In this document: positions 1-64,000 of the stretch, piece after piece
How positions within the stretch are numbered: the stretch's first letter is position 1
Layout of the letters: the number at the start of each line of letters is the position of its first letter
Assembly: GCA_028875225.1 (NCBI GenBank)
Contig: JAPPFB010000020.1
Span: 62,001-126,000 of the forward strand
DNA from: Chloroflexota bacterium
GTDB lineage: Bacteria > Chloroflexota > Dehalococcoidia > Bin125
Length of the DNA: 64,000 bases
Direction: 5' to 3'
Made by a program: the position numbers and the translations under genes
The notes under the pieces: model-generated
Seen by the model: only the letters and a program-made list of their open reading frames with translations
Databases searched by the model: none
Told to the model about the DNA's origin: nothing

Positions 1-677
1 TGGCGATCGTCTCCGGCACCGACATCCTCCCGCTCCCGCTCAGTTGTGACTACAAGCGGATCATGGACAACGACCAGGGATCCAACACGGGAGGCATGGG
101 CGTCTACGCGCCGCCAGGATTTGTCGGCGACCCTGAGGACGTGTTCGCATCCATCCACCAACCGGTCGTAGAGCAGATGGCCGCCGACGGGATCGAGTTC
201 CGGGGCCTGGTCTACGCCGGGCTGATGATCGACGACGGCGCCATGAACGTCCTGGAGTTCAATGCCCGCTTCGGCGACCCCGAGACGCAAGCCGTCCTCC
301 CCTTGATCGACGGCGACCTGCTGCCCGTGCTCGCCGCTTCGGCACGAGGAGCGGCCATTCCTCGCGACGCCATCTCCCACTCCGGCCGGGCTGCGGTCAG
401 CGTCGCCATCGTCAGCGGCGGGTATCCCGGGCCGTACGACACCGGCATGCCAATCTACGGACTCGACGCCGTCGACGACGCAGTCGACATCTTCCACGCC
501 GGTACCGCGATCGACGATGATGGTCGCACCATCACCGCCGGCGGACGCGTGCTCGCGGTCACCGCTGTCGCCGATACGCTGGCGGAGGCGCGAGGCATCG
601 CCTACGACAACGTCCGGCGGATCACGTTCGACGGCTCCTTCCACCGGACCGATATCGCGCTCCGAGAACTGACCTGA
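1..677 (+). CDS. purD: phosphoribosylamine--glycine ligase, C-terminal part (5' end outside window)
   Basis: GAR synthetase joins phosphoribosylamine and glycine with ATP, an early step of IMP synthesis in the cytosol. The frame is open from base 3 and already encodes PurD-like sequence (TDILPLPLSCDYKR) before the first ATG at 63, so that ATG is internal and the gene starts outside the window. Visible motifs are NTGGMGVYAP and the metal/ATP-binding EFNARFGDPE near visible residue 86. About 224 residues of a protein that is normally near 420 are present. The stop is TGA at 675-677, 13 bases before the cupin gene; purB follows, so this is probably one purine operon. Confidence 0.95.
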   Translation, partial: AIVSGTDILPLPLSCDYKRIMDNDQGSNTGGMGVYAPPGFVGDPEDVFASIHQPVVEQMAADGIEFRGLVYAGLMIDDGAMNVLEFNARFGDPETQAVLPLIDGDLLPVLAASARGAAIPRDAISHSGRAAVSVAIVSGGYPGPYDTGMPIYGLDAVDDAVDIFHAGTAIDDDGRTITAGGRVLAVTAVADTLAEARGIAYDNVRRITFDGSFHRTDIALRELT

Positions 678-690
678 GAGAGGCGCAGAC

Positions 691-1038
691 ATGACGACTC
701 GCACGATCAAGCCGAACCTGCAGACGCATGACGACATCCCGCCGATCGAGATGTTCGAGGGCGTCGCCCGGCGAACCCTCAATGCCGGCGAGCGCACCTC
801 GATCCACGAGATCCAGATCGCCGAGGGCTGCACGGTGCCGATGCACACGCATCCGCACGAGCAAATCGGGTACCTGGTCTCCGGCCGCGTCCGCTTCGAA
901 CTTGGCGACGAAGTCAAGGAGCTGTCCGCCGGCGACTCCTGGATCATTCCCTCGGAGGTGCCGCACGAGGTCACCGCGCTCGAAGACGCAGTCGCGCTCG
1001 ACATCTTTTCTCCCGCCCGCGAGGAGTACATCCCGTAA
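691..1038 (+). CDS. small single-domain cupin protein
   Basis: A 115-residue protein that is essentially one cupin barrel. The first cupin motif is MHTHPHEQIGYLVSG (residues 51-65, His52/His54/Glu57 as likely metal ligands). The second is WIIPSEVPHEV with His92. Small cupins of this kind bind a metal and may act as an isomerase, dioxygenase or sensor; the substrate cannot be read from the sequence. GAGAGAGG lies ahead of the ATG. Its stop TAA overlaps the purB ATG by one base (TAATG), so it is translationally coupled to purB. A role linked to purine synthesis is inferred from position only. Confidence 0.85.
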   Translation: MTTRTIKPNLQTHDDIPPIEMFEGVARRTLNAGERTSIHEIQIAEGCTVPMHTHPHEQIGYLVSGRVRFELGDEVKELSAGDSWIIPSEVPHEVTALEDAVALDIFSPAREEYIP

Positions 1039-2330
1039 TGATCCCCCGCTACCAACGCGCGGCCATGGCCGCGCTCTGGACCGATGACGCCAAGTGGCGG
1101 CGATGGCTCGATGTCGAGATCGCCGTCGTCAACGCCTGGGCCGACGAGGGCGTCGTGCCGCGCGAGGACGCCGAACTGATCGCCGCCAACGCCGGCTACA
1201 ACGTCGCCGACATCGACCGCTACCAGGTCAAGATTCACCACGACACCCTGGCGTTCCTGCAATCCGTCGCGGACACGTTGGGGCCGGAGTCTCGATGGGT
1301 CCATCATGGACTGACCACGTCCGACGTCTGGGACACCGCCTCGGCACTGCAGATTCGCGACGCAGCGCGGATCATCGAGGACGATCTGGAGCGGCTCGAA
1401 GCATCGATCACGAAGCGCGCCGTCGAGCACAAGCGCACGCTCTGCATCGGCCGGACGCACGGGATTCACGGCGAGCCGACGACGTTCGGTCTCAAGCTCG
1501 CCGGCTGGGTCGACGAGACGCGGCGCAACCGCCGACGCCTCGCCGACGCCATCGAGTCGGTCGCGGTCGGCAAGATCTCCGGCGCCGTCGGCACCCACGC
1601 CACCGTGCCGCCGCACATCGAGGAGCGCGTCTGCCGCGAGCTCGGGCTGGGCGTCGAGGCGATCTCCACCCAGGTCGTCCAGCGCGACCGCCACGCGCAC
1701 TTCCTCTCGACCCTCGCCGTGATCGCCGCCTCGCTGGAGCGCTTCGCCACGGAGATCCGACATCTCCAGCGCACCGAGGTCCGCGAAGTCCGCGAGCCGT
1801 TCGCCGAGGGCCAGGCCGGCTCCTCCGCCATGCCGCACAAGCGGAACCCGGAGAAGGCGGAGCGCGTCTGCGGCCTCGCCCGCACGATTCGCGCGAACGC
1901 TCTGACCGCCCTTGAGAACGTCGCCCTCTGGCACGAGCGCGACATCTCCCACACCTCGGCCGAGCGCATCGCCATCCCCGACGCCTGCTTCGCCCTCGAC
2001 TACATCACCGACATGCTCGCCTGGATCATCGACGGCCTGGTCATCGACGCCGACCGCATGCAGGCCAACCTCGAGTCCTCCTACGGCCTGATCTACAGCC
2101 AGCGGGTCATGCTCGCCCTGACCGAAGCCGGAGTCGGCCGCGACGACGCCTACAAGCGAGTCCAGTCCTATGCGATGAAGGCCTGGGACGAGGGCATCCA
2201 GTTCCGCAACCTGATCGAGGGGGATGAGGTGATCACCGCCGCCCTCGATGGCGATGCGATGGACGCGGTCTTCGACCCCGGCTACTTCACCCAGCACATC
2301 GACGCCTCGTTCGCCCGTCTGGGGTTGTAG
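1038..2330 (+). CDS. purB: adenylosuccinate lyase
   Basis: PurB cleaves SAICAR to AICAR and adenylosuccinate to AMP, releasing fumarate. The 430-residue length matches the bacterial family. The fumarase/aspartase superfamily signature GSSAMPHKRNP is at about residues 261-271, with the upstream motifs HHGLTTSDVWDTA and GRTHGIHGEPTTFG. The ATG overlaps the cupin stop codon by one base. Downstream the operon is interrupted by palindromic repeats and small ORFs before purC. Confidence 0.97.
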   Translation: MIPRYQRAAMAALWTDDAKWRRWLDVEIAVVNAWADEGVVPREDAELIAANAGYNVADIDRYQVKIHHDTLAFLQSVADTLGPESRWVHHGLTTSDVWDTASALQIRDAARIIEDDLERLEASITKRAVEHKRTLCIGRTHGIHGEPTTFGLKLAGWVDETRRNRRRLADAIESVAVGKISGAVGTHATVPPHIEERVCRELGLGVEAISTQVVQRDRHAHFLSTLAVIAASLERFATEIRHLQRTEVREVREPFAEGQAGSSAMPHKRNPEKAERVCGLARTIRANALTALENVALWHERDISHTSAERIAIPDACFALDYITDMLAWIIDGLVIDADRMQANLESSYGLIYSQRVMLALTEAGVGRDDAYKRVQSYAMKAWDEGIQFRNLIEGDEVITAALDGDAMDAVFDPGYFTQHIDASFARLGL

Positions 2331-2339
2331 TCCTCTCCC

Positions 2340-2757
2340 GGCCCCCTACTCGTCATTCCCGCGCTTGCCGCGGGAATCTCGATCCCTCCAGCGCGACCTC
2401 CCCTACCCGCCCTCCCCTCCGAAGCCCCCACTTCTCCTCCGATGCCACACGCTCCCCCTCCGACACCCCGCACTATCCACCGATGCCCCGCACTTGATGC
2501 GGGGCCCAGACCTCCCAACCTCGCCTGCAAGAAGAAGCCCCCCTTGGCCGCAGCCGCCGCCAGCGGATCCCCGATCCACATCCAATCTCAGCTCCGCCAG
2601 CCCACCGCACTCAACAATCGAGCCCTGGCCCCCGCGTCAAGCGCGGGGGATCGAAGAGTAGAAGCAATATCCACGCTCCCCCTCCGATGCCCCGCACTCT
2701 CCTCCGATGCCCCGCACTTGATGCGGGGGCCAGACCTCCGCCCCCATCCACGACCAC
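2340..2757. repeat. cluster of REP-like palindromes with degenerate left-arm copies
   Basis: The gap after purB is C-rich and contains no convincing gene up to 2870. It holds a palindrome CCCGCGCTTGCCGCGGG near 2357-2374 and a full element GATGCCCCGCACTTGATGC plus GGGGCCCAGACCTCC at 2482-2515. A related CCCGCGTCAAGCGCGGG lies near 2632-2650, and a second full element is at 2706-2739. Just before each full element are incomplete copies carrying only the left half (ctccgatgccacacgctcc, ctccgatgccccgcactct). The same family recurs at 51.8, 52.46 and 62.07 kb. These could act as transcript-end hairpins for purB, but their dispersal marks them as repeats. Confidence 0.8.
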
Positions 2758-2816
2758 GCCCTGATCCCTACCACAACTCCCCTCCGACAACCCCAACACA
2801 TCCCCACCGCCCAACA

Positions 2817-2830
2817 CAGAACATATGTAC
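2817..2830 (+). promoter_or_regulatory. shared CAGAACATATGTAC motif, SOS-box-like
   Basis: CAGAACATATGTAC lies 39 bases upstream of the small gene at 2870. The same 14 bases with one change (CAGAACATACGTAC) precede the small gene at 51988. The core GAAC-N4-GTAC matches 7 of 8 fixed positions of the Gram-positive/actinobacterial LexA box GAAC-N4-GTTC, and its centre ATAT fits RNRY. A possible -10, TATCAT, follows at 2832-2837. LexA control is an inference; no lexA gene is in the window. Confidence 0.4.
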
Positions 2831-2869
2831 CTATCATGGATCCCCTACTGCACCCGAAAGGACTCAACC

Positions 2870-3240
2870 ATGCACGCCGCAGCCCAATCCATCAAGGCCC
2901 CCGTCCCCTACACCGACGCCGCCATCAAAGCCGGCATCGCCCACGAAGCCGCCAACGGACCCTCCCACGTCCGCATCAAAGCGCTCGGCATGATGGCCCG
3001 CATCACCGGCCTCTTCGAACAGGGCAAGCAGCTCGGCAAACAACTCGCTCGCGACGCGGCACAGGCCGTCCACCAGACCACCGACCAGACCTCTCTGACA
3101 AGCTCGCCGCCGGCTACCGGCGCGTCGCCGAGCTCATGAACGGCGCCGAGCCCACCGCCGAAGAACTCGCCTATTGCAAGACCGAACAGCCGCTCGACGA
3201 CGAACCACACGAAACGGAGCCGGACGATGAACCTCCCTAA
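2870..3240 (+). pseudogene. small unrecognised gene, apparently broken by a 2-base (CT) slip
   Basis: The ATG at 2870 follows a good RBS (AAAGGA, 2857-2862). The first frame encodes MHAAAQSIKAPVPYTDAAIK onward, helical and protein-like up to about 3093, then runs into a Ser/Pro tail and stops at 3139. In the next frame the sequence from about 3093 to the stop at 3240 is protein-like (SDKLAAGYRRVAELMNGAEP, then an acidic tail ETEPDDEPP). Removing one CT from the run CTCTCT near 3091-3096 would join both parts into one protein of about 122 residues. I do not recognise the family. It could also be programmed frameshifting or an assembly error. The next ORF starts at 3227 and overlaps the tail by 14 bases. 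Confidence 0.55.
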
Positions 3241-3484
3241 TCCCCAGGATGCCTCGGTGCGCGCCGCGCTCGCGACGCTGCACCCGCTGCGCGGTTTTTC
3301 CCCCACCGACCGGCAGCAAGAACTCTATGACGCGCTCCTCAGCGCCCCCTGCCGGCCCGACGACGATGATTCCGGCGCGGACCGCCTCAGCCTGCCCGGC
3401 TCGGTCGAGGACAATCCGCGTCCGCTTCCACGCCGACCGATTATTCTGTCAACTTGTCCTAAGATCGGCTCAGAGGAGTTTGCG
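3227..3484 (+). other. small ORF reading in frame into purC without a stop
   Basis: The ATG at 3227 overlaps the end of the preceding small gene. The frame (MNLPNPQDASVRAALATLHP, later TDRQQELYDALLSAP and an acidic PDDDDSGAD) is protein-like for about 55 residues and then Pro/Arg-rich. There is no stop before the purC ATG at 3485, so formally it is an 86-residue N-terminal extension of PurC. PurC has no such domain in known families, and an RBS (AGAGGAG) sits just before 3485. I therefore read this as the remains of a separate small gene rather than part of PurC. Function unknown. Confidence 0.35.
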
Positions 3485-4396
3485 ATGACCGTGATGATGG
3501 AATCCAACCTCGATCTGCCCAGGCACTCGGGCAAGGTCCGGGACATTTATGACCTGGGCGACCGGCTACTGCTGGTGGCCACCGACCGCGTGTCGGCGTT
3601 CGATGTGGTCCTGCCCAATGGGATTCCCGACAAGGGCTGCGTGCTGACCCAGATGTCGGCCTTCTGGTTCGACGCCACCGAATCGGTGGTGCCCAATCAC
3701 ATGATCCGGGTGATCGACTCGACCGACAATCCGGATATCCCGGTTGAACTGGGACCGGAGTACATCGGGCGCTCGATGCTGGTCAAGAAGTGCGAGCCGG
3801 TCAAGCTCGAAGCGATTGTGCGCGGCTACCTGGCCGGATCCGGCTGGGCCGAGTATCAGCGCGACGGCACGGTCTGCGGGATCCCGCTGCCGGCCGGACT
3901 GACCGAGTCGGAGCCGCTGCCCAATCCGATCTTCACGCCCTCGACCAAGGGCGAAGTCGGCGAGCACGACGAGAACATCACCTACGAGCAGGCCGTCGGA
4001 ATCGTCGGCGAGGACGTAGCCAACACGGTCAAGGTGCGCTCGATGGCGCTCTACACCTTTGGCCTGTCTCGGGCGCAGGAGGCGGGATTCTTCCTGGCCG
4101 ACACCAAGTTCGAGTTCGGCACTACACAGAACGAGCAGGGCGAGGATGAAGTGATCCTGATCGACGAGGCGCTGACGCCGGATTCGTCGCGCTTCTGGGA
4201 CGCGGAAATCTACCGGCCCGGACAATCGCAGCCGTCCTACGACAAGCAGCCGCTGCGCGACTGGCTGACGGGAACCGGTTGGGACAAGGAACCGCCCGGT
4301 CCGCCGCTGCCGGACGACGTCGTGGAGAACATCCGCAGCCGCTACCGGACCGCCTATGAGCGCGTCACCGGCCGCGACCTGATTGTCGCCGGCTGA
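3485..4396 (+). CDS. purC: phosphoribosylaminoimidazole-succinocarboxamide synthase (SAICAR synthetase)
   Basis: PurC condenses CAIR with aspartate using ATP. The start at 3485 is chosen because AGAGGAG lies 8 bases upstream and the protein then begins as the family does: LPRHSGKVRDIYDLGDRLLL, then ATDRVSAFDVVLPNGIPDKG. Further motifs are the EAIVRGYLAGSGW block and LIDEALTPDSSRFWD. The resulting 303 residues match the longer SAICAR synthetase type. The frame remains open upstream to 3227. purS follows after 11 bases. Confidence 0.96.
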   Translation: MTVMMESNLDLPRHSGKVRDIYDLGDRLLLVATDRVSAFDVVLPNGIPDKGCVLTQMSAFWFDATESVVPNHMIRVIDSTDNPDIPVELGPEYIGRSMLVKKCEPVKLEAIVRGYLAGSGWAEYQRDGTVCGIPLPAGLTESEPLPNPIFTPSTKGEVGEHDENITYEQAVGIVGEDVANTVKVRSMALYTFGLSRAQEAGFFLADTKFEFGTTQNEQGEDEVILIDEALTPDSSRFWDAEIYRPGQSQPSYDKQPLRDWLTGTGWDKEPPGPPLPDDVVENIRSRYRTAYERVTGRDLIVAG

Positions 4397-4407
4397 ACCG
4401 TTCCAAG

Positions 4408-4668
4408 ATGCGATACAAGGCCGAGATCCACGTCACGCTGAAGCGAACGGTCAACGATCCGCAGGGACTGGCGATCCGCGGAGGCCTGCACTCGCTCGGC
4501 TACGAATCAGTCGATGCCGTGCGGGCCGGCAAATTCATCGAGGTCTGGCTGGAGGCGGAATCGTCGGAGGAAGCGCAGCGTCTGGCCGACGAGATGTCAG
4601 ACCAGTTGCTGGCGAATCCGGTGATTGAGGATTACGAGGTGGCGATTGGGGAAGGGCCCTCACCCTAA
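4408..4668 (+). CDS. purS: phosphoribosylformylglycinamidine synthase subunit PurS
   Basis: PurS is the small dimeric subunit that bridges PurL and PurQ in the three-part FGAM synthase. The 86-residue protein has the family pattern: AEIHVTLKRTVNDPQGLAI at the N-terminus and GYESVDAVRAGKFIEVWLE in the middle. purQ and purL do not follow. Instead the last codons (GEGPSP) and the TAA stop lie inside a dispersed repeat (CCCTCACCCTAACCCTCTCC), so the native C-terminus and downstream operon may have been altered by that insertion. Confidence 0.93.
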   Translation: MRYKAEIHVTLKRTVNDPQGLAIRGGLHSLGYESVDAVRAGKFIEVWLEAESSEEAQRLADEMSDQLLANPVIEDYEVAIGEGPSP

Positions 4669-4757
4669 CCCTCTCCCTCAGGGAGAGGGGACCGGAAGAG
4701 ATCGCGCCAGTTAACTCCCTCTCCCTCTGGGAGAGGGCTGGGGTGAGGGCCGCCGGC
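4652..4757. repeat. dispersed CCCTCACCC...CTCTCCC/GGGAGAGGG repeat, two units
   Basis: Two inverted-repeat units: the first is CCTCACCCTAACCCTCTCCC with AGGGAGAGGGG, the second CTCCCTCTCCCTCTGGGAGA running into GGGCTGGGGTGAGGGC. Outer arms (CCCTCACCC / GGGTGAGGG) and inner arms (CTCTCCCT / AGGGAGAG) pair, so the whole block can fold into a large hairpin. It lies between the convergent ends of purS and hisB and may terminate both transcripts. The family recurs near 6022-6050, 49917-49957 and 57018-57055. Confidence 0.8.
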
Positions 4758-4760
4758 CAG

Positions 4761-5348
4761 CTACGCGCTCAGCGTCCCCTTGGTGCTGGGCGCGCCGGCC
4801 TCCTCCACGATCCGGACCGCATCCCTCAGGCACCGAGCGAGGGCCTTGAAGGTGGCTTCGATGATGTGGTGCTCGTTCTCGCCGGCCAGTTGGCGGACGT
4901 GGAGGGCGAGGCGGGCTTCGTGGGCGATGGTTTCGAGGATGTGCCTGGCCATCGAGGAGGGCAGCTCGCCGATCATTGGGGCGGGGAAGTCGAGGTCGAT
5001 GGCGGCGAAGGGCCGGCCGCTGAGGTCGAGGGCGACCTGAATGAGCGACTCGTCAAGGGGCACGGTGCGGTCGGCGAAGCGGGCGATGCCGGCGCGGTCG
5101 CCGAGGGCTTCGTCGAAGGCTCGGCCGACGGCGATGGCGACGTCCTCGGAGGTGTGGTGCGCGTCGACGTGCAGGTCGCCGGTGGCCTGCACGTTCAGAT
5201 CGAAGCCGCCGTGGCGGGCGAGCTGGTGCAGCATGTGGTCGAGCATGCCGACGCCGGTCTCGACGGTGGCCTGGCCGGAGCCGTCGAGCTCCAACTCGAC
5301 GGAGATCGAGGTCTCGCCGGTTTCGCGAATGACGGCTGCGCTGCGCAT
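4761..5348 (-). CDS. hisB: imidazoleglycerol-phosphate dehydratase
   Basis: HisB dehydrates imidazole glycerol phosphate to imidazole acetol phosphate in histidine synthesis. The 195-residue monofunctional protein has the manganese-binding repeats GVGMLDHMLHQLARHGGFDL and VDAHHTSEDVAIAVG, and in the second half the paired blocks SMARHILETIAHEARLALHV and NEHHIIEATFKALARCLRDA. It stands alone; hisC and hisD are 4-6 kb away. It is divergent from the ferritin-like gene across a 103-bp gap. Confidence 0.97.
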   Translation of the reverse strand: MRSAAVIRETGETSISVELELDGSGQATVETGVGMLDHMLHQLARHGGFDLNVQATGDLHVDAHHTSEDVAIAVGRAFDEALGDRAGIARFADRTVPLDESLIQVALDLSGRPFAAIDLDFPAPMIGELPSSMARHILETIAHEARLALHVRQLAGENEHHIIEATFKALARCLRDAVRIVEEAGAPSTKGTLSA

Positions 5349-5451
5349 GCGCTCACTGTGTCGCAGATGGCGATGCTTGTCCAGTGCCGTCTTACACTGA
5401 GATCACGCGCCGGTTGGACACAGTGAGGCAGAGAGCGCAGGCGGAACACTG

Positions 5452-5877
5452 ATGGAACGAGCGGAGCTGATCGACCGGTTGAACGAGGATCTGGCGGCTG
5501 AGTTGGCGGCGATCGTCACCTACATCACGTACGCCGCCCGTGTCGACGGCCCCCAGCGTCCCCAGCTGGCGCAATTTTTCACCGCTGAGGTGAGCGGCGA
5601 GCAGGTGCACGCGACCTACCTGTCGAACAAGATCGTGGCGCTCGGCGGCGAACCGACCACCGTGCCTGCGGAGGTTCCTCTGCCGACCGGCAACCGGGCG
5701 ATGCTCGAAGCCGTCCTGGATCTGGAACGCGAAGCGGTCAATCGCTACACCGAGCGATTGCAGGACGCCGAGGCGTTCGGCGACATCGCGCTCAAGGTCA
5801 CTCTCGAGGACTTCATCCGAGACGAGACAGGCCACCTCGAGGAGACCGAGGCGATCCTGCGCCACTGGGATCTGTAG
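5452..5877 (+). CDS. ferritin-like (bacterioferritin/Dps superfamily) di-iron protein
   Basis: A 141-residue four-helix protein. Candidate iron ligands are Glu in LAAELAAIVTYITYA (about residue 17), the ExxH pair in AEVSGEQVHATYLSNK (about residues 46-49), Glu in LDLEREAVNRYTERL and the ExxH pair in FIRDETGHLEETEAIL near the C-terminus. This is the ligand layout of rubrerythrin/bacterioferritin-type domains. Iron storage or peroxide detoxification is likely, but the subfamily is not clear from sequence alone. Confidence 0.8.
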   Translation: MERAELIDRLNEDLAAELAAIVTYITYAARVDGPQRPQLAQFFTAEVSGEQVHATYLSNKIVALGGEPTTVPAEVPLPTGNRAMLEAVLDLEREAVNRYTERLQDAEAFGDIALKVTLEDFIRDETGHLEETEAILRHWDL

Positions 5878-5894
5878 GCCGCTCGTCCGCTCTC

Positions 5895-6052
5895 TCGCCG
5901 GGAGAGTTGCGCGGAATCCCGCGAAGAAGTCGCCCCCGCGAAGGCGGGGGTGCATTGACCGAAAAAGGTACGCTAGCCCCGCCTGCGCGGGGCCGACTTT
6001 GGTTGGTCTACTGCGATTCTCCCCCGAGAGAGGGCTTTGGTGAGGGCCGCTC
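5895..6052. repeat. palindromic repeats between the ferritin-like gene and the 6 kb operon
   Basis: The convergent gap holds a GAATCCCGCGAAGAAGTCGC segment, a palindrome CGCCCCCGCGAAGGCGGGGG (about 5929-5950) and a second AGCCCCGCCTGCGCGGGGC near 5975-5993. It ends in a CCCCCGAGAGAGGGCTTTGG block (from 6022) related to the 4.65 kb repeat. The last block overlaps the 3' end of the next gene and encodes its final residues. Any of the hairpins could end transcription. Confidence 0.7.
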
Positions 6053-6895
6053 GGTCGTTCGCTCCTCGATGGCGTAGAGCTCGTCCATGCCGGCCATCGT
6101 CTGGACCTCGCGGTAGAGCGACATGATCTCGTCGATGTCTCGGCCGGAGGCTCCGCTTTGGGCCATGTTGCGATAGGCGTCGCGCATGGCGCCGTAGGCG
6201 GCGACCTGGCCAGTAAAGGGGTCGATGAGGACGTTGAAGCCGTGCTCGGCCAGCATGGCGCGGCCGAGCCGGTCCGCCTGCCCCATCAGCGAGAGCGGTC
6301 CGCCGAGCACTCGGCCGGCTTCGGCGATCTGGTCAGGTTCGGCGGTGAAGAGCATCAGCACGTCGGCGCCGGCCTCGCGGTAGGCGGCGCAACGCTCGAG
6401 CGCGCGTTCGAATGACTCGTTTCGCACTGCGCCGGTGCGGGCAATGATGATGAAGTCGTCGTCGCGGCGCGCATCGACCGCCTCGCGCACCTTGTCGACC
6501 ATCATCTCGAGTGGGACCAGGTGCTCGACGCCCTTGTGATGATGCGCCCGCTTGGGCGCGACCTGGTCCTCGATCTCGATGGCGGCGCCACCGGCCGCCT
6601 CGATCTCGCGGACGGCGCGCGTGGTGTGGAGGGCGTCGCCGAAGCCAACGCCGCCGTCGACGATCAAGGGGACGTTTGAGCGAGCGGTGATCTGGCGAGT
6701 GAGACCGGCCACTTCGGTGATGGTGAGCAGCGCCTCGGAGACGGATAGCTGGAATCCGAATCCGCCGCCGGAGAGGTAGGCCGCCTCGAAGCCGAGCGAT
6801 TCGACCAGCCGGGCCGAGAGCGGGTCGAGCGCGACCGGGGCGAGGATCGGTTGGCCGGAGCGGACGAGGTTGGCGAATGCGGCGCGATCGGTCAT
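6008..6895 (-). CDS. isocitrate lyase / PEP mutase superfamily enzyme
   Basis: A 295-residue PEP mutase/isocitrate lyase-type TIM barrel. Members act on 2-hydroxy or 2-oxo dicarboxylates (2-methylisocitrate lyase, oxaloacetate decarboxylase, carboxyphosphonoenolpyruvate mutase). Visible: VALDPLSARLVESLGFEAAY, the metal-binding VPLIVDGGVGFGDALHTTRA, and AIEIEDQVAPKRAHHHKG, where KRAHHHKG replaces the KRCGH of true lyases, arguing for a decarboxylase or unassigned activity. The ATG at 6895 overlaps the upstream CoA-transferase stop (ATGA). The last residues (PSPKPSLGGES) are encoded by a dispersed repeat. The frame is open far upstream, but that part is a shadow of the CoA-transferase gene. Confidence 0.85.
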   Translation of the reverse strand: MTDRAAFANLVRSGQPILAPVALDPLSARLVESLGFEAAYLSGGGFGFQLSVSEALLTITEVAGLTRQITARSNVPLIVDGGVGFGDALHTTRAVREIEAAGGAAIEIEDQVAPKRAHHHKGVEHLVPLEMMVDKVREAVDARRDDDFIIIARTGAVRNESFERALERCAAYREAGADVLMLFTAEPDQIAEAGRVLGGPLSLMGQADRLGRAMLAEHGFNVLIDPFTGQVAAYGAMRDAYRNMAQSGASGRDIDEIMSLYREVQTMAGMDELYAIEERTTERPSPKPSLGGESQ

Positions 6896-8106
6896 TGGGA
6901 TTCCCCTTCGTCGAGTGAGATGACGCCGGCATTCACCAATCTGTCGATCTCCTCCCGGGAACGGCCGATCAGTTCCAGGGCCTCTCGGGTGTGTTCGCCG
7001 ATGGCGGAGGCTCCTCGGGTGAGGTGAATTGGAGTTCTGGAGAGATGGACGGGGGAGCCGGAGACCTTGATGGATTTCTGAGACTTGGCGACGGGGAGTT
7101 CGGCGATCATGCCTCGGGCGTGGATATGGGGGTCGCTGATGATCTCGGGGAGTGTGTTCATCGGAGCGGCGATGCAAACGCCTTCGAGCTCGGCTTCCCA
7201 CTCGGCGGTGGTGCGCTTCTTGAAGGCTTCGTTGAGGATTGGTTCGAGGTCGGCGTGATGGTTGGTGCGGTCGGGATTGGTCTGGAAACGCTCGTCGTGG
7301 AGCAGGTCGTCGCGCTCGATCTTGGCGCAAAAGAGCTGCCAGTCCTTGACTCCAGCGATCACCATCCAGCCGTCAAGAGTCGGGAATGCCTGGAACGGCG
7401 TGACCAACGGGTGGCGAGTGCCGATCGGTCCGGGCACCTCGTCGGTATTGGCGGCGCGGACGACGGCGTTCTCGAGCAGGGCGACCTGGGCGTCGAGCAT
7501 GGCGACATCGACGTGTTGGCCCAGACCGGAGGACTCCCGCTCGTGCATGGCGGCGAGCACGCCGATGGCGGTGTACATGCCGCCGGCCATGTCGCCGATC
7601 GAGTAGCCGGGCCGCGCGGGCGGGCCCCCGGGATGTCCGGTGATGCTCATCACACCGCCCATGCCCTGGACGATGACGTCGACGGCCGGGCGGTGCTGGT
7701 ACGGGCCGGTGTGTCCGAAACCGGAGGTGGAAGCGTAGATCAGGCGCGGGTTGACGGCCGAGAGGTCGTCGTAACCGAGGCCGAGCCGGGCCATGGCGCC
7801 GGGGCGGAAGTTCTCGGTGAGGACATCGATGGCGCCGGCGGCGGGGTCGATCAGATCCTTGATGATCTGAGTGGCTTCGGGGTGTTTGAGATCGAGGGTG
7901 ACCGATTTCTTGCCCCGATTGACGCTGAAGAAGTAGGTCGAGACGCCGTGGACGTAGGGCCCCGCGCCTCGGTGACGCTCATTGGTCTCGACGTGCTCGA
8001 CCTTGTAGACGTCTGCGCCGAGATCAGTGAGGATCATCGAGCCGTAGGGTCCGGCGAGGGCCCAGGTGAAGTCGAGGATGCGGAGGCCGTCGAGCGGTCC
8101 AGGCAT
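6892..8106 (-). CDS. CaiB/BaiF (family III) CoA-transferase
   Basis: Family III CoA-transferases move CoA between carboxylic acids and form interlocked dimers. The 404-residue length is typical. Motifs: GLRILDFTWALAGPYGSMIL at the N-terminus, the YFFSVNRGKKSVTLDLKHPE block, VLTENFRPGAMARLGLGYDD, and GYSIGDMAGGMYTAIGVLAA, containing the probable catalytic Asp. Substrate unknown. Operon: AhpD-like gene (10 bp upstream), this gene, then the PEP-mutase-like enzyme with a 4-base overlap, suggesting activation and cleavage of a small organic acid. Confidence 0.93.
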   Translation of the reverse strand: MPGPLDGLRILDFTWALAGPYGSMILTDLGADVYKVEHVETNERHRGAGPYVHGVSTYFFSVNRGKKSVTLDLKHPEATQIIKDLIDPAAGAIDVLTENFRPGAMARLGLGYDDLSAVNPRLIYASTSGFGHTGPYQHRPAVDVIVQGMGGVMSITGHPGGPPARPGYSIGDMAGGMYTAIGVLAAMHERESSGLGQHVDVAMLDAQVALLENAVVRAANTDEVPGPIGTRHPLVTPFQAFPTLDGWMVIAGVKDWQLFCAKIERDDLLHDERFQTNPDRTNHHADLEPILNEAFKKRTTAEWEAELEGVCIAAPMNTLPEIISDPHIHARGMIAELPVAKSQKSIKVSGSPVHLSRTPIHLTRGASAIGEHTREALELIGRSREEIDRLVNAGVISLDEGESQ

Positions 8107-8115
8107 GGTGTCTAC

Positions 8116-8676
8116 CTACTCCAACTCGAGTCCGGGGGTGCCGGGTTCGAGCTGGACGCCCAGGGTGTTGAGCGCCATCGAGACGAGGTTGTACTGCCCG
8201 GCGGCGAAGACAACATCCATCATCTGTTTGGTGTCGTATCGCTCGGCCAGTTCGTTCCAGGTTTCGTCGCTGAGGAAGGCGTCGGCGTGGAGTTCGTCGG
8301 CGGCACGGAGGAGGGCAGCCTCGTGGGAGGTCCAGGCCTCGTGGTCGGGGCCGTCCTTGACCCGCTCGACTTCCTCCAGGCTGAGGCCGGCCTGCTGTCC
8401 GATGCGTCGGTGCTGGCCGAACTCATAGCCGGACTGGCAGTTCCAGCCCATGCGCAGGATGATCAGTTCGCGCTCCCGTTCGGGCAACGAGGATTCGCCA
8501 AGGACGTGACGGGCGAACCGACCCCAGGCGGACGACAACTCGGGATAGTGCGCGAGCGTGCGGGTGATGTTGAGCACCGGTCCGCCGCGCGCTTCGGCGC
8601 GTTCGAGCTGGGCCTTCGACTCGCCCTCAGCCGTCTTGATGGTTAACGGTTGCAGTCGTGGTTCGGACAGGCGCAT
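8116..8676 (-). CDS. carboxymuconolactone decarboxylase / AhpD-like family protein
   Basis: A 186-residue protein with the CMD fold signature: LPERERELIILRMGWNCQSG followed by YEFGQHRRIGQQAGLSLEEV. Peroxidase-type AhpD proteins carry a CxxC pair ahead of the conserved His; here it is CQSG, with only the first Cys, which argues against a thiol peroxidase and for a hydrolase or decarboxylase-type role. First gene of the minus-strand operon with the CoA-transferase and PEP-mutase-like enzyme. No N-terminal signal or membrane segment. Confidence 0.85.
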   Translation of the reverse strand: MRLSEPRLQPLTIKTAEGESKAQLERAEARGGPVLNITRTLAHYPELSSAWGRFARHVLGESSLPERERELIILRMGWNCQSGYEFGQHRRIGQQAGLSLEEVERVKDGPDHEAWTSHEAALLRAADELHADAFLSDETWNELAERYDTKQMMDVVFAAGQYNLVSMALNTLGVQLEPGTPGLELE

Positions 8677-8751
8677 CGCATCCTCCTCAGCTCCAGGTGC
8701 TATCTCTTCTAAGTGACAGCAGGATAAGCGCTTGTCGCCGCTGCTTTAGCC

Positions 8752-9534
8752 CTAATGGTCTGCTGCGCCCGTCTCCTCGAAGTGCGGCGTGGCAAAACCG
8801 TGTTGCTTCGTCCCCCATGGTCCTCCAAGGAGTACGTCGAGCCGATATCTCAGCATCTCTCGGTGTCTTTCCGACGGAGAAATCAGGTACCCTCGCGCGA
8901 CCTCTCTTCGGAATCTGAGTGTCCATGGTCGAAAGGCACGACCAAGTGCATCCTGCAGGGTTCTTGCGGCGCGTTCCAGTTGATCAGGTGCCTTCACACT
9001 GCGGTCGAAGTGGTGGTAGATCAAGATGCTCTTGTCCTCGGCAACGAGGTCGTTAAGTTCATGCGGCGCACCGTACTTGGGTCCGTCCGTAGCAAGGATG
9101 TCAGCTGACTCGGATAGGCAGTTGTCAGGGTCGGCGAACAGCAGGTCGGCATCGTGTAGCGCTGCTGCTACTCCTGCTAGCCATCTAGATCTGATAGACA
9201 TTCTCTGGTCTGGCTGCGATCCTGTAGGAAACACTAGGAAGTCTGTGTGATGCAGTGTGTCTTGCGGCAGGATGCCAAGTTCGCAAACAGACGACACGCT
9301 GCGCCTTCCTCGCTGAACCATCTCAGCCAAGGCATCGAAGAGTTCGAAGTCACAGTTTCTCAGGCTTGGATGAGCGCTCCTCAGGTAGTCCACGAGCGTT
9401 CCGTCGCTGGAGTGAGGATCGTCAGGTGTCATCCACCAAGCCGCACCCAGCCTGACTTCACCACCCTTGCACAGCGCCCGCAGTAGCCCGTACTTTCCGA
9501 AGTCGCCGATGTTCCCTGCGTATTGATCTTTCAT
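8752..9534 (-). CDS. conserved hypothetical protein with a DPDN motif
   Basis: A 260-residue soluble protein beginning MKDQYAGNIGDFGKYGLLRA, with an acidic/aromatic motif LLFADPDNCLSESADILATD near residues 132-151 and KSILIYHHFDRSVKAP further on. The (F)xDPDN block at a strand end recalls the D/NPPY position of class I methyltransferases, but I see no clear SAM-binding loop, so this is only a lead. The DNA is visibly richer in A/T and rare codons than its neighbours, which suggests recent acquisition. It sits alone between the catabolic operon and hisC, with 75 and 41 bp gaps. Confidence 0.7.
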   Translation of the reverse strand: MKDQYAGNIGDFGKYGLLRALCKGGEVRLGAAWWMTPDDPHSSDGTLVDYLRSAHPSLRNCDFELFDALAEMVQRGRRSVSSVCELGILPQDTLHHTDFLVFPTGSQPDQRMSIRSRWLAGVAAALHDADLLFADPDNCLSESADILATDGPKYGAPHELNDLVAEDKSILIYHHFDRSVKAPDQLERAARTLQDALGRAFRPWTLRFRREVARGYLISPSERHREMLRYRLDVLLGGPWGTKQHGFATPHFEETGAADH

Positions 9535-9575
9535 TCCAGAGTTCTCTGTTCCTGTCCGTGGGATGGCAACGTCGG

Positions 9576-10691
9576 TCAGAGGACCGAGCTGAGACGTTCA
9601 AGCAAGATGTCGAGCTGGTTTGCTTGGGGCATCGAAATGCGCAGGTAGTTCGTCAGCAGCGGGTCGCTGTAGGTTCGCGTGAATACGCCGACGGCGGCGA
9701 GGCGGTCGTGGATCTGGCGGCCGGTTCCGATGCCGGGATCGACCTCAACCAGGATGTAGTTGGCGCTGGACGGCAGTGGCGAGAGGCCTTCGATGCCGAG
9801 CAGCGCGTCGTAGAGCTGGTCTCGAGTGTTGCGGATGGCATCGATCTGCTCTGCGATCTCGTCGACGCAGTCGACCGCGGCAATGCCGGCGACTTCGGCG
9901 GCCTGGTTGATGTTGTAGGGCTGCTTGATCTTGATCAAACTGGCCACGAGATCGGGATGGGCCAAGGCGTATCCCAGGCGCAGGCCGGCGATGCCGGCCC
10001 ACTTGCTGAAGGTGCGCATGATGATCAGGCGGGGGTACTCAGACAGCAAGTCCTGCGCAGAGGATTCGAACCCGGCGAACTCGATGTAGGCCTCGTCTAG
10101 CATCACCGTCGCGCCTCGGGCCAGGATCTCGCAGAGCAGGTCTCTGGGGACGAGATCGCCGCTGGGATTGTTTGGCGAAGTGAGCACGACGACGCTATCT
10201 GCGGCGGCGCGGTCAATCGCCGCGAGCAATGCTTCGGCGTCGAGAGCGAAACCGTCGCGGCGAGGCACTTCGACGAGCTTGAGTTCATTGACGTCGGCGA
10301 GGAATGGATACATGCCGAACGAGGGCGGGCAGGTGATGATTGAGTCGCCCGGGCTGAGCAGGGCGCGCAGCGTGAGGTCGAGCAGTTCGTCGGCGCCGGC
10401 GCCGGCGACGATCATGTCAGAGTCGAGGCCGGTGTAGCGCGCAAGCGCGGCGCGCAACTCGGTCTGATTGGGGTCGGGGTAGATGGAGCCGAAGTGCGGA
10501 TCGGCCAGTGCGGTTGTCAGCGTGTCTCGCACCGACGGATGGATGCCGTAGGGGTTCTCGTTGGCGTCGAGCTTGAGGCAGTCCTCCGGATCGAGTCCGG
10601 CCAGCCGGGCACGCTCGGCCAACGGTACAACGGGCGCGTATCCGGGTAGCCGAGCGAGGTGCGGCCGGACCCGCGGCGGTTTGGAACTCAT
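9576..10691 (-). CDS. hisC: histidinol-phosphate aminotransferase
   Basis: PLP-dependent transaminase converting imidazole acetol phosphate plus glutamate to histidinol phosphate. At 371 residues it shows LKLDANENPYG at the N-terminus, the VVLTSPNNPSGD block, LDEAYIEF, the PLP lysine in TFSKWAGIAGLRLGYALA (FSKxxGxAGLRxGY), and the C-terminal NYLRISM motif. The ATG overlaps the hisD stop as ATGA. Confidence 0.96.
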   Translation of the reverse strand: MSSKPPRVRPHLARLPGYAPVVPLAERARLAGLDPEDCLKLDANENPYGIHPSVRDTLTTALADPHFGSIYPDPNQTELRAALARYTGLDSDMIVAGAGADELLDLTLRALLSPGDSIITCPPSFGMYPFLADVNELKLVEVPRRDGFALDAEALLAAIDRAAADSVVVLTSPNNPSGDLVPRDLLCEILARGATVMLDEAYIEFAGFESSAQDLLSEYPRLIIMRTFSKWAGIAGLRLGYALAHPDLVASLIKIKQPYNINQAAEVAGIAAVDCVDEIAEQIDAIRNTRDQLYDALLGIEGLSPLPSSANYILVEVDPGIGTGRQIHDRLAAVGVFTRTYSDPLLTNYLRISMPQANQLDILLERLSSVL

Positions 10692-12049
10692 CGATCGCGC
10701 CGTCGGCGTTCGAGCGAGCGGGCGTGGGCGTCGAGTTGCTCGGCGTGAGCGATCAGTTCGGCGTCGGCTGAAACCGCATCTAACAGGTCGTCGGTGACCT
10801 GGACGACCGTCGTGATCTTCATGAACTCGCCGACGTTGAGCGCCGAGGCGAAGCGAGCGGAGCCCCCGGTCGGCATGACATGAGACGGTCCGGCGACATA
10901 GTCACCCAGGGCCTCGGGCGAGGCCTCGCCAACGAACAGTCCGCCAGCATTGCGTACGTCGCCGATTCGCTGATCTGCCTGTTCAACGACCAGCGCCAGG
11001 TGCTCGGGGGCATATTCGTTGGCGATCGCCAGCGCCTCGTCGAGGTCGGGCACGTACGCGAGTCCGCCGCGATTGCGTACGGCAGTGAGGGCAATTTCGC
11101 GGCGTGGCAGGTCTGCGGACTGGACCGCCAACTGCTCGACGACCGCGCGGGCCAGGGTCTCGCTGGTTGAGATCAGAATTGGCGCGGCGAGGTTGTCGTG
11201 TTCGGCCTGGGCGAGGAGGTCGGCGGCGACGAGTTCGGGGTTGGCGGTGTCATCGGCGACGATCAGGGTTTCGGTCGGGCCGTAGATCGCGTCGATCCCG
11301 ACGACTCCGTAGAGGCGTCGCTTGGCGGCGGTGACGAAGCGATTGCCGGGACCGAAGATCTTGTCAACGGCGGAGATCGATTCGGTGCCGAAGGCCAGGG
11401 CAGCGATCGCCTGTGCGCCTCCGACCTTGTAGACCGTGTCAACCCCCGCAATCTCTGCGGCGACCAACTTGAGCGCGTTGACCTTTGCGCTTCCGTCCGC
11501 GGACGGGACGGCAGGGGAAGCGATGACAACTTCGGATACACCTGCGACCTGCGCCGGAATCGCCGTGTGGAGGAATGTCGAGGGATAGACAGCAGCGGTA
11601 CCGGGCACGTACAGGCCGACACGGGAGAGCGGTCTGACGAGCTGGCCGAGGCCGCCGGAAGAGAACGATTTTGCGGCGTGCGCCAGTTGCATCTCGTGGT
11701 AGCGGCGGACGCGATCGGCGGCGTGCTGCAGGGCGGCAACGAGTTCGGCGGAGACTTCATTGCGAGCTTCGGCAAACTCTGCATCGGAAACAAGCAGACT
11801 GCCCGGGGAGGCGCCGTCGATTGCCTTCGCAATCTGCCGCACGGCCGCGTCGCCGCCGGTGCGGACCTGCTCAATGATCCGGCGGACGGCCTCTTCGAAG
11901 TCAGGTTCGTCGTCGAACAGTCGGCGCAGAATCTGGCGTTCCGCTTCGCTCAGTTCATCGTCGTCGGGTCGGCGACGGGAGAGTAGCTGTGCTCGCGCGG
12001 CGTCGGCGCCGTGCCAGATAGGGATGTCGATGTCGGTCGCGCTGACCAT
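10688..12049 (-). CDS. hisD: histidinol dehydrogenase
   Basis: Zinc- and NAD-dependent four-electron oxidation of histidinol to histidine. With the ATG at 12049 the product is 453 residues; a GTG immediately upstream (12052) is an alternative. Recognisable blocks: LYVPGTAAVYPSTFLHTAIP, KVGGAQAIAALAFGTESISA, DKIFGPGNRFVTAAKRRLYG, DLLAQAEHDNLAAPILISTS and EYAPEHLALVV, with YVAGPSHVMPTGGSARFASA near the end. The start overlaps the stop of the upstream gene by one base (TGATG), and hisC follows with a 4-base overlap. Confidence 0.97.
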   Translation of the reverse strand: MVSATDIDIPIWHGADAARAQLLSRRRPDDDELSEAERQILRRLFDDEPDFEEAVRRIIEQVRTGGDAAVRQIAKAIDGASPGSLLVSDAEFAEARNEVSAELVAALQHAADRVRRYHEMQLAHAAKSFSSGGLGQLVRPLSRVGLYVPGTAAVYPSTFLHTAIPAQVAGVSEVVIASPAVPSADGSAKVNALKLVAAEIAGVDTVYKVGGAQAIAALAFGTESISAVDKIFGPGNRFVTAAKRRLYGVVGIDAIYGPTETLIVADDTANPELVAADLLAQAEHDNLAAPILISTSETLARAVVEQLAVQSADLPRREIALTAVRNRGGLAYVPDLDEALAIANEYAPEHLALVVEQADQRIGDVRNAGGLFVGEASPEALGDYVAGPSHVMPTGGSARFASALNVGEFMKITTVVQVTDDLLDAVSADAELIAHAEQLDAHARSLERRRRDR

Positions 12050-12813
12050 CACTCCGCGCCCAGCCAGTCGTTCAGCACGGATGTCGTGCGCTCGGCGGTC
12101 GATTCGAAGAATCCGTCGAGCGCGCTTTGCTCGACGTGGGTGAGCGTCTCATCAAGCAACTCCGGAATGTTTTCCATGAACTGGCGCAATCCGGATTCAC
12201 TCTCGATTCCGGCGCTCTTGAGGTGTCTCGAAGCAATGAACGAGAAGCGCTCCCAATCGGGCGGGTGTTCGGTCATGGCGGCCGTCGTGTCGCGCCAGCG
12301 CTCCAGCAAGGGACGGTCGACGAACCCAGCGTCGATCTCAATGGCGGAGCCGATCAGCGCGCGCCGGATCTGCCGCATCTGCTCCCCCGACTCGCGCTCA
12401 CGTCGGTCGAGCTCGTACTGCAGGACCCGGTCGAGCAGGTTGGCGTGTGAGTTGCCCCCGAGCAGCGAGCGCGAACCGAAGAACGGGCGGTAGATCTGCA
12501 GGACGTACTCCTGGTCCATGATCACGTGGGTCAGGTAGCCCGCGACCCAGGCGATGGTTTCGGCGCTGAGATTGGACGGGTCGCGGAACTTGCGATGAGA
12601 GCTGAAGAAGTTCTCGACGCAGTCCTGGTGGCCGTCGTTGTAGATGTCAAAGAAGTGCGTGCGCTCCCGATCCCAGCGAGTCAGGACACGGATGTCGGGG
12701 GTGGTCGCGCCCAGCAGATAGTCGCCATTTTGGCCGTCGAAGGTCAGACTGTCGGCGTTGATCTGTCCGCCCGCGCGGACGGCGGCGATCATGTGGGTGA
12801 CCAGCGGGGGCAT
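12049..12813 (-). CDS. zinc-dependent phospholipase C-like (PF00882-type) protein
   Basis: A 254-residue protein opening MPPLVTHMIAAVRAG and continuing with GDYLLGATTPDIRVLTRWDR, RTHFFD and ETIAWVAGYLTHVIMDQEYV. This succession of His/Asp motifs (THM, TPDI, THFFD, AGYLTHVIMDQ) is the metal-binding pattern of proteins related to zinc-dependent phospholipase C; the enzymatic role of these small relatives is not established. No signal peptide is evident. It is first in the operon with hisD and hisC and may simply share their promoter. It diverges from nfeD across 35 bp. Confidence 0.6.
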   Translation of the reverse strand: MPPLVTHMIAAVRAGGQINADSLTFDGQNGDYLLGATTPDIRVLTRWDRERTHFFDIYNDGHQDCVENFFSSHRKFRDPSNLSAETIAWVAGYLTHVIMDQEYVLQIYRPFFGSRSLLGGNSHANLLDRVLQYELDRRERESGEQMRQIRRALIGSAIEIDAGFVDRPLLERWRDTTAAMTEHPPDWERFSFIASRHLKSAGIESESGLRQFMENIPELLDETLTHVEQSALDGFFESTAERTTSVLNDWLGAE

Positions 12814-12848
12814 GATCGGAGTGTATCTCGCCTGCGTATTCTTGACGT

Positions 12849-14207
12849 ATGAGGTGGTTTGTCGAGCGGCCGTTGCGACTATTGGCGATGGTATTGATCG
12901 CCCTGGGTATCGGGTCGGCGCTGTTGAGCGGTTGCGGGTCGGACAACCCGCCCGGCGGGCTGCATGTGTCGGAGATGGCCCAGGAGATTGGACCGGTCTC
13001 GGCCAACTTCGTGAGCAGGGCGCTGGATCGGGCCGAGCGGCAGGACGCGGTGGCCTGGATCCTGATGCTCGATACGCCGGGCGGGCTGATCACATCAACC
13101 GATGACATTGTTCAGCGCATTCTGGCTGCGGAGATACCGGTGATTGTCTTCGTCAGTCCAGCCGGGGCTCGGGCGGCGTCGGCTGGGACGTTCATCACCC
13201 TGGCGGGGCACGTCGCGGCGATGGCGCCGAACACGCAAATCGGCGCCGCGCATCCGATCGCGGGCAGCGGTGAAGACATCGAGGGCGATCTGAATGACAA
13301 GGTGACCAACGACGCCGCAGCAGACATACGGGGCATCGCCAAGCATCGGGGCCGAAATGAGGAGTGGGCCGAGCAGGCGGTTCGGGAGTCGGTGTCGATC
13401 ACCGGCGACGAAGCGGTGGAGCTGAACGTGGTCGACGTGGTCGCCGCCGATCTGAATGATCTGATTGCGCAGCTGGACGGGCGCTCAATCCAACTGGAGC
13501 CGGACGGCGAGCGCATCACTCTGGAGATCGCTGGTGCGCCAATCGTGGAGACGAACTACAACTTTGCCGAGTCGGTGCTGGATGTGATTGCGGATCCCAA
13601 CATTGCGTTCCTGTTCACGTCGATTGGCAGTCTGTTGCTGCTGATCGAGGCGTTCTCTCCGGGTCTTGTCGGACCGGGCGTGTTCGGCGTGATCATGTTG
13701 ATCTTCGGGTTTTTCGCACTGGGACCGCTGGACACCAACCCGGCGGGGATTGCCTTGCTGGTGCTGGCGATCATCCTGCTGGTTGCGGAGGTGTTCGTCG
13801 CCGGGTTTGGATTCCTGGGCATTGGCGGGATCATTGCGCTCATTCTTGGGGGTTTGCTGTTGATCGGCGACGCCTCAGTCGATGCGGAAAAGGTCTCGAT
13901 CTGGGCGCTAGTCGTCGGGGCGGGTCTGGTTGGCCTCGTGGTCTTTGGACTGGGCACGCTGATTGCCGTGGATCGGCGCAAGCCGAAATGGTCGTTCCAG
14001 GCGTCGCATGGAATTGTGGGCAAGGCCGGTCATGCGCACAGCCCGCTGTCGCCGGGCGGGACGGTGATGGTGGAGGCAGAGTTGTGGTCGGCGAGAGCGG
14101 CCGCAGGAGTCGAGATTGCGGAGGGCGACTCGATCAGGGTGATCGGCATGGAAGGGCTGACGGCGATCGTCGAGTCCTCGGAGGATGAGGAGGATGACGA
14201 TGAGTGA
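12849..14207 (+). CDS. NfeD family membrane protein with ClpP-class serine protease domain
   Basis: Long-form NfeD (452 residues). The N-terminus is a lipoprotein-type signal ending in a lipobox (ALLSGCGS). A ClpP-fold protease domain follows (LMLDTPGGLITSTDDIVQRI; probable catalytic Ser in GARAASAGTFITLAG near residue 111 and Lys in DLNDKVTND near residue 151, the Ser-Lys dyad of archaeal 1510-N proteases). Residues about 260-385 form several transmembrane helices, followed by a C-terminal OB-fold NfeD domain. Such proteins work with SPFH/stomatin partners in membrane quality control; no stomatin gene is adjacent. The stop overlaps the next gene. Confidence 0.9.
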   Translation: MRWFVERPLRLLAMVLIALGIGSALLSGCGSDNPPGGLHVSEMAQEIGPVSANFVSRALDRAERQDAVAWILMLDTPGGLITSTDDIVQRILAAEIPVIVFVSPAGARAASAGTFITLAGHVAAMAPNTQIGAAHPIAGSGEDIEGDLNDKVTNDAAADIRGIAKHRGRNEEWAEQAVRESVSITGDEAVELNVVDVVAADLNDLIAQLDGRSIQLEPDGERITLEIAGAPIVETNYNFAESVLDVIADPNIAFLFTSIGSLLLLIEAFSPGLVGPGVFGVIMLIFGFFALGPLDTNPAGIALLVLAIILLVAEVFVAGFGFLGIGGIIALILGGLLLIGDASVDAEKVSIWALVVGAGLVGLVVFGLGTLIAVDRRKPKWSFQASHGIVGKAGHAHSPLSPGGTVMVEAELWSARAAAGVEIAEGDSIRVIGMEGLTAIVESSEDEEDDDE

Positions 14208-14571
14208 TTCGAGGTTCGACCGCTACTTCACCGAACTTGATGAGTCGGAGCGGGCGGTCGCGTACCGGATTCGCGACGTGGTGCGCTCCGCAGTGGGAAG
14301 CAATCCGAGCGTGTCCGAGACCACGAAGTGGAACTATCCAGCCTGGGTGTATGCGGGCAAACGCGGCAACATGTGCAGCATCATGGGCGCCAACGGCTAC
14401 GTGCGGCTGCAGTTTTTCCGAGGGGCCGAGTTACGTGAAGCCGAAGAACGGTTGGAGGGCACAGGGAAGGGGATGCGTCACCTGAAGGTGTGGTGCGATG
14501 GGGAGTTTCCGACGGAGGAGATTGTGGGACTGGTGCGGGATGCGGTGGCCCTGCACGGCCAGGGGCCATAA
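14200..14571 (+). CDS. DUF1801 domain protein
   Basis: A 123-residue protein of the small DUF1801 (YdhG-like) family: RYFTELDESERAVAYRIRDV, the SETTKWNYPAWVYAG block, then a hydrophobic strand and the C-terminal KGMRHLKVWCDGEFPTEEIV. Function of the family is not established. ATG at 14200 is chosen because GAGGAGGA lies 5-12 bases upstream and it overlaps the nfeD stop (ATGAGTGA); ATGs at 14185 and 14194 are also in frame. Confidence 0.75.
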   Translation: MSDSRFDRYFTELDESERAVAYRIRDVVRSAVGSNPSVSETTKWNYPAWVYAGKRGNMCSIMGANGYVRLQFFRGAELREAEERLEGTGKGMRHLKVWCDGEFPTEEIVGLVRDAVALHGQGP

Positions 14572-14577
14572 GGCGAG

Positions 14578-14600
14578 ATACCCGCGGCAAGCGCGGGTAT
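14578..14600. terminator. perfect 9-bp stem hairpin between convergent genes
   Basis: ATACCCGCG-GCAAG-CGCGGGTAT is a perfect 9-bp stem with a 5-base loop, placed between the stops of the DUF1801 gene and rplS. No T-run follows on either side, so it is a candidate bidirectional stop structure rather than a classical intrinsic terminator. It resembles the CCCGCG-type palindromes of the dispersed repeats. Confidence 0.55.
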
Positions 14601-14625
14601 GACGACTGTTGAATGGGACCGATAC

Positions 14626-14994
14626 CTAGTAGGAGTGGATCGCGCGCTTGGCGTTTCTCGGGCGCTGGGGGATTCGGGCGGCTCGTCCGGTTCGGTCACG
14701 GAGGTAGTAGAGGCGGGAGCGGCGCACGCGGCCACGGCGGGTGACCTCGACCCGTTCGATCCTCGGGGAGTGGTAGAGGAAGGTGCGCTCGACGCCGATG
14801 CCCTTGGTCACGCGGCGGACAGTGAAGTTGGAGGACGAGCCCTGTTTCTTGCGGCGAATGACGACGCCTTCGAAGACCTGGGTGCGTTCGCGGTCGCCTT
14901 CGACGATCACTGCGTGGACGCGGACCGTGTCTCCAGGCTGGAATTCCTCAATATCCGGATTGCGCTCATAGGTCAGGAGGTCGCTGCGGTCCAT
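14626..14994 (-). CDS. rplS: 50S ribosomal protein L19
   Basis: L19 lies at the 30S-50S interface. The 122-residue protein matches the family: [60 protein letters not shown] and a basic C-terminus [20 protein letters not shown]. It is the last gene of the minus-strand cluster, 105 bp downstream of trmD. In most bacteria rpsP-rimM-trmD-rplS are together; here only trmD-rplS occur, attached to the end of the division cluster. Confidence 0.97.
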
Positions 14995-15099
14995 GATCAG
15001 CTCCGGAGGGGAAGGTTGGGAAACGGGCTGGAAGTGGTTGTTTCATCTTACGACCGACTTCGGCTTGCGTTCTAGCCGATCGTCGAGGTGATACGACAG

Positions 15100-15804
15100 T
15101 CATGAGGTTGTCTCCGACACATCATCGTCCCCGGACAGCAGGTCGGGACGGCGGGCGCGGGTGCGCTCGATCTGGCGTTCGCGACGCCAGCGCTCCACTG
15201 CGCCGTGGTCGCCGCTGAGCAGGACGTCGGGCACGCGCCAGCCGCGAAACTCCGGTGGTCTCGTGTACTGGGGATACTCGAGCAGTCCGTCGCTGAACGA
15301 CTCCTCAACCGTGGACTGCGGAGAGCCCAGCGCACCCGGTTGGAGCCGGACGAGGGCGTCGACCAGGACGACCGCGGCCGGCTCGCCGCCGGAGAGCACG
15401 TAGTCGCCGATTGAGATCTCCTCGTCGACCAGATGCTCGCGCACCCGCTCATCGACGCCTTCATAGCGACCGCAGAGGACGATCAGCCTGTCTTCCTCGG
15501 CGAGGCGCCGCGCCAGCGCCTGATCGAGGCGTTGGCCCTGAGGCGTCAGCAGCACCGCCCGACCGGTCTGGTCGTGGTTGCGCAGCGTCTCGACGGCTCG
15601 GAACCAGGGTTCCGGCTTCATCACCATGCCTGCGCCGCCGCCGTAGGGGTAGTCGTCGACAGTGCGGTGGCGATCGTCGGTGTAGTCGCGCAGGTCGTGG
15701 ACGTGAAGTTCGACGATGCCGCTGTCGCGGGCGCGCCTGATGATGCTGTGATCAAACGCGCCCGCAAGCAGGGGCGGGAAGATGGTGATGACGTCGATTC
15801 GCAT
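15100..15804 (-). CDS. trmD: tRNA (guanine-N1-)-methyltransferase
   Basis: TrmD makes m1G37 in tRNAs to prevent frameshifting. Start at ATG 15804 (GTG at 15807 also possible), giving 234 residues. Knotted SPOUT motifs are visible: [79 protein letters not shown] and [20 protein letters not shown]. It lies between ftsZ (27 bp upstream) and rplS. Confidence 0.97.
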
Positions 15805-15830
15805 CACCTGGTCCAGTTATCGCGCTCGCC

Positions 15831-17051
15831 TTAATCGCGGCCGAAGGCCGAGTTCGGATCCCAGCGGCGCTCGCCTCCGCCGTTGTTGCTGGCCACCGAC
15901 TGACGGTGGTGGAGGAAGGCCGGCGTGGAGAGTTCCTCAGCGCTGCGGGGCTCAACCGGCTCAAAGGTCAACTGCTCGAGGATGTCTTCACGAGAGGGCG
16001 GGAGCGGCGCGGTTGGCTCGGCAAACGCGGTGGCGGTCTGGGGTGGGGAGGCGGCGAATGCCGGAACGCCGTATGTTCGTGACTGTTCCTGGGCATCGAC
16101 GAAGCCGGTCGCGATCAGCGTCATGTGAATGTCGCCGTCGAGGTTCTCGTCGACCACGGTGCCCATGATGATCTCGGCGTTCGGGTGGACCTTCTCGCGG
16201 ACGAAGTCGGCGATTTGCGACAGCTCGAGCATGCCCAGGTCTCCGGCCGAGGTGACGTTGTAGAGCACGCGCGTCGCGCCGTGGATGCTGTCCTCGAGCA
16301 GTGGCGAATGGATGGCTTCCTCGACCGCGTCGATGGCGCGGTTGTCTCCGGAGCCGTAGCCGAGCGCCATCAGGGCATGTCCTCCGCCGCCCATGACCTT
16401 CTTGACGTCATTGAAGTCGAGGTTGATCTCACCCGGGACCGTGAGCACGTCGGAAATGCCGCGCACCGCCTGACGCAGCACGTCGTCGGCGCGGTGGAAG
16501 GCCTGTGTGACCGTGAGGCTCCGGTCGTTTCTGTCGATCAGGCGCTGGTTCGGGATCACGATCACGGTGTCGGCGACGTCGTTGAGCCGGTCGATGCCGT
16601 CTTGAGCCGCGCTCGATCGCGGGACGCCCTCGAATTCGAACGGTCGGGTGACGACGGCGATGGTCAGGGCGCCGGCCTGCCGGGCCATTTCAGCGACGAT
16701 CGGCGCCGCGCCGGTTCCGGTGCCGCCGCCCATGCCTGCCGTGATGAAGGCCATGTCAACGTCGCTGAAGAGGTTGCGAATCTCGTCGCGGCTGTTCTCA
16801 GCGGCGCGAGCGCCACGTTCGGGGTCTCCTCCCACGCCGAGACCCTCCGACTCCGCGTCGGCGATGCGGACGATCGTTTCGGCCTTCGAACTCGCGAGCT
16901 GCTGATTGTCGGTGTTCACCGCGACGAACTCGACGCCGCGAATCTTGTCGGAGATCATCCGATTGACGGCATTGCATCCGCCGCCGCCGACTCCCACCAC
17001 GGTGATCGGGGGGATGCCTTCGCTGCGGCTGTTGTGCTGTCGTCTGTTCAT
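15831..17051 (-). CDS. ftsZ: cell division GTPase FtsZ
   Basis: Tubulin-like GTPase forming the Z ring. Start at ATG 17051 (406 residues) is preferred because AGAGGATT precedes it; the frame stays open further upstream. N-terminal ITVVGVGGGGCNAVNRMI, the tubulin signature GMGGGTGTGAAP near residues 102-113, and the synergy-loop region NLDFNDVKKVMGGGGHALMA are present. After a variable linker, STPAFLHHRQ near the C-terminus resembles the DIPAFLRR-type peptide that binds FtsA. It lies 95 bp after ftsA. Confidence 0.98.
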   Translation of the reverse strand: MNRRQHNSRSEGIPPITVVGVGGGGCNAVNRMISDKIRGVEFVAVNTDNQQLASSKAETIVRIADAESEGLGVGGDPERGARAAENSRDEIRNLFSDVDMAFITAGMGGGTGTGAAPIVAEMARQAGALTIAVVTRPFEFEGVPRSSAAQDGIDRLNDVADTVIVIPNQRLIDRNDRSLTVTQAFHRADDVLRQAVRGISDVLTVPGEINLDFNDVKKVMGGGGHALMALGYGSGDNRAIDAVEEAIHSPLLEDSIHGATRVLYNVTSAGDLGMLELSQIADFVREKVHPNAEIIMGTVVDENLDGDIHMTLIATGFVDAQEQSRTYGVPAFAASPPQTATAFAEPTAPLPPSREDILEQLTFEPVEPRSAEELSTPAFLHHRQSVASNNGGGERRWDPNSAFGRD

Positions 17052-17146
17052 CTGCGCAATCCTCTCGTTCGTCCTGCTGGTTGAGTTGATCCCTGCTGTG
17101 ACTGTCGACCGCCGTCCGCACGTTGGACGATCGGTCAAGATTCCGG

Positions 17147-18427
17147 TTATGAATTGGGGCTGAAGACGCGCGCCAGGCCGGCCACACCCGAAGCGATTGA
17201 CGAGAACATGGAGCTCGTGCCCTCGGCGCGACGTTTGGGCGCCGCGGTCTGGCTGAGCTGCACGAAATCTCCGGAGTCCAGCATCCAGTCCAACATGCCG
17301 ACCGCCCCGAGGGCATCGGGGCGGTTCAGTCTGTCGGTCAGACCGTAGAGGTCTCCGGCGTTGGCAATCCTCGCCGGCGACTCCATCGCCTTGCTGAAGA
17401 GCAGATCGACGCCGCCCAGCATGGCGCCGGATCCGGTCAGGACGATGCCGCCCGCGACGGCATGCTGAAGTTGGAACTCGGTGATCCGGGCGTTGATCAT
17501 CGAGATGATTTCCGCAACCCGGGCGCTGATGATCTCGGCAACGAACGATGGCGGCACCGACTGAACGTCGCTGGCGCCAGGCGAGAAGCCGCGCAGCTCG
17601 ATATTGGCCGCGTCGTTGGGAATCAACTGAGGGACCGCCTGACCGTGAAGATGCATGACACGACGCGCTTCATCGCTGCTGCAGTGCAGGCCGATCGACA
17701 GGTCGCGGGCAATGTGCGCCGTCCCGATCTGAATGGTCGATGTGTGAGAGATGGCCCCGTCTTCGAACGCCGTCAGCGTGGTGGTGCCGGCGTCGAGACC
17801 AACCACCAGGACGCCGAACTCCTTCTCGTCGCCGCGAACGGCGCGCTCGGCGGCGACTACCGGCTTGGCGGCGATCAGTTCGACGTCAACACCGGCGTTC
17901 TGGACGCAGTGCGCTGCGTTCTGAATGGCGCTCTGGGACGCGGTCACCAGGTGCATCGAGACGTCGAGCCGCTGTCCGTGCTGCCCGCGCGGGTCGAAGG
18001 ACCGGCGCTCGGAATCGACCACGTAGTAGCGAGGGATCGCGTGCAGCAGGGTGCTGGCGGCACTGATCGTGACGGCGCGGCCGGAGTCGATCGCTCGACT
18101 CAGGTCGATGTCGCGGATCGGGTCGGCGAGCGACGGCAAGGCGACGGCGCCGCGGTTGTTCATGCTTTGCAGGTGAGCTCCCGAAACGGCAATCCCGACG
18201 GAGAGGATTCCACGAGCAGAGGACGCCTCGGCCTGGTCGATCGATTGCCGTATCGCGCCGGCCGCGCGCGAGACGTGCGAGATCTGTCCAGCCTCAATCC
18301 CGGCGGAAGGGGACTGGCCGACGCCGAGGATGTGCAGCCGTCCGTGTTCGTTGCGTCCACCCACGACCGTCGTGATGACGGACGACCCGAGATCAATGGC
18401 GACACTGGCGGTTGACATTGGCGGCAT
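17147..18427 (-). CDS. ftsA: cell division protein FtsA
   Basis: Actin-fold ATPase that tethers FtsZ to the membrane. VAIDLGSSVITTVVGG is the phosphate-1 motif, ISVSGAHL-like GIAVSGAHLQSMNNRG the 1C-domain region, VVGLDAGTTTLTAFEDGAIS the phosphate-2 motif and GGIVLTGSGAMLGGVDLLFS the adenosine motif. The C-terminal SMFSSIASGVAGLARVFSP is a probable amphipathic membrane-targeting helix. ATG 18427 is chosen because GGAG sits 6 bases ahead; 18442 and 18418 are alternatives. Sequence is divergent but context (between ftsQ and ftsZ) is decisive. Confidence 0.95.
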   Translation of the reverse strand: MPPMSTASVAIDLGSSVITTVVGGRNEHGRLHILGVGQSPSAGIEAGQISHVSRAAGAIRQSIDQAEASSARGILSVGIAVSGAHLQSMNNRGAVALPSLADPIRDIDLSRAIDSGRAVTISAASTLLHAIPRYYVVDSERRSFDPRGQHGQRLDVSMHLVTASQSAIQNAAHCVQNAGVDVELIAAKPVVAAERAVRGDEKEFGVLVVGLDAGTTTLTAFEDGAISHTSTIQIGTAHIARDLSIGLHCSSDEARRVMHLHGQAVPQLIPNDAANIELRGFSPGASDVQSVPPSFVAEIISARVAEIISMINARITEFQLQHAVAGGIVLTGSGAMLGGVDLLFSKAMESPARIANAGDLYGLTDRLNRPDALGAVGMLDWMLDSGDFVQLSQTAAPKRRAEGTSSMFSSIASGVAGLARVFSPNS

Positions 18428-18468
18428 GTTTGCTCCAGACATGGTTGTCCGTCGAACTCGCTCGTTGA

Positions 18469-19377
18469 CTATTCGGAAACGCTGGCGGTGGTGTGGTCGT
18501 GGTTGCGAATGCCGCGGCCGACATTCAAGCCAATCTCGACCCTGGGGCGTAGGCCAAAGCGCAGATCGGCGAAGAGCAACGGCTCGGACCGGCGCTGCGC
18601 TTCGCGCTCAAGCAAGTCCCAGACGGCGTACTTGTACTCGAAGCCATCGGCATCGCCGAACACGATGCGGCCATGTTCGGTGACCACGGAGAGCCCCTCG
18701 CTGAGTGACCATTCAAACGCGAGGATGCCGGGAACCGGTAGCGGTGCGCCGCGGTGATGCAACTCGTCGGCCATTTTGATCGCGTTGGTGTCGACCACCG
18801 TGCCGGCCTTGATGGCCGGCCAGGCAGAGACTTGCGTCACGATCGGCCCGTCGAATGACGACGCGGCGCCTTCGAGGATCACGCCCTCTGAGTCAATTGC
18901 CCACACAGTGTTTTCGGCCCGCCACCGGCCCCACGGCGTGCGTTCCACTATGACAACTTTTATCCCGTTCGGCCAGTCCCGGAGGACGGCGGCTTCTTTG
19001 ATCATTGGCAATGTCAAGACCCGCTGTCGCGCGGCCTCGAGATCAGCCAACATGACGTGCTGGCCTTTGAGCCCGACAAGCTGCTTGACCGATGCGGCCG
19101 AAACGACATCCGTGCCTTGCACCTCTATGGAGTTGACGTCCAGCAGCGGCGAGTTGAGCAGCGCAATCATCACTGCCAGGGATGCGATCGACAGCGCCAC
19201 CGCCGCGAACACCAGGCGGGACCAGCGAATGCGCACGCTGAATAGCGACGCCGGAGAACGGAACGACGAGATCCTGGCGAGCACCTGCTGCCTCCGAGTC
19301 GGCGGCGGCGGTTGAACGACCGGCTCGTCACCGTCGTTTGGACCAGGCATCGGCGGCGCCTCAATGGTTTCGGTCAC
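18469..19377 (-). CDS. ftsQ: cell division protein FtsQ/DivIB
   Basis: Bitopic division protein of 302 residues. A Pro-rich cytoplasmic tail is followed by a single membrane span (SRLVFAAVALSIASLAVMIA, about residues 53-72), a POTRA domain (VNSIEVQGTDVVSAASVKQL; INT-type end MIKEAAVLRDWPNGIKVVIV) and a beta domain (WAIDSEGVILEGA, later LRPRVEIGLN). It starts with GTG overlapping the ddl stop (GTGA). Confidence 0.92.
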   Translation of the reverse strand: MTETIEAPPMPGPNDGDEPVVQPPPPTRRQQVLARISSFRSPASLFSVRIRWSRLVFAAVALSIASLAVMIALLNSPLLDVNSIEVQGTDVVSAASVKQLVGLKGQHVMLADLEAARQRVLTLPMIKEAAVLRDWPNGIKVVIVERTPWGRWRAENTVWAIDSEGVILEGAASSFDGPIVTQVSAWPAIKAGTVVDTNAIKMADELHHRGAPLPVPGILAFEWSLSEGLSVVTEHGRIVFGDADGFEYKYAVWDLLEREAQRRSEPLLFADLRFGLRPRVEIGLNVGRGIRNHDHTTASVSE

Positions 19378-20486
19378 GGGTCTGCCGCCCGTTCCTGTTG
19401 ACCGAGATGTCGGGTGCGACGCTGATGTCGGTCCACGCCGAGTTCGACGAGGCGGTCAACGAGCGCCGTCATTGGCAGTCCCGTGGCTTCCAGGAGGAGC
19501 GGATACATCGACGCCGAGGTGAAACCCGGAATCGTGTTCAGCTCGCCCAACCAGAGCTGGTCATCGGGTCCGAGCAAGAAGTCGGCGCGAACCATGCCCT
19601 CAATTCCGACCGCATTCCAGGCCTGCACAGACATGTCCCGCAGACGGCGCGCCGTCTCATCGTCAATGTCGGCAGGTGCGATGAGATCGGTGTCCGGATC
19701 CTCGTACTTGGCCGTGTAGTCATAGAAGTCGCGCCCGGTTCGGATTTCTCCAGGCGGGGACACGAGCAGCGGGCCTTCACCGAGTGAACCCAGAATGCCG
19801 CACTCAAGCTCTCTCGGCGACGGCATCGCTTCTTCGATCAGGACTTCGGAGTCGAAGGCAACGGCTGCTTCGATGGCGCCGCGAATCTCCTCACGACTGT
19901 CCACTCTGCTGATGCCAATGCTGGAGCCTCCTCTGGAGGGTTTGACGAATTGCGGATACCCGATCTCGGCGGCCCGGCGGATGACGGCGTCAGAATCCGC
20001 GCGCCACTCGCTGCAACTGACGGAGATCCATGGAGCGACCGGAACACCCGCCTGCGTCAGGATCTGTTTGCAACGCGCCTTGTCCATCGCGATTGCCGAG
20101 GCAGCCACGGACGAGCCGACGTAGGCGAGATCGAGGGTTTCGAGGAATCCCTGTAGCACGCCGTCTTCTCCCGTCGATCCATGAATCAGGGGGAAGACCG
20201 CGTCGCACTCGAGAAGCGCCGCGGTCGTTTGCGGGCTGATCGGGGCACGGCCAGGCTCCTCAGGTTCGGTAATCTCCTCGCGAGCGCCACCGTGGATGGC
20301 ATGCATCACTGCCTGCGATTCAATCGGATCGAGCCAGCGACCCGAGCGCGACACGGCGAACGGGATAGTGCGCCATCGATCTGGATTGGCGGCGCCGATT
20401 ACCGCCCGCGCGGATCGAATCGAAATGGTGTGTTCGACGGATGCCCCGCCCAGCACGACGCCCAGGGTCTTCGGTTCGCTATTCAT
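19374..20486 (-). CDS. ddl: D-alanine--D-alanine ligase
   Basis: ATP-grasp enzyme making the D-Ala-D-Ala dipeptide for peptidoglycan. The 370-residue product from ATG 20486 starts at the family motif LGVVLGGASVEHTISIRSAR. Further signatures are FPLIHGSTGEDGVLQGFLET, the FVKPSRGGSSIGISRV ATP loop, and the metal-binding WLGELNTIPGFTSASMYPLL. The start lies 8 bases inside the end of murB; the stop overlaps ftsQ. The tail after the catalytic domain (RHQRRTRHLGQQERAADP) is basic and unusual. Confidence 0.97.
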   Translation of the reverse strand: MNSEPKTLGVVLGGASVEHTISIRSARAVIGAANPDRWRTIPFAVSRSGRWLDPIESQAVMHAIHGGAREEITEPEEPGRAPISPQTTAALLECDAVFPLIHGSTGEDGVLQGFLETLDLAYVGSSVAASAIAMDKARCKQILTQAGVPVAPWISVSCSEWRADSDAVIRRAAEIGYPQFVKPSRGGSSIGISRVDSREEIRGAIEAAVAFDSEVLIEEAMPSPRELECGILGSLGEGPLLVSPPGEIRTGRDFYDYTAKYEDPDTDLIAPADIDDETARRLRDMSVQAWNAVGIEGMVRADFLLGPDDQLWLGELNTIPGFTSASMYPLLLEATGLPMTALVDRLVELGVDRHQRRTRHLGQQERAADP

Positions 20487-21411
20487 CGTTCGCTTCTTCA
20501 CCCAGCACGGCGATCTCCGGTTCGAGGCGGATCCCGGATTGCTCGGCAATCTGCTGTTGGACAAGTGAGATCAGCGCCAGGAAGTCGACGGCGCGCGCGT
20601 GTCCGACGTCAACGTTGAGGATGTAGTTGGCGTGCTTGTTCGAGATCTGGGCGGCGCCAATGCGGCGGCCTTTTAGACCCGCCTGGTCGATGAGTTGTGC
20701 AGCGGTCGGCTGATCGTGTCCGGGATTCTTGAACGTGGAGCCGAGCGATGGACCGGTCGGCGCATTGGACTTGCGCAGCGCTTCGACGCGGTCGATCTCG
20801 GCCAGGCACGAATACACGTCGCCCTGACGCAGTTGCAGCGTGAGCGAGACGGCGATGTGACCCTGAAGCTCTCCGCTGCGCAGACTCGAGTCTCGATACG
20901 AGAGTCCGAGCTCGTCGGGGCCGAATGTGGCGATGTCGCCGTCCGGTGAGACGGTGCTGATTGAGACAAGCAGATCGGAGAGTTCCGAGCCATACGCTCC
21001 CGCGTTGGTCGGTAATCCCCCGCCGATGGCCCCGGGAATGCCTGCCGCCCACTCCAGTCCTGCCAGCCCCGCCCGCGCCGTCGACCTCGCAAGAGCCGCA
21101 AAGCGCATGCCTGAGTCGACCTCGATTAACTCGCCGCCGATTCTGCGGCAGCTCCGGGTCTCATTCTTGAGCACCACTCCGCGCAGTCCGCCGTCGCGGA
21201 CCAGGACATTGGAGCCGGCGCCGAGAACCGTCAATGTCGTGTCGGAACAGCGAGCCGCACGGATCGCGTCAACCAGCGCCTGACGCTCTCGGACGACGAC
21301 GAACCACTCTGCCGGTCCACCGACCTGGACGAATGTATGGCGGCTGAGCGGCTCCGCGTGAAGCGCGCCCAGTTCCTGCATCAGCGCCTGGAGGATCTGC
21401 GATCTGGTCAC
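20479..21411 (-). CDS. murB: UDP-N-acetylenolpyruvoylglucosamine reductase
   Basis: FAD/NADPH enzyme producing UDP-MurNAc. Motifs: RHTFVQVGGPAEWFVVV, the FAD-binding LTVLGAGSNVLVRDGGLRGV, GLEWAAGIPGAIGGGLPTNA, SYRDSSLR and SLGSTFKNPGHDQPTAAQLI with the catalytic Ser/Glu region (type II MurB-like length, 310 residues). GTG start overlaps the murC stop as GTGA. NKHANYILNVDVGHARAVDF near the end is also typical. Confidence 0.96.
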   Translation of the reverse strand: MTRSQILQALMQELGALHAEPLSRHTFVQVGGPAEWFVVVRERQALVDAIRAARCSDTTLTVLGAGSNVLVRDGGLRGVVLKNETRSCRRIGGELIEVDSGMRFAALARSTARAGLAGLEWAAGIPGAIGGGLPTNAGAYGSELSDLLVSISTVSPDGDIATFGPDELGLSYRDSSLRSGELQGHIAVSLTLQLRQGDVYSCLAEIDRVEALRKSNAPTGPSLGSTFKNPGHDQPTAAQLIDQAGLKGRRIGAAQISNKHANYILNVDVGHARAVDFLALISLVQQQIAEQSGIRLEPEIAVLGEEANDE

Positions 21412-22766
21412 GAGTCCCCACTCAGCCTGGAGAGAATGATCGGACCGGCGGCGTCGATGTCGCCGGCGCCCATCGTGACGATCAGGTCGCCGGCGCGAGC
21501 GCTATCGGCAGCGAGACGGCCGCTCTGCTCAACGGAGCCGGCGTAGATAGCCGCAGGCGCGACGATCTCTGAGGCGAGTTGCTCAGAGGTCATTTCCTCC
21601 CCGGTCATCGCTCGGGCCGCATAGGTATCGACCGTGTAGACCAGGTCGGCTTCGGCGAAGCAGGTACGGAAGCCGTCAAGCAGATACGCCGTGCGGGTGT
21701 AGGTGTGCGGCTGGAAGAGGACGACGATGCGCCGGTCCGGCCAGCGCTGCCGCGCCGCTACGATTGCGGCGGCTACCTCGGTCGGATGGTGCGCATAGTC
21801 GTCGAGCACGACAACGTCGTTGGCCTCACCACGGACCTGGAACCGTCGATTGACCCCGCTGAAGGATGTCAGCGCCTTGGTCGCCTGAGGGCCGTCGAAG
21901 CCGGCAGCCTCCAGCGCCGCCACGGCGACGGTGGCGTTCTGCCGCTGGTACTCGCCCGGTTGCCGCAGTTGTCCTCTGATGAGATTGGTCGGCGTCGAAA
22001 GTTCATAGTCGTCTCCGTTTGAGCTGATCCGGTAGTCGGCTGCGACTCGCGATGAACAGGTGACAATCCGCACGTCGGGCCGCTGGACCTTCAGCTTCGA
22101 CGCGAGGTCCATCGCCAGCGGTGAATCGATTCCGGCGACCAGCGTTCCATCCGGTTTGACGGTCCCGATAAAGCGCAGAAACGCCTCCTCCAGCGCCGCC
22201 TGGGATCCGTAGTAGTCGAGATGGTCCGAATCGCAGTTGGTGAGCACGGCGACCTGGGGTGTGTAGTGATGGAACGCGCGTCCATACTCGTCGGCCTCGA
22301 GCACCAGCCACGGATCCGAGCCTCGCCTGGCATGAACGCAGAAGTCGGACGCTTCGCCGCCGATCACGTAACCGCTGTCGCGTCCCGCGGCTCGCATGGC
22401 ATGGGCGATCATGGCCGTGGTCGTGGTCTTGCCATGCGACCCGCCAACCGCGATGACGTCGCGGGGCGCCGCAATTTCGGCCAGCAACTCGGCACGCGTC
22501 TGCAACGGAATGCCCAACTCAATCGCCCTCAATATCTCGGGATGAGACTCTGGGACAGCAGCCGTCCGAACCACCTGCGTCGCCGTCGTGACGTGATGGA
22601 CGTTATGTCCGATCGTGATTCGAGCGCCTCGGTCACGCAGTGGTTGCAGAATCGGGGCGTCGGTACGGTCGCAACCAGATACGACCAGCCCGTCGTCGAG
22701 AAGAATGTGCGCCAATGCGGACATATGGATCCCGCCAATGCCGACGAAGTGGACGTTCAACGTCAT
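21408..22766 (-). CDS. murC: UDP-N-acetylmuramate--L-alanine ligase
   Basis: First amino-acid ligase of the stem peptide. ATG 22766 gives a 452-residue protein starting NVHFVGIGGIHMSALAHILL. The P-loop is AVGGSHGKTTTTAMIAHAMR, followed by LVLEADEYGRAFHHYTPQVA, LTNCDSDHLDYYG and DDYAHHPTEVAAAIVAARQR. A TTG at 22790 is an alternative upstream start. Seven bases after the murG stop; ends with a GTGA overlap into murB. Confidence 0.97.
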   Translation of the reverse strand: MTLNVHFVGIGGIHMSALAHILLDDGLVVSGCDRTDAPILQPLRDRGARITIGHNVHHVTTATQVVRTAAVPESHPEILRAIELGIPLQTRAELLAEIAAPRDVIAVGGSHGKTTTTAMIAHAMRAAGRDSGYVIGGEASDFCVHARRGSDPWLVLEADEYGRAFHHYTPQVAVLTNCDSDHLDYYGSQAALEEAFLRFIGTVKPDGTLVAGIDSPLAMDLASKLKVQRPDVRIVTCSSRVAADYRISSNGDDYELSTPTNLIRGQLRQPGEYQRQNATVAVAALEAAGFDGPQATKALTSFSGVNRRFQVRGEANDVVVLDDYAHHPTEVAAAIVAARQRWPDRRIVVLFQPHTYTRTAYLLDGFRTCFAEADLVYTVDTYAARAMTGEEMTSEQLASEIVAPAAIYAGSVEQSGRLAADSARAGDLIVTMGAGDIDAAGPIILSRLSGDS

Positions 22767-22773
22767 CGTTACG

Positions 22774-23883
22774 TCACTTTGCCACAGCAAGGATCACTTC
22801 GGCAACGCGTCGCGCGGCGTCGGTTCTGCGCAAGCCCAACATCGCCTTGCGCATGGCTTGCAGCCGCTCGCGGTCGTCGAGCAGACCTGTGGCCAACTCA
22901 AACAGTTGCTCGGGGATGTCCTCGTTCTCGATCGTGACCGCGCCACCCGCATCCGCCAGCAGATTGGCGTTGTAGCGCTGATGCCCGCCGGCCTCGCCGA
23001 TTGGGGCGAGCACGGCGGGCAGCCCGGCGGCCGGATACTCGCCCATCACGGAGGCGCCCGCGCGCGAGATCACCAGGTCGCACGCCGCCATGGCGAGCGG
23101 CATCTCTTCGGACATGTATGAGTACAGGCGGTAGCGGGACTGCAGCTTCGCCGGCAGCGCCTCGCGCATACTCCTGAGCCGGGCAAAGTCGTCACGGCCC
23201 GAGATGTGGATGAGCTGAGTCTGCGACAGCCACTGTTCCAGGTGACTGGCGATGCACTCGTTGATCCGCTGGGCGCCCCGGACGGCTCCGGTGACCAATA
23301 ATGCCGGTCCTCCGTTGAGTTGGAAGTGGGCGCGGGCCATCGGCTTGTCCAGGTCTTCGAATCCTGGCCGGATCGGATAGCCGGTCACGATCGACTTGCC
23401 GCGTGGATATCGTTCCGCCGAGCGTTGATGGGTGACACAGATCCTGCGGGCGAGGGGCGCCAGCGCGCGGAGCGTCCACCCTGGCTCGATGTCCGGTTGC
23501 AGGAGCACGATCGGACGTCGGGTGAGCCAGGCGGCGACTCCGACCGGGGCGGAGACGTAGCCGCCGGTCAGGAAGACCACGGCCGGCCGATAACGCACCA
23601 TCAGCGCCAGCGCGTCCAGCACACCGGTCGCCGTGGCCCCGACGGAGAGCAGCTTGGAGAGCAGATTGCGCCCACGCAAGGCGCGAGCGGCAATGGTCGA
23701 GTAGGGCAGGTCCGCCTCGACGGCGAGTTCCGATTCAACGCCATCGGCAGTCCCGGCGAAGCGAAACTCCACAGAGTCGCCATCTTCTTCCAACAGGCGG
23801 CGCAAGGCGTCGGCGACGGCGAAGGCGGGAAAGACGTGTCCACCTGATCCGCCGCCGGACAGCAACACCCGCAACGTCGACAT
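22774..23883 (-). CDS. murG: undecaprenyldiphospho-muramoylpentapeptide beta-N-acetylglucosaminyltransferase
   Basis: Peripheral GT28 enzyme that adds GlcNAc to lipid I, making lipid II. The 369-residue protein has VLLSGGGSGGHVFPAFAVAD, VVFLTGGYVSAPVGVAAWLT, a TGYPIRPGF block, and the C-domain donor-binding DLVISRAGASVMGEYPAAGL with PAVLAPIGEAGGHQRYNANL. The ATG overlaps the ftsW stop by one base (TGATG). Confidence 0.96.
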   Translation of the reverse strand: MSTLRVLLSGGGSGGHVFPAFAVADALRRLLEEDGDSVEFRFAGTADGVESELAVEADLPYSTIAARALRGRNLLSKLLSVGATATGVLDALALMVRYRPAVVFLTGGYVSAPVGVAAWLTRRPIVLLQPDIEPGWTLRALAPLARRICVTHQRSAERYPRGKSIVTGYPIRPGFEDLDKPMARAHFQLNGGPALLVTGAVRGAQRINECIASHLEQWLSQTQLIHISGRDDFARLRSMREALPAKLQSRYRLYSYMSEEMPLAMAACDLVISRAGASVMGEYPAAGLPAVLAPIGEAGGHQRYNANLLADAGGAVTIENEDIPEQLFELATGLLDDRERLQAMRKAMLGLRRTDAARRVAEVILAVAK

Positions 23884-25253
23884 CAGGTGCCGTCTCCGCG
23901 TCCGCTATGGAATGGCGAGACGCGCGGTCGCTTCGTTTCGCGCATGGGCGCGACATCGCGCGTCGGCGCTTCGTCGTCGACGGGCGGATCGGCGGACTCG
24001 GGCATCTTGCCGCGACCGTGCCGAGAGATCGAGACCAGGATTCCCGCCGCGGCCATGGATGCGATCAGTGCGGAAGAGCCAAAGCTGAGGAAGGGCAGCG
24101 GAATGCCAGTCAAGACGATGGTGCGCATCACTCCTGCGACATTGAAGAAGGCCTGCAGCGTGAACCAGGCAACGATGCCGAAGGCCAGCAGCGTGCCGAA
24201 GCGATCCTCGGCGCGCATCCCGGCGCGAATCCCCCGGTAGATCATGACGGCGAAGATCGTCAGGACGATCATCGCGCCGAGCATGCCGGTCTCCTCGCCG
24301 ATGATCGCGAAGACGCCGTCAGTGTGCGCCGACGGCACGTAGAAGAATTTCTGCCGCGATGCGCCGAGGCCGACGCCGGTCAGCCCGCCGGAGCCCAACG
24401 TCGAGACCAGATTGATGATCTGGAATCCCGCCTCCTGCGCGACTTCCTCGGCGTTGAAGAAGGTGCGGATCCGCTCCATGCCGTATCCGGCGCCGACGAC
24501 GATGGCGAAGAGGACGGCAGATCCGCCGACCAGCAGCATGAACATGTGGCGCAGCGCAGCGCCGGCAAGGAAGAACATCACGACGCCGGTGCAAGCGATC
24601 GCGGCGAAGGTGCCGAGATCGGGCTCGAGCATCAGCAGGCTGCCGATCACGCCGATGATCAAGCAGAACGGCGCAAGTCCCAGCGGGATGCGCTTGATCT
24701 CATCCCCTTTGTTTGCCAACCACGCAGCGACGTAGACGCAGATCGCCAACTTGGCGAACTCGGAGGGCTGCAGCGCCGGCAGCGAACCGATCTGGATCCA
24801 GCGGGTGGCGCCGTTCTCCTCATGTCCGATCCCGGGTATCAGGACGGCTGCCAGGAGCGCGAGCGACACCCAGATAATCGGCGAGGAGAGACGTTGCCAG
24901 ATCCGGTAGTCGATTCGGGCCAGCAGCACAAACGCGAACAGTCCGATTCCGGCCCCGATCAACTGGCGAGTAGCGAAGTGGCGTGTATTGCCGTGCAGCT
25001 CCTGGGAGATGGCGAACGAAGATGAGAAAACGAAGATCAGCCCGATGAATACCAGGGCGAGGACGCTGCCGACCAGTACCCAATCTGGCGGTGAGGGAGA
25101 GCGCCGCAGCCGGCGTATGATTCGGCGTCCGACGGCGGGATGCTCGGCGACGTAGAGGTTCCGAGTCCCACGAAGGCTCGGCACTCTGACGCGTCCGAGC
25201 ACACCCGGAGATTCGGACCCTGGATTGGGAACGGCAGCTCGGTTAGTGGTCAT
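23883..25253 (-). CDS. ftsW: peptidoglycan glycosyltransferase FtsW
   Basis: SEDS-family polymerase of septal peptidoglycan, paired with FtsI. From ATG 25253 the product is 456 residues with about ten membrane helices after a basic cytoplasmic tail. SEDS signatures: SLPALQPSEFAKLAICVYVA, MLEPDLGTFAAIACTGVVMF, FVPSAHTD-type YVPSAHTDGVFAIIGEETGM and TGIPLPFLSFGSSALIASMA. The start is 11 bases inside murD. The C-terminal tail is acidic then basic and cytoplasmic. Confidence 0.97.
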   Translation of the reverse strand: MTTNRAAVPNPGSESPGVLGRVRVPSLRGTRNLYVAEHPAVGRRIIRRLRRSPSPPDWVLVGSVLALVFIGLIFVFSSSFAISQELHGNTRHFATRQLIGAGIGLFAFVLLARIDYRIWQRLSSPIIWVSLALLAAVLIPGIGHEENGATRWIQIGSLPALQPSEFAKLAICVYVAAWLANKGDEIKRIPLGLAPFCLIIGVIGSLLMLEPDLGTFAAIACTGVVMFFLAGAALRHMFMLLVGGSAVLFAIVVGAGYGMERIRTFFNAEEVAQEAGFQIINLVSTLGSGGLTGVGLGASRQKFFYVPSAHTDGVFAIIGEETGMLGAMIVLTIFAVMIYRGIRAGMRAEDRFGTLLAFGIVAWFTLQAFFNVAGVMRTIVLTGIPLPFLSFGSSALIASMAAAGILVSISRHGRGKMPESADPPVDDEAPTRDVAPMRETKRPRVSPFHSGRGDGT

Positions 25254-26595
25254 CGGACAGACTCCCTGTTCGTGCCCACTCGTTGACCAGATCACGGAAG
25301 TGCTGGCCCCGCGCCTCGAAGTTTGCGTAGGCGTCGAAGGATGTCCCGCCGGGAGACATGAGGACTGTCTCGCCGGAGCGAGCGCGAGTGGCCGCGCGAT
25401 GGAACGCCGCGTCGAATGAACCGGCGTCCTCGGCGGCGATGTCTCGGTCGGTGAGCCGATCGGTCCACTGCGGCGCCGCCTCACCGAACAGCACCACCAG
25501 GCGCACATGACGGCGGAGTTCATCAATCAACGGGTCAAGCGGCAAGTGCTTGTCACGCCCACCAAGCATCAAAACGACCGGTCCTGCAGTCGCCTTCAGC
25601 CCGGCCAGGGTGCGCTCCGGCGTGGTCGCGATTGAATCGTTGATGAAACGCACACAGCCAATCTCGGCAACCAGCTCCAACCGGTGCGGCACCCCGGCGA
25701 AGGTCCGAAGCACATCGGTCGCGATGTCGCCGGGCACCACGTCGGCAACGATGGCGAGCGCCGCCAGAGCGTTCAGCACGTTGTGCTCGCCCGGAATCTT
25801 GAGTTCCTTGACGGACATCAACGGGCGGTCGTTGTACAGGATCTGTCCATCGCTGCTGCGCAGGGCGCAGTGCCAGGGCATGGAAGGTGTGCCGATGCCG
25901 AACCAGCGTTGACTGGCGTCCGTTCTCGCGGTTGCCGCCGCGGCCAGCTCGTCGTTGAACGGCAACACGACGACGTCGCTGGGCGACTGGTAGTCGACGA
26001 TTCGGTACTTGAGCTGCTGGTAATCCTCCCAACTGAACTGATCGAGATGATTCGGCGTGATGTTCGTGATTGCCGCGGTGTGGGGGCTGCGCGTGGTTCG
26101 CAGCAGCTGCGTGTGCGAGATCTCCGCAACGACCATGTCGGTTGACGTGATGTCCGGCAACTGGCCCAGCAGCCCCTGTCCAATGTTGCCGCCCAACCGA
26201 CAGGGAACGCCGGCCGCCTGGAGCATCCGGTGCACCAGGGTGGTCGTCGTCGTCTTGCCGGCGCTCCCCGTGATGCCGATCACCGGTGCCGGACAGCGCT
26301 CAAGAAAGATCTGGGTTGGTCCGTAGACCGGAATGTCTCGCCTGGCGGCTTCCACGAGGAGCGAGAGATGGTGGTGAACTCCCTGGCTGGCAATCAGGCC
26401 ATCAACCTCATCCAGGATGCTGAGGTCATCCTGATGTCGCTCGGCTCGCTCAAGATTCCGGTCCACCGTGATGATCCCGGCGCCCTCACGCTCCAGGAAG
26501 GTGAACGCGTCCCGACCTTCGATGCCGAGTCCGACGACAGCGATGTTCAGGCCCGCGAATGAGGCGGGCGCCTCGATTGGCGAAGGCAACGTCAC
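25243..26595 (-). CDS. murD: UDP-N-acetylmuramoyl-L-alanine--D-glutamate ligase
   Basis: Adds D-Glu to UDP-MurNAc-L-Ala. The GTG at 26595 (450 residues) overlaps the mraY stop (GTGA) and is followed by NIAVVGLGIEGRDAFTFLER. P-loop: VIGITGSAGKTTTTTLVHRM. Also present are ITNITPNHLDQF (DHLDR region; here NHLD), RFINDSIATTPERTLAGLKA and VVLMLGGRDKHLPLDPLIDE, and the C-terminal VLMSPGGTSFDAYANFEARG. The family's usual EISSFQL is EISHTQL here. Confidence 0.95.
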   Translation of the reverse strand: MTLPSPIEAPASFAGLNIAVVGLGIEGRDAFTFLEREGAGIITVDRNLERAERHQDDLSILDEVDGLIASQGVHHHLSLLVEAARRDIPVYGPTQIFLERCPAPVIGITGSAGKTTTTTLVHRMLQAAGVPCRLGGNIGQGLLGQLPDITSTDMVVAEISHTQLLRTTRSPHTAAITNITPNHLDQFSWEDYQQLKYRIVDYQSPSDVVVLPFNDELAAAATARTDASQRWFGIGTPSMPWHCALRSSDGQILYNDRPLMSVKELKIPGEHNVLNALAALAIVADVVPGDIATDVLRTFAGVPHRLELVAEIGCVRFINDSIATTPERTLAGLKATAGPVVLMLGGRDKHLPLDPLIDELRRHVRLVVLFGEAAPQWTDRLTDRDIAAEDAGSFDAAFHRAATRARSGETVLMSPGGTSFDAYANFEARGQHFRDLVNEWARTGSLSDDH

Positions 26596-27581
26596 TGCGG
26601 CACCTGCAATGCCAGGGCCACACCCAAGATGCCGCCGGCGATGCCGATCAGCCAGAATCGCGTCACAATCTGCGGCTCCGACCATCCGCTCATCTCGAAG
26701 TGGTTGTGCAGCGGCGCCATCCGAAGCACCCGGCGGCCTTCGCCCGTGCGCCGGCGGGTCCACTTGAACCAGCCAACCTGGACGATGTCCGAGGCCGCCT
26801 CGAGCACGAAGACGATGCCGATCACCGGCAGCAATAGCCAATGACCGGTCATCAGGGCAATGATCGCGAGGGTGCCGCCCAGCGCCATCGCGCCGGTGTC
26901 GCCCATGAAGATCTTCGCCGGATGCGCATTGAACCAGAGGAATCCGAGCAACGCACCCACGGTCGTAAAGGCGAAGCGGACGAGGAAATCCTGCTCCTGT
27001 CCCACGGCGATTACGCCAAACGATGCAATCGCAATCGCGCCGGTCCCTCCACAGAGGGTGTCCAACCCGTCCGAGATGGCGACTGAAATGATGGTCGCGA
27101 AGACAGTGATCGCGGCAATCACGACATATGCGGGACCAATTGAGAACTGCCCAGCCCAGGGCACGTTGATCGACTGCACATCGAGCGCGAAGTAGAGCAC
27201 CAACCCGACAGCGACCGAGAACACCGCCAGCAAGCCGAACTTCAGCTTCCAGGTCAAGCCTGCCTGGGCACGCCCGATGAGCGTGCCCAGATCGTCGAAG
27301 TACCCCATCGCGCCGAGCGCCACGATGCCGACCAGCGGCAACAGAATCGACCAGCGATCGCCCTCGACCAGGTTGGCCACGATGGTCAGCACCGCAATCG
27401 GGATCAGGAAGATCAGGCCGCCCATCGTCGGAGTGCCTGCTTTGACCATGTGGCTGGCTGGGCCCTCGTCGGAGATTGATTTGCCCGAGCTGCGCCGTTG
27501 CAGCCAGCGGATCACAACGGGACCGATCGCCAGGGCGATCACGAAGGCGATGCCGGCGGTGCCGAGCGAGAACGTGGTCAC
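26592..27581 (-). CDS. mraY: phospho-N-acetylmuramoyl-pentapeptide-transferase
   Basis: Polytopic membrane enzyme forming lipid I on undecaprenyl phosphate. The 329-residue protein has ten or so hydrophobic segments and the MraY signatures AGTPTMGGLIFLIPIAVLTI, GYFDDLGTLIGRAQAGLTWK, SDGLDTLCGGTGAIAIASFG, FNAHPAKIFMGDTGAMALGG and the C-terminal MAPLHNHFEMSGWSEPQIVT. GTG start overlapping the murF stop (GTGA). Confidence 0.98.
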   Translation of the reverse strand: MTTFSLGTAGIAFVIALAIGPVVIRWLQRRSSGKSISDEGPASHMVKAGTPTMGGLIFLIPIAVLTIVANLVEGDRWSILLPLVGIVALGAMGYFDDLGTLIGRAQAGLTWKLKFGLLAVFSVAVGLVLYFALDVQSINVPWAGQFSIGPAYVVIAAITVFATIISVAISDGLDTLCGGTGAIAIASFGVIAVGQEQDFLVRFAFTTVGALLGFLWFNAHPAKIFMGDTGAMALGGTLAIIALMTGHWLLLPVIGIVFVLEAASDIVQVGWFKWTRRRTGEGRRVLRMAPLHNHFEMSGWSEPQIVTRFWLIGIAGGILGVALALQVPQ

Positions 27582-28942
27582 GGAGCCGCCAGCCTCTCGA
27601 CAACCGTCTCGAGGTGCATCGCATGAGAGGCCTTGATCAGGAGCGTGTCGCTGGGCTCAAGCGAATGGCGCAAGATGTCCATAGCCTGATCTGCCTCTGC
27701 GACCCAGCAGGCCTGCGGATGGCCCGATTCGCGAGCGGCATCGATCAGGTCACGCGAACGCTCGCCCACCGCGATCAGCCAGTCACAGCGCTCGGCGGCA
27801 TACGAACCAATCTCGCGGTGAGCTGCCTGTTCTTCACTGCCGAGCTCGAACATGTCGCCGAGTAGCGCGATCCGCCTCGGCTGACTGGCGGCCAGCAGAT
27901 CCAGCGCCGCCTTCATCGACAACGGCGCTGCATTGTAGGAGTCGTCGATGATGGTGGCGCCGTTCTCGGCGGATCGTCGAGCCAGACGCGATCCGGGGGT
28001 CAATGTAGCCAGCGCCTCCGCCACTTCCTCCAGTTCCATTCCGGCCCGAAGGCCAACACACGACGCGGCGAGCGCAGTCATCGCCTGATGTCCGCCGATG
28101 AGCGGCGACCTCACCCTGACACGCTCGTCGATGAGCGTGTCATGCAACTCGAAACTGATGCCCCCGAAGCCATGCGTGACGATGTTCTCCGCTCGCACGC
28201 GGCAATGCGAACCGAGGCCAAACGTGACGACATCGGCAGTAGTGCGATCCGACATACGGTGAACTCGTGGGTCGTCGCCGTTGAGCACGGCCAGTCCGTG
28301 AGCGGGCAACGATTCCGGGAGCAGGCCTTTGATCCGCTCCGTGTCGGCCAGCGTTCCAAATCGCTCGAGGTGAGTCGGTCCGACGTTGGTCACGATGCCA
28401 ATGTCAGATTGGGCGGAGGAGACCAGCAACTCCATCTCTTCCTGCGAGTAAGGACCGATCTCGATCACGGCCCACTGATCGGATGGGCTGATCCCGAGCA
28501 GCGCGATCGGCAGACCGATATCTCCGTTGAAGTTTCGTGGCGACTGGTGAGCGGAGAACCTGGATGACAGCAACTGGAAGGTTGCTTCGCGCACCGTTGT
28601 CTTGCCGACGCTGCCCGTGATGCCGACGATCTGCGCGCTTGAATGGCGACGCCAGCGGCGGCCTGCTTCCTGCAGCGCGAATAGCGGGTCCGCGACGACA
28701 ACCATCGATGATCCGCGCAGGCCGGATTGTTCAGAGACGAGCGCGTAGGACGCGCCCCTGAACAGTGCGTCATCGACGTACTGGTGTCCGTCCTGATGCT
28801 CGCCCTGCAATGCGACGAACAACGCTCCCGGCCGTGCCTCTCTGGAATCGACCACAATCTCCGAGAATCGTTCGGCGCTGGTCTCGGGCTCGTTGAGCAG
28901 CAGTCCACCGAGGAGTTGTTCCAGGTCGCGAGAAGAGATCAT
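27578..28942 (-). CDS. murF: UDP-N-acetylmuramoyl-tripeptide--D-alanyl-D-alanine ligase
   Basis: Adds D-Ala-D-Ala to the stem tripeptide. At 454 residues it shows IVVDSREARPGALFVALQGE, the P-loop IVGITGSVGKTTVREATFQL, TNVGPTHLERFGTLADTERI, IIDDSYNAAPLSMKAALDLL and IALLGDMFELGSEEQAAHRE. The ATG overlaps the ftsI stop (ATGA), so nothing lies between them; murE, usually here, is missing. Confidence 0.97.
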   Translation of the reverse strand: MISSRDLEQLLGGLLLNEPETSAERFSEIVVDSREARPGALFVALQGEHQDGHQYVDDALFRGASYALVSEQSGLRGSSMVVVADPLFALQEAGRRWRRHSSAQIVGITGSVGKTTVREATFQLLSSRFSAHQSPRNFNGDIGLPIALLGISPSDQWAVIEIGPYSQEEMELLVSSAQSDIGIVTNVGPTHLERFGTLADTERIKGLLPESLPAHGLAVLNGDDPRVHRMSDRTTADVVTFGLGSHCRVRAENIVTHGFGGISFELHDTLIDERVRVRSPLIGGHQAMTALAASCVGLRAGMELEEVAEALATLTPGSRLARRSAENGATIIDDSYNAAPLSMKAALDLLAASQPRRIALLGDMFELGSEEQAAHREIGSYAAERCDWLIAVGERSRDLIDAARESGHPQACWVAEADQAMDILRHSLEPSDTLLIKASHAMHLETVVERLAAP

Positions 28943-30840
28943 GGATCATCCTCCCCATCCTGGATGTACGTGACCGGCGATGTGCGCTGCTCCTGCTCCT
29001 CCACTTCGGCCGCCAGTGCGTCATCTTCAGGTTCGGCCTGGCTCTGTTCCTGCCCTGCGTTCGGCTTGAGCTCCGGCGCAGTACTCCAGGCGTCGGGATT
29101 GGCGACGTAGGCGGTCGGCGGAACACCGAGATACGGCAGTACCTGCGCCATCAGGTCGGAGAAGATCGGCGCGGCAACGATCCCCCCGTAGATCTCGCCC
29201 TGGGGACGGTCGATGCGAACCAGCACCACCACCCGAGGATCATTGGCCGGCGCAAATCCGGCAAACGACGCCAACGACTCACCGACCAGATAGCTACCCG
29301 CTTCGACGACATCGGACGTCCCGGACTTGCCGGCCACGGGCCAGCCGTCGACCTGCGCCGGATGTCCCAGGACGCCGTCCACAACGGCCTGCATCATCCA
29401 GGTCATCGTGCTGGCGGTCTCGCGACTGATGACGCGCGTTCCGGTTTGCGGCTCGAATCGTTGAACGCCTTCCTCGGTGATCACGGCAGTGACCAGGCGC
29501 GGACGGACCGGCACGCCGCCGCGGGCGACCGTCGCGTAGGCCTGGACGATCTGCAACGGAGTGACAGCGATTCCTTGCCCGAAGGAAGCGGTTGCCAATT
29601 GCGCCGGAGACCAGCGGATGTCGGTGGAGTCGGTCACTACCCCGCCGATCTCTCCGGGTAGGCCGGATTGCGTCGAGTCGCCGAAGCCGAACCGGTAGAG
29701 GTATTCGTAGAAGGTGCGGGCGCCCAACTGCTGAGCGACCCAGACAGAGCCAGTATTGAGCGAGCGCTGCAGTACCTGCGTCATCGTCTGCTCGCCGTGA
29801 TAGGAGAGGTCGAAGTTCTTGATCGTGCGATCGTCGATGACGACGGCGCCGGTATCAATGAACGTGGTATCGGGCGAGACGATCCCGGCGTCCAGCGCCG
29901 CGGCCATGGTGATCACCTTCATCGTGGAGCCTGGCTCGTAGATGTCGGATGCTGCTCGGCTGCGCAACAGGGCCATCGACTCCGGGCGGTCGAGGTCGAT
30001 CGTCATCGGGTTGTAGGTCGGCAAGGACGCCAGCGCGAGGATGTCGCCATTACGTGGATCCATCATGATGATGTGTCCACCCTGCCCTCGCCATTGCTCA
30101 ACCGCACGCTGGAGCGTCGTTTCGGCCAGCCATTGCAGGTTTCGGTCAATGGTCAGGACAACCGAGGCGCCCTGCTGGTAGGGCAGCTCGGCGCGGGGAC
30201 CAAAGGGAATCGGTTGGCCCAATCCATCGACCTCTTGGACCAGCAGACCGGATTCACCGCCGAGCAAGCCATCGAGTTGGTACTCGAGGCCCGCCAGCCC
30301 CTGTTCGTCTCTGCCGACCAGGCCAATGACCTGCGCGGCCATCGAGCCCTCGATGTAGCGCCGCGACGACGTCTTGCGGATCTGCACGCCATGTAGCGCC
30401 TCGGCATGAATCTGCGCGCCCAACGCGTTGGACAGGCCATAGGCGATCAAGGCGTCGTGACCTCCGCCGGCGTGAGTTTGCGCGGCCAGCGATAGCACCG
30501 CCGACTCAGGAGCGCGAAGCAGTTCAGCCAGCCGGCGCGACGCATCGGTGGGTTGGAACTCGGAACGCGCCCACAATCTGGTGTCGACGTGCACTTCCCA
30601 GGAATCGATCGATGTCGCCAGCGGAAAGCCGTTGCGATCGAGAATCGCGCCCCGGGGACCCCTGGTCTCGATCGCCCAGGTCCGATCCGCCTCTGTTTCG
30701 TGACGTTCGTGCTCGATCACCTGAATCATGACCAGGCGAACAACCACGACAACCGCGAGTGCTACGAATAGGGCGACAACCGCCCGCATCCGCCAGGTGG
30801 AGACGGATTCAAACCCGCTGTCCGACGGCCGACTCGCCAA
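28939..30840 (-). CDS. ftsI: penicillin-binding protein 2/3-type transpeptidase FtsI
   Basis: Septal class B PBP of 633 residues. One N-terminal membrane span (AVVALFVALAVVVVVRLVMI), a dimerisation domain with RGPRGAILDRNGFPLATSID, then the transpeptidase with SxxK in YEPGSTMKVITMA (about residues 305-308), SxN in QRSLNTGSVWVAQ and KSGTS near residue 507. The C-terminal tail is Glu/Gln-rich with no PASTA repeat. A TTG start is preferred: AAAGGG lies just upstream, and the nearby ATG is out of frame. Partner of FtsW. Confidence 0.96.
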   Translation of the reverse strand: MASRPSDSGFESVSTWRMRAVVALFVALAVVVVVRLVMIQVIEHERHETEADRTWAIETRGPRGAILDRNGFPLATSIDSWEVHVDTRLWARSEFQPTDASRRLAELLRAPESAVLSLAAQTHAGGGHDALIAYGLSNALGAQIHAEALHGVQIRKTSSRRYIEGSMAAQVIGLVGRDEQGLAGLEYQLDGLLGGESGLLVQEVDGLGQPIPFGPRAELPYQQGASVVLTIDRNLQWLAETTLQRAVEQWRGQGGHIIMMDPRNGDILALASLPTYNPMTIDLDRPESMALLRSRAASDIYEPGSTMKVITMAAALDAGIVSPDTTFIDTGAVVIDDRTIKNFDLSYHGEQTMTQVLQRSLNTGSVWVAQQLGARTFYEYLYRFGFGDSTQSGLPGEIGGVVTDSTDIRWSPAQLATASFGQGIAVTPLQIVQAYATVARGGVPVRPRLVTAVITEEGVQRFEPQTGTRVISRETASTMTWMMQAVVDGVLGHPAQVDGWPVAGKSGTSDVVEAGSYLVGESLASFAGFAPANDPRVVVLVRIDRPQGEIYGGIVAAPIFSDLMAQVLPYLGVPPTAYVANPDAWSTAPELKPNAGQEQSQAEPEDDALAAEVEEQEQRTSPVTYIQDGEDDP

Positions 30841-30865
30841 CGCATTGCCCTTTCGTCGTCGTCAT

Positions 30866-31378
30866 CTAATCGATGATCAGAACGTCGAACATCGCGCCCC
30901 ACACGGTTTGACCGGCGATCAGCGACGAATCCGACGAGGCGCCAATCGTTTGGTGGTCTGGCGGCAGGAATCTGGAAGGCAATATTCGAGCAGGAGGCGG
31001 TTGCTGTACCTCGAGGGAAAATGTTGGCCGAGCGGGAACCATGTTCAGTCGCTCCTCGGCCTGTTGTTTCACTCGCGCCAGCGAGCCGAGCTGGCCGATG
31101 TGTGCGGCGAGCGAACGAATCTCCGAGCGCAGGCGTTCGCGTTCGGCTTCGAGGACTCTCAGTTCCGTGCCGCTCTCGGTCACGCTCGAGACGCGAACCA
31201 CAGGCAGCGTGGCGGCGATGCACAATCCGAACACCGCCAACCATGCCCAGGCCGGCATGCGCCCGGTGTATCGCGGACGGCGCGGCAAGATTGGATGTGG
31301 CTGGGCGTGATGAGCATCGCTGGCTGCAGACGTAGGCAGCGACGCGTCGAGCGCCGTGCCTGGTTTGGCCGTTGTCAT
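30866..31378 (-). CDS. ftsL: FtsL-like bitopic division protein
   Basis: A 170-residue protein with a cytoplasmic tail, one membrane span (AWAWLAVFGLCIAATLPVVR) and an extracytoplasmic coiled coil (ELRVLEAERERLRSEIRSLA through QQAEERLNMV), ending in a Pro-rich extension. This is the FtsL/DivIC architecture, and the position between rsmH and ftsI is that of ftsL. Sequence similarity in this family is low, so the call rests on topology and context. ATG 31378 is chosen; a TTG at 31423 is possible. Confidence 0.85.
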   Translation of the reverse strand: MTTAKPGTALDASLPTSAASDAHHAQPHPILPRRPRYTGRMPAWAWLAVFGLCIAATLPVVRVSSVTESGTELRVLEAERERLRSEIRSLAAHIGQLGSLARVKQQAEERLNMVPARPTFSLEVQQPPPARILPSRFLPPDHQTIGASSDSSLIAGQTVWGAMFDVLIID

Positions 31379-31545
31379 TGGAACGCCGACTGCGTGAACA
31401 ATGTTCCCCGGTTCCCGCAGCAACGTGATCGCGTTGGGACGGCGCTTCCAGGGGGCTTATGGAGACTTGAACGCCAATGGCGCCAGCCGCCCGAATGAGA
31501 CGTACAGTGAGAGGCAGACACTCGCATTCGCTGACCGAATGCTCG

Positions 31546-31708
31546 GCAATCGTTGAGCGGATCGTGTGCGCAGACGGGGGGACGTGGTTCACGCTCGCCA
31601 TGGCTCAGGGCCACGGACAACCGTGTTCCAGTGGATTGGCGGCGGGGCTTCTCCTTCACTGTTGTTGTTGATGGGTTGTCCCCTGCACACGATCCGCTCA
31701 ACGATTGC
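31546..31708. repeat. perfect 24-bp inverted repeat flanking 115 bp, between rsmH and ftsL
   Basis: The 357-bp gap between rsmH and ftsL has no convincing gene. It contains a perfect inverted repeat: 31546-31569 (GCAATCGTTGAGCGG...GTGTGC) is the exact reverse complement of 31685-31708. Similarity extends imperfectly outwards on both sides (GTGAGAGGCAG near 31507 against GTCAGAGAGACAG in reverse near 31720-31732) and partly inwards. The size and symmetry suggest a MITE-like element or a large regulatory hairpin in the leader between the two genes. No target duplication could be recognised. Confidence 0.8.
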
Positions 31709-31781
31709 GGAGCGGCGCTGTCTCTCTGACGTTGCTCCTGTTCACTCCTCGTGCTGCATGATTGAGATGGTCGACGAGCCA

Positions 31782-32681
31782 TCAGATTGCCTCCGCAGCT
31801 CGAAGCCGGGCGCTGCGCGCGCGCGGATTTCGCTCCAACTCGACCGGTGACGGCCGCAGCACCCGTCGCGTCAACGTGCGGAAGCCGGGTGCTGTTCCCG
31901 ACGATTGGTCGCGCATGAATCGCTTCACGATCCGGTCTTCCAGCGAATGGAAGGCGATCACGACCAGACGACCGCCGATTCGCATGATGCTCCGGACCTG
32001 AGCAAGGAAAGCGGCCAGCCGATCAAGCTCACGGTTGACTTCCAGACGAATCGCCTGGAACACCCGGGTCGCAGGATGAACACGAGCGCCGGGCCGGATG
32101 CCGATGGCGTCGACCACACATTGCGCCAGCTGCGTCGTCGTTTCGATCGGACGTTGTCGGACGATCGCTCGAGCAATGCGGCGCGAGCGCCGTTCCTCGC
32201 CGTAGTCGTAGATCAGGTTGGCCAGGTCGTCATCCGGCCACTCGTTCACGATCTGGCGAGCAGACACGGTCTGGATATCGTCGGACGGACCCATCTGCAT
32301 GTCGAGCGGACCTTCGGCCTGGAACGAGAATCCGCGCTTCGGATCATCAAGTTGCAATGAAGAGAGGCCGAGATCGCAGAGCACGCCGTCCAGCGGCGTC
32401 AACCTGGCGTCCGCGGCAGTCCGTGGAGCGGCGTCGAGCCACGAGGCGCGAAGCTGCACCCGCGCGCCGAACGGCTCCAGGCGGCTGGCCGACAAACTCA
32501 GCGCGACGGGATCAGCGTCGGTGCCGAGCAGTTGTCCGTCCGGGTCTGACGCCCGCAGAATCGCTTCGGCGTGTCCGCCCAGGCCTATGGTCGCGTCGAG
32601 GTAGCGCTTGCCTGCCTCAACGTTGAGCAGACCGAGCGCTTCCTCGAGCATGACCGGAATGTGGATCGGCGAGGAAGTCAC
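31782..32681 (-). CDS. rsmH: 16S rRNA (cytosine(1402)-N(4))-methyltransferase
   Basis: RsmH (MraW) N4-methylates C1402 of 16S rRNA. The GTG at 32681 overlaps the mraZ stop (GTGA) and gives 299 residues beginning HIPVMLEEALGLLNVEAGKR. Motifs: YLDATIGLGGHAEAILRASD (SAM-binding), LCDLGLSSLQLDDPKRGFSF, NLIYDYGEERRSRRIARAIV, RVFQAIRLEVNRELDRLAAF and LVVIAFHSLEDRIVKRFM. Confidence 0.97.
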   Translation of the reverse strand: MTSSPIHIPVMLEEALGLLNVEAGKRYLDATIGLGGHAEAILRASDPDGQLLGTDADPVALSLSASRLEPFGARVQLRASWLDAAPRTAADARLTPLDGVLCDLGLSSLQLDDPKRGFSFQAEGPLDMQMGPSDDIQTVSARQIVNEWPDDDLANLIYDYGEERRSRRIARAIVRQRPIETTTQLAQCVVDAIGIRPGARVHPATRVFQAIRLEVNRELDRLAAFLAQVRSIMRIGGRLVVIAFHSLEDRIVKRFMRDQSSGTAPGFRTLTRRVLRPSPVELERNPRARSARLRAAEAI

Positions 32682-33148
32682 GGTGAATCCTCGTTGTGAT
32701 TCGATGGTTCGAGACTGTCGGCCAGCGCCTGGAGCAGTTCCCCGTAGGACTCGTCGATCTCCCCTTGCTCCGAGTGCCACGCGTCCGAGTTCCAGATCTC
32801 GAGGTACTCGCCCATGCCCACGATCGTCGTGTCGCCCGTGATGCTCCGTTCCTCGCGCATCTGGGGCGGGATCAGGATTCGTCCCTGACGGTCGGTCTCC
32901 ACGCGGCGCACGCGGCCAAAGAAACTCCTGGCCAGACGCCGGGCCGACGGTCGCAGCTTGTCGTTCACGGTGCGGACCCGCTTCTCGGCCTGATAGGCCT
33001 CGGGCGTGTAGAGCTCGAGTTGGCCGTCGGGTCCGGGCAGGAGATATCCGCCCTGTTCGAACAACCCGCGATAGGCGGACGGAATCGCCAGACGACCACG
33101 GTCGTCCAGTCGATGTTCGTATTCCCCGGTGAAGTCGACCGTCGCCAC
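32678..33148 (-). CDS. mraZ: transcriptional regulator MraZ
   Basis: AbrB-like DNA-binding protein that controls the division cluster. The 156-residue product starts with GTG. First SpoVT/AbrB-like half: GEYEHRLDDRGRLAIPSAYR; second half: RVRRVETDRQGRILIPPQMR. These duplicated D-x-x-G-R-hydrophobic-x-hydrophobic-P motifs define the family. It is the first gene of the cluster and has a matching TGGGG direct-repeat operator about 45-60 bp upstream. Confidence 0.96.
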   Translation of the reverse strand: MATVDFTGEYEHRLDDRGRLAIPSAYRGLFEQGGYLLPGPDGQLELYTPEAYQAEKRVRTVNDKLRPSARRLARSFFGRVRRVETDRQGRILIPPQMREERSITGDTTIVGMGEYLEIWNSDAWHSEQGEIDESYGELLQALADSLEPSNHNEDSP

Positions 33149-33192
33149 GTGAGAAGACCCTGTTGCTCTCTGTAGTCAACCTATGTCGCCTG

Positions 33193-33207
33193 CCCCACTT
33201 TTCCCCA
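33193..33207 (-). promoter_or_regulatory. MraZ operator (TGGGG direct repeats) in the mraZ leader
   Basis: On the minus strand the bases read TGGGGAAAAGTGGGG: two TGGGG boxes with start-to-start spacing of 10 bp, the arrangement described for MraZ-binding sites (TGGGN boxes 10 bp apart). A weak promoter lies just upstream on the same strand: TTGAAA (33255-33250) and TAGAGT (33231-33226) with 18-bp spacing, so the boxes would fall in the early leader. Autoregulation of the cluster by MraZ follows by analogy. Confidence 0.7.
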
Positions 33208-33417
33208 TTTCTGAGGACATCTCGCACTCTAATCACATAACGGCAGGGATTTCAAGACCATAACCAGGGAAATCGCGCCCACTTCCTGGATCTGGAGAAA
33301 TCCGCCGGCTCGCCAGGCGCGAGTTGGAGCCTGAACCCTCCCCAACCTGGCGGATCTGGTGGATAATGTGGATAGATTGCCCGGGGACGCCCAGCGCATC
33401 CAGGTAGAACGCGAGCC

Positions 33418-33903
33418 ATGAACGAGAAACCGGCCGCCGCGGTGCTCACGCTCTCTGATCAAGGGGCGGCGGGTCTTCGTGAGGACACGTCAGGGCCCGC
33501 GATTCGAGAGCGCCTGGCTGATCTGGGCATCGCCGTCAATAGCCACGCAATCCAGTCGGATGATCCCGACACGATCGAAGCGCAGTTGCGGGAATGGGTC
33601 GCAGCCGGGCTCGACCTGATCGTGACGACGGGTGGCACGGGGTTCGGCCCTCGGGACAACACGCCCGAGGCCACGCGACGCGTGATCGAACGTGACGCGC
33701 CAGGTCTGGCCGAGCTCATCCGCGCCGAGGGACTGCGCAAGACGCCGATGGCGGCGTTGTCGCGAGGCATCTGTGGAATCGCCGGGCGCACCCTGATCGT
33801 CAATCTGCCGGGATCAGAGCGGGCAGTCCGCGAAAACATGGACGCGCTGGCTCCGGTCCTGCCACACGCGCTGCAGCTGATCGCCGGCGACACTGAGCAC
33901 TAG
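33418..33903 (+). CDS. MogA/MoaB family molybdenum cofactor biosynthesis protein
   Basis: A 161-residue MoCF-domain protein that adenylylates molybdopterin or a close relative. Motifs: AAVLTLSDQGAAGLREDTSG at the N-terminus, the molybdopterin-binding LIVTTGGTGFGPRDNTPEAT, and IVNLPGSERAVRENMDAL. MogA and MoaB are not separable here by eye. No other molybdenum gene is adjacent. The 269-bp gap upstream, shared with mraZ, contains both promoters. Confidence 0.9.
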   Translation: MNEKPAAAVLTLSDQGAAGLREDTSGPAIRERLADLGIAVNSHAIQSDDPDTIEAQLREWVAAGLDLIVTTGGTGFGPRDNTPEATRRVIERDAPGLAELIRAEGLRKTPMAALSRGICGIAGRTLIVNLPGSERAVRENMDALAPVLPHALQLIAGDTEH

Positions 33904-33943
33904 GCGCTAAGTTCCCGCCGCACCCGCGCCTACACTGGAGCCA

Positions 33944-35695
33944 ATGGCTCAACGAACGATCGCCCGCAACATCGCCGCGGCCCGGCAGCGACTCGCCTCC
34001 GAATCGGGGACCGTCGTCAAGGATTGGGGCGGACGGCTGCCGGTCGCCCTGGTCTATCCCAACAGCTACTACCTGGGCATGTCCAATCTGGGCCTGCAGA
34101 CCATTTACGGACTACTCAATCGACGACCGGAAATCGTTTGCGAGCGCGCCTTCTACGACCCGCCGCACAAGTCGGAACGCGGCGATCACCCGTCACTGGG
34201 ACCGGTCACCATCGAGTCGCAGCGCCCGCTGGCCGACTTCCCGGTTGTCGCCTACACCTTGACCTACGAGATCGACTACTACCACGTCGTCCGTTCGCTG
34301 GAGGCGGCGCAGATTGAGCCGCTCAGCATCAATCGAGACGACGGCGATCCGCTAATTGTCGCCGGTGGCGCCGCAGTGATTACGAATCCGCTGCCGCTGG
34401 CCGATTGTTTCGACGCGTTCGTGATCGGCGAAGCCGAGCCGATTCTCGATCAGCTGATCGACACAGTGAACGAGTACGCCTACAGCCCTCGTGCGGACCA
34501 GCTCGAAGCGTTGTCCACAATTCCCGGCGTGTTCGTTCCCGCGCTCGGCGCCGGATCCGGCGTGGAGCGGCAATGGGTGCGCGACATTTCGACCACCGAA
34601 GCGATGTCCCTGGTCTTGACCGACGAGACCGAATTCAACCAGATGACCTTAATCGAAGCGGCCCGCGGTTGCGGCCGCGGCTGTCGGTTCTGCATCGCCG
34701 GCTATGTGTTTCGGCCGCCTCGCTACCGGCCGCTGGAGTCGCTGCTGAACCAGGTCTCGTCAGGTCTCGAGCACAGCAACCGGGTCGGTCTGTTGGGCGC
34801 GGCCGTGGCCGACCACCCGCAGTTGGCCGAGCTGGCCGTCGAGGCGGATCGGTTGGGCGGGCGCGTCTCCGTATCCTCACTGCGAGTCGACAACCTGGCG
34901 CCCGAACTGCTCGAAGTGCTCTCCCGCGGCGGGACGCGAACCGTAACCCTGGCGCCGGAAGCCGGTTCTGAGCGCATGCGCCAGCGGATCAACAAGGCCG
35001 TCTCCGAGGAACACATCATCGAGGCGGCCGACAAAGTGGGCGCGGCGGCGATGAATCGGCTCAAGCTCTACTTCATGATCGGGCTGCCGGACGAAGAGGA
35101 TGAGGACGTCGAGGCGATGGCCCGTCTCGGGCTGGCCGTTAAGCAGCGGCTCGACGCTCACGGTCACGGGACCGAACTGGTCATGTCGGTCGGTCCGCTC
35201 GTGCCGAAGCCGGCGACGGCCTACCAGGAACTGGTCCAGTCTGACGCCGGTCTGGTCAAACACCGCCAGCAGATCTTGCAGTCGGCATTCCGCAAGACGG
35301 GGATCCGGCTGCGCGGCGACAGTCCCACCTGGGCGCGCATCGACGACATCTGTTCACGCTCCGATCAGCGCCTGGCCCACGCGATTCTCGAGATGGAAGC
35401 GCCTTCGGCTCGCGAATGGATGCGCGCGGCGGCAGAGTGGAACCTTGACGGCCCGTTGCCCTGGGGCAGCGGTCCTGGTCCGTGGTCGGCGGTTGAAACC
35501 GGCATCACCGCACGATTCTTTGAACGCGAACTGTCGAAACACCGACGCGAAAAAGCGACGATCGCCTGTCCCCCTCCCGAGATCGGCTGCAATATGTGCG
35601 GCGTCTGCGGCGGCAACGAGATTCCCTCATACTCGCCGAATCTGTCCGCCGCCAATGAGGGCATCGTGCCGCTCGAAGCGGTCGCCGGAGTCTGA
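33944..35695 (+). CDS. B12-binding/radical SAM protein, TIGR03960-like
   Basis: A 583-residue protein. The N-terminal half resembles a B12-binding fold (LPVALVYPNSYYLGMSNLGL), followed by a radical SAM core with the iron-sulfur motif RGCGRGCRFCIAGYVF (Cys near residues 243, 247 and 250), EAGSERMRQRINK and LYFMIGLPDEEDEDVEAMAR. A Cys-rich tail (CPPPEIGCNMCGVCGG) may bind another cluster. This matches the family often found beside RNase G and rplU; here it is next to yggS. The reaction is unknown. Confidence 0.88.
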   Translation: MAQRTIARNIAAARQRLASESGTVVKDWGGRLPVALVYPNSYYLGMSNLGLQTIYGLLNRRPEIVCERAFYDPPHKSERGDHPSLGPVTIESQRPLADFPVVAYTLTYEIDYYHVVRSLEAAQIEPLSINRDDGDPLIVAGGAAVITNPLPLADCFDAFVIGEAEPILDQLIDTVNEYAYSPRADQLEALSTIPGVFVPALGAGSGVERQWVRDISTTEAMSLVLTDETEFNQMTLIEAARGCGRGCRFCIAGYVFRPPRYRPLESLLNQVSSGLEHSNRVGLLGAAVADHPQLAELAVEADRLGGRVSVSSLRVDNLAPELLEVLSRGGTRTVTLAPEAGSERMRQRINKAVSEEHIIEAADKVGAAAMNRLKLYFMIGLPDEEDEDVEAMARLGLAVKQRLDAHGHGTELVMSVGPLVPKPATAYQELVQSDAGLVKHRQQILQSAFRKTGIRLRGDSPTWARIDDICSRSDQRLAHAILEMEAPSAREWMRAAAEWNLDGPLPWGSGPGPWSAVETGITARFFERELSKHRREKATIACPPPEIGCNMCGVCGGNEIPSYSPNLSAANEGIVPLEAVAGV

Positions 35696-35696
35696 C

Positions 35697-36368
35697 GTGT
35701 CGGTCGCAGACAATCTTGACCGGGTCAAGCAACAGATCGCCGACGCATGCGCCAGGGCCGGTCGGGAACGCTCGAGCGTCACCCTGATCGCGGTATCGAA
35801 GTCGTTTCCATTCGCCTCGATTGCCGAGGCGGCAGCCTGCGGTCATCGACAGTTTGGCGAGAACCGGGTCCAGGAAGGTCTGGCCAAGATCGGTCAGACC
35901 TCGGAATTGGAATCCGAGGTGGATATCCACCTGATCGGCCATCTGCAGCGCAACAAGGCCAGGCACGCCGGCAGCTTCGCGTCGGTCCAGTCGGTCGACA
36001 GCATCCGCCTGGCCGAGGCCATCTCGCGCCGGCTCGATCGAGAACTGCCCATCCTGCTGGAGGTCAATGTCGGCAGGGAGGCCTCGAAGAACGGCTTCCT
36101 GATTGAAGATGTTGAGGCTGCGCATAAGCAGATCCGGGGCTTGCCAAACCTCAGAGTCGACGGTCTGATGACAGTGGCGCCCGAAGTCGCCGACCCCGAA
36201 GACGTTCGTCCCGTGTTCGACGCGCTGCGTCGTCAGGCCGAACAGTTGGGCCTTCACGTCCTCAGCATGGGCATGACCAACGACTACGCTGTAGCCATCG
36301 AGGAAGGCTCCACGATGGTCAGGATCGGGCGCGCCATCTTCGGCGACCGGCCGGAGGCCGGGGGATGA
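35697..36368 (+). CDS. YggS/PROSC family pyridoxal phosphate-binding protein
   Basis: PLP homeostasis protein with an alanine-racemase-like barrel but no confirmed enzymatic activity. GTG 35697 starts one base after the radical SAM stop; the product has 223 residues. Visible: SVTLIAVSKSFPFASIAEAA with the PLP lysine near residue 37, FGENRVQEGLAKIGQ, IHLIGHLQRNKARHA, LLEVNVGREASKNGFL and LSMGMTNDYAVAIEEGSTMV with RIGRAIFG. It overlaps proC by four bases, the conserved yggS-proC-yggT order. Confidence 0.95.
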   Translation: MSVADNLDRVKQQIADACARAGRERSSVTLIAVSKSFPFASIAEAAACGHRQFGENRVQEGLAKIGQTSELESEVDIHLIGHLQRNKARHAGSFASVQSVDSIRLAEAISRRLDRELPILLEVNVGREASKNGFLIEDVEAAHKQIRGLPNLRVDGLMTVAPEVADPEDVRPVFDALRRQAEQLGLHVLSMGMTNDYAVAIEEGSTMVRIGRAIFGDRPEAGG

Positions 36369-37165
36369 CCAGGATCGCCGTGGTCGGTGGCGGCACCATG
36401 GGCGCGACGTTCATTCGGGCCGTGACAAATGCCGCCCTGGTCGACATGTCTGATCTCGTCGTCTGCGAGGTCGTTCATGAGCGTCGCGAGTGGCTTCAGC
36501 GCGAGTTTGACGGCATTGCGGTCACCGAACATCTCGCAGGTGCACTCGCAACCAGCGACGCAATCTATCTCTCGGTCAAACCTCAGGATTTGGACTCGTT
36601 GCCAAGCGACAGCAGAGTGGGTTCACGGCTGTTGATCTCCATCCTCGCCGGCTCGACGATTGCCGAGGTAGAGGCGTCAACCGGAGCCGAACGAGTAGTC
36701 CGCGCGATGCCCAACACGCCGGCGCAGATTGGCAAGGGGTTCACAGCCTGGACAGCGACCGACAGTGTGACCGCAGAGGAACGGGAACTGGTCAGCCGCC
36801 TGCTCGACGCGATGGGCGAGCAGCTGTACGTGCCGGACGAGTCGACGATCGACAAGATCACCGCCGTCTCGGGCAGTGGACCGGCATACGTGTTCCTGAT
36901 CATCGAGGCGATGATTAACGCCGCGGTCAACATTGGACTGCGTCCGGACGACGCGCGTCGGATGGTGCTGCAGACCGTGATCGGATCGAGCGAGTTTGCT
37001 CAGCACTCTGGTGAGCACCTGGCGACGCTCAAGGATATGGTGACATCACCGGGCGGAACGACGGCGGCCGGGCTACAGGTGCTTGAGCAACGCGCCGTGC
37101 GATCGGCGTTGATCGACGCCGTCGCCGCCGCGCATCGGCGAGCAGTGGAATTGGGACAGCGATGA
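36365..37165 (+). CDS. proC: pyrroline-5-carboxylate reductase
   Basis: Last enzyme of proline synthesis. The 266-residue protein has the Rossmann motif IAVVGGGTMGATFIRAVTNA, VRAMPNTPAQIGKGFTAW, and the C-terminal signature KITAVSGSGPAYVFLIIEAM, then HLATLKDMVTSPGGTTAAGL. ATGA overlap with yggS and a second four-base overlap with yggT show tight coupling. Confidence 0.96.
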   Translation: MTRIAVVGGGTMGATFIRAVTNAALVDMSDLVVCEVVHERREWLQREFDGIAVTEHLAGALATSDAIYLSVKPQDLDSLPSDSRVGSRLLISILAGSTIAEVEASTGAERVVRAMPNTPAQIGKGFTAWTATDSVTAEERELVSRLLDAMGEQLYVPDESTIDKITAVSGSGPAYVFLIIEAMINAAVNIGLRPDDARRMVLQTVIGSSEFAQHSGEHLATLKDMVTSPGGTTAAGLQVLEQRAVRSALIDAVAAAHRRAVELGQR

Positions 37166-37428
37166 GCGAAGTCCTGTTCGTCATCGGCACGGTGATCCAC
37201 ATCTACTCGTTCATCCTCCTGGGACGGGTGTTGATGAGCTGGATTCCGATGTTCACCAATCGACCCCTCGATCCGTCGAATCCCTTGGTCAAGATTCTGT
37301 TGGATGTCACCGAGCCGGTTCTTGCTCCGCTGAGGCGATACCTAATGATCGGGATGATCGACCTATCGCCGCTGGTCGCCCTGATCGGGTTGCAGATCCT
37401 GGGCAACGCAATCCTGAGCAGCGCCTGA
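37162..37428 (+). CDS. YggT family membrane protein
   Basis: An 88-residue protein with two hydrophobic segments (FVIGTVIHIYSFILLGRVLM and LSPLVALIGLQILGNAIL) separated by the family loop SWIPMFTNRPLDPSNPLVKI, then LLDVTEPVLAPLRRYL. YggT proteins are linked to osmotic/ion balance and to division-site organisation in some bacteria. The stop is 123 bp before recA. Confidence 0.92.
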   Translation: MSEVLFVIGTVIHIYSFILLGRVLMSWIPMFTNRPLDPSNPLVKILLDVTEPVLAPLRRYLMIGMIDLSPLVALIGLQILGNAILSSA

Positions 37429-37469
37429 TTCGCTTCGAACCTCGTGCCCCGGCTTCTTAGAACGTTTGC

Positions 37470-37498
37470 TTGACTTTGATCCGATCCTCCGGTAGCGT
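37470..37498 (+). promoter_or_regulatory. predicted recA promoter
   Basis: TTGACT (37470-37475) and TAGCGT (37493-37498) with 17-bp spacing lie about 54 bases upstream of the recA ATG. AGAACGTTTGCTTGA overlaps the -35 region and has a GAAC half-site of a LexA-type box, but the second half (GCTT) is poor, so SOS control is uncertain here. Confidence 0.5.
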
Positions 37499-37551
37499 GC
37501 GCAGCACGGACGTTCGGACGTCCAGCAGCCACGACAGAGGGAGCGCATATT

Positions 37552-38763
<1,212 letters not shown>

Positions 38764-38801
38764 CCCGAACCGCGCCGGCGCTGCCTGTGGGAGGCTGATC
38801 C

Positions 38802-39317
38802 GTGCCCGCCATTCTGTCCGTTCGACCGACCGGCGCATTGTCCACGGTCAACTTCGACGACGGCACCTCCTTTCGCTGCACGCGCGACTTCGCTCGGCGT
38901 TCGAACCTTTTTCGCGGACAGCAGATCGACTCGGTCTTCGTCGACCGACTGCGCGACTCGGCGGCGTTCGATCTCGCGCGCGCACAGGCAGAACGGCTCA
39001 ACCAGCGTGGTCGCCTCAGCCGTCAAGAGATCGCCGTGCGCATGCAGCAGACCGGAATCCGGGAACCACACATCGGCGCGGCATTGTCTGATCTGACGGA
39101 ACGCGGTGAGCTGGATGACCTTCAGGTTGCGCTCGCGTCGACCCGACGCAACCTGGGCAGAGAACTGAGCCGCAATCCTGACTTGACCTGGTCACGGTTC
39201 CGCAATACGCAGGGACGGCGACTGGCGCTCCGCGGCTTCGGCGCTCACGATTCAGCGGAGGCTCTGAGACAGGCGTGGACGGAAGTAACAGAACCCCCAC
39301 TGGCGCGCGGTCGCTGA
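38802..39317 (+). CDS. recX: regulatory protein RecX
   Basis: Modulator of RecA filaments. A 171-residue, Arg-rich helical protein with the RecX three-helix repeat pattern: ERLNQRGRLSRQEIAVRMQQ, HIGAALSDLTERGELDDLQV and FRNTQGRRLALRGFGAHDSA. GTG start with GGGAGG upstream. Placement 38 bp after recA supports the call. Confidence 0.85.
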   Translation: MPAILSVRPTGALSTVNFDDGTSFRCTRDFARRSNLFRGQQIDSVFVDRLRDSAAFDLARAQAERLNQRGRLSRQEIAVRMQQTGIREPHIGAALSDLTERGELDDLQVALASTRRNLGRELSRNPDLTWSRFRNTQGRRLALRGFGAHDSAEALRQAWTEVTEPPLARGR

Positions 39318-39452
39318 GCCGCGTACTCTGCGAGTCAGAGAACACCCGTAGGCCACCCGCTGGCGTGGAACCCGGCGACGCAGGCAGAGCGAACCAAACC
39401 ACCATGGCAGGCAATGCACTGGCAATGCCAATTCATTTGAGTCGAGGACACT

Positions 39453-40943
39453 ATGTGGGGAGCCCTGATGAGGCTCCTGCGCGGCGGGCCCGATCCCCGA
39501 GACGAGGCCACGCTCGAAGCCGAACGCATCATTCAACAGGCCCAGGAACGGGCCGAACGAGAGGCGCGTGATCGGCTAGAAGCAGCGCGGGAGCAGGCGC
39601 AAGCCGAACGAGAGCAAATTCTGACCGACGTGCGCGGCGCGCGCGACGACCTCCAGCGCGCCGTCGACCGACTTGACCGACGCGAAGCGTCGCTGGACGA
39701 CCGCGTCAAATCGCTGGATGATCGCGATTCCAAGCTCAATCGCGACAGCCAGCGACTGCAACAACGCAGCGCCGATCTGGACGAGCGAGAAGCGGAACAC
39801 GACCGCCGGCTTGAGGAAATCTCAAATCTGACCCGCGAAGAAGCGCGCGGCGTGCTGTTCGAACAGGTCGAACGTGAGATCACCGACGAGGCCGGCCGCC
39901 TCGTCCGTGAGGCCGAACAGAAGGCCAAGGACGAGGCTGAATCACGCGCTCGCAAGATTGTCGCCACGGCGATTCAGCGCGTGGCTTCCGAGGTCACGAC
40001 CGAATCCACCGTCTCGGTCGTGCAGATTCCGTCCGACGAGATGAAGGGGCGGATCATCGGGCGCGAAGGACGCAACATCCGCGCGCTGGAATCGGCCCTC
40101 GGCTGCGACCTGATCATCGACGACACGCCCGACGTGGTGACCGTATCTGGATTCGATCCGGTCCGGCGCGAGGTGGGCCGTCTCTCGCTCAGCCGGCTGG
40201 TCTCCGATGGTCGGATCCATCCAACCAGGATCGAAGAGACTGTCGCCAAGGCTCAGCGGGATGTCGATCGAATCATTCGCGACGCCGGCGAAGAAGCCGC
40301 CATCGAAGCGCATTGCAGCGGTCTGCCTCGCGAGATGCTCGATATCTTCGGCCGCCTGCGCTTCCGCACCAGCTATGGACAGAACCAACTCCGCCACGCT
40401 GTCGAGACGGCGCACATCGGCGCGATGATCGCCCAGGAGATCCACGCCGATGTCGAAATCACCCGCCGCGGCTCGCTCTTGCACGACGTCGGCAAGGCGA
40501 TCGACCACGAGGTCGAGGGCACCCACGCGATCATCGGCGGCGACCTGGCGCGTCGATTCAAAATGTCCGAGGAGATCGCTCACTGCATCGAGGCGCACCA
40601 CGACGAGGTCGAGTTGCGCACAGTGGAGGCGATCATCGTGCAGATGGCCGACGCGATCTCTGGCGGCCGCCCGGGCGCGCGGCGTGAATCCGTTGAGCGC
40701 TACATCGAACGGTTGCGATCGCTCGAAGACATCGCCACATCGTTCGAGGGCGTTGGTCAGGCCTACGCGATCCAGGCCGGACGCGAGGTCCGGGTTGTGG
40801 TGGATCCGCGAGAGGTTGATGACCTTGGTGCGATGCGGTTGGCGCGGGACATCTCGAAGCAGATCGAGGAATCGCTGCAGTATCCCGGCCAGATTCGTGT
40901 GACGGTCCTGCGCGAAACCCGCGCCGCCGAGTACGCGCGCTGA
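39453..40943 (+). CDS. rny: ribonuclease Y
   Basis: Endoribonuclease starting mRNA decay. 496 residues: long coiled coil (about 20-175), a KH domain (SDEMKGRIIGREGRNIRALE near 193-212) and an HD hydrolase domain (RHAVETAHIGAMIAQEIH, LLHDVGKAIDHEVEGTHAII, HCIEAHHDEVE). The usual N-terminal membrane helix is missing: the protein begins MWGALMRLLRGGPDPRDEAT, and an in-frame TGA five codons upstream rules out an extension. GAGGA precedes the ATG. Confidence 0.95.
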   Translation: MWGALMRLLRGGPDPRDEATLEAERIIQQAQERAEREARDRLEAAREQAQAEREQILTDVRGARDDLQRAVDRLDRREASLDDRVKSLDDRDSKLNRDSQRLQQRSADLDEREAEHDRRLEEISNLTREEARGVLFEQVEREITDEAGRLVREAEQKAKDEAESRARKIVATAIQRVASEVTTESTVSVVQIPSDEMKGRIIGREGRNIRALESALGCDLIIDDTPDVVTVSGFDPVRREVGRLSLSRLVSDGRIHPTRIEETVAKAQRDVDRIIRDAGEEAAIEAHCSGLPREMLDIFGRLRFRTSYGQNQLRHAVETAHIGAMIAQEIHADVEITRRGSLLHDVGKAIDHEVEGTHAIIGGDLARRFKMSEEIAHCIEAHHDEVELRTVEAIIVQMADAISGGRPGARRESVERYIERLRSLEDIATSFEGVGQAYAIQAGREVRVVVDPREVDDLGAMRLARDISKQIEESLQYPGQIRVTVLRETRAAEYAR

Positions 40944-40958
40944 GTCGGGGCGCGACAG

Positions 40959-41795
40959 ATGGCGCGCGTCGATCTCCACCTGCACAGCACGTACTCGGAC
41001 GGAACCAGGTCTCCGGAATGGGTGGTGCGGCAGGCGGCGGCGAACGGCGCCGAACTCATTGCCCTGACCGACCATGACACGCTTGCCGGAGTGGCCGACG
41101 CCCAGGCCGAAGGCCGCCGGCGAGGTCTAGAGGTTGTTGCGGGCGTCGAGATCGGGGTGAACGATCCACTGTTGGGTGAGCTCCACGTGCTCGGCTTCTT
41201 CTCGAACGATGCCCCGCTAGAAGACCTCGAACGCCAACTGACCGTCTACCGAACCGAGCGAGAATCTCGGGCGCGACGGACGGTCGCCCGGCTCACTGAT
41301 CTGGGCGTCGAGCTCGAGTACGACACCGTGGTTCGCCTCGCCGACGGCGCCTCGATCGGACGTCCTCACATCGCTCGGGCAATGGTCGCGGCAGGTCATG
41401 TGGAGTCGGTGCAAGAAGCGTTCGATCGCTATCTGCGCAACGACGGCCCTGCATACGTACCGCGCACGCTGCTGTCCCTGGCTGCGTCGATCGAGATGAT
41501 CCACCACGCCGGCGGATTCTCATCGTTGGCTCATCCAACGCGTTACGAGCGTTCCAGCGAAGCGGTCGAGGCATTCGCCGACGCAGGGGGGCAGGGGATC
41601 GAGATCTACTATCGCAACGACGGTCCGGAGGAGATCGCCAATGGCGCGCGGCAAGCGCAGCAACTGGGTCTGATTCCGACAGTCGGGTCTGACTTCCACG
41701 GCCTGCACCCCGATGAGTTGCGTCCCGCGACCGTGGCCATGCCAGCGCATGCGGCACGTGAGATCACCGACATCTTGAGGAGCCTCTCGACATGA
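40959..41795 (+). CDS. PHP domain metal-dependent phosphoesterase
   Basis: A 278-residue PHP protein of the RNase AM / 3',5'-nucleotide phosphatase type. Metal-binding motifs: [66 protein letters not shown] and [20 protein letters not shown]. Relatives hydrolyse 5'-phosphorylated RNA ends or pAp; an RNA role would fit the position after rny, but this is inferred. Its stop overlaps the fabZ ATG (ATGA). Confidence 0.9.
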
Positions 41796-42250
41796 CCGAC
41801 CTGCAGTTGCCGCTCGACGTGCGAGCGATTCAACAAATCATTCCGCATCGATTTCCCATCCTGCTGGTCGACCGCATTGTCGAACTGGAGCCTGGGCAGC
41901 GTGCGGTTGGACTCAAGAACGTATCGGCTAATGAATGGTTCTTCGAAGGCCACTTCCCCGGCAACCCAATCATGCCGGGCGTGTTGATCGTCGAGGCGCT
42001 GGCCCAGACCGGGGCGGTTGCGGCGTTGTCGGCTGAGGAGTTTGCCGGCAAGCTGGGCCTGTTCGCCGGCATCGACGGCGTCCGCTTCCGCCGGCAGGTC
42101 GTGCCCGGCGATCAGCTGCGGCTCGAGGTCGAAATGGAACGGCTGCGCCGGGGCATCGGCCGGGCCGCAGCGGTTGCGACGGTCAACGGAGAGACGGCCG
42201 CCGAGGGTCGGCTGACCTTTGCGCTGCTCGATCCGCCGGACGACCTCTAG
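41792..42250 (+). CDS. fabZ: 3-hydroxyacyl-ACP dehydratase FabZ
   Basis: Hot-dog fold dehydratase of fatty-acid elongation. 152 residues; [20 protein letters not shown] and the active-site helix [20 protein letters not shown] (catalytic His in [12 protein letters not shown]) followed by [10 protein letters not shown]. Also [20 protein letters not shown]. Convergent with the next gene, 14 bp apart. Confidence 0.96.
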
Positions 42251-42264
42251 CCAGAGGCTCTCAC

Positions 42265-42642
42265 CTAGAACGTAATCGCCGCCCAGAGCGCCAGGACCAG
42301 ACCGACGCTCGCGACCGTGGTGATCGCGACCCAGCGCAGGTCGCCGCGGACGTAGTGAAAGTCGTGCATCGCGGCGGCGGCCCTGGCCCGGTGGTCTCGT
42401 CGCTCGACCGCACCGACTGTCCCTCCACGGGGACCTCCGGCCGTGCGCGACGCGGGACCGCCGATCCTGCCTGGCTGCTGGATGTTTCCGCTGATCGAGG
42501 CTCCACTGGGCGCGTTGGCCGCTCCGGCCTGGGCGGTCGGCAGACGGTCCTCGCGACCTCGCTGGCCTCGGCGGCCCTGCGGTCGGGCCGCGCGCTGGGC
42601 CCAGTTCGAGCCACCCCTGCCTCGTCGTGAACCGCGTGCCAT
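42265..42642 (-). CDS. Arg/Gly-rich protein with one C-terminal membrane span
   Basis: A 125-residue protein of no recognised family. The N-terminal two thirds is an RG-rich, probably disordered tract (MARGSRRGRGGSNWAQRAAR and ARPQGRRGQRGRED), followed by an RDHRARAAAAMHDFHYVRGD linker and a single C-terminal hydrophobic helix (LRWVAITTVASVGLVLALWA). The layout suggests a tail-anchored protein with a basic, possibly RNA-binding cytoplasmic part. ATG 42642; a second ATG lies two codons upstream (42648). Confidence 0.6.
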   Translation of the reverse strand: MARGSRRGRGGSNWAQRAARPQGRRGQRGREDRLPTAQAGAANAPSGASISGNIQQPGRIGGPASRTAGGPRGGTVGAVERRDHRARAAAAMHDFHYVRGDLRWVAITTVASVGLVLALWAAITF

Positions 42643-42680
42643 CTGCAACCTCCGACGCTTCGCCTATACGTTAGGCGCTG

Positions 42681-42709
42681 TTGCCGAAGTCGACCAGTGG
42701 GCGTAAGCT
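42681..42709 (+). promoter_or_regulatory. promoter of tRNA-Asp
   Basis: TTGCCG (42681-42686), exactly 17 bp, then TAAGCT (42704-42709); the tRNA starts 9 bases after the -10. Placement and spacing are those of a sigma-70-type promoter firing at or just before the mature 5' end. Confidence 0.6.
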
Positions 42710-42718
42710 GACGCCTAC

Positions 42719-42795
42719 GGCCCCGTGGTGTAGCGGCCTAACACGCCACCCTGTCAAGGTGGAGATCGGCGGTTCGAATCCGCTCGGGGTCGCCA
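42719..42795 (+). tRNA. tRNA-Asp (anticodon GTC)
   Basis: Full cloverleaf: acceptor GGCCCCG (42719-42725) pairs with CGGGGTC (42785-42791, one G-T), discriminator G and an encoded CCA at 42793-42795. Anticodon stem CCACC/GGTGG with loop CTGTCAA gives anticodon GTC at 42753-42755. T stem GGCGG/CCGCT with loop TTCGAAT. GTC reads Asp GAC/GAT codons. Confidence 0.97.
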
Positions 42796-42802
42796 CCCTC
42801 CT

Positions 42803-43920
42803 CTACTCCGGCTGCATACCCATTCCGAGTCTCAGGTCGCTCTCGGCCAACTCGGTCCGTCCCGAGTACCAGGTTTCGTCGTCACGCTCGGCGCCTTCGT
42901 GGCAGCCATAGACCTCGACATACTCGGTAAACCTCCAGGCGGCCTCCCGATCGCCCGCCCTCCGCGCCCGCGCCAACTCCGCAACAACCAGGATTCCAGC
43001 CTCTGCCTCAGGCTTTGGGAGCCAGGACACGACGACTCGGTCTTCATCGATCTGGAAGACGTCGATCTGATCAAACCTTCGATAGCTACTTTCGCCCACG
43101 GCGTCGAGGAGCTCGATCGGCAAGTCTGAAGTCGAGTTCAAGTCCGTGGGCAACACCTGTTCGTATCGATCTTTCGCACTGATGTAGTAGGCATCCGGAT
43201 CCGAGCACCCGGGCATGATCACACTCAGAATGTCGGTGGCGACCTGAAGAACGCTGAGTTGGTCAATCTTCAGATCAGCCAACGACGTGAGGGGACGCCG
43301 CAGAAGCAGCTCGGACGGATTGGGCGGCGGCGGCACATTCGATACCCCCGGCTCCCAGCCCTCTGGCGGTTCGAGCACCTCATATTCCTGTGCGAGATCG
43401 AAAGCATTGCCACTCTGGTCGCATGGGTAGGTCGCTTCGCTCTCCTCGATCACCCACTCTTCACGCCAGCCGGTCGTGATCAGCGCCAACACCAGGGTTC
43501 GCGTGACGATCAGGTAGTTTCCGTTGCGATTCGGAAACTCGGGGCTTGCGGACCGCAGCCTCAGTTGGGAGCCGGAGACGGAACGCCGTTCGTACTCTTC
43601 GATCGGAGGTCCATTTCGCTCAACCAGCGCAATGACCGCGGGAGGCAACAAGTCGACGTCAATGTGCGAGAGGTCTCTCGTTGTCTGAAAATGGTCGTTG
43701 TGAACGTGTTCTCCGCAAAACTGGACCGACGGAGCCTGAACGTCGTCGTCCGCAGAATCGGGCAGCACTCGATCACCGGAGTCGGCAGTCTCCTGCTGAC
43801 CTTCGAAGTCACCGCTCTTCGGCTCCTGCTGCGGGCCCGCTTCCTGACGGCACGAAGTGAGCAACAGGCACAGGATCAAGACGGACGAAAAAGCTGTTGC
43901 CCCAGTGAATGGGCGACGCC
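42803..43920 (-). CDS. putative secreted lipoprotein, unknown function
   Basis: The frame encodes a lipoprotein-like N-terminus: a basic stretch (RRRRPFTG), a hydrophobic run (AFSSVLILCLLLTSC) with lipobox LLTSC, an acidic Gln/Glu-rich linker and a folded domain of about 280 residues with four further Cys, as expected for an exported protein. It ends AESDLRLGMGMQPE. No ATG or GTG lies between the carboxylase stop (43923) and the signal; the only nearby candidate, TTG at 43879, would cut the signal. The start is unresolved, and the upper coordinate marks the signal region. No family recognised. Confidence 0.6.
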
Positions 43921-43922
43921 GC

Positions 43923-46900
43923 CTACCAGGTGTCGATATAGGGACGCTTCTTCCCGGTTCGGCGCGGCGTCGGCGGGAGGCGATTGAGGCCGTTGACGAT
44001 CCAGGTCCGCGTCTCGGCCGGATCGATGACGTCGTCGAGACCTCCGCCGGCAGCGGCGTTGACGGCCTTGGCGTTGTCGTATGCTCGCTCGACCATCTTC
44101 TCGTAGGTCTCGATTCGCTCCTCGGCATCCTCAATCGCGATGAGCTCCTTGCGGTAGCCGAGTTTGACCGAACCCTCGATGTTCATCCCGGCAAACTCTG
44201 CCGTCGGCCAGGCCACAGTGAAGAACCCGACCAGCGCGCTCGCGCCGCACATCGCCTGGACGCCGAGTCCGTAGGCCTTGCGCACGACGACGCCAAACAG
44301 CGGCACGCTGAGGTTGGCTCCCGTGTTAAACATCCGCGCGCAGTGACGCACGAGCGCGGTCGCCTCGACGTCGGGTCCGACCATCATGCCCGGGCAGTCC
44401 ATCAGGCTGAGCACGGGGATGTCGAACGCGTCGCAGAGCTGGAGGAAGCGGGCGCCCTTGTCTGACCCGTCCGAGTCGATCGCGCCGGCCAGATGGTGCG
44501 GATTGTTGGCGATCACGCCGATTGGCTGACCCTCAACTCTGATGAAGGCGGTGATGATCCCAATGCCGAACTTCTCGCGGATCTCGAGCACCGAGCCCTC
44601 GTCGGCAATGGTGTCGATGATCTCTTTCATGTCGTAGAGGCGCAGCCGATTCTCGGGCACAATATGCCGCAGACGGCGCTGGTCGGGCGCGGTCCATTCC
44701 TTGATCGGTCCCTGGAAGTAGCTCAGGTATTGCTTGGCGACCTCGGTCGCTTCCTCTTCGTCCTGACAGAGGATGTCAACCACGCCGTTGGGGACCTGGA
44801 AGGACATCGGACCGACCTCTTCCGGCGTGTAGATTCCGAGTCCGCCGCCCTCGATCATGGCCGGTCCGCCCATCGCGACTGTTGAACCCTCGGTGGCGAT
44901 GATCACGTCGCAGCAGGCGAGCAGCGCCGTGTTTCCGGCAAAACAGCGACCGTTCGTCACACCAACCAGCGGCACGAGCCCCGAAAGCTTCGAAAACTGG
45001 GTGAAGGTATAGGTGTCGAAGGCGACGCCGGGACCCGTACGGTCGTCGCCGGGCCGGCCTCCGCCGCCTTCGGTGTAGAAGACGATCGGGAAGTTGAACC
45101 GGCGCGCCATCTCAAACATACGGTCCTGTTTGTAGTGGTTGCGGCCGCCCTGGGTGCCGGCGAGCACGGTGTAGTCGTAGTGGACGACAATCGCGCGGGC
45201 GTCTCGTTCGTCCTCGAACAGATCGCGGTTGATCGTCGCGGTGCCGGCCAGCAGACCATCGTTGGGCGTGTTCTCGCGCAGTTGTTCATCGGTATTGCGC
45301 TGATGCTGCCGAGCGACGATCAGCGGCCAGTACTCCTGGAACGAGCCCTCGTCGACGAGTTGCTCGATGTTCTCGCGCGGCATTCGGTAGCCCCGGCCCC
45401 GGCGCTTGGCGACGGCGACCGGGCGATTCTCGTCGAGTGTGTAGGCGTGGCGGTCGTAATTCTCCTGCAGGTCCGGGCGAATGAAATCCGGGTCGATCAA
45501 CTCGCCGCCGCCCAGCGCTTCAACCGAGACCTCGGCCTCGAGGATGAAGACCAGCGGAAAGCCCTCGCGGATCACATCGCCGACAGAGCAGGCCAGCGTC
45601 TTGACGATTCCGTCGCGGTCCGCCTGGATGACATGCTCCATCTTCATCGCTTCCATGGCGACGAGGTCCTGCCCTTGCCGGACTTCCTGACCCTCCTCAA
45701 CCATGATCGAGACGATGGTCCCCTGAATCGGAGCCGGCAGGCCGACCGATCCTTCGGGTCCGGTCAGGTCGGGCGCGTCTTCCTCCAAGACCTGAATCGA
45801 TTGCTCCTGCTTCACCCGTTGATCGTGCTCGAAGAGCGCCAGCGGGTCACGCGAGTCGACGCGCGCGCCGGCGAATCCGGTGTCGGCGGTCGGCGCCTCG
45901 GTGGAGAGATAACGAACGCGCTGGGCGCCATTGGAGGAGGCGAGTTCGGCCATCTGCTCGTCGACCCAACGGGTGTGGACACGCCCCTCCGCCAGATCGT
46001 CGTGCTGCAGGACATTCGTCAGGAACGGGATGTTCGAAGCGACCCCCTCGATCCGGAACTCCGACAGCGCCCGCAGAGAGCGTGTGAGGGCATCCGCGAA
46101 ACTCGGCGTCGGCGAGTGGGCAATGACCTTGGCGAGCAGGGAGTCGAACGCCGATGAGGTCTGATATCCCACGTAGCCAAAGCCGTCCGTGCGAACGCCG
46201 GGTCCGGAGGGCGCTTCGTAGGCCTTGAGGGTGCCGGAGGCCGGGCGAACCGAGCCGTCCGGGGCGAGCGTCTCCATGTTGACGCGGGTCTGGATGGCGA
46301 AGCCGCGCGGCCGGAGCCAGGAAGGATCGTCGAGTCCGAGGTCGGCGATCGTCGTGCCGCGCGCGGCGCGCAACTGGGACTGGACGAGGTCAACCCCGGT
46401 GACTTGTTCGGTCACCGTGTGCTCAACCTGGAGTCGCGCGTTGGCCTCCAGGAAGTAGAAGCGGTCACCGGAATCCTCGGACGCGTCGAGCAGGAACTCG
46501 AAGGTGCCCAGCGACGAGTAGCCGACATCCCGCGCGATTCGCACGGCCGCCTCCACGATCGCGTCGCGAGTCTCCGCCCCGAGGTGCGGCGCAGGCGCGA
46601 TCTCGACGATCTTCTGGAACCGGCGCTGCACGGAGCATTCGCGCTCCCAGAGATGCCCGACGCCGCCGTGCAGGTCGCCAATCACCTGCACCTCGATGTG
46701 ACGCGCGCGAGGAATCAGCTGTTCGACGTAGAGGGCGCCGGAGCCGAAGGCCATCTGCGCCTCGGAGACGCAGCGCTCCCAGGCCGACTCCAGTTCGTCG
46801 ATGCTCGTGACCGCTCTGGAGCCGCGTCCGCCGCCGCCGGCGACGGCCTTGAGCATGATCGCCGCATCGTCACCGAGGGACTCGAAGAACTCGAGAGCCT

Positions 46901-47336
46901 GCTGCAGCGTGACGGCTTCGTCCGACCCTTCGATCACGGGCACGCCCGCCTCGCGGGCGGCCTGGCGGGCGCGGACCTTGTCTCCGAACAGATCGAGCAG
47001 GTGCGGAGTTGGGCCGACGAACGTGATGCCGGCGTCGCGGCAGGCGCGGGCAAAATCGGCGGACTCGGCAAGGAAGCCGTAGCCGGGGTGGACCGCATCG
47101 CAGCCGGTCGACCTGGCAGCCTCGATCAGGCCGTCGATGTCGAGGTAGGCGGGCACGCCGAGTCCATCGAGAGCGACCGCTTCATCCGCGGCATGGACAT
47201 GCAGGGACCTGGCGTCGTCGCCGGAGTAGACCGCGACGGTCCCGATCCCGAGGTCGGAGGCTGCCCGGGCGACGCGGATGGCAATCTCGCCGCGATTGGC
47301 GATCAGCAGTTTGGACACAGATCCAGAGGGCGGCAT
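43923..47336 (-). CDS. single-chain biotin-dependent acyl-CoA carboxylase (BC-BCCP-CT)
   Basis: One 1137-residue polypeptide carries all carboxylase parts. Biotin carboxylase (1-450): LLIANRGEIAIRVARAASDL, HPGYGFLAESADFARAC, MLKAVAGGGGRGSRAVTSID, FYFLEANARLQVEHTVTEQV. Then a short linker and a biotinyl domain (about 530-600) with QDLVAMEAMKMEHVIQADRD, biotin Lys near residue 565. Carboxyltransferase (about 640-1137): YTEGGGGRPGDD, GVTNGRCFAGNTALLACCDV, IGVIANNPHHLAGAIDSDGS, VPLFGVVVRKAYGLGVQAMC. Layout resembles actinobacterial long-chain acyl-CoA carboxylase. Substrate (acetyl-, propionyl- or longer acyl-CoA) unknown. Confidence 0.93.
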   Translation of the reverse strand: MPPSGSVSKLLIANRGEIAIRVARAASDLGIGTVAVYSGDDARSLHVHAADEAVALDGLGVPAYLDIDGLIEAARSTGCDAVHPGYGFLAESADFARACRDAGITFVGPTPHLLDLFGDKVRARQAAREAGVPVIEGSDEAVTLQQALEFFESLGDDAAIMLKAVAGGGGRGSRAVTSIDELESAWERCVSEAQMAFGSGALYVEQLIPRARHIEVQVIGDLHGGVGHLWERECSVQRRFQKIVEIAPAPHLGAETRDAIVEAAVRIARDVGYSSLGTFEFLLDASEDSGDRFYFLEANARLQVEHTVTEQVTGVDLVQSQLRAARGTTIADLGLDDPSWLRPRGFAIQTRVNMETLAPDGSVRPASGTLKAYEAPSGPGVRTDGFGYVGYQTSSAFDSLLAKVIAHSPTPSFADALTRSLRALSEFRIEGVASNIPFLTNVLQHDDLAEGRVHTRWVDEQMAELASSNGAQRVRYLSTEAPTADTGFAGARVDSRDPLALFEHDQRVKQEQSIQVLEEDAPDLTGPEGSVGLPAPIQGTIVSIMVEEGQEVRQGQDLVAMEAMKMEHVIQADRDGIVKTLACSVGDVIREGFPLVFILEAEVSVEALGGGELIDPDFIRPDLQENYDRHAYTLDENRPVAVAKRRGRGYRMPRENIEQLVDEGSFQEYWPLIVARQHQRNTDEQLRENTPNDGLLAGTATINRDLFEDERDARAIVVHYDYTVLAGTQGGRNHYKQDRMFEMARRFNFPIVFYTEGGGGRPGDDRTGPGVAFDTYTFTQFSKLSGLVPLVGVTNGRCFAGNTALLACCDVIIATEGSTVAMGGPAMIEGGGLGIYTPEEVGPMSFQVPNGVVDILCQDEEEATEVAKQYLSYFQGPIKEWTAPDQRRLRHIVPENRLRLYDMKEIIDTIADEGSVLEIREKFGIGIITAFIRVEGQPIGVIANNPHHLAGAIDSDGSDKGARFLQLCDAFDIPVLSLMDCPGMMVGPDVEATALVRHCARMFNTGANLSVPLFGVVVRKAYGLGVQAMCGASALVGFFTVAWPTAEFAGMNIEGSVKLGYRKELIAIEDAEERIETYEKMVERAYDNAKAVNAAAGGGLDDVIDPAETRTWIVNGLNRLPPTPRRTGKKRPYIDTW

Positions 47337-47397
47337 ACGTCACTCCAACTTCAGTCGGGACTAGGAACACACAAGCCCATCAACTGTCGCCAAGATA

Positions 47398-49845
47398 TCA
47401 GCGAGCTGGCGCCTTCCCTTCGGCTCCTGCTGCGACATCGTCCATGGTGCCGCTGATGCCGCGCTCGACCAACGAGCGGTACTCAGCCTCGCCAATGCCC
47501 AATTCCTGGGCGAACACTTCGAACGAATGCTGGCCGACGCAGGGCGATGGCCTGAGCCGCCGATCCTCAGGTCCGCTGAATCTCCAGGGCGCGCCGGGCA
47601 GCCACGACTTCCCGACTTCCGGGTGATCGACGACCTGGATGAATCCACTGTCCAGGTAGTTCGGATCCGGTTCCGAGAACTGCTCATAGGGCCGGGCGAC
47701 CCGGGCCGCGTCGACGCCGATCGCCAGCAAACGTCGTTCTGCCTCCGCAGCGTCGAGTCTCACGGTCCAGGCCGAGAGGATGTCGTCCACCTCCTGCTCG
47801 TTCGCCTTGCGCCGTGGGGCGCTGGCGAAGCGCCGATCGCGCGACAGCTCCGCTCGGCCGATTGCCCCGCACAACGCATGCCACTGCGCGTCGGACTCGA
47901 CCGAGATCGCAACCCATTCGTCGTCGCCGGCGCAGGGATAGATATTGTGCGGCGCGCGCTGACGGTCGCGATTGCCGATCGGCACCGGCATGCGTCCCGT
48001 CGCGTCGAACTCGGTGATCGCGTCGCCGACGACCACGCCCATGGCCTCGAGCATGGCCACATCGATGCGCTGCGGGCCTCCGACGCGATCCCGCCGGGCC
48101 AGCGCGGCAATGACGGCGCCAGCCATCGAGTAGCCGGAGATTGAGTCGGGAAACAGCCCGCCGGTGTTCATGCCCGGATCGCCGTCGTAGCCGTGGATCG
48201 ATGACAGGCCCGACATCGGTTCCGTGGTGGCGCCATTGGCCGGATAGGAGGCAAAGGGACCGGTGACGCCGTAGCCCGAGATCGAGGCGAGAATGACATC
48301 GGCGCGTTGCTCGGCCAGCGTCTCCAGGGTGATCCCCCAGCCCTCGAGCACGCCGGGGCGGAAGTTCTCGCAGATGACGTCGAACTCGGGCATCATCCGC
48401 CAGAAGATGTCCTTGCCTTCGTCGGTGCTGAGGTCGAGCGTGATCCCGCGCTTGTTCAGGTTGACGGCGTTGTAGACCCCCTGCGTGTTTTCCGGATGCT
48501 GCGTCCTCGAGTCGTCCCGGATCGCATCGGCGATCCAGGGACGCAGGAGCCGCCAGATATCGACGCGCCGCAGCGCTTCAATCTGGACAACGTCCGCGCC
48601 GAGGAAGCCAAGCAGCTCAGTGGCGAACGTCCCGCTCCAGGCCTGGGTGAAAGTCAGGACGCGGACGCCGTCGAGCGGACCCTTCGATGATGAGGCGATT
48701 GGCGCGGACGCTGAATCTGATCTCGCGGGCGGGCGTTCGTCGGAGCCCAGGCGGGGCGCGGGCGATCTCAACGACCAACTCGGCGGACTCATCGGATGAG
48801 GATCGCCCGACGCGCGGACGGTGTCGCCGTCCAACTCGGTCTCGACAACGAAACCTCGCGCGGCGAACTGTTCGTTTTCGACCAGTTCGGGAATGGTCTG
48901 CACCACGCCGGAGATGCAGCGCAGGGCGGCCAGCCGGTGGAACAGCGGCCACTTCTCCATCTTGGGCAGTTCTCGGGCGACGCCGGCCATGACGGCGGAA
49001 AGGTCCTTGGAGTAGCGGGCGTTGCGGGCCTGCAGATCCTCGCGGGCGCCCTGCTCCGGGAGGTTGAAGAGGTCCATCGCCTCGCGCCAGTTGTGCCAGT
49101 CGCCGAAACCGAAGTTCATGCGTCCGTCGGCGGCGTCCCAGAGCGGACCCGGCTCGCCTCGGGGGCGGCCGCCGGTCGCTCCGCGCGACCATCCCGTGCC
49201 CTGGTAGATCGCGCCGATCGTCCAGGGGTAGACGGTGTGGGTCATCGCCTCGAGCTCGCGGACGTCGACCAGCTCGGGGGCGTCGGACTCGGAGCGCCGC
49301 CGCAGGGCGGCGGTTCCGGCGACGAAGGCGGCGAGTCCGCCCATGTATCCAAACTGGCGGGAGGGCAGGGTCAACGGCGCTTCGTCGCGCAGAGCATTCA
49401 CGTACGCCCAGCCGCAACGCGCATTGAGCGTGAGATTGCTGCCGGGCGAACCGGCGAGCGGGCCCGCGAGTCCGTAGGGCGTGACCGACAGATGAACAGC
49501 GTCCGCTCGCATCACTCCGAGCGGCCAACTCGCCAGCTCGTCCGGACCGTCCGTCGTGATCACGACATCCGCAGCGCCAATCCAGTCTTCAGCCTCTGCA
49601 GGCTTCCCGATCACGGTCGAGCGCTTGTTCCAGTTGATATACGCATGCAGGGCCGACCGTTCAACGCCGGCCTCGTCGTTCAGGAACGGAGCCTCGTGCC
49701 GCAGCGGATGACCCTCCGGCGGTTCCAGCATGATCACGTCGCCGCCATGGTCGGCAAACAGCCGGGCCGCAAAGGCGCCCGACATCCGCCGCGACAGATC
49801 GATGACGATGAGTCCTTCGTACGCAGGTATCAGACCTTCGCTCAT
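47398..49845 (-). CDS. tandem-fused CaiB/BaiF CoA-transferase (two domains)
   Basis: An 815-residue protein made of two family III CoA-transferase copies joined by a Ser/Ala/Pro-rich linker (about 380-415). Domain 2: GPLDGVRVLTFTQAWSGTFA, NLNKRGITLDLSTDEGKDIF, ICENFRPGVLEGWGITLETL, and an Asp in GLFPDSISGYSMAGAVIAAL, the likely acyl-accepting residue. Domain 1 begins YEGLIVIDLSRRMSGAFAAR, but at the equivalent place reads LTLPSRQFGYMGGLAAFVAG without Asp, so it is probably structural. ATG 49845 is preferred over 49881. The carboxylase gene follows 61 bp downstream on the same strand. Confidence 0.9.
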   Translation of the reverse strand: MSEGLIPAYEGLIVIDLSRRMSGAFAARLFADHGGDVIMLEPPEGHPLRHEAPFLNDEAGVERSALHAYINWNKRSTVIGKPAEAEDWIGAADVVITTDGPDELASWPLGVMRADAVHLSVTPYGLAGPLAGSPGSNLTLNARCGWAYVNALRDEAPLTLPSRQFGYMGGLAAFVAGTAALRRRSESDAPELVDVRELEAMTHTVYPWTIGAIYQGTGWSRGATGGRPRGEPGPLWDAADGRMNFGFGDWHNWREAMDLFNLPEQGAREDLQARNARYSKDLSAVMAGVARELPKMEKWPLFHRLAALRCISGVVQTIPELVENEQFAARGFVVETELDGDTVRASGDPHPMSPPSWSLRSPAPRLGSDERPPARSDSASAPIASSSKGPLDGVRVLTFTQAWSGTFATELLGFLGADVVQIEALRRVDIWRLLRPWIADAIRDDSRTQHPENTQGVYNAVNLNKRGITLDLSTDEGKDIFWRMMPEFDVICENFRPGVLEGWGITLETLAEQRADVILASISGYGVTGPFASYPANGATTEPMSGLSSIHGYDGDPGMNTGGLFPDSISGYSMAGAVIAALARRDRVGGPQRIDVAMLEAMGVVVGDAITEFDATGRMPVPIGNRDRQRAPHNIYPCAGDDEWVAISVESDAQWHALCGAIGRAELSRDRRFASAPRRKANEQEVDDILSAWTVRLDAAEAERRLLAIGVDAARVARPYEQFSEPDPNYLDSGFIQVVDHPEVGKSWLPGAPWRFSGPEDRRLRPSPCVGQHSFEVFAQELGIGEAEYRSLVERGISGTMDDVAAGAEGKAPAR

Positions 49846-49916
49846 GGCAATCTCACCCAACTGGTTCCGATCTCTCTCCAAGAAGGAGGAGGAGCGAAAC
49901 AGGAAGCACTGCTCTG

Positions 49917-49957
49917 ATCCCCTCTCCCTCTGGGAGAGGGTGAGGGTGAGGGTTCCC
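49917..49957. repeat. dispersed CTCTCCC/GGGAGAGGGTGAGGG repeat
   Basis: CCCCTCTCCCTCTGGGAGAG followed by GGTGAGGGTGAGGG, the same family as at 4.65 kb, with inner arms CTCTCCC/GGGAGAG. It lies in the 198-bp gap between the divergent CoA-transferase and GMC genes, so it cannot be a terminator of either; both promoters must lie around it. Confidence 0.75.
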
Positions 49958-50043
49958 CTGTATTGCTCTGCGTCACGGTATCGGATGATCCCGCCAGCTC
50001 GAACCCGGCCTGACCTACCATCTAGCCACTGGCGGAGGAATTC

Positions 50044-51573
50044 ATGACGACGTACGACGACATCATCATCGGCGCGGGGTCAGCGGGAGCGGTAATCGCG
50101 GCGCGGTTGTCGGAGGACCCGAAACGCCGAGTCCTGCTGTTGGAAGCAGGTCCTGACTACACCCGCCTCGAGGACATGCCGCGCGACCTGCTCAAGCCGT
50201 GGGTCTCGTGGCGCGATCACGACTGGGGATTTACCGCGAACGCACGCCACGGCCGCGAGTTTCCCCTGCACCGAGGCAAGGTGATGGGCGGTTCCTCGGC
50301 CGTCAACGGCACGATCGCGCTGCGCGGAGTGCCGGGAGATTTCGATTCGTGGGTGGCGATGGGTTGCGACGAGTGGAGCTTCGAGGACGTCCTGCCCTAC
50401 TACCGGCGTTTGGAATCGGACCCTGAGGGCGGCGATTTCCACGGCAATTCGGGACCGATTCCGATCGAGCGCGAGCCGTCCGGCAATTGGCAACCCTTGC
50501 AGCGCGCCTTCTACGACGCCTGCCGCGCGAGCGGATTCGACGATGTCTGGGATCACAATCTGCCGGACGCAACCGGCGTCGGACCCTGGCCGCGCAATCG
50601 CAGCAACGGCAACCGGATCTCGACCAACATCGCCTACCTGCTCGGAATTCGCGACCGCGAGAATCTCACGATTCGTCACGGCGTCCTGGTCGATCGGCTC
50701 AACTTTGACGGCGACTCTGGCGTGCGCGTCAACGGCGTCGTCCTCAGCGATGGCGAGGTCGTCAACGCCGACCGTGTCTGCGTCTCTGCCGGCTCGGCCG
50801 TCTCGCCGGCGATCCTGCTGCGCAGCGGCATCGGACCGGCAGAGAAGCTCTCGCCGCATGGGGTCGCTCAGAGAGTGCCATTGCCGGGGGTCGGCGAAAA
50901 CCTGATCGACCACTTCGGCACCGGCGTTCAGGCGTTCCCTAAACCGGAAGTCGTTCACGATCCCGACGTCGTCACCGAGATCGGCGTACGCTACACCGCG
51001 CCCGGTTCCGACCAGTTCAACGACATGCAGCTCGCCATCTCGACAATCTGGGACGAGGAGCAGGTGCGCGGCCTCACCGACGCGCCCCGTCAACACCCGT
51101 CCTTCGGTGTTGGCGCCGTCATCCAGCGCCCGCGTTCACGCGGCTCGGTGACGCTGCGCTCAACCGATCCCTCGGAGCAGCCGCAGCTCGACATGAACTA
51201 CGCATCGCATCCCGAGGACTTGCGCCGGCTGATGGACGGCGCCCGGCTCTGCTGGGAGATCATGCACTCGGATGCGATCATGCCCTTCGTCGACCGGGTG
51301 ATCGCGCCGCGCGCTGCGGTGATGGAATCCGACAACGCCCTCGCCGACTACATCCGCCGCACCACCTCAACCACCTGGCACATCTGCGGGACCGCGAAGA
51401 TGGGTCCCGCAACAGACCCGCTTGCCGTGACTGATCAGCGCGGCCGGGTCCACCAGGTCGAGAACCTCAGGGTCGCCGACGCCTCGATCATGCCCGACAT
51501 CGTCAGCTGCAACACCAACCTCACCGCCATCATGATCGGCGAACGAGTCGCCGAATCCCTCATCACCGGCTGA
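50044..51573 (+). CDS. GMC family FAD-dependent oxidoreductase
   Basis: Choline dehydrogenase/alcohol oxidase family, 509 residues. FAD-binding DDIIIGAGSAGAVIAARLSE, the GMC signatures HRGKVMGGSSAVNGTIALRG and VSAGSAVSPAILLRSGIGPA, and the C-terminal active-site region TTWHICGTAKMGPATDPLAV (conserved His) and LRVADASIMPDIVSCNTNLT. No signal peptide. Substrate unknown; likely an alcohol or polyol. GGCGGAGGAATTC precedes the ATG. Confidence 0.93.
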   Translation: MTTYDDIIIGAGSAGAVIAARLSEDPKRRVLLLEAGPDYTRLEDMPRDLLKPWVSWRDHDWGFTANARHGREFPLHRGKVMGGSSAVNGTIALRGVPGDFDSWVAMGCDEWSFEDVLPYYRRLESDPEGGDFHGNSGPIPIEREPSGNWQPLQRAFYDACRASGFDDVWDHNLPDATGVGPWPRNRSNGNRISTNIAYLLGIRDRENLTIRHGVLVDRLNFDGDSGVRVNGVVLSDGEVVNADRVCVSAGSAVSPAILLRSGIGPAEKLSPHGVAQRVPLPGVGENLIDHFGTGVQAFPKPEVVHDPDVVTEIGVRYTAPGSDQFNDMQLAISTIWDEEQVRGLTDAPRQHPSFGVGAVIQRPRSRGSVTLRSTDPSEQPQLDMNYASHPEDLRRLMDGARLCWEIMHSDAIMPFVDRVIAPRAAVMESDNALADYIRRTTSTTWHICGTAKMGPATDPLAVTDQRGRVHQVENLRVADASIMPDIVSCNTNLTAIMIGERVAESLITG

Positions 51574-51588
51574 TCCTCCACCACCAGG

Positions 51589-51609
51589 AGCTTCCCCTCT
51601 GGGGAAGCT
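51589..51609 (+). terminator. perfect hairpin after the GMC gene
   Basis: AGCTTCCCC-TCT-GGGGAAGCT, a perfect 9-bp stem with a 3-base loop, begins 16 bases after the GMC stop. A second small stem GCCGC-GAA-GCGGC follows directly. No T-run is present, so termination is probable but not certain. Confidence 0.5.
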
Positions 51610-51654
51610 GCCGCGAAGCGGCTAAGGGGCCCCGGACACCGTATCCACATCCAG

Positions 51655-51872
51655 TCCACTCCCTCCGATGCCCCGCGCACCCTTCCGATGCCCCGTGCGC
51701 CCTTCCGATGCCCCGCGCTTCCCTTTCCGATGCCCCGCGCGTCCTTCCGATGCGCCGCGCGTCCTTCCGATGCCCCGCGCTTCCCTCTCCTATGCCCTGT
51801 GCGCCCTTCCGATGCCCTGTGCGCCCTTCCGATGCCCCGCGCTTGACGCGGGGCCCAGACCTCAGCCATAGA
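51655..51872 (+). repeat. tandem array of palindrome left arms ending in one full palindrome
   Basis: About nine imperfect tandem copies of a roughly 20-24 bp unit, consensus TTCCGATGCCCCGCGCNCCC. The last copy alone continues into a full palindrome (core CCCCGCGCTTGACGCGGGG, 51835-51853) followed by CCCAGACCTC. Units differ by single bases (GCC to GTG, CCC to CTG). This is not a CRISPR: the units abut, with no unique spacers. The array precedes a small gene with the CAGAACATACGTAC motif. Confidence 0.85.
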
Positions 51873-51948
51873 GCACGGGCGACACGTAACCCTCGCCTCA
51901 CAACCTCGCCGCTCCAGTCCATCAACCCCACTTCTCCGTTGATATCAT

Positions 51949-51962
51949 CAGAACATACGTAC
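51949..51962 (+). promoter_or_regulatory. CAGAACATACGTAC motif, SOS-box-like
   Basis: Differs by one base from the motif at 2817-2830 and lies 25 bases before the small gene at 51988. TATCAT, a possible -10, is directly upstream at 51943-51948, so a bound repressor would cover the transcription start. Identity of the regulator is unknown; LexA is the obvious candidate from the GAAC-N4-GTAC core. Confidence 0.4.
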
Positions 51963-51987
51963 GTCACAAACGATAGGAGCGTTCCCA

Positions 51988-52335
51988 ATGCCAAACCCCT
52001 ACCACCTCCGAGCCCGCGTCGACCGTCTCTGGCGACACGCCAACTCCGACGCCCCCGCCTACCGACGCCTCAAGTCCCTCAACGCCGTCGTCCGCGAACT
52101 CTTCGCCCCCACTGAACGCGCCCGTCAGAACCACCAGCTCTACCTCGCCACCGACCCCTACGACGTCGCCCGCCACCACCTCCGCGACCTCTACGACCAT
52201 GCCTCCCCTGCTTGGCAAGACCCCGCCCCCGCAACCACAGAAGTCGCCCCCGCAACCACAGCAGTCGCCCCCGCGCAGGCGGGGGCCGCGCCGCTCGTTG
52301 ACGAGTCCTCCGATGAAGACGACGACCCCTTGTAG
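51988..52335 (+). CDS. small unrecognised protein with acidic tail
   Basis: A 115-residue protein starting at an ATG with AGGAG 8 bases upstream. The first 80 residues are basic and aromatic (MPNPYHLRARVDRLWRHANS, LKSLNAVVRELFAPTERARQ, YDVARHHLRDLYDHAS) and probably helical. Then comes a low-complexity stretch (EVAPATTAVAPAQAGAAP), encoded by CGCCCCCGC-type repeat DNA, and an acidic end (DESSDEDDDPL). I do not recognise the family. Its setting (repeat array, CAGAACATAYGTAC box, acidic C-terminus) parallels the broken gene at 2870. The 201-bp gap downstream holds another REP palindrome and no gene. Confidence 0.6.
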   Translation: MPNPYHLRARVDRLWRHANSDAPAYRRLKSLNAVVRELFAPTERARQNHQLYLATDPYDVARHHLRDLYDHASPAWQDPAPATTEVAPATTAVAPAQAGAAPLVDESSDEDDDPL

Positions 52336-52454
52336 CCGCCTTCCTCATTTCTTCCTTCCCGCGCGTTTTTTTTCTCACGGCCGATCACCCGACCCCTGGC
52401 TCCGCCGTGCCCACCAAAACCCAATGCCCGCCAGAGACCAGGGCCCGCCAACCC

Positions 52455-52495
52455 CGATGCCCCGCACTTGATGCGGGGCCCACTACCTCCGGACA
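52455..52495. repeat. single REP-like palindrome
   Basis: CGATGCCCCGCACTTGATGC continuing GGGGCCCACTACCTCC, core at 52460-52478, identical to the core at 2486-2504. It is the only recognisable structure in the gap between the small gene and the convergent MFS gene, and could serve as their shared 3' hairpin. Confidence 0.75.
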
Positions 52496-52536
52496 CGCCC
52501 AACAATCACCTACGCCAACGAGACAGCCCGGTCAGC

Positions 52537-54267
52537 TCAGCCAAACCCCGACTTCTGCGGCCGCTGCAGCGCCATCGATCTCGCCTGCGGCGCAACTTCC
52601 CGTCGTCCCCCCGTTCGAGCCGGGGGCAGGCTATTGGCGGACAGTCCATTGCCGCTCACACCGTTGGTCGACATGGCCGCAGGCGTGGACGGCTGCTCGA
52701 CCGGCTGGCCGCCCTCCCACTGCGCCTGCGTCTGGCGCTGCCGCTTGGGCACCAGGATCCAGCCGACAATGCCCGAGATCAGCGCGAAGACGATCCCGAA
52801 TCTCATCGTGTCGGTGATCGCATCGACGAACGATTCGCGCAGCACCAACTGGGTCGGCATGAGCAGCGACTGGTCGAGCGTCGGCAAGACCTGCTGCGCG
52901 GCCCCGATGCCCGTGGCCAGGATCTCGACCGACTCATCCGCCAGGCCCAGCGGCCCGAGCCCCTCGCTGACGCCCGAGGAGTACACGGCCGCAGCGAACG
53001 ATCCGAGGATGGCGATCGCCAGGGTGCCACCGAGCTGGCGTCCGGCGTTGTTGACCGCCGACGCCTTGCCGGCCAGGTCGACGGGCACCGACGCCATCGC
53101 CGTGTCGGTCGTGGCCGGCATATGCATCGCGCCGCCCATGCCCAGGAAGGCCATCGTCAGGCCGATCATCCAGTACGGCGTGTCGACATCCAGAATGAAA
53201 CTGAAAATCAGCAGCGCGCCGGCGCCGTGGACGGCCGGTGCCCAGAACAGCATCAACCGCGGGCCCACCTTGGGTAGCAGCTTCGCCGCGATCGGGGCGA
53301 AGAACATCATCGCCAGGGCCAGCGGCATCAGCCGCGCGCCGCTCTCCGACGCCGACATGCCCTGCACCAACTGGAAGAACTGGGGCAGATAGAACATGAC
53401 GCCCATCAGGGCAAACATGATGAAGAACATTCCGACCATCGAGCCGGTGAAGTCGCGCTGCTTGAAGAACGCCATCGGCAGCAAGGGCTGGTCGGTCCGG
53501 CGCTCGATGACGATGAACATCAGCGCCGAGACGATGGCGACCGCGAACGATCCGACGATCAGCGGGTCGGTCCAGCCCTTCTGGATGCCCTCGATGATCG
53601 CAAAGACGATCGCCACCATCGCGATCGTTCCCGTGATCGCGCCTGGCACATCCAGTTTGGTATGCAACTGCGATCGAGACTCGGGGACGGTGGCCATGCC
53701 GAGCATGCTCAATGCCGCGATCGGAGCCGGAACCCAGAAGACGCCGGCCCAGCCGATCAGGTCGACCAGGACGCCGCCGACCAGCGGCCCAAAGGCCATG
53801 CCGAAGCCCATCGCTCCGGCCCAGATGCCGATCGCTCGGCTTCGTTCCTCGCGCGGGAACACGGCGGTCAGAATCGACAACGTCTGCGGGATGACCAGCG
53901 CGCCGCCCAGGCCTTGCAGGCCGCGTCCGACGATCATGAAGTTGGCGTCGGGCGAAAAGGCGATGGCGATGGATGCGACGACAAAGATCCCCATGCCGAC
54001 GATCAGCATCTTGCGGCGTCCGAACCGGTCGCCCAGCGCGCCGGCCAACAGCAGCAGTCCGCCGAAGATCACCATGTACGCGTCGACGACCCAGAGCGAC
54101 TGGGCCTCAGACATCTCAAAGGCCCGCTTGATCGCGGGCAACGCAGTGTTGATGATCGTCGCGTCGAGCTGGACCAGCATCTGTGAGCCGGCCAGGACGA
54201 GCAGGATCACCCAGCGTCGTCGGGACGTTGAACCCGTCGATGGAGTCGTGGAGGCTTGAGTTGTCAT
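52537..54267 (-). CDS. DHA2 family (14-helix) MFS drug/proton antiporter
   Basis: A 576-residue EmrB/QacA-type transporter. N-terminal RRRWVILLVLAGSQMLVQLD, motif D1 LDATIINTALPAIKRAF, motif A GALGDRFGRRKMLIVGMGIF, motif C region AMGFGMAFGPLVGGVLVDLI; about 14 hydrophobic helices in all. The C-terminal 75 residues are polar (Gln/Ser/Asn-rich) and cytoplasmic. Substrate unknown. The ATG overlaps the stop of the upstream DUF35 gene (ATGA). Confidence 0.92.
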   Translation of the reverse strand: MTTQASTTPSTGSTSRRRWVILLVLAGSQMLVQLDATIINTALPAIKRAFEMSEAQSLWVVDAYMVIFGGLLLLAGALGDRFGRRKMLIVGMGIFVVASIAIAFSPDANFMIVGRGLQGLGGALVIPQTLSILTAVFPREERSRAIGIWAGAMGFGMAFGPLVGGVLVDLIGWAGVFWVPAPIAALSMLGMATVPESRSQLHTKLDVPGAITGTIAMVAIVFAIIEGIQKGWTDPLIVGSFAVAIVSALMFIVIERRTDQPLLPMAFFKQRDFTGSMVGMFFIMFALMGVMFYLPQFFQLVQGMSASESGARLMPLALAMMFFAPIAAKLLPKVGPRLMLFWAPAVHGAGALLIFSFILDVDTPYWMIGLTMAFLGMGGAMHMPATTDTAMASVPVDLAGKASAVNNAGRQLGGTLAIAILGSFAAAVYSSGVSEGLGPLGLADESVEILATGIGAAQQVLPTLDQSLLMPTQLVLRESFVDAITDTMRFGIVFALISGIVGWILVPKRQRQTQAQWEGGQPVEQPSTPAAMSTNGVSGNGLSANSLPPARTGGRREVAPQARSMALQRPQKSGFG

Positions 54268-54725
54268 GCCATGCGCCAGCGCGGCTGGACGAGATCGTCT
54301 GCCGTGCGTTCAAACACCACCTGCACGCGCGAGCCGATCTCCATCGCCCCCCCGAGCGGCGCATCGACGACCGCGCCCATCAGCTTGATCTCGGGCATGT
54401 CGTCGAGTTCCACCAGGGCGACCATGTAGGGGCCGAACTCTCGCAAGGCGGGATGGGCGGGATGGACCACCTCGACCCAGGACCAGACGGTTCCGGTCCC
54501 CGCAGAGTCTTCCCATTCCATGTCGAAGCCGTAGCAGGCATGACAGTTGAGTTCGGGCGGGTACTGTCTGGTCCCGCACTCGGCGCAGCGCTGGACGACC
54601 AGCCGGCCCTCCGCCGCAGCCGCGAAGTAGCCGCCATTGACGGCATCGTCCGGATCGGGAGTCGTCATGCCGTCGGGAAAGAAGGGAGCGTCGAGGAATT
54701 CGGCGCGGACGGGGTTCGTCGTCAT
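54264..54725 (-). CDS. DUF35 (Zn-ribbon plus OB-fold) acyl-CoA-associated protein
   Basis: A 153-residue protein: N-terminal helix (DDAVNGGYFAAAAEGRLVVQ), rubredoxin-like zinc ribbon with two CxxC pairs (RCAECGTRQYPPELNCHACY), then an OB-fold (GTVWSWVEVVHPAHPALREF; PYMVALVELD). DUF35 proteins bind thiolase-like partners and acyl-CoA, for example in the Ltp2-DUF35 aldolase of steroid side-chain degradation. A thiolase homologue is encoded 1.1 kb away on the same strand. Start at ATG 54725; translationally coupled to the MFS gene. Confidence 0.9.
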   Translation of the reverse strand: MTTNPVRAEFLDAPFFPDGMTTPDPDDAVNGGYFAAAAEGRLVVQRCAECGTRQYPPELNCHACYGFDMEWEDSAGTGTVWSWVEVVHPAHPALREFGPYMVALVELDDMPEIKLMGAVVDAPLGGAMEIGSRVQVVFERTADDLVQPRWRMA

Positions 54726-54768
54726 ATCGCGAGAGTAACGCGTCACCGGACTTGTAGGCTGATGCAGG

Positions 54769-55785
54769 ATGCGCCGACTGCTATCGATCGCCCTGCTGGC
54801 CCCGCTGATCTGGATCGGAACCGCCGCACAGTCCTCGGCGGAGGCGCCGCTCTGCACGCTCTCACCCGACTTCCAGCGCCAGGTCCTGACCAACGACGCA
54901 ATCGTTGGAGCGGCGGTCTACGACCTGCAGACCGGGAGCATCTGGAGCGGCGGTCACGCCGGTCCCTACGCGTTGCACAGCGTGATCAAACCGCCCATCG
55001 CCTGGGCGGTGATGAGCGACGCATACGAGGAAGGCCGCCCACTGACCAGGGTGCACCGCGACTCCCTCTACTACATGGTCGCCTGGTCACTGAATCCCGA
55101 CGTGGGCGTCCTGCTTTCGATGATTGGCGGACTGCAGGGGCTGAACGACTTCTACCAGCGCTGGGGAGTGCCCGAGCTCATCGAACTCTCTCATCGTTCG
55201 CGCTGGGGAGCGAGTCGCGCGCAGCCGGTCCACCTGGCGCGCCTCTTCGCGGCGCTGGCGATGTCCGAGACCGTGCCCGAGCTTGCTCGCGAACACGGCT
55301 TCGATCTGCTCAGGTCCGTGGTCGATGGCCATCGCTGGGGAGCGACGATTCCCGAACAGTCGCTCCCCGGTTGGGAGTCGCTGATCAAGACCGGCAACTT
55401 CACGCTGCCGGAATCCGCCGGAGGAGACCCGGTTGCCAAGATCGATCCGCATGACTACCTGGACCGGCACACGCTGCTCAGCGACCTGTACGACGCGCCC
55501 GAAGCGACTGCGGGAGCCGCCGCCGACACGCCGCTGAAACAGCTGGCCAGCAGGGACCGCGTGTTGGTCAGGATGAACAGCGCCGCGATCTGGCTAGCCG
55601 CGCCGTGGCAGGGCAGCCAGCCCCGGTACGTCGTCGCCATCATGCAAGAGAGCTTCTACACCTGGGTCGGCTCGCGCCGGTTGCAGGACTACATCGGCGC
55701 CATCCTCGCCGACGCGATCGTCGAGCGCGAGGCGGGCCGCTGGTCGGACGCGCCGAGTCATTGCATCAAGCGCGCGCTGTCCTGA
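54769..55785 (+). CDS. exported class A beta-lactamase-like serine hydrolase
   Basis: A 338-residue protein with a Sec signal (MRRLLSIALLAPLIWIGTAA, cleavage likely near QSSA-EA). It has the serine-acylase motifs in class A order: SxxK as SVIK in YALHSVIKPPIAWAVM (Ser near residue 71) and KTG in LIKTGNFTLPE (Lys near 207). No clear SDN or ExxLN was found, so it is more likely a peptidase or esterase relative than a resistance enzyme. Divergent from the DUF35 gene, 43 bp apart. Confidence 0.7.
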   Translation: MRRLLSIALLAPLIWIGTAAQSSAEAPLCTLSPDFQRQVLTNDAIVGAAVYDLQTGSIWSGGHAGPYALHSVIKPPIAWAVMSDAYEEGRPLTRVHRDSLYYMVAWSLNPDVGVLLSMIGGLQGLNDFYQRWGVPELIELSHRSRWGASRAQPVHLARLFAALAMSETVPELAREHGFDLLRSVVDGHRWGATIPEQSLPGWESLIKTGNFTLPESAGGDPVAKIDPHDYLDRHTLLSDLYDAPEATAGAAADTPLKQLASRDRVLVRMNSAAIWLAAPWQGSQPRYVVAIMQESFYTWVGSRRLQDYIGAILADAIVEREAGRWSDAPSHCIKRALS

Positions 55786-55804
55786 ACCCCGTCGGTGCTT
55801 GGTC

Positions 55805-57016
55805 TCAGTTGCGAAAGATCGCGGTGGAGATCGGGGCCGAGGCGGGACCGGCGGCGACGATGCAGGTGCGGGCGCCCTCGACCGGATTGGACGAGTCTCC
55901 GCGCAGCTGTCGAACCGCTTCGACGGCCAGGTTGAAGCCGTGCGTGTACGCCTCGGACAGGTTGCCGCCCGAGGTGTTGATCGGGAACTCGCCGGCGTGC
56001 GTCGCCCCAGGGTCGGCGACCGCCGTCGTCTCCAGACGACCGCCTTCACAGAACGGTCCACCTTCGCCGACCTCGCAGAACTTGTGGTCCTCGAATGAGG
56101 TCAGCACCTGTCCGGTGAAGTTCTCGTAGAACTGGCCGCAGTCAATGTCCTCCGGTCCCATCCCGGCGGCCGAGTAGAGGCGGTCGACCATCGTGGTGTA
56201 GTTGGAGCTCATGAAGTCGTCGTGCCAGAATCCGTCGACGACGTTGCCCTGGCGGTGGCCCGAACCCTGCACTGACGCCGAGAGATAGACCGGCGTGTCG
56301 GTGAAGTCGCGCGCGATCTCGGCCGTGGTGAGGATCATCGCGGCGGCGCCGTCGGTTTCGAGGCAACAGTCGTAGAGGCGGTACGGATCGGCGATCATGC
56401 GGGAGTTCTGGTGGTCTTCCAACGTGATTGGGCGGCCGTTCATGACGGCGCGCGGATTGTTCTGGGCATGCTTGTTGGCGGCCACCGCGATCTGACCGAG
56501 CTGGGCCGAGGTCGTGCCGTACTCGTACATGTGACGTTGCATCTTCATCGCCAGGAACTGAGCCGGCGACATCAGTCCCTGCGGGACGTTGAAGGCGTAC
56601 TGACCGCGCAGGCGACCGCCGCGCCGCGACTGTCCGAAGCGACCGAACTCGCCCTGGGCGAGCGCGCGGTAGACCACGACGAAGTTGGCGTAACCGGCGA
56701 CGATACCGGCCGCGGCGTTGCCGATCGCGGCACAGACGCCTCCACCACCTCCGCCGTAGACCATGGATGCGAACGCATAGTGAGGCAGATCGAGTGCGGT
56801 TGAGAGGCGGTTGGGGTCGTTGCGGTCGGCGGAGTATGAGGAGAAACCGTCTAACATGCGCGGTTCGAGTCCGGCGTCGGCGCAGGCAGCAAGGATGGCT
56901 TCGAGGGCGAGGCGGAACTCGGGGCGTCCGATCCGCCCGTGCTTGGTGTACTCGGTCTCGCCGACGCCGATCACGGCCACCCGGTCGCGGATATTGCGGT
57001 CGTATTCGTATACCAT
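55805..57016 (-). CDS. thiolase-fold (SCPx/Ltp2-like) protein
   Basis: A 403-residue thiolase superfamily member: VAVIGVGETEYTKHGRIGRP, ASMVYGGGGGGVCAAIGNAA, YRLYDCCLETDGAAAMILTT, DCGQFYENFTGQVLTSFEDH and FPINTSGGNLSEAYTHGFNL. The nucleophilic Cys that true thiolases carry just ahead of the Gly-rich loop is absent (SMVYGGGGGG) and the usual GHPxGxSG end is altered, as in Ltp2-type aldolases that need a DUF35 partner. ATG 57016 is chosen; its ribosome-binding GGTGAGGG belongs to a dispersed repeat. Confidence 0.88.
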   Translation of the reverse strand: MVYEYDRNIRDRVAVIGVGETEYTKHGRIGRPEFRLALEAILAACADAGLEPRMLDGFSSYSADRNDPNRLSTALDLPHYAFASMVYGGGGGGVCAAIGNAAAGIVAGYANFVVVYRALAQGEFGRFGQSRRGGRLRGQYAFNVPQGLMSPAQFLAMKMQRHMYEYGTTSAQLGQIAVAANKHAQNNPRAVMNGRPITLEDHQNSRMIADPYRLYDCCLETDGAAAMILTTAEIARDFTDTPVYLSASVQGSGHRQGNVVDGFWHDDFMSSNYTTMVDRLYSAAGMGPEDIDCGQFYENFTGQVLTSFEDHKFCEVGEGGPFCEGGRLETTAVADPGATHAGEFPINTSGGNLSEAYTHGFNLAVEAVRQLRGDSSNPVEGARTCIVAAGPASAPISTAIFRN

Positions 57017-57017
57017 C

Positions 57018-57055
57018 GCTGCCCTCACCTCAACCCTCTCCCAGAGGGAGAGGGG
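57018..57055. repeat. dispersed CCCTCACC...CTCTCCC/GGGAGAGGG repeat
   Basis: CCCTCACCTCAACCCTCTCC then CAGAGGGAGAGGGGG, same family as at 4.65 kb. It abuts the thiolase start, and its outer arm supplies the purine-rich sequence ahead of the minus-strand ATG. It occupies part of the 117-bp gap to the divergent serine hydrolase gene. Confidence 0.75.
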
Positions 57056-57133
57056 GTAAGCCTGTCACATAAAGGGAGAGTACGAGATCGCGGGCTATCC
57101 TACGGCGGCTGAGGACTTTTGAAGGAGCCGCCG

Positions 57134-58426
57134 ATGTCTGATTTCGCCAATCTTCCCTCATCCGATCCTGCGACGTTGGGCATTGACCCGGAGCGATTGG
57201 CTCGCACGGATGCCCGCATGGCGCAAGCGGTCGAGAACGGCGAGGTGCCCGGCGTCACGACGGTTGTGATTCGGCATGGTCACGTGGCGCACGTGTCGTC
57301 GCACGGCTACCTCGACGCGGAGCGCAAGAATCCGCTGCCGATTGACGCGCTGTTCCGGATGTACTCGCAGACCAAGCCGGTGACCGCGGCGTTGACGATG
57401 CAACTCCAGGAGGAGGGCGTCTTCTACGTCGACGAGCCGATCACGAAGTGGCTGCCGGAGTTCGAGAATCGGCAGGTCCTGGCCCCGTTCGATCCGCCGA
57501 ACAAGGTTCGCGGACAGGGCTTGCTGATGGGTCAGACGGTGCCGATGGTCCGGCAGATCACGATCCGCGACCTGCTGACGATGACCTCAGGGCTGCCTTC
57601 GTTCGGCAACATCCCGTCTGCGATGTTCCCACTGCTCGAACCGGTCTGGGCTGGCTCGGAGTTTGGGATCACGGATCCGGGGCAGGTCGACACCAGCGTT
57701 TCCGAAGAAGACCGAATCATCGCAATGTCGCAGCTTCCCAATGCACGGCAGCCGGGAGCGGCCTGGGAGTATGCGATGGACTTCGACGTGCTGACCGTCC
57801 TGTTGGAGCGTGCGACCGGGCAAAACCTGGACGAACTCTTCCAGGAGCGGATTTTCGGACCGCTGGGCGTCGAAGGCTGCGGCTTCTACTGTCCGCCGCA
57901 GGACGCCGATCGGCTGGTGACGAACCACCACTGGTCCGAGACTGGCGCGCTCAATCCCGTGGAGCGTCCGGAGGACTCTCACAAGGTGCGAGAGTCGCTG
58001 GGCCAACAGATTTCCGGGAACGGCCTGTACGGGGGCGTGCTGATGACGCCGGCGGCATACACGCGCTTCGCCGCGATGCTGCTCAACGGCGGCGAACTGG
58101 ACAGTCAGCGGGTGCTGGGCCGCAAAACGATCGACCTGATGACCGCGAATCATCTCGGAGCGATCTGCGGCAGCGAGATTGATTTGACCGGTCCGGGTTA
58201 CGGGTTCGGCTTTGGCTATGCGGTCCGAGACCGGATCGCCGGGACCGCGTATCCGGGCAGCGTTGGGACCTACGGTTGGGGCGGCGCTGCCGGGACCTGG
58301 TTCTTCGTAGACCCGTCGGAAAACCTGGCCGGGCTGTTCTTCACCCACGTGTTCATGTACCAGTTCAATCCCGTCGCCTACCTCGAGACCGACTTCGAGA
58401 AGGGCGTATACGAGGCGCTGATCTAG
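57134..58426 (+). CDS. beta-lactamase-fold serine hydrolase (EstB/class C-like)
   Basis: A 430-residue cytoplasmic-type protein of the beta-lactamase/transpeptidase-like family (PF00144). SxxK is SQTK in FRMYSQTKPVTAALTMQ (Ser near 77), YxN-equivalent YAM in AAWEYAMDFDVLTVLLER, and a late GYGFGFGYAVRD / YGWGGAAGTWFFVDPSENL block replaces KTG, as in esterases of this family. No signal peptide, so esterase or amidase activity is likelier than cell-wall work. GAAGGAGCC precedes ATG 57134. Its TAG overlaps the convergent gene's stop in a shared CTAG. Confidence 0.85.
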   Translation: MSDFANLPSSDPATLGIDPERLARTDARMAQAVENGEVPGVTTVVIRHGHVAHVSSHGYLDAERKNPLPIDALFRMYSQTKPVTAALTMQLQEEGVFYVDEPITKWLPEFENRQVLAPFDPPNKVRGQGLLMGQTVPMVRQITIRDLLTMTSGLPSFGNIPSAMFPLLEPVWAGSEFGITDPGQVDTSVSEEDRIIAMSQLPNARQPGAAWEYAMDFDVLTVLLERATGQNLDELFQERIFGPLGVEGCGFYCPPQDADRLVTNHHWSETGALNPVERPEDSHKVRESLGQQISGNGLYGGVLMTPAAYTRFAAMLLNGGELDSQRVLGRKTIDLMTANHLGAICGSEIDLTGPGYGFGFGYAVRDRIAGTAYPGSVGTYGWGGAAGTWFFVDPSENLAGLFFTHVFMYQFNPVAYLETDFEKGVYEALI

Positions 58427-58869
58427 GATTCGTCCCGCCTGGGTAGCGATTGATAGAGCGCCAGGGCCAGGAACGGCAGGATGATGACCTGCCCGTATGC
58501 GCCGGGAGGCGGCTTGGCGACCTTGAGTGGCTTGGCTCGTCCGACCAGGATTCGTCCGATGTTGTCGAGCAGGTTGAGCAGCAGGATCAGGGGGATCAGT
58601 CCTCGATAGCGGAACAGCGCCAGCCAGGCGAGGCCGGCAAGAAGCAGCTGCTCGAGTCCCCACTGAGCGAAGATGGCGACGACGTTCTGGCCGCCCTCGA
58701 CGTCGAGGTCGATGCCGGCGATCGAGTTCGCGCCGCCGTCCTTGCGGAAGACGTGCACCATGCTGCGAAACGTCATCACGAGGCAGAGGAAGAGGTAAAA
58801 CCTGGTGACCCAGGGGTCGCCTCGGTAGGTGAGGACGTCGGTTGGCAGGAGTCCGTTGACGCGTCGCAC
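58423..58869 (-). CDS. small integral membrane protein, unknown function
   Basis: A 148-residue protein with about four membrane segments: RFYLFLCLVMTFRSMVHVF, an AQWGLEQLLLAGLAWLALF region, GLIPLILLLNLLDNIGRILV and QVIILPFLALALYQSL, joined by short loops; GTG start. Family not recognised. A degenerate second copy of its first 55 residues lies at 59449-59688. It is downstream of the ParE gene by 4 bp. Confidence 0.75.
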   Translation of the reverse strand: MRRVNGLLPTDVLTYRGDPWVTRFYLFLCLVMTFRSMVHVFRKDGGANSIAGIDLDVEGGQNVVAIFAQWGLEQLLLAGLAWLALFRYRGLIPLILLLNLLDNIGRILVGRAKPLKVAKPPPGAYGQVIILPFLALALYQSLPRRDES

Positions 58870-58873
58870 CTGA

Positions 58874-59203
58874 CTACTCCTCCATGTCCTGGCGCAACGA
58901 CGCGGGAATGTCGCGTGCGGTATGCAAGACTCTGTAGACGTCCACGCTGGACGCTTCTTCGACGTAGAGGATCAAGAATGGGAACCCCGCGACCGGCCAT
59001 GACCGCAGATTGGGAAATGGTGTGTCGCCGCTGTAGCGCGACGAGCCAGTCGATGGGAACTGACTGAGATGCTGGAACGATTGGCGCAGGGCGACGGCAA
59101 AGGCGCGAGCAACTTGCGGCGAGGCATCGAACCAATAGCGATCAAGAATTCCGGCGATGTCGCGAGATGCGGGATCGCGAACCGAAATCGGTTTAGGGTT
59201 CAC
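58874..59203 (-). CDS. ParE/RelE-type toxin
   Basis: A 109-residue toxin-like protein: a helical hairpin (SRDIAGILDRYWFDASPQVA, AFAVALRQSFQHLSQFPSTG) followed by the ParE strand motifs LRSWPVAGFPFLILYVEEAS and VDVYRVLHTARDIP. RVLHxxRD is the usual C-terminal signature. Targets in this family are gyrase (ParE) or ribosome-bound mRNA (RelE); ParE is favoured by the ParD-like partner. GTG start overlapping the antitoxin stop (GTGA). Confidence 0.88.
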   Translation of the reverse strand: MNPKPISVRDPASRDIAGILDRYWFDASPQVARAFAVALRQSFQHLSQFPSTGSSRYSGDTPFPNLRSWPVAGFPFLILYVEEASSVDVYRVLHTARDIPASLRQDMEE

Positions 59204-59439
59204 TCCCTCTCGGCCTCATCCAACCGTCGGAACAGCCGATCGAAGTACTCATCATCCGCCACCACCGCCTTCGGCGATGCGGCGCCTTCGAGCACTAACG
59301 CCCGCAGGTGCTGGCGATCACGTTCCTTGCGGATCAGATCACGGATGAACTCGCCGCAGTCCTGATAGCCGCCTTCATGCACCTGTCGATCGACAAAGGC
59401 CCAAAGGTCATCGGAGAGGGTGACACTCACGGTAGGCAT
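59200..59439 (-). CDS. ParD-type ribbon-helix-helix antitoxin
   Basis: A 79-residue protein with an N-terminal RHH DNA-binding domain (MPTVSVTLSDDLWAFVDRQV, GGYQDCGEFIRDLIRKERDR) and a helical C-terminus (DDEYFDRLFRRLDEAERE) that would wrap the toxin. It precedes and overlaps the toxin gene, the standard antitoxin-first order, and presumably represses its own promoter. Confidence 0.88.
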   Translation of the reverse strand: MPTVSVTLSDDLWAFVDRQVHEGGYQDCGEFIRDLIRKERDRQHLRALVLEGAASPKAVVADDEYFDRLFRRLDEAERE

Positions 59440-59448
59440 GTGGTCATG

Positions 59449-59688
59449 CTACTCCAAGTCGCCAATCGAGCGGCGGGGAAAGTCCCTTGCGGGATGGGCG
59501 TTGCGGACCTGTTCGTCCAGGCCAATGCCGGCGATTGAGTCGGCTCCTAGGTTCTCTCCAAAAGCGTGGATGAGGCTGGGGAAGGTGATGACGATGGAGG
59601 AGTGGACGTAGAACCTTGTGACCCAGGGGTCGCCACGGCAGGTGTGGGTGTCCTCCGGCAGGATGGCGCGGAGTTGACTGTTGTGTCA
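59449..59688 (-). pseudogene. chimeric remnant: membrane-protein paralogue fused to enolase-type C-terminus
   Basis: Between two stops (59688 and 59449) the minus frame encodes 78 residues with no usable start. The first part, CRGDPWVTRFYVHSSIVITF then PSLIHAF and DSIAGI, matches the start of the membrane protein at 58869 (YRGDPWVTRFYLFLCLVMTF, MVHVF, NSIAGI). The second part, LDEQVRNAHPARDFPRRSIG, matches the end of the dehydratase at 60657 (LDEEVLRAHPAKDFPARTIG). The join falls at a shared GI-(x)-LD. A deletion between two former paralogues is the simplest explanation. Confidence 0.8.
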
Positions 59689-59802
59689 TGACCCCCCTGC
59701 TGTTCGGTTGCGTCTCACGAGAACGAGTTCTCATGCTCGCCGACGGATCCAGACGGTACTCTCCATCCAGGTTCGACGCTGACTTCGGAGGCAGGTGCCG
59801 CC

Positions 59803-60660
59803 ATGCAAGAGTTCGCAGGTAAGACAGCGGTGGTTACAGGCGCTGCCTCAGGAATGGGGTTGTCCATGTCGCGGCGTTTTGCCGCAGAGGGCATGAACGT
59901 GGTGCTTGCCGACATCGAAGAGGCCGCGCTTCGAACGCAAGTGGCACTGCTCGAGCGCGAAGGTTGCGCCGTACTCGGCGTGACCGTGGACACCATGCAG
60001 CGCGCGGATTTGGAACAGCTTCGAGACCGCGCGGTCGACCGGTTCGGCAACATTCACATCCTCTGCAACAACGCCGGCGTCACTGGTCTGGACGATGCGG
60101 TTGGCGTCATTGGCGGCGTGAACATGACCTGGGACGTGCCCCAGCACACGTGGGAGTGGGTGATGGGGGTCAACTTCTGGGGAGTCCTGTACGGGATTCA
60201 GGCGTTCGTGCCCCACATGCTGGCTCACGGCGAAGCAGGGCACATCGTCAACACCTCTTCACTGGCAGGCCTGCTGCCGGGCGGAAGCGCCTACAGCGTG
60301 TCCAAGCATGCGGTATTGGCCCTGACCGAAGGGCTGTACCAACAGTTCGAGCACATCGGGGCGAACCTGAGCGCCTCGGCGCTCTGCCCAGGGGTCGTGC
60401 GGACCAATCTGCATCGCGCCGAACGCAATCGACCAGAGGATCTGGGCGAGAGGTTGATGGACGTTTCGGCTGAGATGGCCGAGACGATCGAGGGGTTCAT
60501 GGCGACGGCCCTGGATCCGGAGGACATTGCAGAACTGGTCCTGTTCGCGATCCGTGAGAAACGCTGCTACATCTTGCCGCACGTCGACGAGGACGACTCA
60601 ATCCGCGGTCGGACGGAGCACGTGCTTGGTAGAAGGGCTCCGTTTCCAGTTGCTCTCTAA
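59803..60660 (+). CDS. short-chain dehydrogenase/reductase (SDR)
   Basis: A 285-residue classical SDR: TGxxxGxG as VVTGAASGMGLSMSRRFA, Asp37-type LADIEEAA suggesting NAD preference, CNNAGV, NTSSLAGLLPG, and the catalytic SAYSVSKHAVLALTEGLYQQ. C-terminal LCPGVVRTNLHRAERNRPED. The substrate is unknown. It is convergent with the dehydratase gene, whose stop overlaps by four bases. Confidence 0.93.
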   Translation: MQEFAGKTAVVTGAASGMGLSMSRRFAAEGMNVVLADIEEAALRTQVALLEREGCAVLGVTVDTMQRADLEQLRDRAVDRFGNIHILCNNAGVTGLDDAVGVIGGVNMTWDVPQHTWEWVMGVNFWGVLYGIQAFVPHMLAHGEAGHIVNTSSLAGLLPGGSAYSVSKHAVLALTEGLYQQFEHIGANLSASALCPGVVRTNLHRAERNRPEDLGERLMDVSAEMAETIEGFMATALDPEDIAELVLFAIREKRCYILPHVDEDDSIRGRTEHVLGRRAPFPVAL

Positions 60661-61829
60661 TCCCCGATTGTTCGCGCCGGGAAGTCTTTGGCGGGGTGGG
60701 CTCTGAGGACTTCTTCGTCGAGGTCGATGCCGAGGCCGGGGGTTGCGGGGAGGGCGATGTGGCTGTCCTCTACCTGGAAGGGTGGGGTGGCGGCCTGTTG
60801 TCCCCATGGTTCGAAGTTGACGAAGTATTCGGTGATGATGAAGTTGGGCATCGTGGCGGCGGCGTTGAGGGTTGAGGCGAGGGCCATCGTGGTTGAGTTG
60901 TAGTTGTGCGGCGCGACTGCGACGAAGTAGATTTCGGCCATCGCGGCGATTTCGGTCAGCTCCTTGATTCCGCCGACGTTGGCGACGTCGGGGTTGATGA
61001 TGTCGGCCGCCCGCTGCTCGAAGGCCTCGCGGAACTCGAACTTGGTGTACAGCTCCTCGCCGGTGACGGTGGGGATGTTGATTTGCGCCGTGGCGGCGGC
61101 GAGGGCGGTCATGTTCTCGGCCCAGACCGGCTCCTCGAACCAGAACGGTTCATACTCCTCAACCATCTTCGACAGCCTGACGGCGTTGGAGGGGCTCAGG
61201 CGGCGGTGGATCTCGAGCAGCACGTCGACATCGGGTCCGACGGCCTCGCGCACAGCTCGGACCCGGTCGGCAGCCAGTCGCAGTTCCTTCATTCCGACGT
61301 AGCTGCGCCACTTGCCGGGAACGGGATCGAACTTGAGTGCCGTGAAGCCTCTTTCGACCATGGCGCGGGCGCGGGCCTGGAGTTCTTCGAGGTCGTCCAT
61401 CTTGGCCCAGCCGTTGGCGTAGACGCGGAGGCGATCTCGGACGGCACCTCCGAGTAGCTGGTACACCGGCATCCCGGCGCGTTTGCCGGCGAGGTCCCAC
61501 ATGGCCTGTTCGACGCCTGAGATGGCGGAGTAGAGGTCCATTGCGCCGCGGCGGTTGCCGAAGTCGTTGTGGATCGCGTCGGTCCACGGTTTGATCCGGG
61601 CTGCGTCCCAGCCGACGATGTATCGTCGCATCGCCTCGAGGTGGGCGGTGATCTGGATGTCGCGGTCGGACTGGGTGTAGCACTCACCCCAGCCATGTAG
61701 ACCGTCGGCGGTTTCGAGGCGGACGAAGCAGAGGTTCTTGCCGGCGATGTAGCGATCGGGCTGACCGGTGTCGGGCGGAGTGGGATGAACCAGGTAGTAG
61801 CGCAGGTCGACGATGGTGGAGTCGGACAT
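60657..61829 (-). CDS. enolase superfamily (mandelate racemase/sugar-acid dehydratase-like) protein
   Basis: A 390-residue protein from ATG 61829. Capping domain: CFVRLETADGLHGWGECYTQ and QAMWDLAGKRAGMPVYQLLG. Barrel: ALKFDPVPG, metal ligands in DVDVLLEIHRRLSPSNAVRL, PFWFEEPVWAENM and TGEELYTKFEFREAFEQRAA, then NPDVANVGGIKELTEIAAMA and the catalytic-His-type VAPHNYNSTTMALASTLNA. The KFDP, EIH and APHN pattern resembles acid-sugar dehydratases such as galactonate/gluconate dehydratase. Such enzymes are expanded in SAR202-type Chloroflexota. Confidence 0.92.
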   Translation of the reverse strand: MSDSTIVDLRYYLVHPTPPDTGQPDRYIAGKNLCFVRLETADGLHGWGECYTQSDRDIQITAHLEAMRRYIVGWDAARIKPWTDAIHNDFGNRRGAMDLYSAISGVEQAMWDLAGKRAGMPVYQLLGGAVRDRLRVYANGWAKMDDLEELQARARAMVERGFTALKFDPVPGKWRSYVGMKELRLAADRVRAVREAVGPDVDVLLEIHRRLSPSNAVRLSKMVEEYEPFWFEEPVWAENMTALAAATAQINIPTVTGEELYTKFEFREAFEQRAADIINPDVANVGGIKELTEIAAMAEIYFVAVAPHNYNSTTMALASTLNAAATMPNFIITEYFVNFEPWGQQAATPPFQVEDSHIALPATPGLGIDLDEEVLRAHPAKDFPARTIGD

Positions 61830-61909
61830 GGATTGGCTCGCAATCGGTGAGGGGCCGGAGATCTCACTCATCATCGCACGGGGCTTGGCAATCTCGGAGT
61901 CGATGGCGA

Positions 61910-61972
61910 TCACCAGGGGTCGTCGTCCTCTTCGGGCGATGCTTCCTCCGTGGGGACTGAGGGACTCTCAGC
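61910..61972 (-). pseudogene. possible remnant of a small acidic-tail gene
   Basis: Just upstream of the dehydratase start the minus frame ends TEEASPEEDDDPW-stop. This resembles the end of the small protein at 51988 (DESSDEDDDPL-stop), including 13 identical consecutive bases GACGACGACCCCT. It is preceded, as there, by REP-type palindromic DNA. Only about 20 codons are recognisable, with no start. Chance similarity in an acidic stretch cannot be excluded. Confidence 0.35.
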
Positions 61973-62262
61973 CCGGGTCCACGCATCAAGCGCGGGGTAT
62001 CAGACTGGATTGGGTGAGCGACGGGATCGATTGGGGGTGGCTGGATTCGATGGCCGAGGTCTGGGCCCCGCATCAAGTGCGGGGCATCGGAATGGATGGC
62101 GGGAGTGCTGGGCATGGGAATGGATGGCGGGAGTGCTGGGCATGGGAATGGATGACGGGAGTGCGGGGCATCGGAATGGATGGCGTGAGCGCGGGACATC
62201 GGATTGGATGGCGTGAGCGCGGGATATCGGATTGGATGGCGTGAGTCCGGGGCGTCGGATTG
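61972..62262 (-). repeat. REP-like palindromes with a tandem left-arm array (minus orientation)
   Basis: Read on the minus strand this is a 28-bp-type tandem array (plus-strand consensus GGGCATCGGAATGGATGGCG, then TGAGCGC; six or seven copies, 62085-62262). It ends in a full palindrome (core 62066-62084, CCCCGCATCAAGTGCGGGG) followed by the CAGACCTC flank, and a degenerate palindrome near 61974-62000. It has the same architecture as the array at 51.66-51.87 kb, with a longer unit. Confidence 0.8.
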
Positions 62263-62272
62263 GATGGAGGTT

Positions 62273-62308
62273 GCCGGGCTTCTCCCCTTGAGAGAGGGGA
62301 AGCCCGGC
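62273..62308 (-). terminator. strong hairpin downstream of the VWA gene
   Basis: GCCGGGCTTC...GAAGCCCGGC pairs over 10 bp, and the inner CTCCCC/GGGGA bases can extend it. It starts 44 bases beyond the VWA stop on the minus strand. A second small hairpin (TCTCCGGAGA region, 62313-62340) lies between. No long T-run follows. Confidence 0.5.
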
Positions 62309-62351
62309 TGTTCTCCGGAGACGTTCTCCCTTCGGAGAGACATATTGGCGG

Positions 62352-64000
62352 CTAGCGGGAGTAACCCGGGTTTTCGGACTCGTGGTCTCCGGCGACGGCG
62401 CCCATGGAGACGAGGAGTTTGCCGAAGTCCATGGCGGCAAGGGTGTTGATGAGGTCCACGGGCAGATTGGCAAAGCGCCAGGCCAGTTCGTGGATGTGCT
62501 CGGCGGCCAGCGCCATGGTCTCGCCGCTGAGGCCGTCCTGGCCGAACCAGCTGTAGCGGTCGGCCACAAGTGCGACGAGTGAGCCGAGATCGAGGAAGTC
62601 GTCGTCGCCGAACCTGGAAATGCCGGAGACCATCTGGACTTGCTGACGGTTGGACTCACCGGACATCGGCGTGAGCCAGCGCAGCTCGACCTCGCCAAGG
62701 TCTACGAGGCCGTCGCGGACCGCAGCGTCGGTCAGCTCGACCTCGAAGAACATGGTGGTGGCGGAGCCCATGGGGATCTCGGCGAACTCCTTGCGGTCCT
62801 GTTCGAAGTTGCGGTCGTCGGTGACGCGGTTTTCGTAGCCGACGAGCCGCCATGCGGCGACGGACTCGTGGTCCCAGCGGACCTGGGCGCGGGCCTGGTC
62901 GGCGAACGGAACCGAGAGCGCCAGCCAGTTATCGCGGCTGAAGGTCGAGCGGGCCTGGCCAACGTCCTGCAGGTAGCGGTACCAACCGTTGCCGTACTGG
63001 GCGAGCTGCTCGAGGAGGACGTCGTTGTATTTGGCGATGCCCACGCCGACTGTGATCAGGCGGAGCGGATTGCGGTCGTCGCGATCCTCGGCCGTGCGCA
63101 GAATGGCGAACGGGTCGGTGGCGTCGACGTTGGCGACGCCGTCGGACATGAGGATCACGTAGTTGTGAGCGTTCGGTCGCTCGCGACGGATCTCGTCTGC
63201 GAAGCGAACGCCGAGATTGAGGCCAGCCTGAACATTGGTTGAACTGGTTGGCTCGAGGCGGTCGATGATTCTCCTGATGTCACGATCGTCGGGACGCTGA
63301 TGCGACTCGCTGTCGACGATGTTGTCGGAGAAGAGCACCACCGCGATACGGTCGTCTGGCCCCAGTCCACTGCGGATTGAGTCCGCCGCCGCGCGTGCGA
63401 TCTCGACGCGGTTGCCCTCTTGCATTGAGCCTGAGGCGTCGAGGACGAGGGTCACGTTGAGCGGCGTGTCGTCGACGAACTCGGGCGCCTGGGTCGCAAT
63501 GCGGACGAGATGCAGGTCGTCGTGCAGTGGGTGTTCGAGGATGTCGGTGGTGACGGCGAAACTGTCGTCGACGTCGGGCAGGTCGTAGTGGTAGTTGAAG
63601 GCATTGATCCATTCCTCGGCGCGGACCGACGCGGGCTCGATCGCGTATCCCGCCTTGACCCAGTTGAGAGCGAGGAAGTAAGAGGTGCGGTCGACGTCGA
63701 GTGAGAACGTGGATGTGTCGTCGTCGACGGTCTCGCGCCAGCCGATGGTCGGGTAGTCCTCGAAGTTGGTCGCTCCGGGGAGCGGGCGACGCGGGGTTCG
63801 GCTGCGTTCGCCTCCGCCCTGTTGTCGCTGGGTGGATTGTGAGCGGGAGCTATCGGCGGAGGCTTCCTGCTCCTGCTCCATGGCCTGCTGTTGGGCCTGC
63901 TCGGACTCGGCTTCCTGGGCGGAGACGGCGTTCTCGGCCTGTTGCTGTGTCTGTTGCGCCTGTTGCGCCTGTTCCTGCATTGCCTGCTGTTGCTGTTGCT
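62352..64000 (-). CDS. YfbK-like von Willebrand factor A protein, 3' part (start outside window)
   Basis: The frame runs to the window edge, so the N-terminus is missing. Visible order: a Gln/Glu/Ala-rich low-complexity region (QQAQQTQQQAENAVSAQEAE), the VWA N-terminal domain (TSTFSLDVDRTSYFLALNWV, SVRAEEWINAFNYHYDLP), a VWA domain with MIDAS motif in LVLDASGSMQEGNRVEIA and VILMSDGVANVDATDPF, and the YfbK-type C-terminal domain (SWFGQDGLSGETMALAAEHI). The family is usually exported or membrane-attached; role unknown. Two-base stop context precedes a hairpin. Confidence 0.88.
   Translation of the reverse strand, partial: QQQQQAMQEQAQQAQQTQQQAENAVSAQEAESEQAQQQAMEQEQEASADSSRSQSTQRQQGGGERSRTPRRPLPGATNFEDYPTIGWRETVDDDTSTFSLDVDRTSYFLALNWVKAGYAIEPASVRAEEWINAFNYHYDLPDVDDSFAVTTDILEHPLHDDLHLVRIATQAPEFVDDTPLNVTLVLDASGSMQEGNRVEIARAAADSIRSGLGPDDRIAVVLFSDNIVDSESHQRPDDRDIRRIIDRLEPTSSTNVQAGLNLGVRFADEIRRERPNAHNYVILMSDGVANVDATDPFAILRTAEDRDDRNPLRLITVGVGIAKYNDVLLEQLAQYGNGWYRYLQDVGQARSTFSRDNWLALSVPFADQARAQVRWDHESVAAWRLVGYENRVTDDRNFEQDRKEFAEIPMGSATTMFFEVELTDAAVRDGLVDLGEVELRWLTPMSGESNRQQVQMVSGISRFGDDDFLDLGSLVALVADRYSWFGQDGLSGETMALAAEHIHELAWRFANLPVDLINTLAAMDFGKLLVSMGAVAGDHESENPGYSR

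Follow-up and report, generated by a model that had tools for sequence, protein, structure and literature searches.

What is a perfect inverted repeat doing inside the dcw operon of a Chloroflexota bacterium, between the genes rsmH and ftsL? The question is raised by a window of 64,000 nucleotides (the whole stretch of DNA that was analysed, positions 62,001 to 126,000 of contig JAPPFB010000020.1; positions below are those of the window), for which the original prediction had described two exactly complementary arms of 24 bp, 115 bp apart, in what it regarded as the only large gap of the gene cluster. A mobile element of the MITE type, an attenuator between mraZ-rsmH and the genes downstream, and an inverted duplication had been named as candidates. 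The coordinates and the exactness of the repeat (31546-31569 and 31685-31708) were borne out by our analysis, and the arms were found to extend to 29 nt each, with 28/29 positions (97%) complementary across the spacer of 115 nt. The gap was not: the interval is filled by an open reading frame of 135 codons on the minus strand that had been missed, and that we refer to as the bridging ORF (Table 1).

The operon is encoded on the minus strand and begins, in the part considered here, with mraZ at 33148-32678, a name that rests on position as well as on a MraZ family match (E 1e-23) below the curated cut-off. The ATG of the bridging ORF shares bases with the stop codon of rsmH and its TGA shares bases with the ATG of ftsL. 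The stop codon of mraZ likewise overlaps the GTG start of rsmH (GTGA at 32678-32681, minus strand), so that from mraZ through rsmH and the bridging ORF to ftsL each frame overlaps the next. When the operon-strand interval 31424-31781 was folded, as had been proposed for this leader, it was more stable than all 100 of its shuffles (0/100 equally stable; z = -3.96), and the repeat formed its longest helix.

Table 1. Positions of the genes and RNA elements at the rsmH-ftsL junction of the window. The 5' and 3' sides of helices are those of the transcript.
Feature	Position	Strand	Remarks
rsmH	31782..32681	-	TIGR00006, E 1.3e-85; GTG start taken from the overlap with the mraZ stop
Bridging ORF	31375..31782	-	135 codons; TGATG with the rsmH stop, ATGA with the ftsL start
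ftsL	30866..31378	-	Weak family match (E 6e-5) below curated cut-offs, plus position and conservation
Structured RNA unit, 173 nt	31541..31713	-	Sharp conservation edges, covariation
P1, 5' arm (terminal stem)	31685..31713	-	29-nt arm
P2, 5' side, GGGGAC	31678..31683	-	Helix 95.8% paired
Unpaired core, AAGGAGAAGCCCCGCCGCC	31638..31656	-	A[AG]GGAG followed by a C-run, 22/22 copies
P4, 5' side, CACG	31622..31625	-	Helix 97.5% paired
P5, distal hairpin	31599..31615	-	Weakest helix, 80.0% paired; 3/7 pairs changed on both sides
P4, 3' side, CGTG	31590..31593	-	Helix 97.5% paired
P2, 3' side, GTCCCC	31578..31583	-	Helix 95.8% paired
P1, 3' arm (terminal stem)	31541..31569	-	29-nt arm

The bridging ORF was compared among 16 genomes that carry the repeat-bounded unit: the window's own genome, G001-G014, which are 14 further members of its genus, and G017, which belongs to another genus of the family. 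An equivalent frame of 126-249 codons joins rsmH to ftsL in all 16 carriers (15/15 of the genus and G017). Its start is a TGATG overlap in 15/15 genomes of the genus and abuts rsmH in G017, where a TAA is followed by ATG, and its stop overlaps a start codon in the frame of ftsL in 16/16 carriers, as ATGA in 11, GTGA in 2 and TGATG in 3; in G004 the ORF stops five codons early and the overlap is with an in-frame GTG of the ftsL frame. The Shine-Dalgarno sequence of the bridging ORF is predicted at -9.5 to -9.9 kcal/mol in 15/16 carriers and at -5.9 in G017. That of ftsL itself is negligible in 8/16 carriers (+0.3 to -2.1 kcal/mol), including the genome of the window (-1.7), and moderate (-3.7 to -7.1 kcal/mol) in the other 8/16, in which translational coupling may therefore be dispensable.

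The lack of stop codons inside an ORF is true by definition, and the informative fact is the position of the first stop, which in 16/16 carriers falls at a start codon in the frame of ftsL. Outside the hairpin units, the flanks of the genus (15 genomes) give the bridging frame a total of 1318 codons; read in the two alternative forward frames, they contain 11 stops in 1303 codons and 32 stops in 1322 codons, and shuffled flanks gave 39.1 stops (sd 6.1, minimum 20, 2000 trials), a figure that ignores the relatedness of the genomes. The distance from the ATG to the last P1 takes 12 distinct values among the 16 genomes, every one of them divisible by 3, as is the spacing between tandem copies of the unit in 6/6 genomes with a second copy, and the unit stays open in the reading frame of its host. 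Yet the flanks seem to evolve near-neutrally and the encoded protein hardly seems to matter: their pN/pS is 0.92 (bootstrap 95% 0.71-1.19) for the four closest independent pairs, with rsmH at 0.13, and their G+C content is flat across the three codon positions. Over seven pairs, including divergent ones with uncertain alignment, the flank value is 0.73 (0.63-0.85), which might reflect weak selection on the amino acids, and the values of individual pairs lie between 0.16 and 1.62. On the simplest reading the bridging ORF is a spacer that, we infer, is translated, and from which stops would have been purged, since a stop would leave ribosomes stranded short of ftsL or open the mRNA to attack by Rho.

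The structure of the unit was drawn from the sequence of the window together with those of its relatives. One alignment (A1) holds 22 copies from the 16 genomes; a second (A2), which served for the pair counts and the covariance model, holds 20 of these and omits the copies G004b and G003b, which the model found at 135 and 145 bits. In A2, 92.5% of the cells are paired and compensatory change is seen at 17/41 pairs; in P1 the paired share is 94.4%, and 11/24 pairs have changed on both sides. On each of five measures all 500 shuffles, which do not model relatedness, fell short of the alignment itself, and a control with slid partners paired at 29-42%. Thirteen copies share the same length; their pairwise identity is 0.91-0.96 for the arms and 1.0 at positions 60-74 of the unit, declines to as little as 0.72 in the distal part, and is 0.26-0.61 outside the unit, with 0.63 for the interval that straddles its 3' edge. 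Synonymous divergence (pS) is 0.078 in the unit versus 0.378 in rsmH for the same four pairs. By comparison of its copies, then, the unit is constrained as an RNA with a conserved fold, and we consider it very probable that a structured RNA domain of ~165-175 nt lies between rsmH and ftsL, inside the bridging ORF. Searches of Rfam with positions 30800-33300 of the window and with four loci returned no match at E up to 1, RF01746 included.

In the unpaired core, read in the bridging frame, three bases separate AAGGAG from a following CCCC (31643-31656, minus strand), a pattern present with small changes in 22/22 copies and in a geometry that we take to be that of the prfB +1 frameshift signal. 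A programmed +1 frameshift at AAGGAG-NNN-CCCC was considered but is not put forward, since no conserved length was apparent by eye in the +1 frame after the site.

The history of the unit can be followed in part from its distribution. A DNA match placed it at the rsmH-ftsL junction in 13/15 genomes of the genus, the window's own included, and a covariance model (R1, built on the 165 nt from 31545 to 31709) found it in 16/20 genomes of the family. In samples of the class (16/393 genomes, 2/226 genera) and of the phylum (3/400 genomes), all carriers belonged to the same genus or were G017; the three samples overlap, the larger ones were searched under stricter filters, with 7 first-look candidates scored per genome in the class and phylum versus 144 in the family, and weak distant copies may be missed at these settings. 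A divergent form of the unit, which has additional loop sequence between P1 and P2 and differs in its core, is seen in G008 (L037:1212-1418) and G007 (L038:1230-1436); these copies escaped the DNA match and were detected by R1. A match in a Gemmatimonadetes stretch (L104, 1/13 loci) that contains no dcw genes was taken as a chance fit to the search pattern. Comparison of the interval among relatives, which had been suggested for the supposed gap, showed that bridge and unit occur in 16/16 carriers and are absent from the other four family genomes (G015, G016, G018 and G019), in which the ftsL frame follows directly after rsmH. On a tree of rsmH with 23 rows, the carriers fall on one side of a branch with support 84/85, and one change is found in 82% of the bootstraps. 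Since the carriers group in this way, a single gain of the unit is likely, if not firmly supported.

A second copy lies in tandem with the first in 6/16 carriers (G002, G003, G004, G013, G014 and G017). Among these second copies, G003, G004 and G013 have similar ones (81-88%) and those of G002 and G014 are 61-70% identical to them, a dissimilarity that suggests that several duplications took place. In G017, the only carrier outside the genus, the two tandem copies are 97% identical (L026:1490-1909), which might mean that the unit was duplicated in frame not long ago or that its copies evolve in concert. Tandem copies aside, each of the 16 carriers has one locus, and both DNA and protein searches of the window's own genome returned a single locus, so that the further copies expected of a dispersed element did not appear. 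The protein search returned a further weak hit here, in reverse orientation (E 0.009, with 4 stops), and this is just the palindrome.

The reading that we favour, to which we give a probability of roughly 0.6 with most of the weight on the anatomy, is that the locus specifies a structured domain of the dcw mRNA that is housed in a translated coupling spacer and acts in cis. Its parts, very probably, are a terminal stem of 24-29 bp, the GGGGAC/GUCCCC helix further in, a hairpin at the distal end and a core that is unpaired and near-invariant. Ribosomes that finish rsmH would restart at the TGATG, with its good Shine-Dalgarno sequence, and reach the ftsL start at the ATGA, so that the task of the bridging ORF would be to stay open and not to make a particular protein. 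Dense ribosomes would melt the domain, which would fold when ribosomes are sparse and might then tune or process the part of the transcript that leads to ftsL and ftsI. A possible route of processing is cleavage of P1 by RNase III; a perfect stem of 24 bp is long enough for this enzyme, which is encoded in the window's own genome. We infer that the domain acts in cis, probably as a control or processing site; for this mechanism, taken apart from the anatomy, the odds are about even at best. Of the candidates named at the outset, the attenuator, taken broadly as a control site in the mraZ-rsmH-ftsL transcript, comes closest to this proposal, but not as a terminator: a scan for loops of 3-8 found no terminator-like site in 31300-31900, and an intrinsic terminator was rejected for want of a G+C hairpin with a U-run in that interval. 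A bolder version, which we offer tentatively and consider rather doubtful, is that the ORF that need only stay open houses an RNA that binds a partner or ligand and that is free to fold once ribosomes are absent. The product of rsmH is a ribosome-maturation enzyme and that of ftsL serves in division, and the cell might in this manner read the flow of ribosomes from rsmH to ftsL and set the synthesis of the septum.

The chief rival to a domain that acts in cis is a small RNA that would be cut out of the dcw mRNA and act in trans, as E. coli FtsO is cut from ftsI, with the stem guarding its ends, the core pairing with a partner or binding it and the tandem copies raising its dosage. The unit is self-contained and sharply bounded, its unpaired core is invariant, and second copies in 6/16 genomes as well as the presence of RNase III would suit such an RNA, for which the dcw operon of E. 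coli provides a direct precedent in the passages of the reports that describe it (PMC6156199, PMC7815308). It is always found in the same operon, however, and nowhere else in the 16 carriers. CsrA (PF02599) was matched in 0/1 for the window's own genome and in 3/14 genomes of the control rings, and a search of the own genome for Hfq gave no match; a sponge RNA of the Csr/Rsm type and an Hfq-dependent small RNA were accordingly set aside as specific candidates. Sequences complementary to the core number 3 near-matches in the genome, one of them the unit itself, versus 3 for the reversed control, and antisense targets of the core were dismissed for this lack of excess. We regard a trans-acting RNA as unlikely.

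It might also be supposed that the bridging ORF is an orphan, fast-evolving protein gene in which the hairpin is secondary and the unit of 53 residues is a protein repeat. Such a gene would account for the good Shine-Dalgarno sequence and the start and stop overlaps of the carriers (with the start abutting in G017), for insertions and deletions in multiples of 3, for the weak constraint over seven pairs (0.73) and for a mean column identity of 88% (13 rows) in the protein that the unit encodes. Within the unit, nevertheless, synonymous and other sites are frozen to the same degree (pN/pS 0.95), and its compensatory changes alter amino acids yet keep the pairs. The ORF, moreover, has a codon score of -0.36 bits per codon for the window and a negative one in 16/16 genomes (-0.10 to -0.35 across the 16), whereas five genes of the neighbourhood, on which the score was also trained, reach +0.17 to +0.37, and its protein is without a match in Pfam or NCBIfam. 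This explanation appears improbable to us.

A selfish element, one of the palindromes in coding sequence of which the Rickettsia RPE and the PARCELs are examples, would be tolerated as long as it remains in frame, and would explain a palindromic unit of ~170 bp that is open in its host frame and has in-frame tandem copies. The single locus in 16/16 carriers, a conservation far beyond neutrality and the absence of the unit from plasmids and viral contigs at the sensitivity used (0 plasmid matches with the ORF protein; 4 viral stretches that fit the pattern, 0 confirmed) speak against it, and we judge this already weak explanation very improbable. The same single locus, the missing plasmid match, the want of a confirmed viral relative and the strong constraint at the level of RNA leave little of the MITE that had been proposed. 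A local inverted duplication of no consequence is not supported either, since compensatory changes have kept the stem in two genera. Least credible of all is an element that acts as DNA, an invertible segment or a protein-binding palindrome, for which the near-perfect inverted arms and short spacer could be cited, but in all 16/16 carriers the interior keeps a constant orientation relative to the operon, G-U cells exceed A-C cells on the operon strand (G-U 53, A-C 19, other mismatches 42 over all pairs; G-U 28, A-C 8, other 18 in P1), the asymmetry that RNA, unlike a DNA palindrome, should show, and R1 scores the window copy at 179 bits on the operon strand versus 47 on the other, and for this constancy and strand bias the invertible segment was rejected.

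Features of this locus are individually reminiscent of several known systems. The E. coli dcw operon contains four decRNAs, in mraZ, ftsL, ftsI and murE, of which the one in ftsI, 173 nt long and renamed FtsO, sponges RybB and is 91% identical at wobble positions, compared with 67% for the whole of ftsI, according to the portions of the two reports concerned (PMC6156199, PMC7815308). As described there, these RNAs resemble the present unit in being structured, in lying within a reading frame of the dcw operon and in having frozen wobble or synonymous positions; unlike them, the unit lies in a near-neutral ORF found only between rsmH and ftsL and not in the gene of a known protein, and it is known from sequence, whereas excision has been observed for the decRNAs. 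With the RPE and PARCEL elements it shares a palindrome of similar size that is read in frame, tandem in PARCELs as well, but in the cited passages those elements are dispersed over many genes and the present unit is confined to one locus and constrained as RNA (PMC10969869, PMC2996958). UpsM of Rhodobacter sphaeroides is similarly an RNA tied to the transcript of a dcw cluster, but lies, by the account in the part of the source that treats it, in the 5' leader of the cluster and not between rsmH and ftsL (PMC5089854). The mraW RNA motif RF01746 is likewise a candidate structured RNA associated with mraW (rsmH), but is listed, where the source describes it, for Actinomycetales, and its model is without a match here at E up to 1 (PMC2864571). 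The unit also bears comparison, as a long inverted repeat in mRNA with a putative RNase III site, to those Correia elements that are described in the passage cited as cleaved by RNase III (PMC10969869).

The present unit, unlike Correia elements, is found at one locus. Structured RNAs in coding regions, in-frame palindromes and RNAs from dcw transcripts are thus already known separately, and we found in the open-licence literature no report of a structured RNA in a near-neutral open ORF between coupled genes, nor of the present RNA family, for which the 22 aligned copies and the covariance model provide a resource in the absence of an Rfam match. Correia elements are mobile and repeated. Set beside all of these systems, the locus is one in which two things that annotation usually merges come apart, namely a frame that is kept open by selection and a protein that is worth selecting, and it serves as a caution that a conserved open frame alone is not proof of a protein. 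If the bridging ORF is translated, it would represent a natural translated spacer that plays host to a structured RNA within one of the most highly conserved operons of bacteria.
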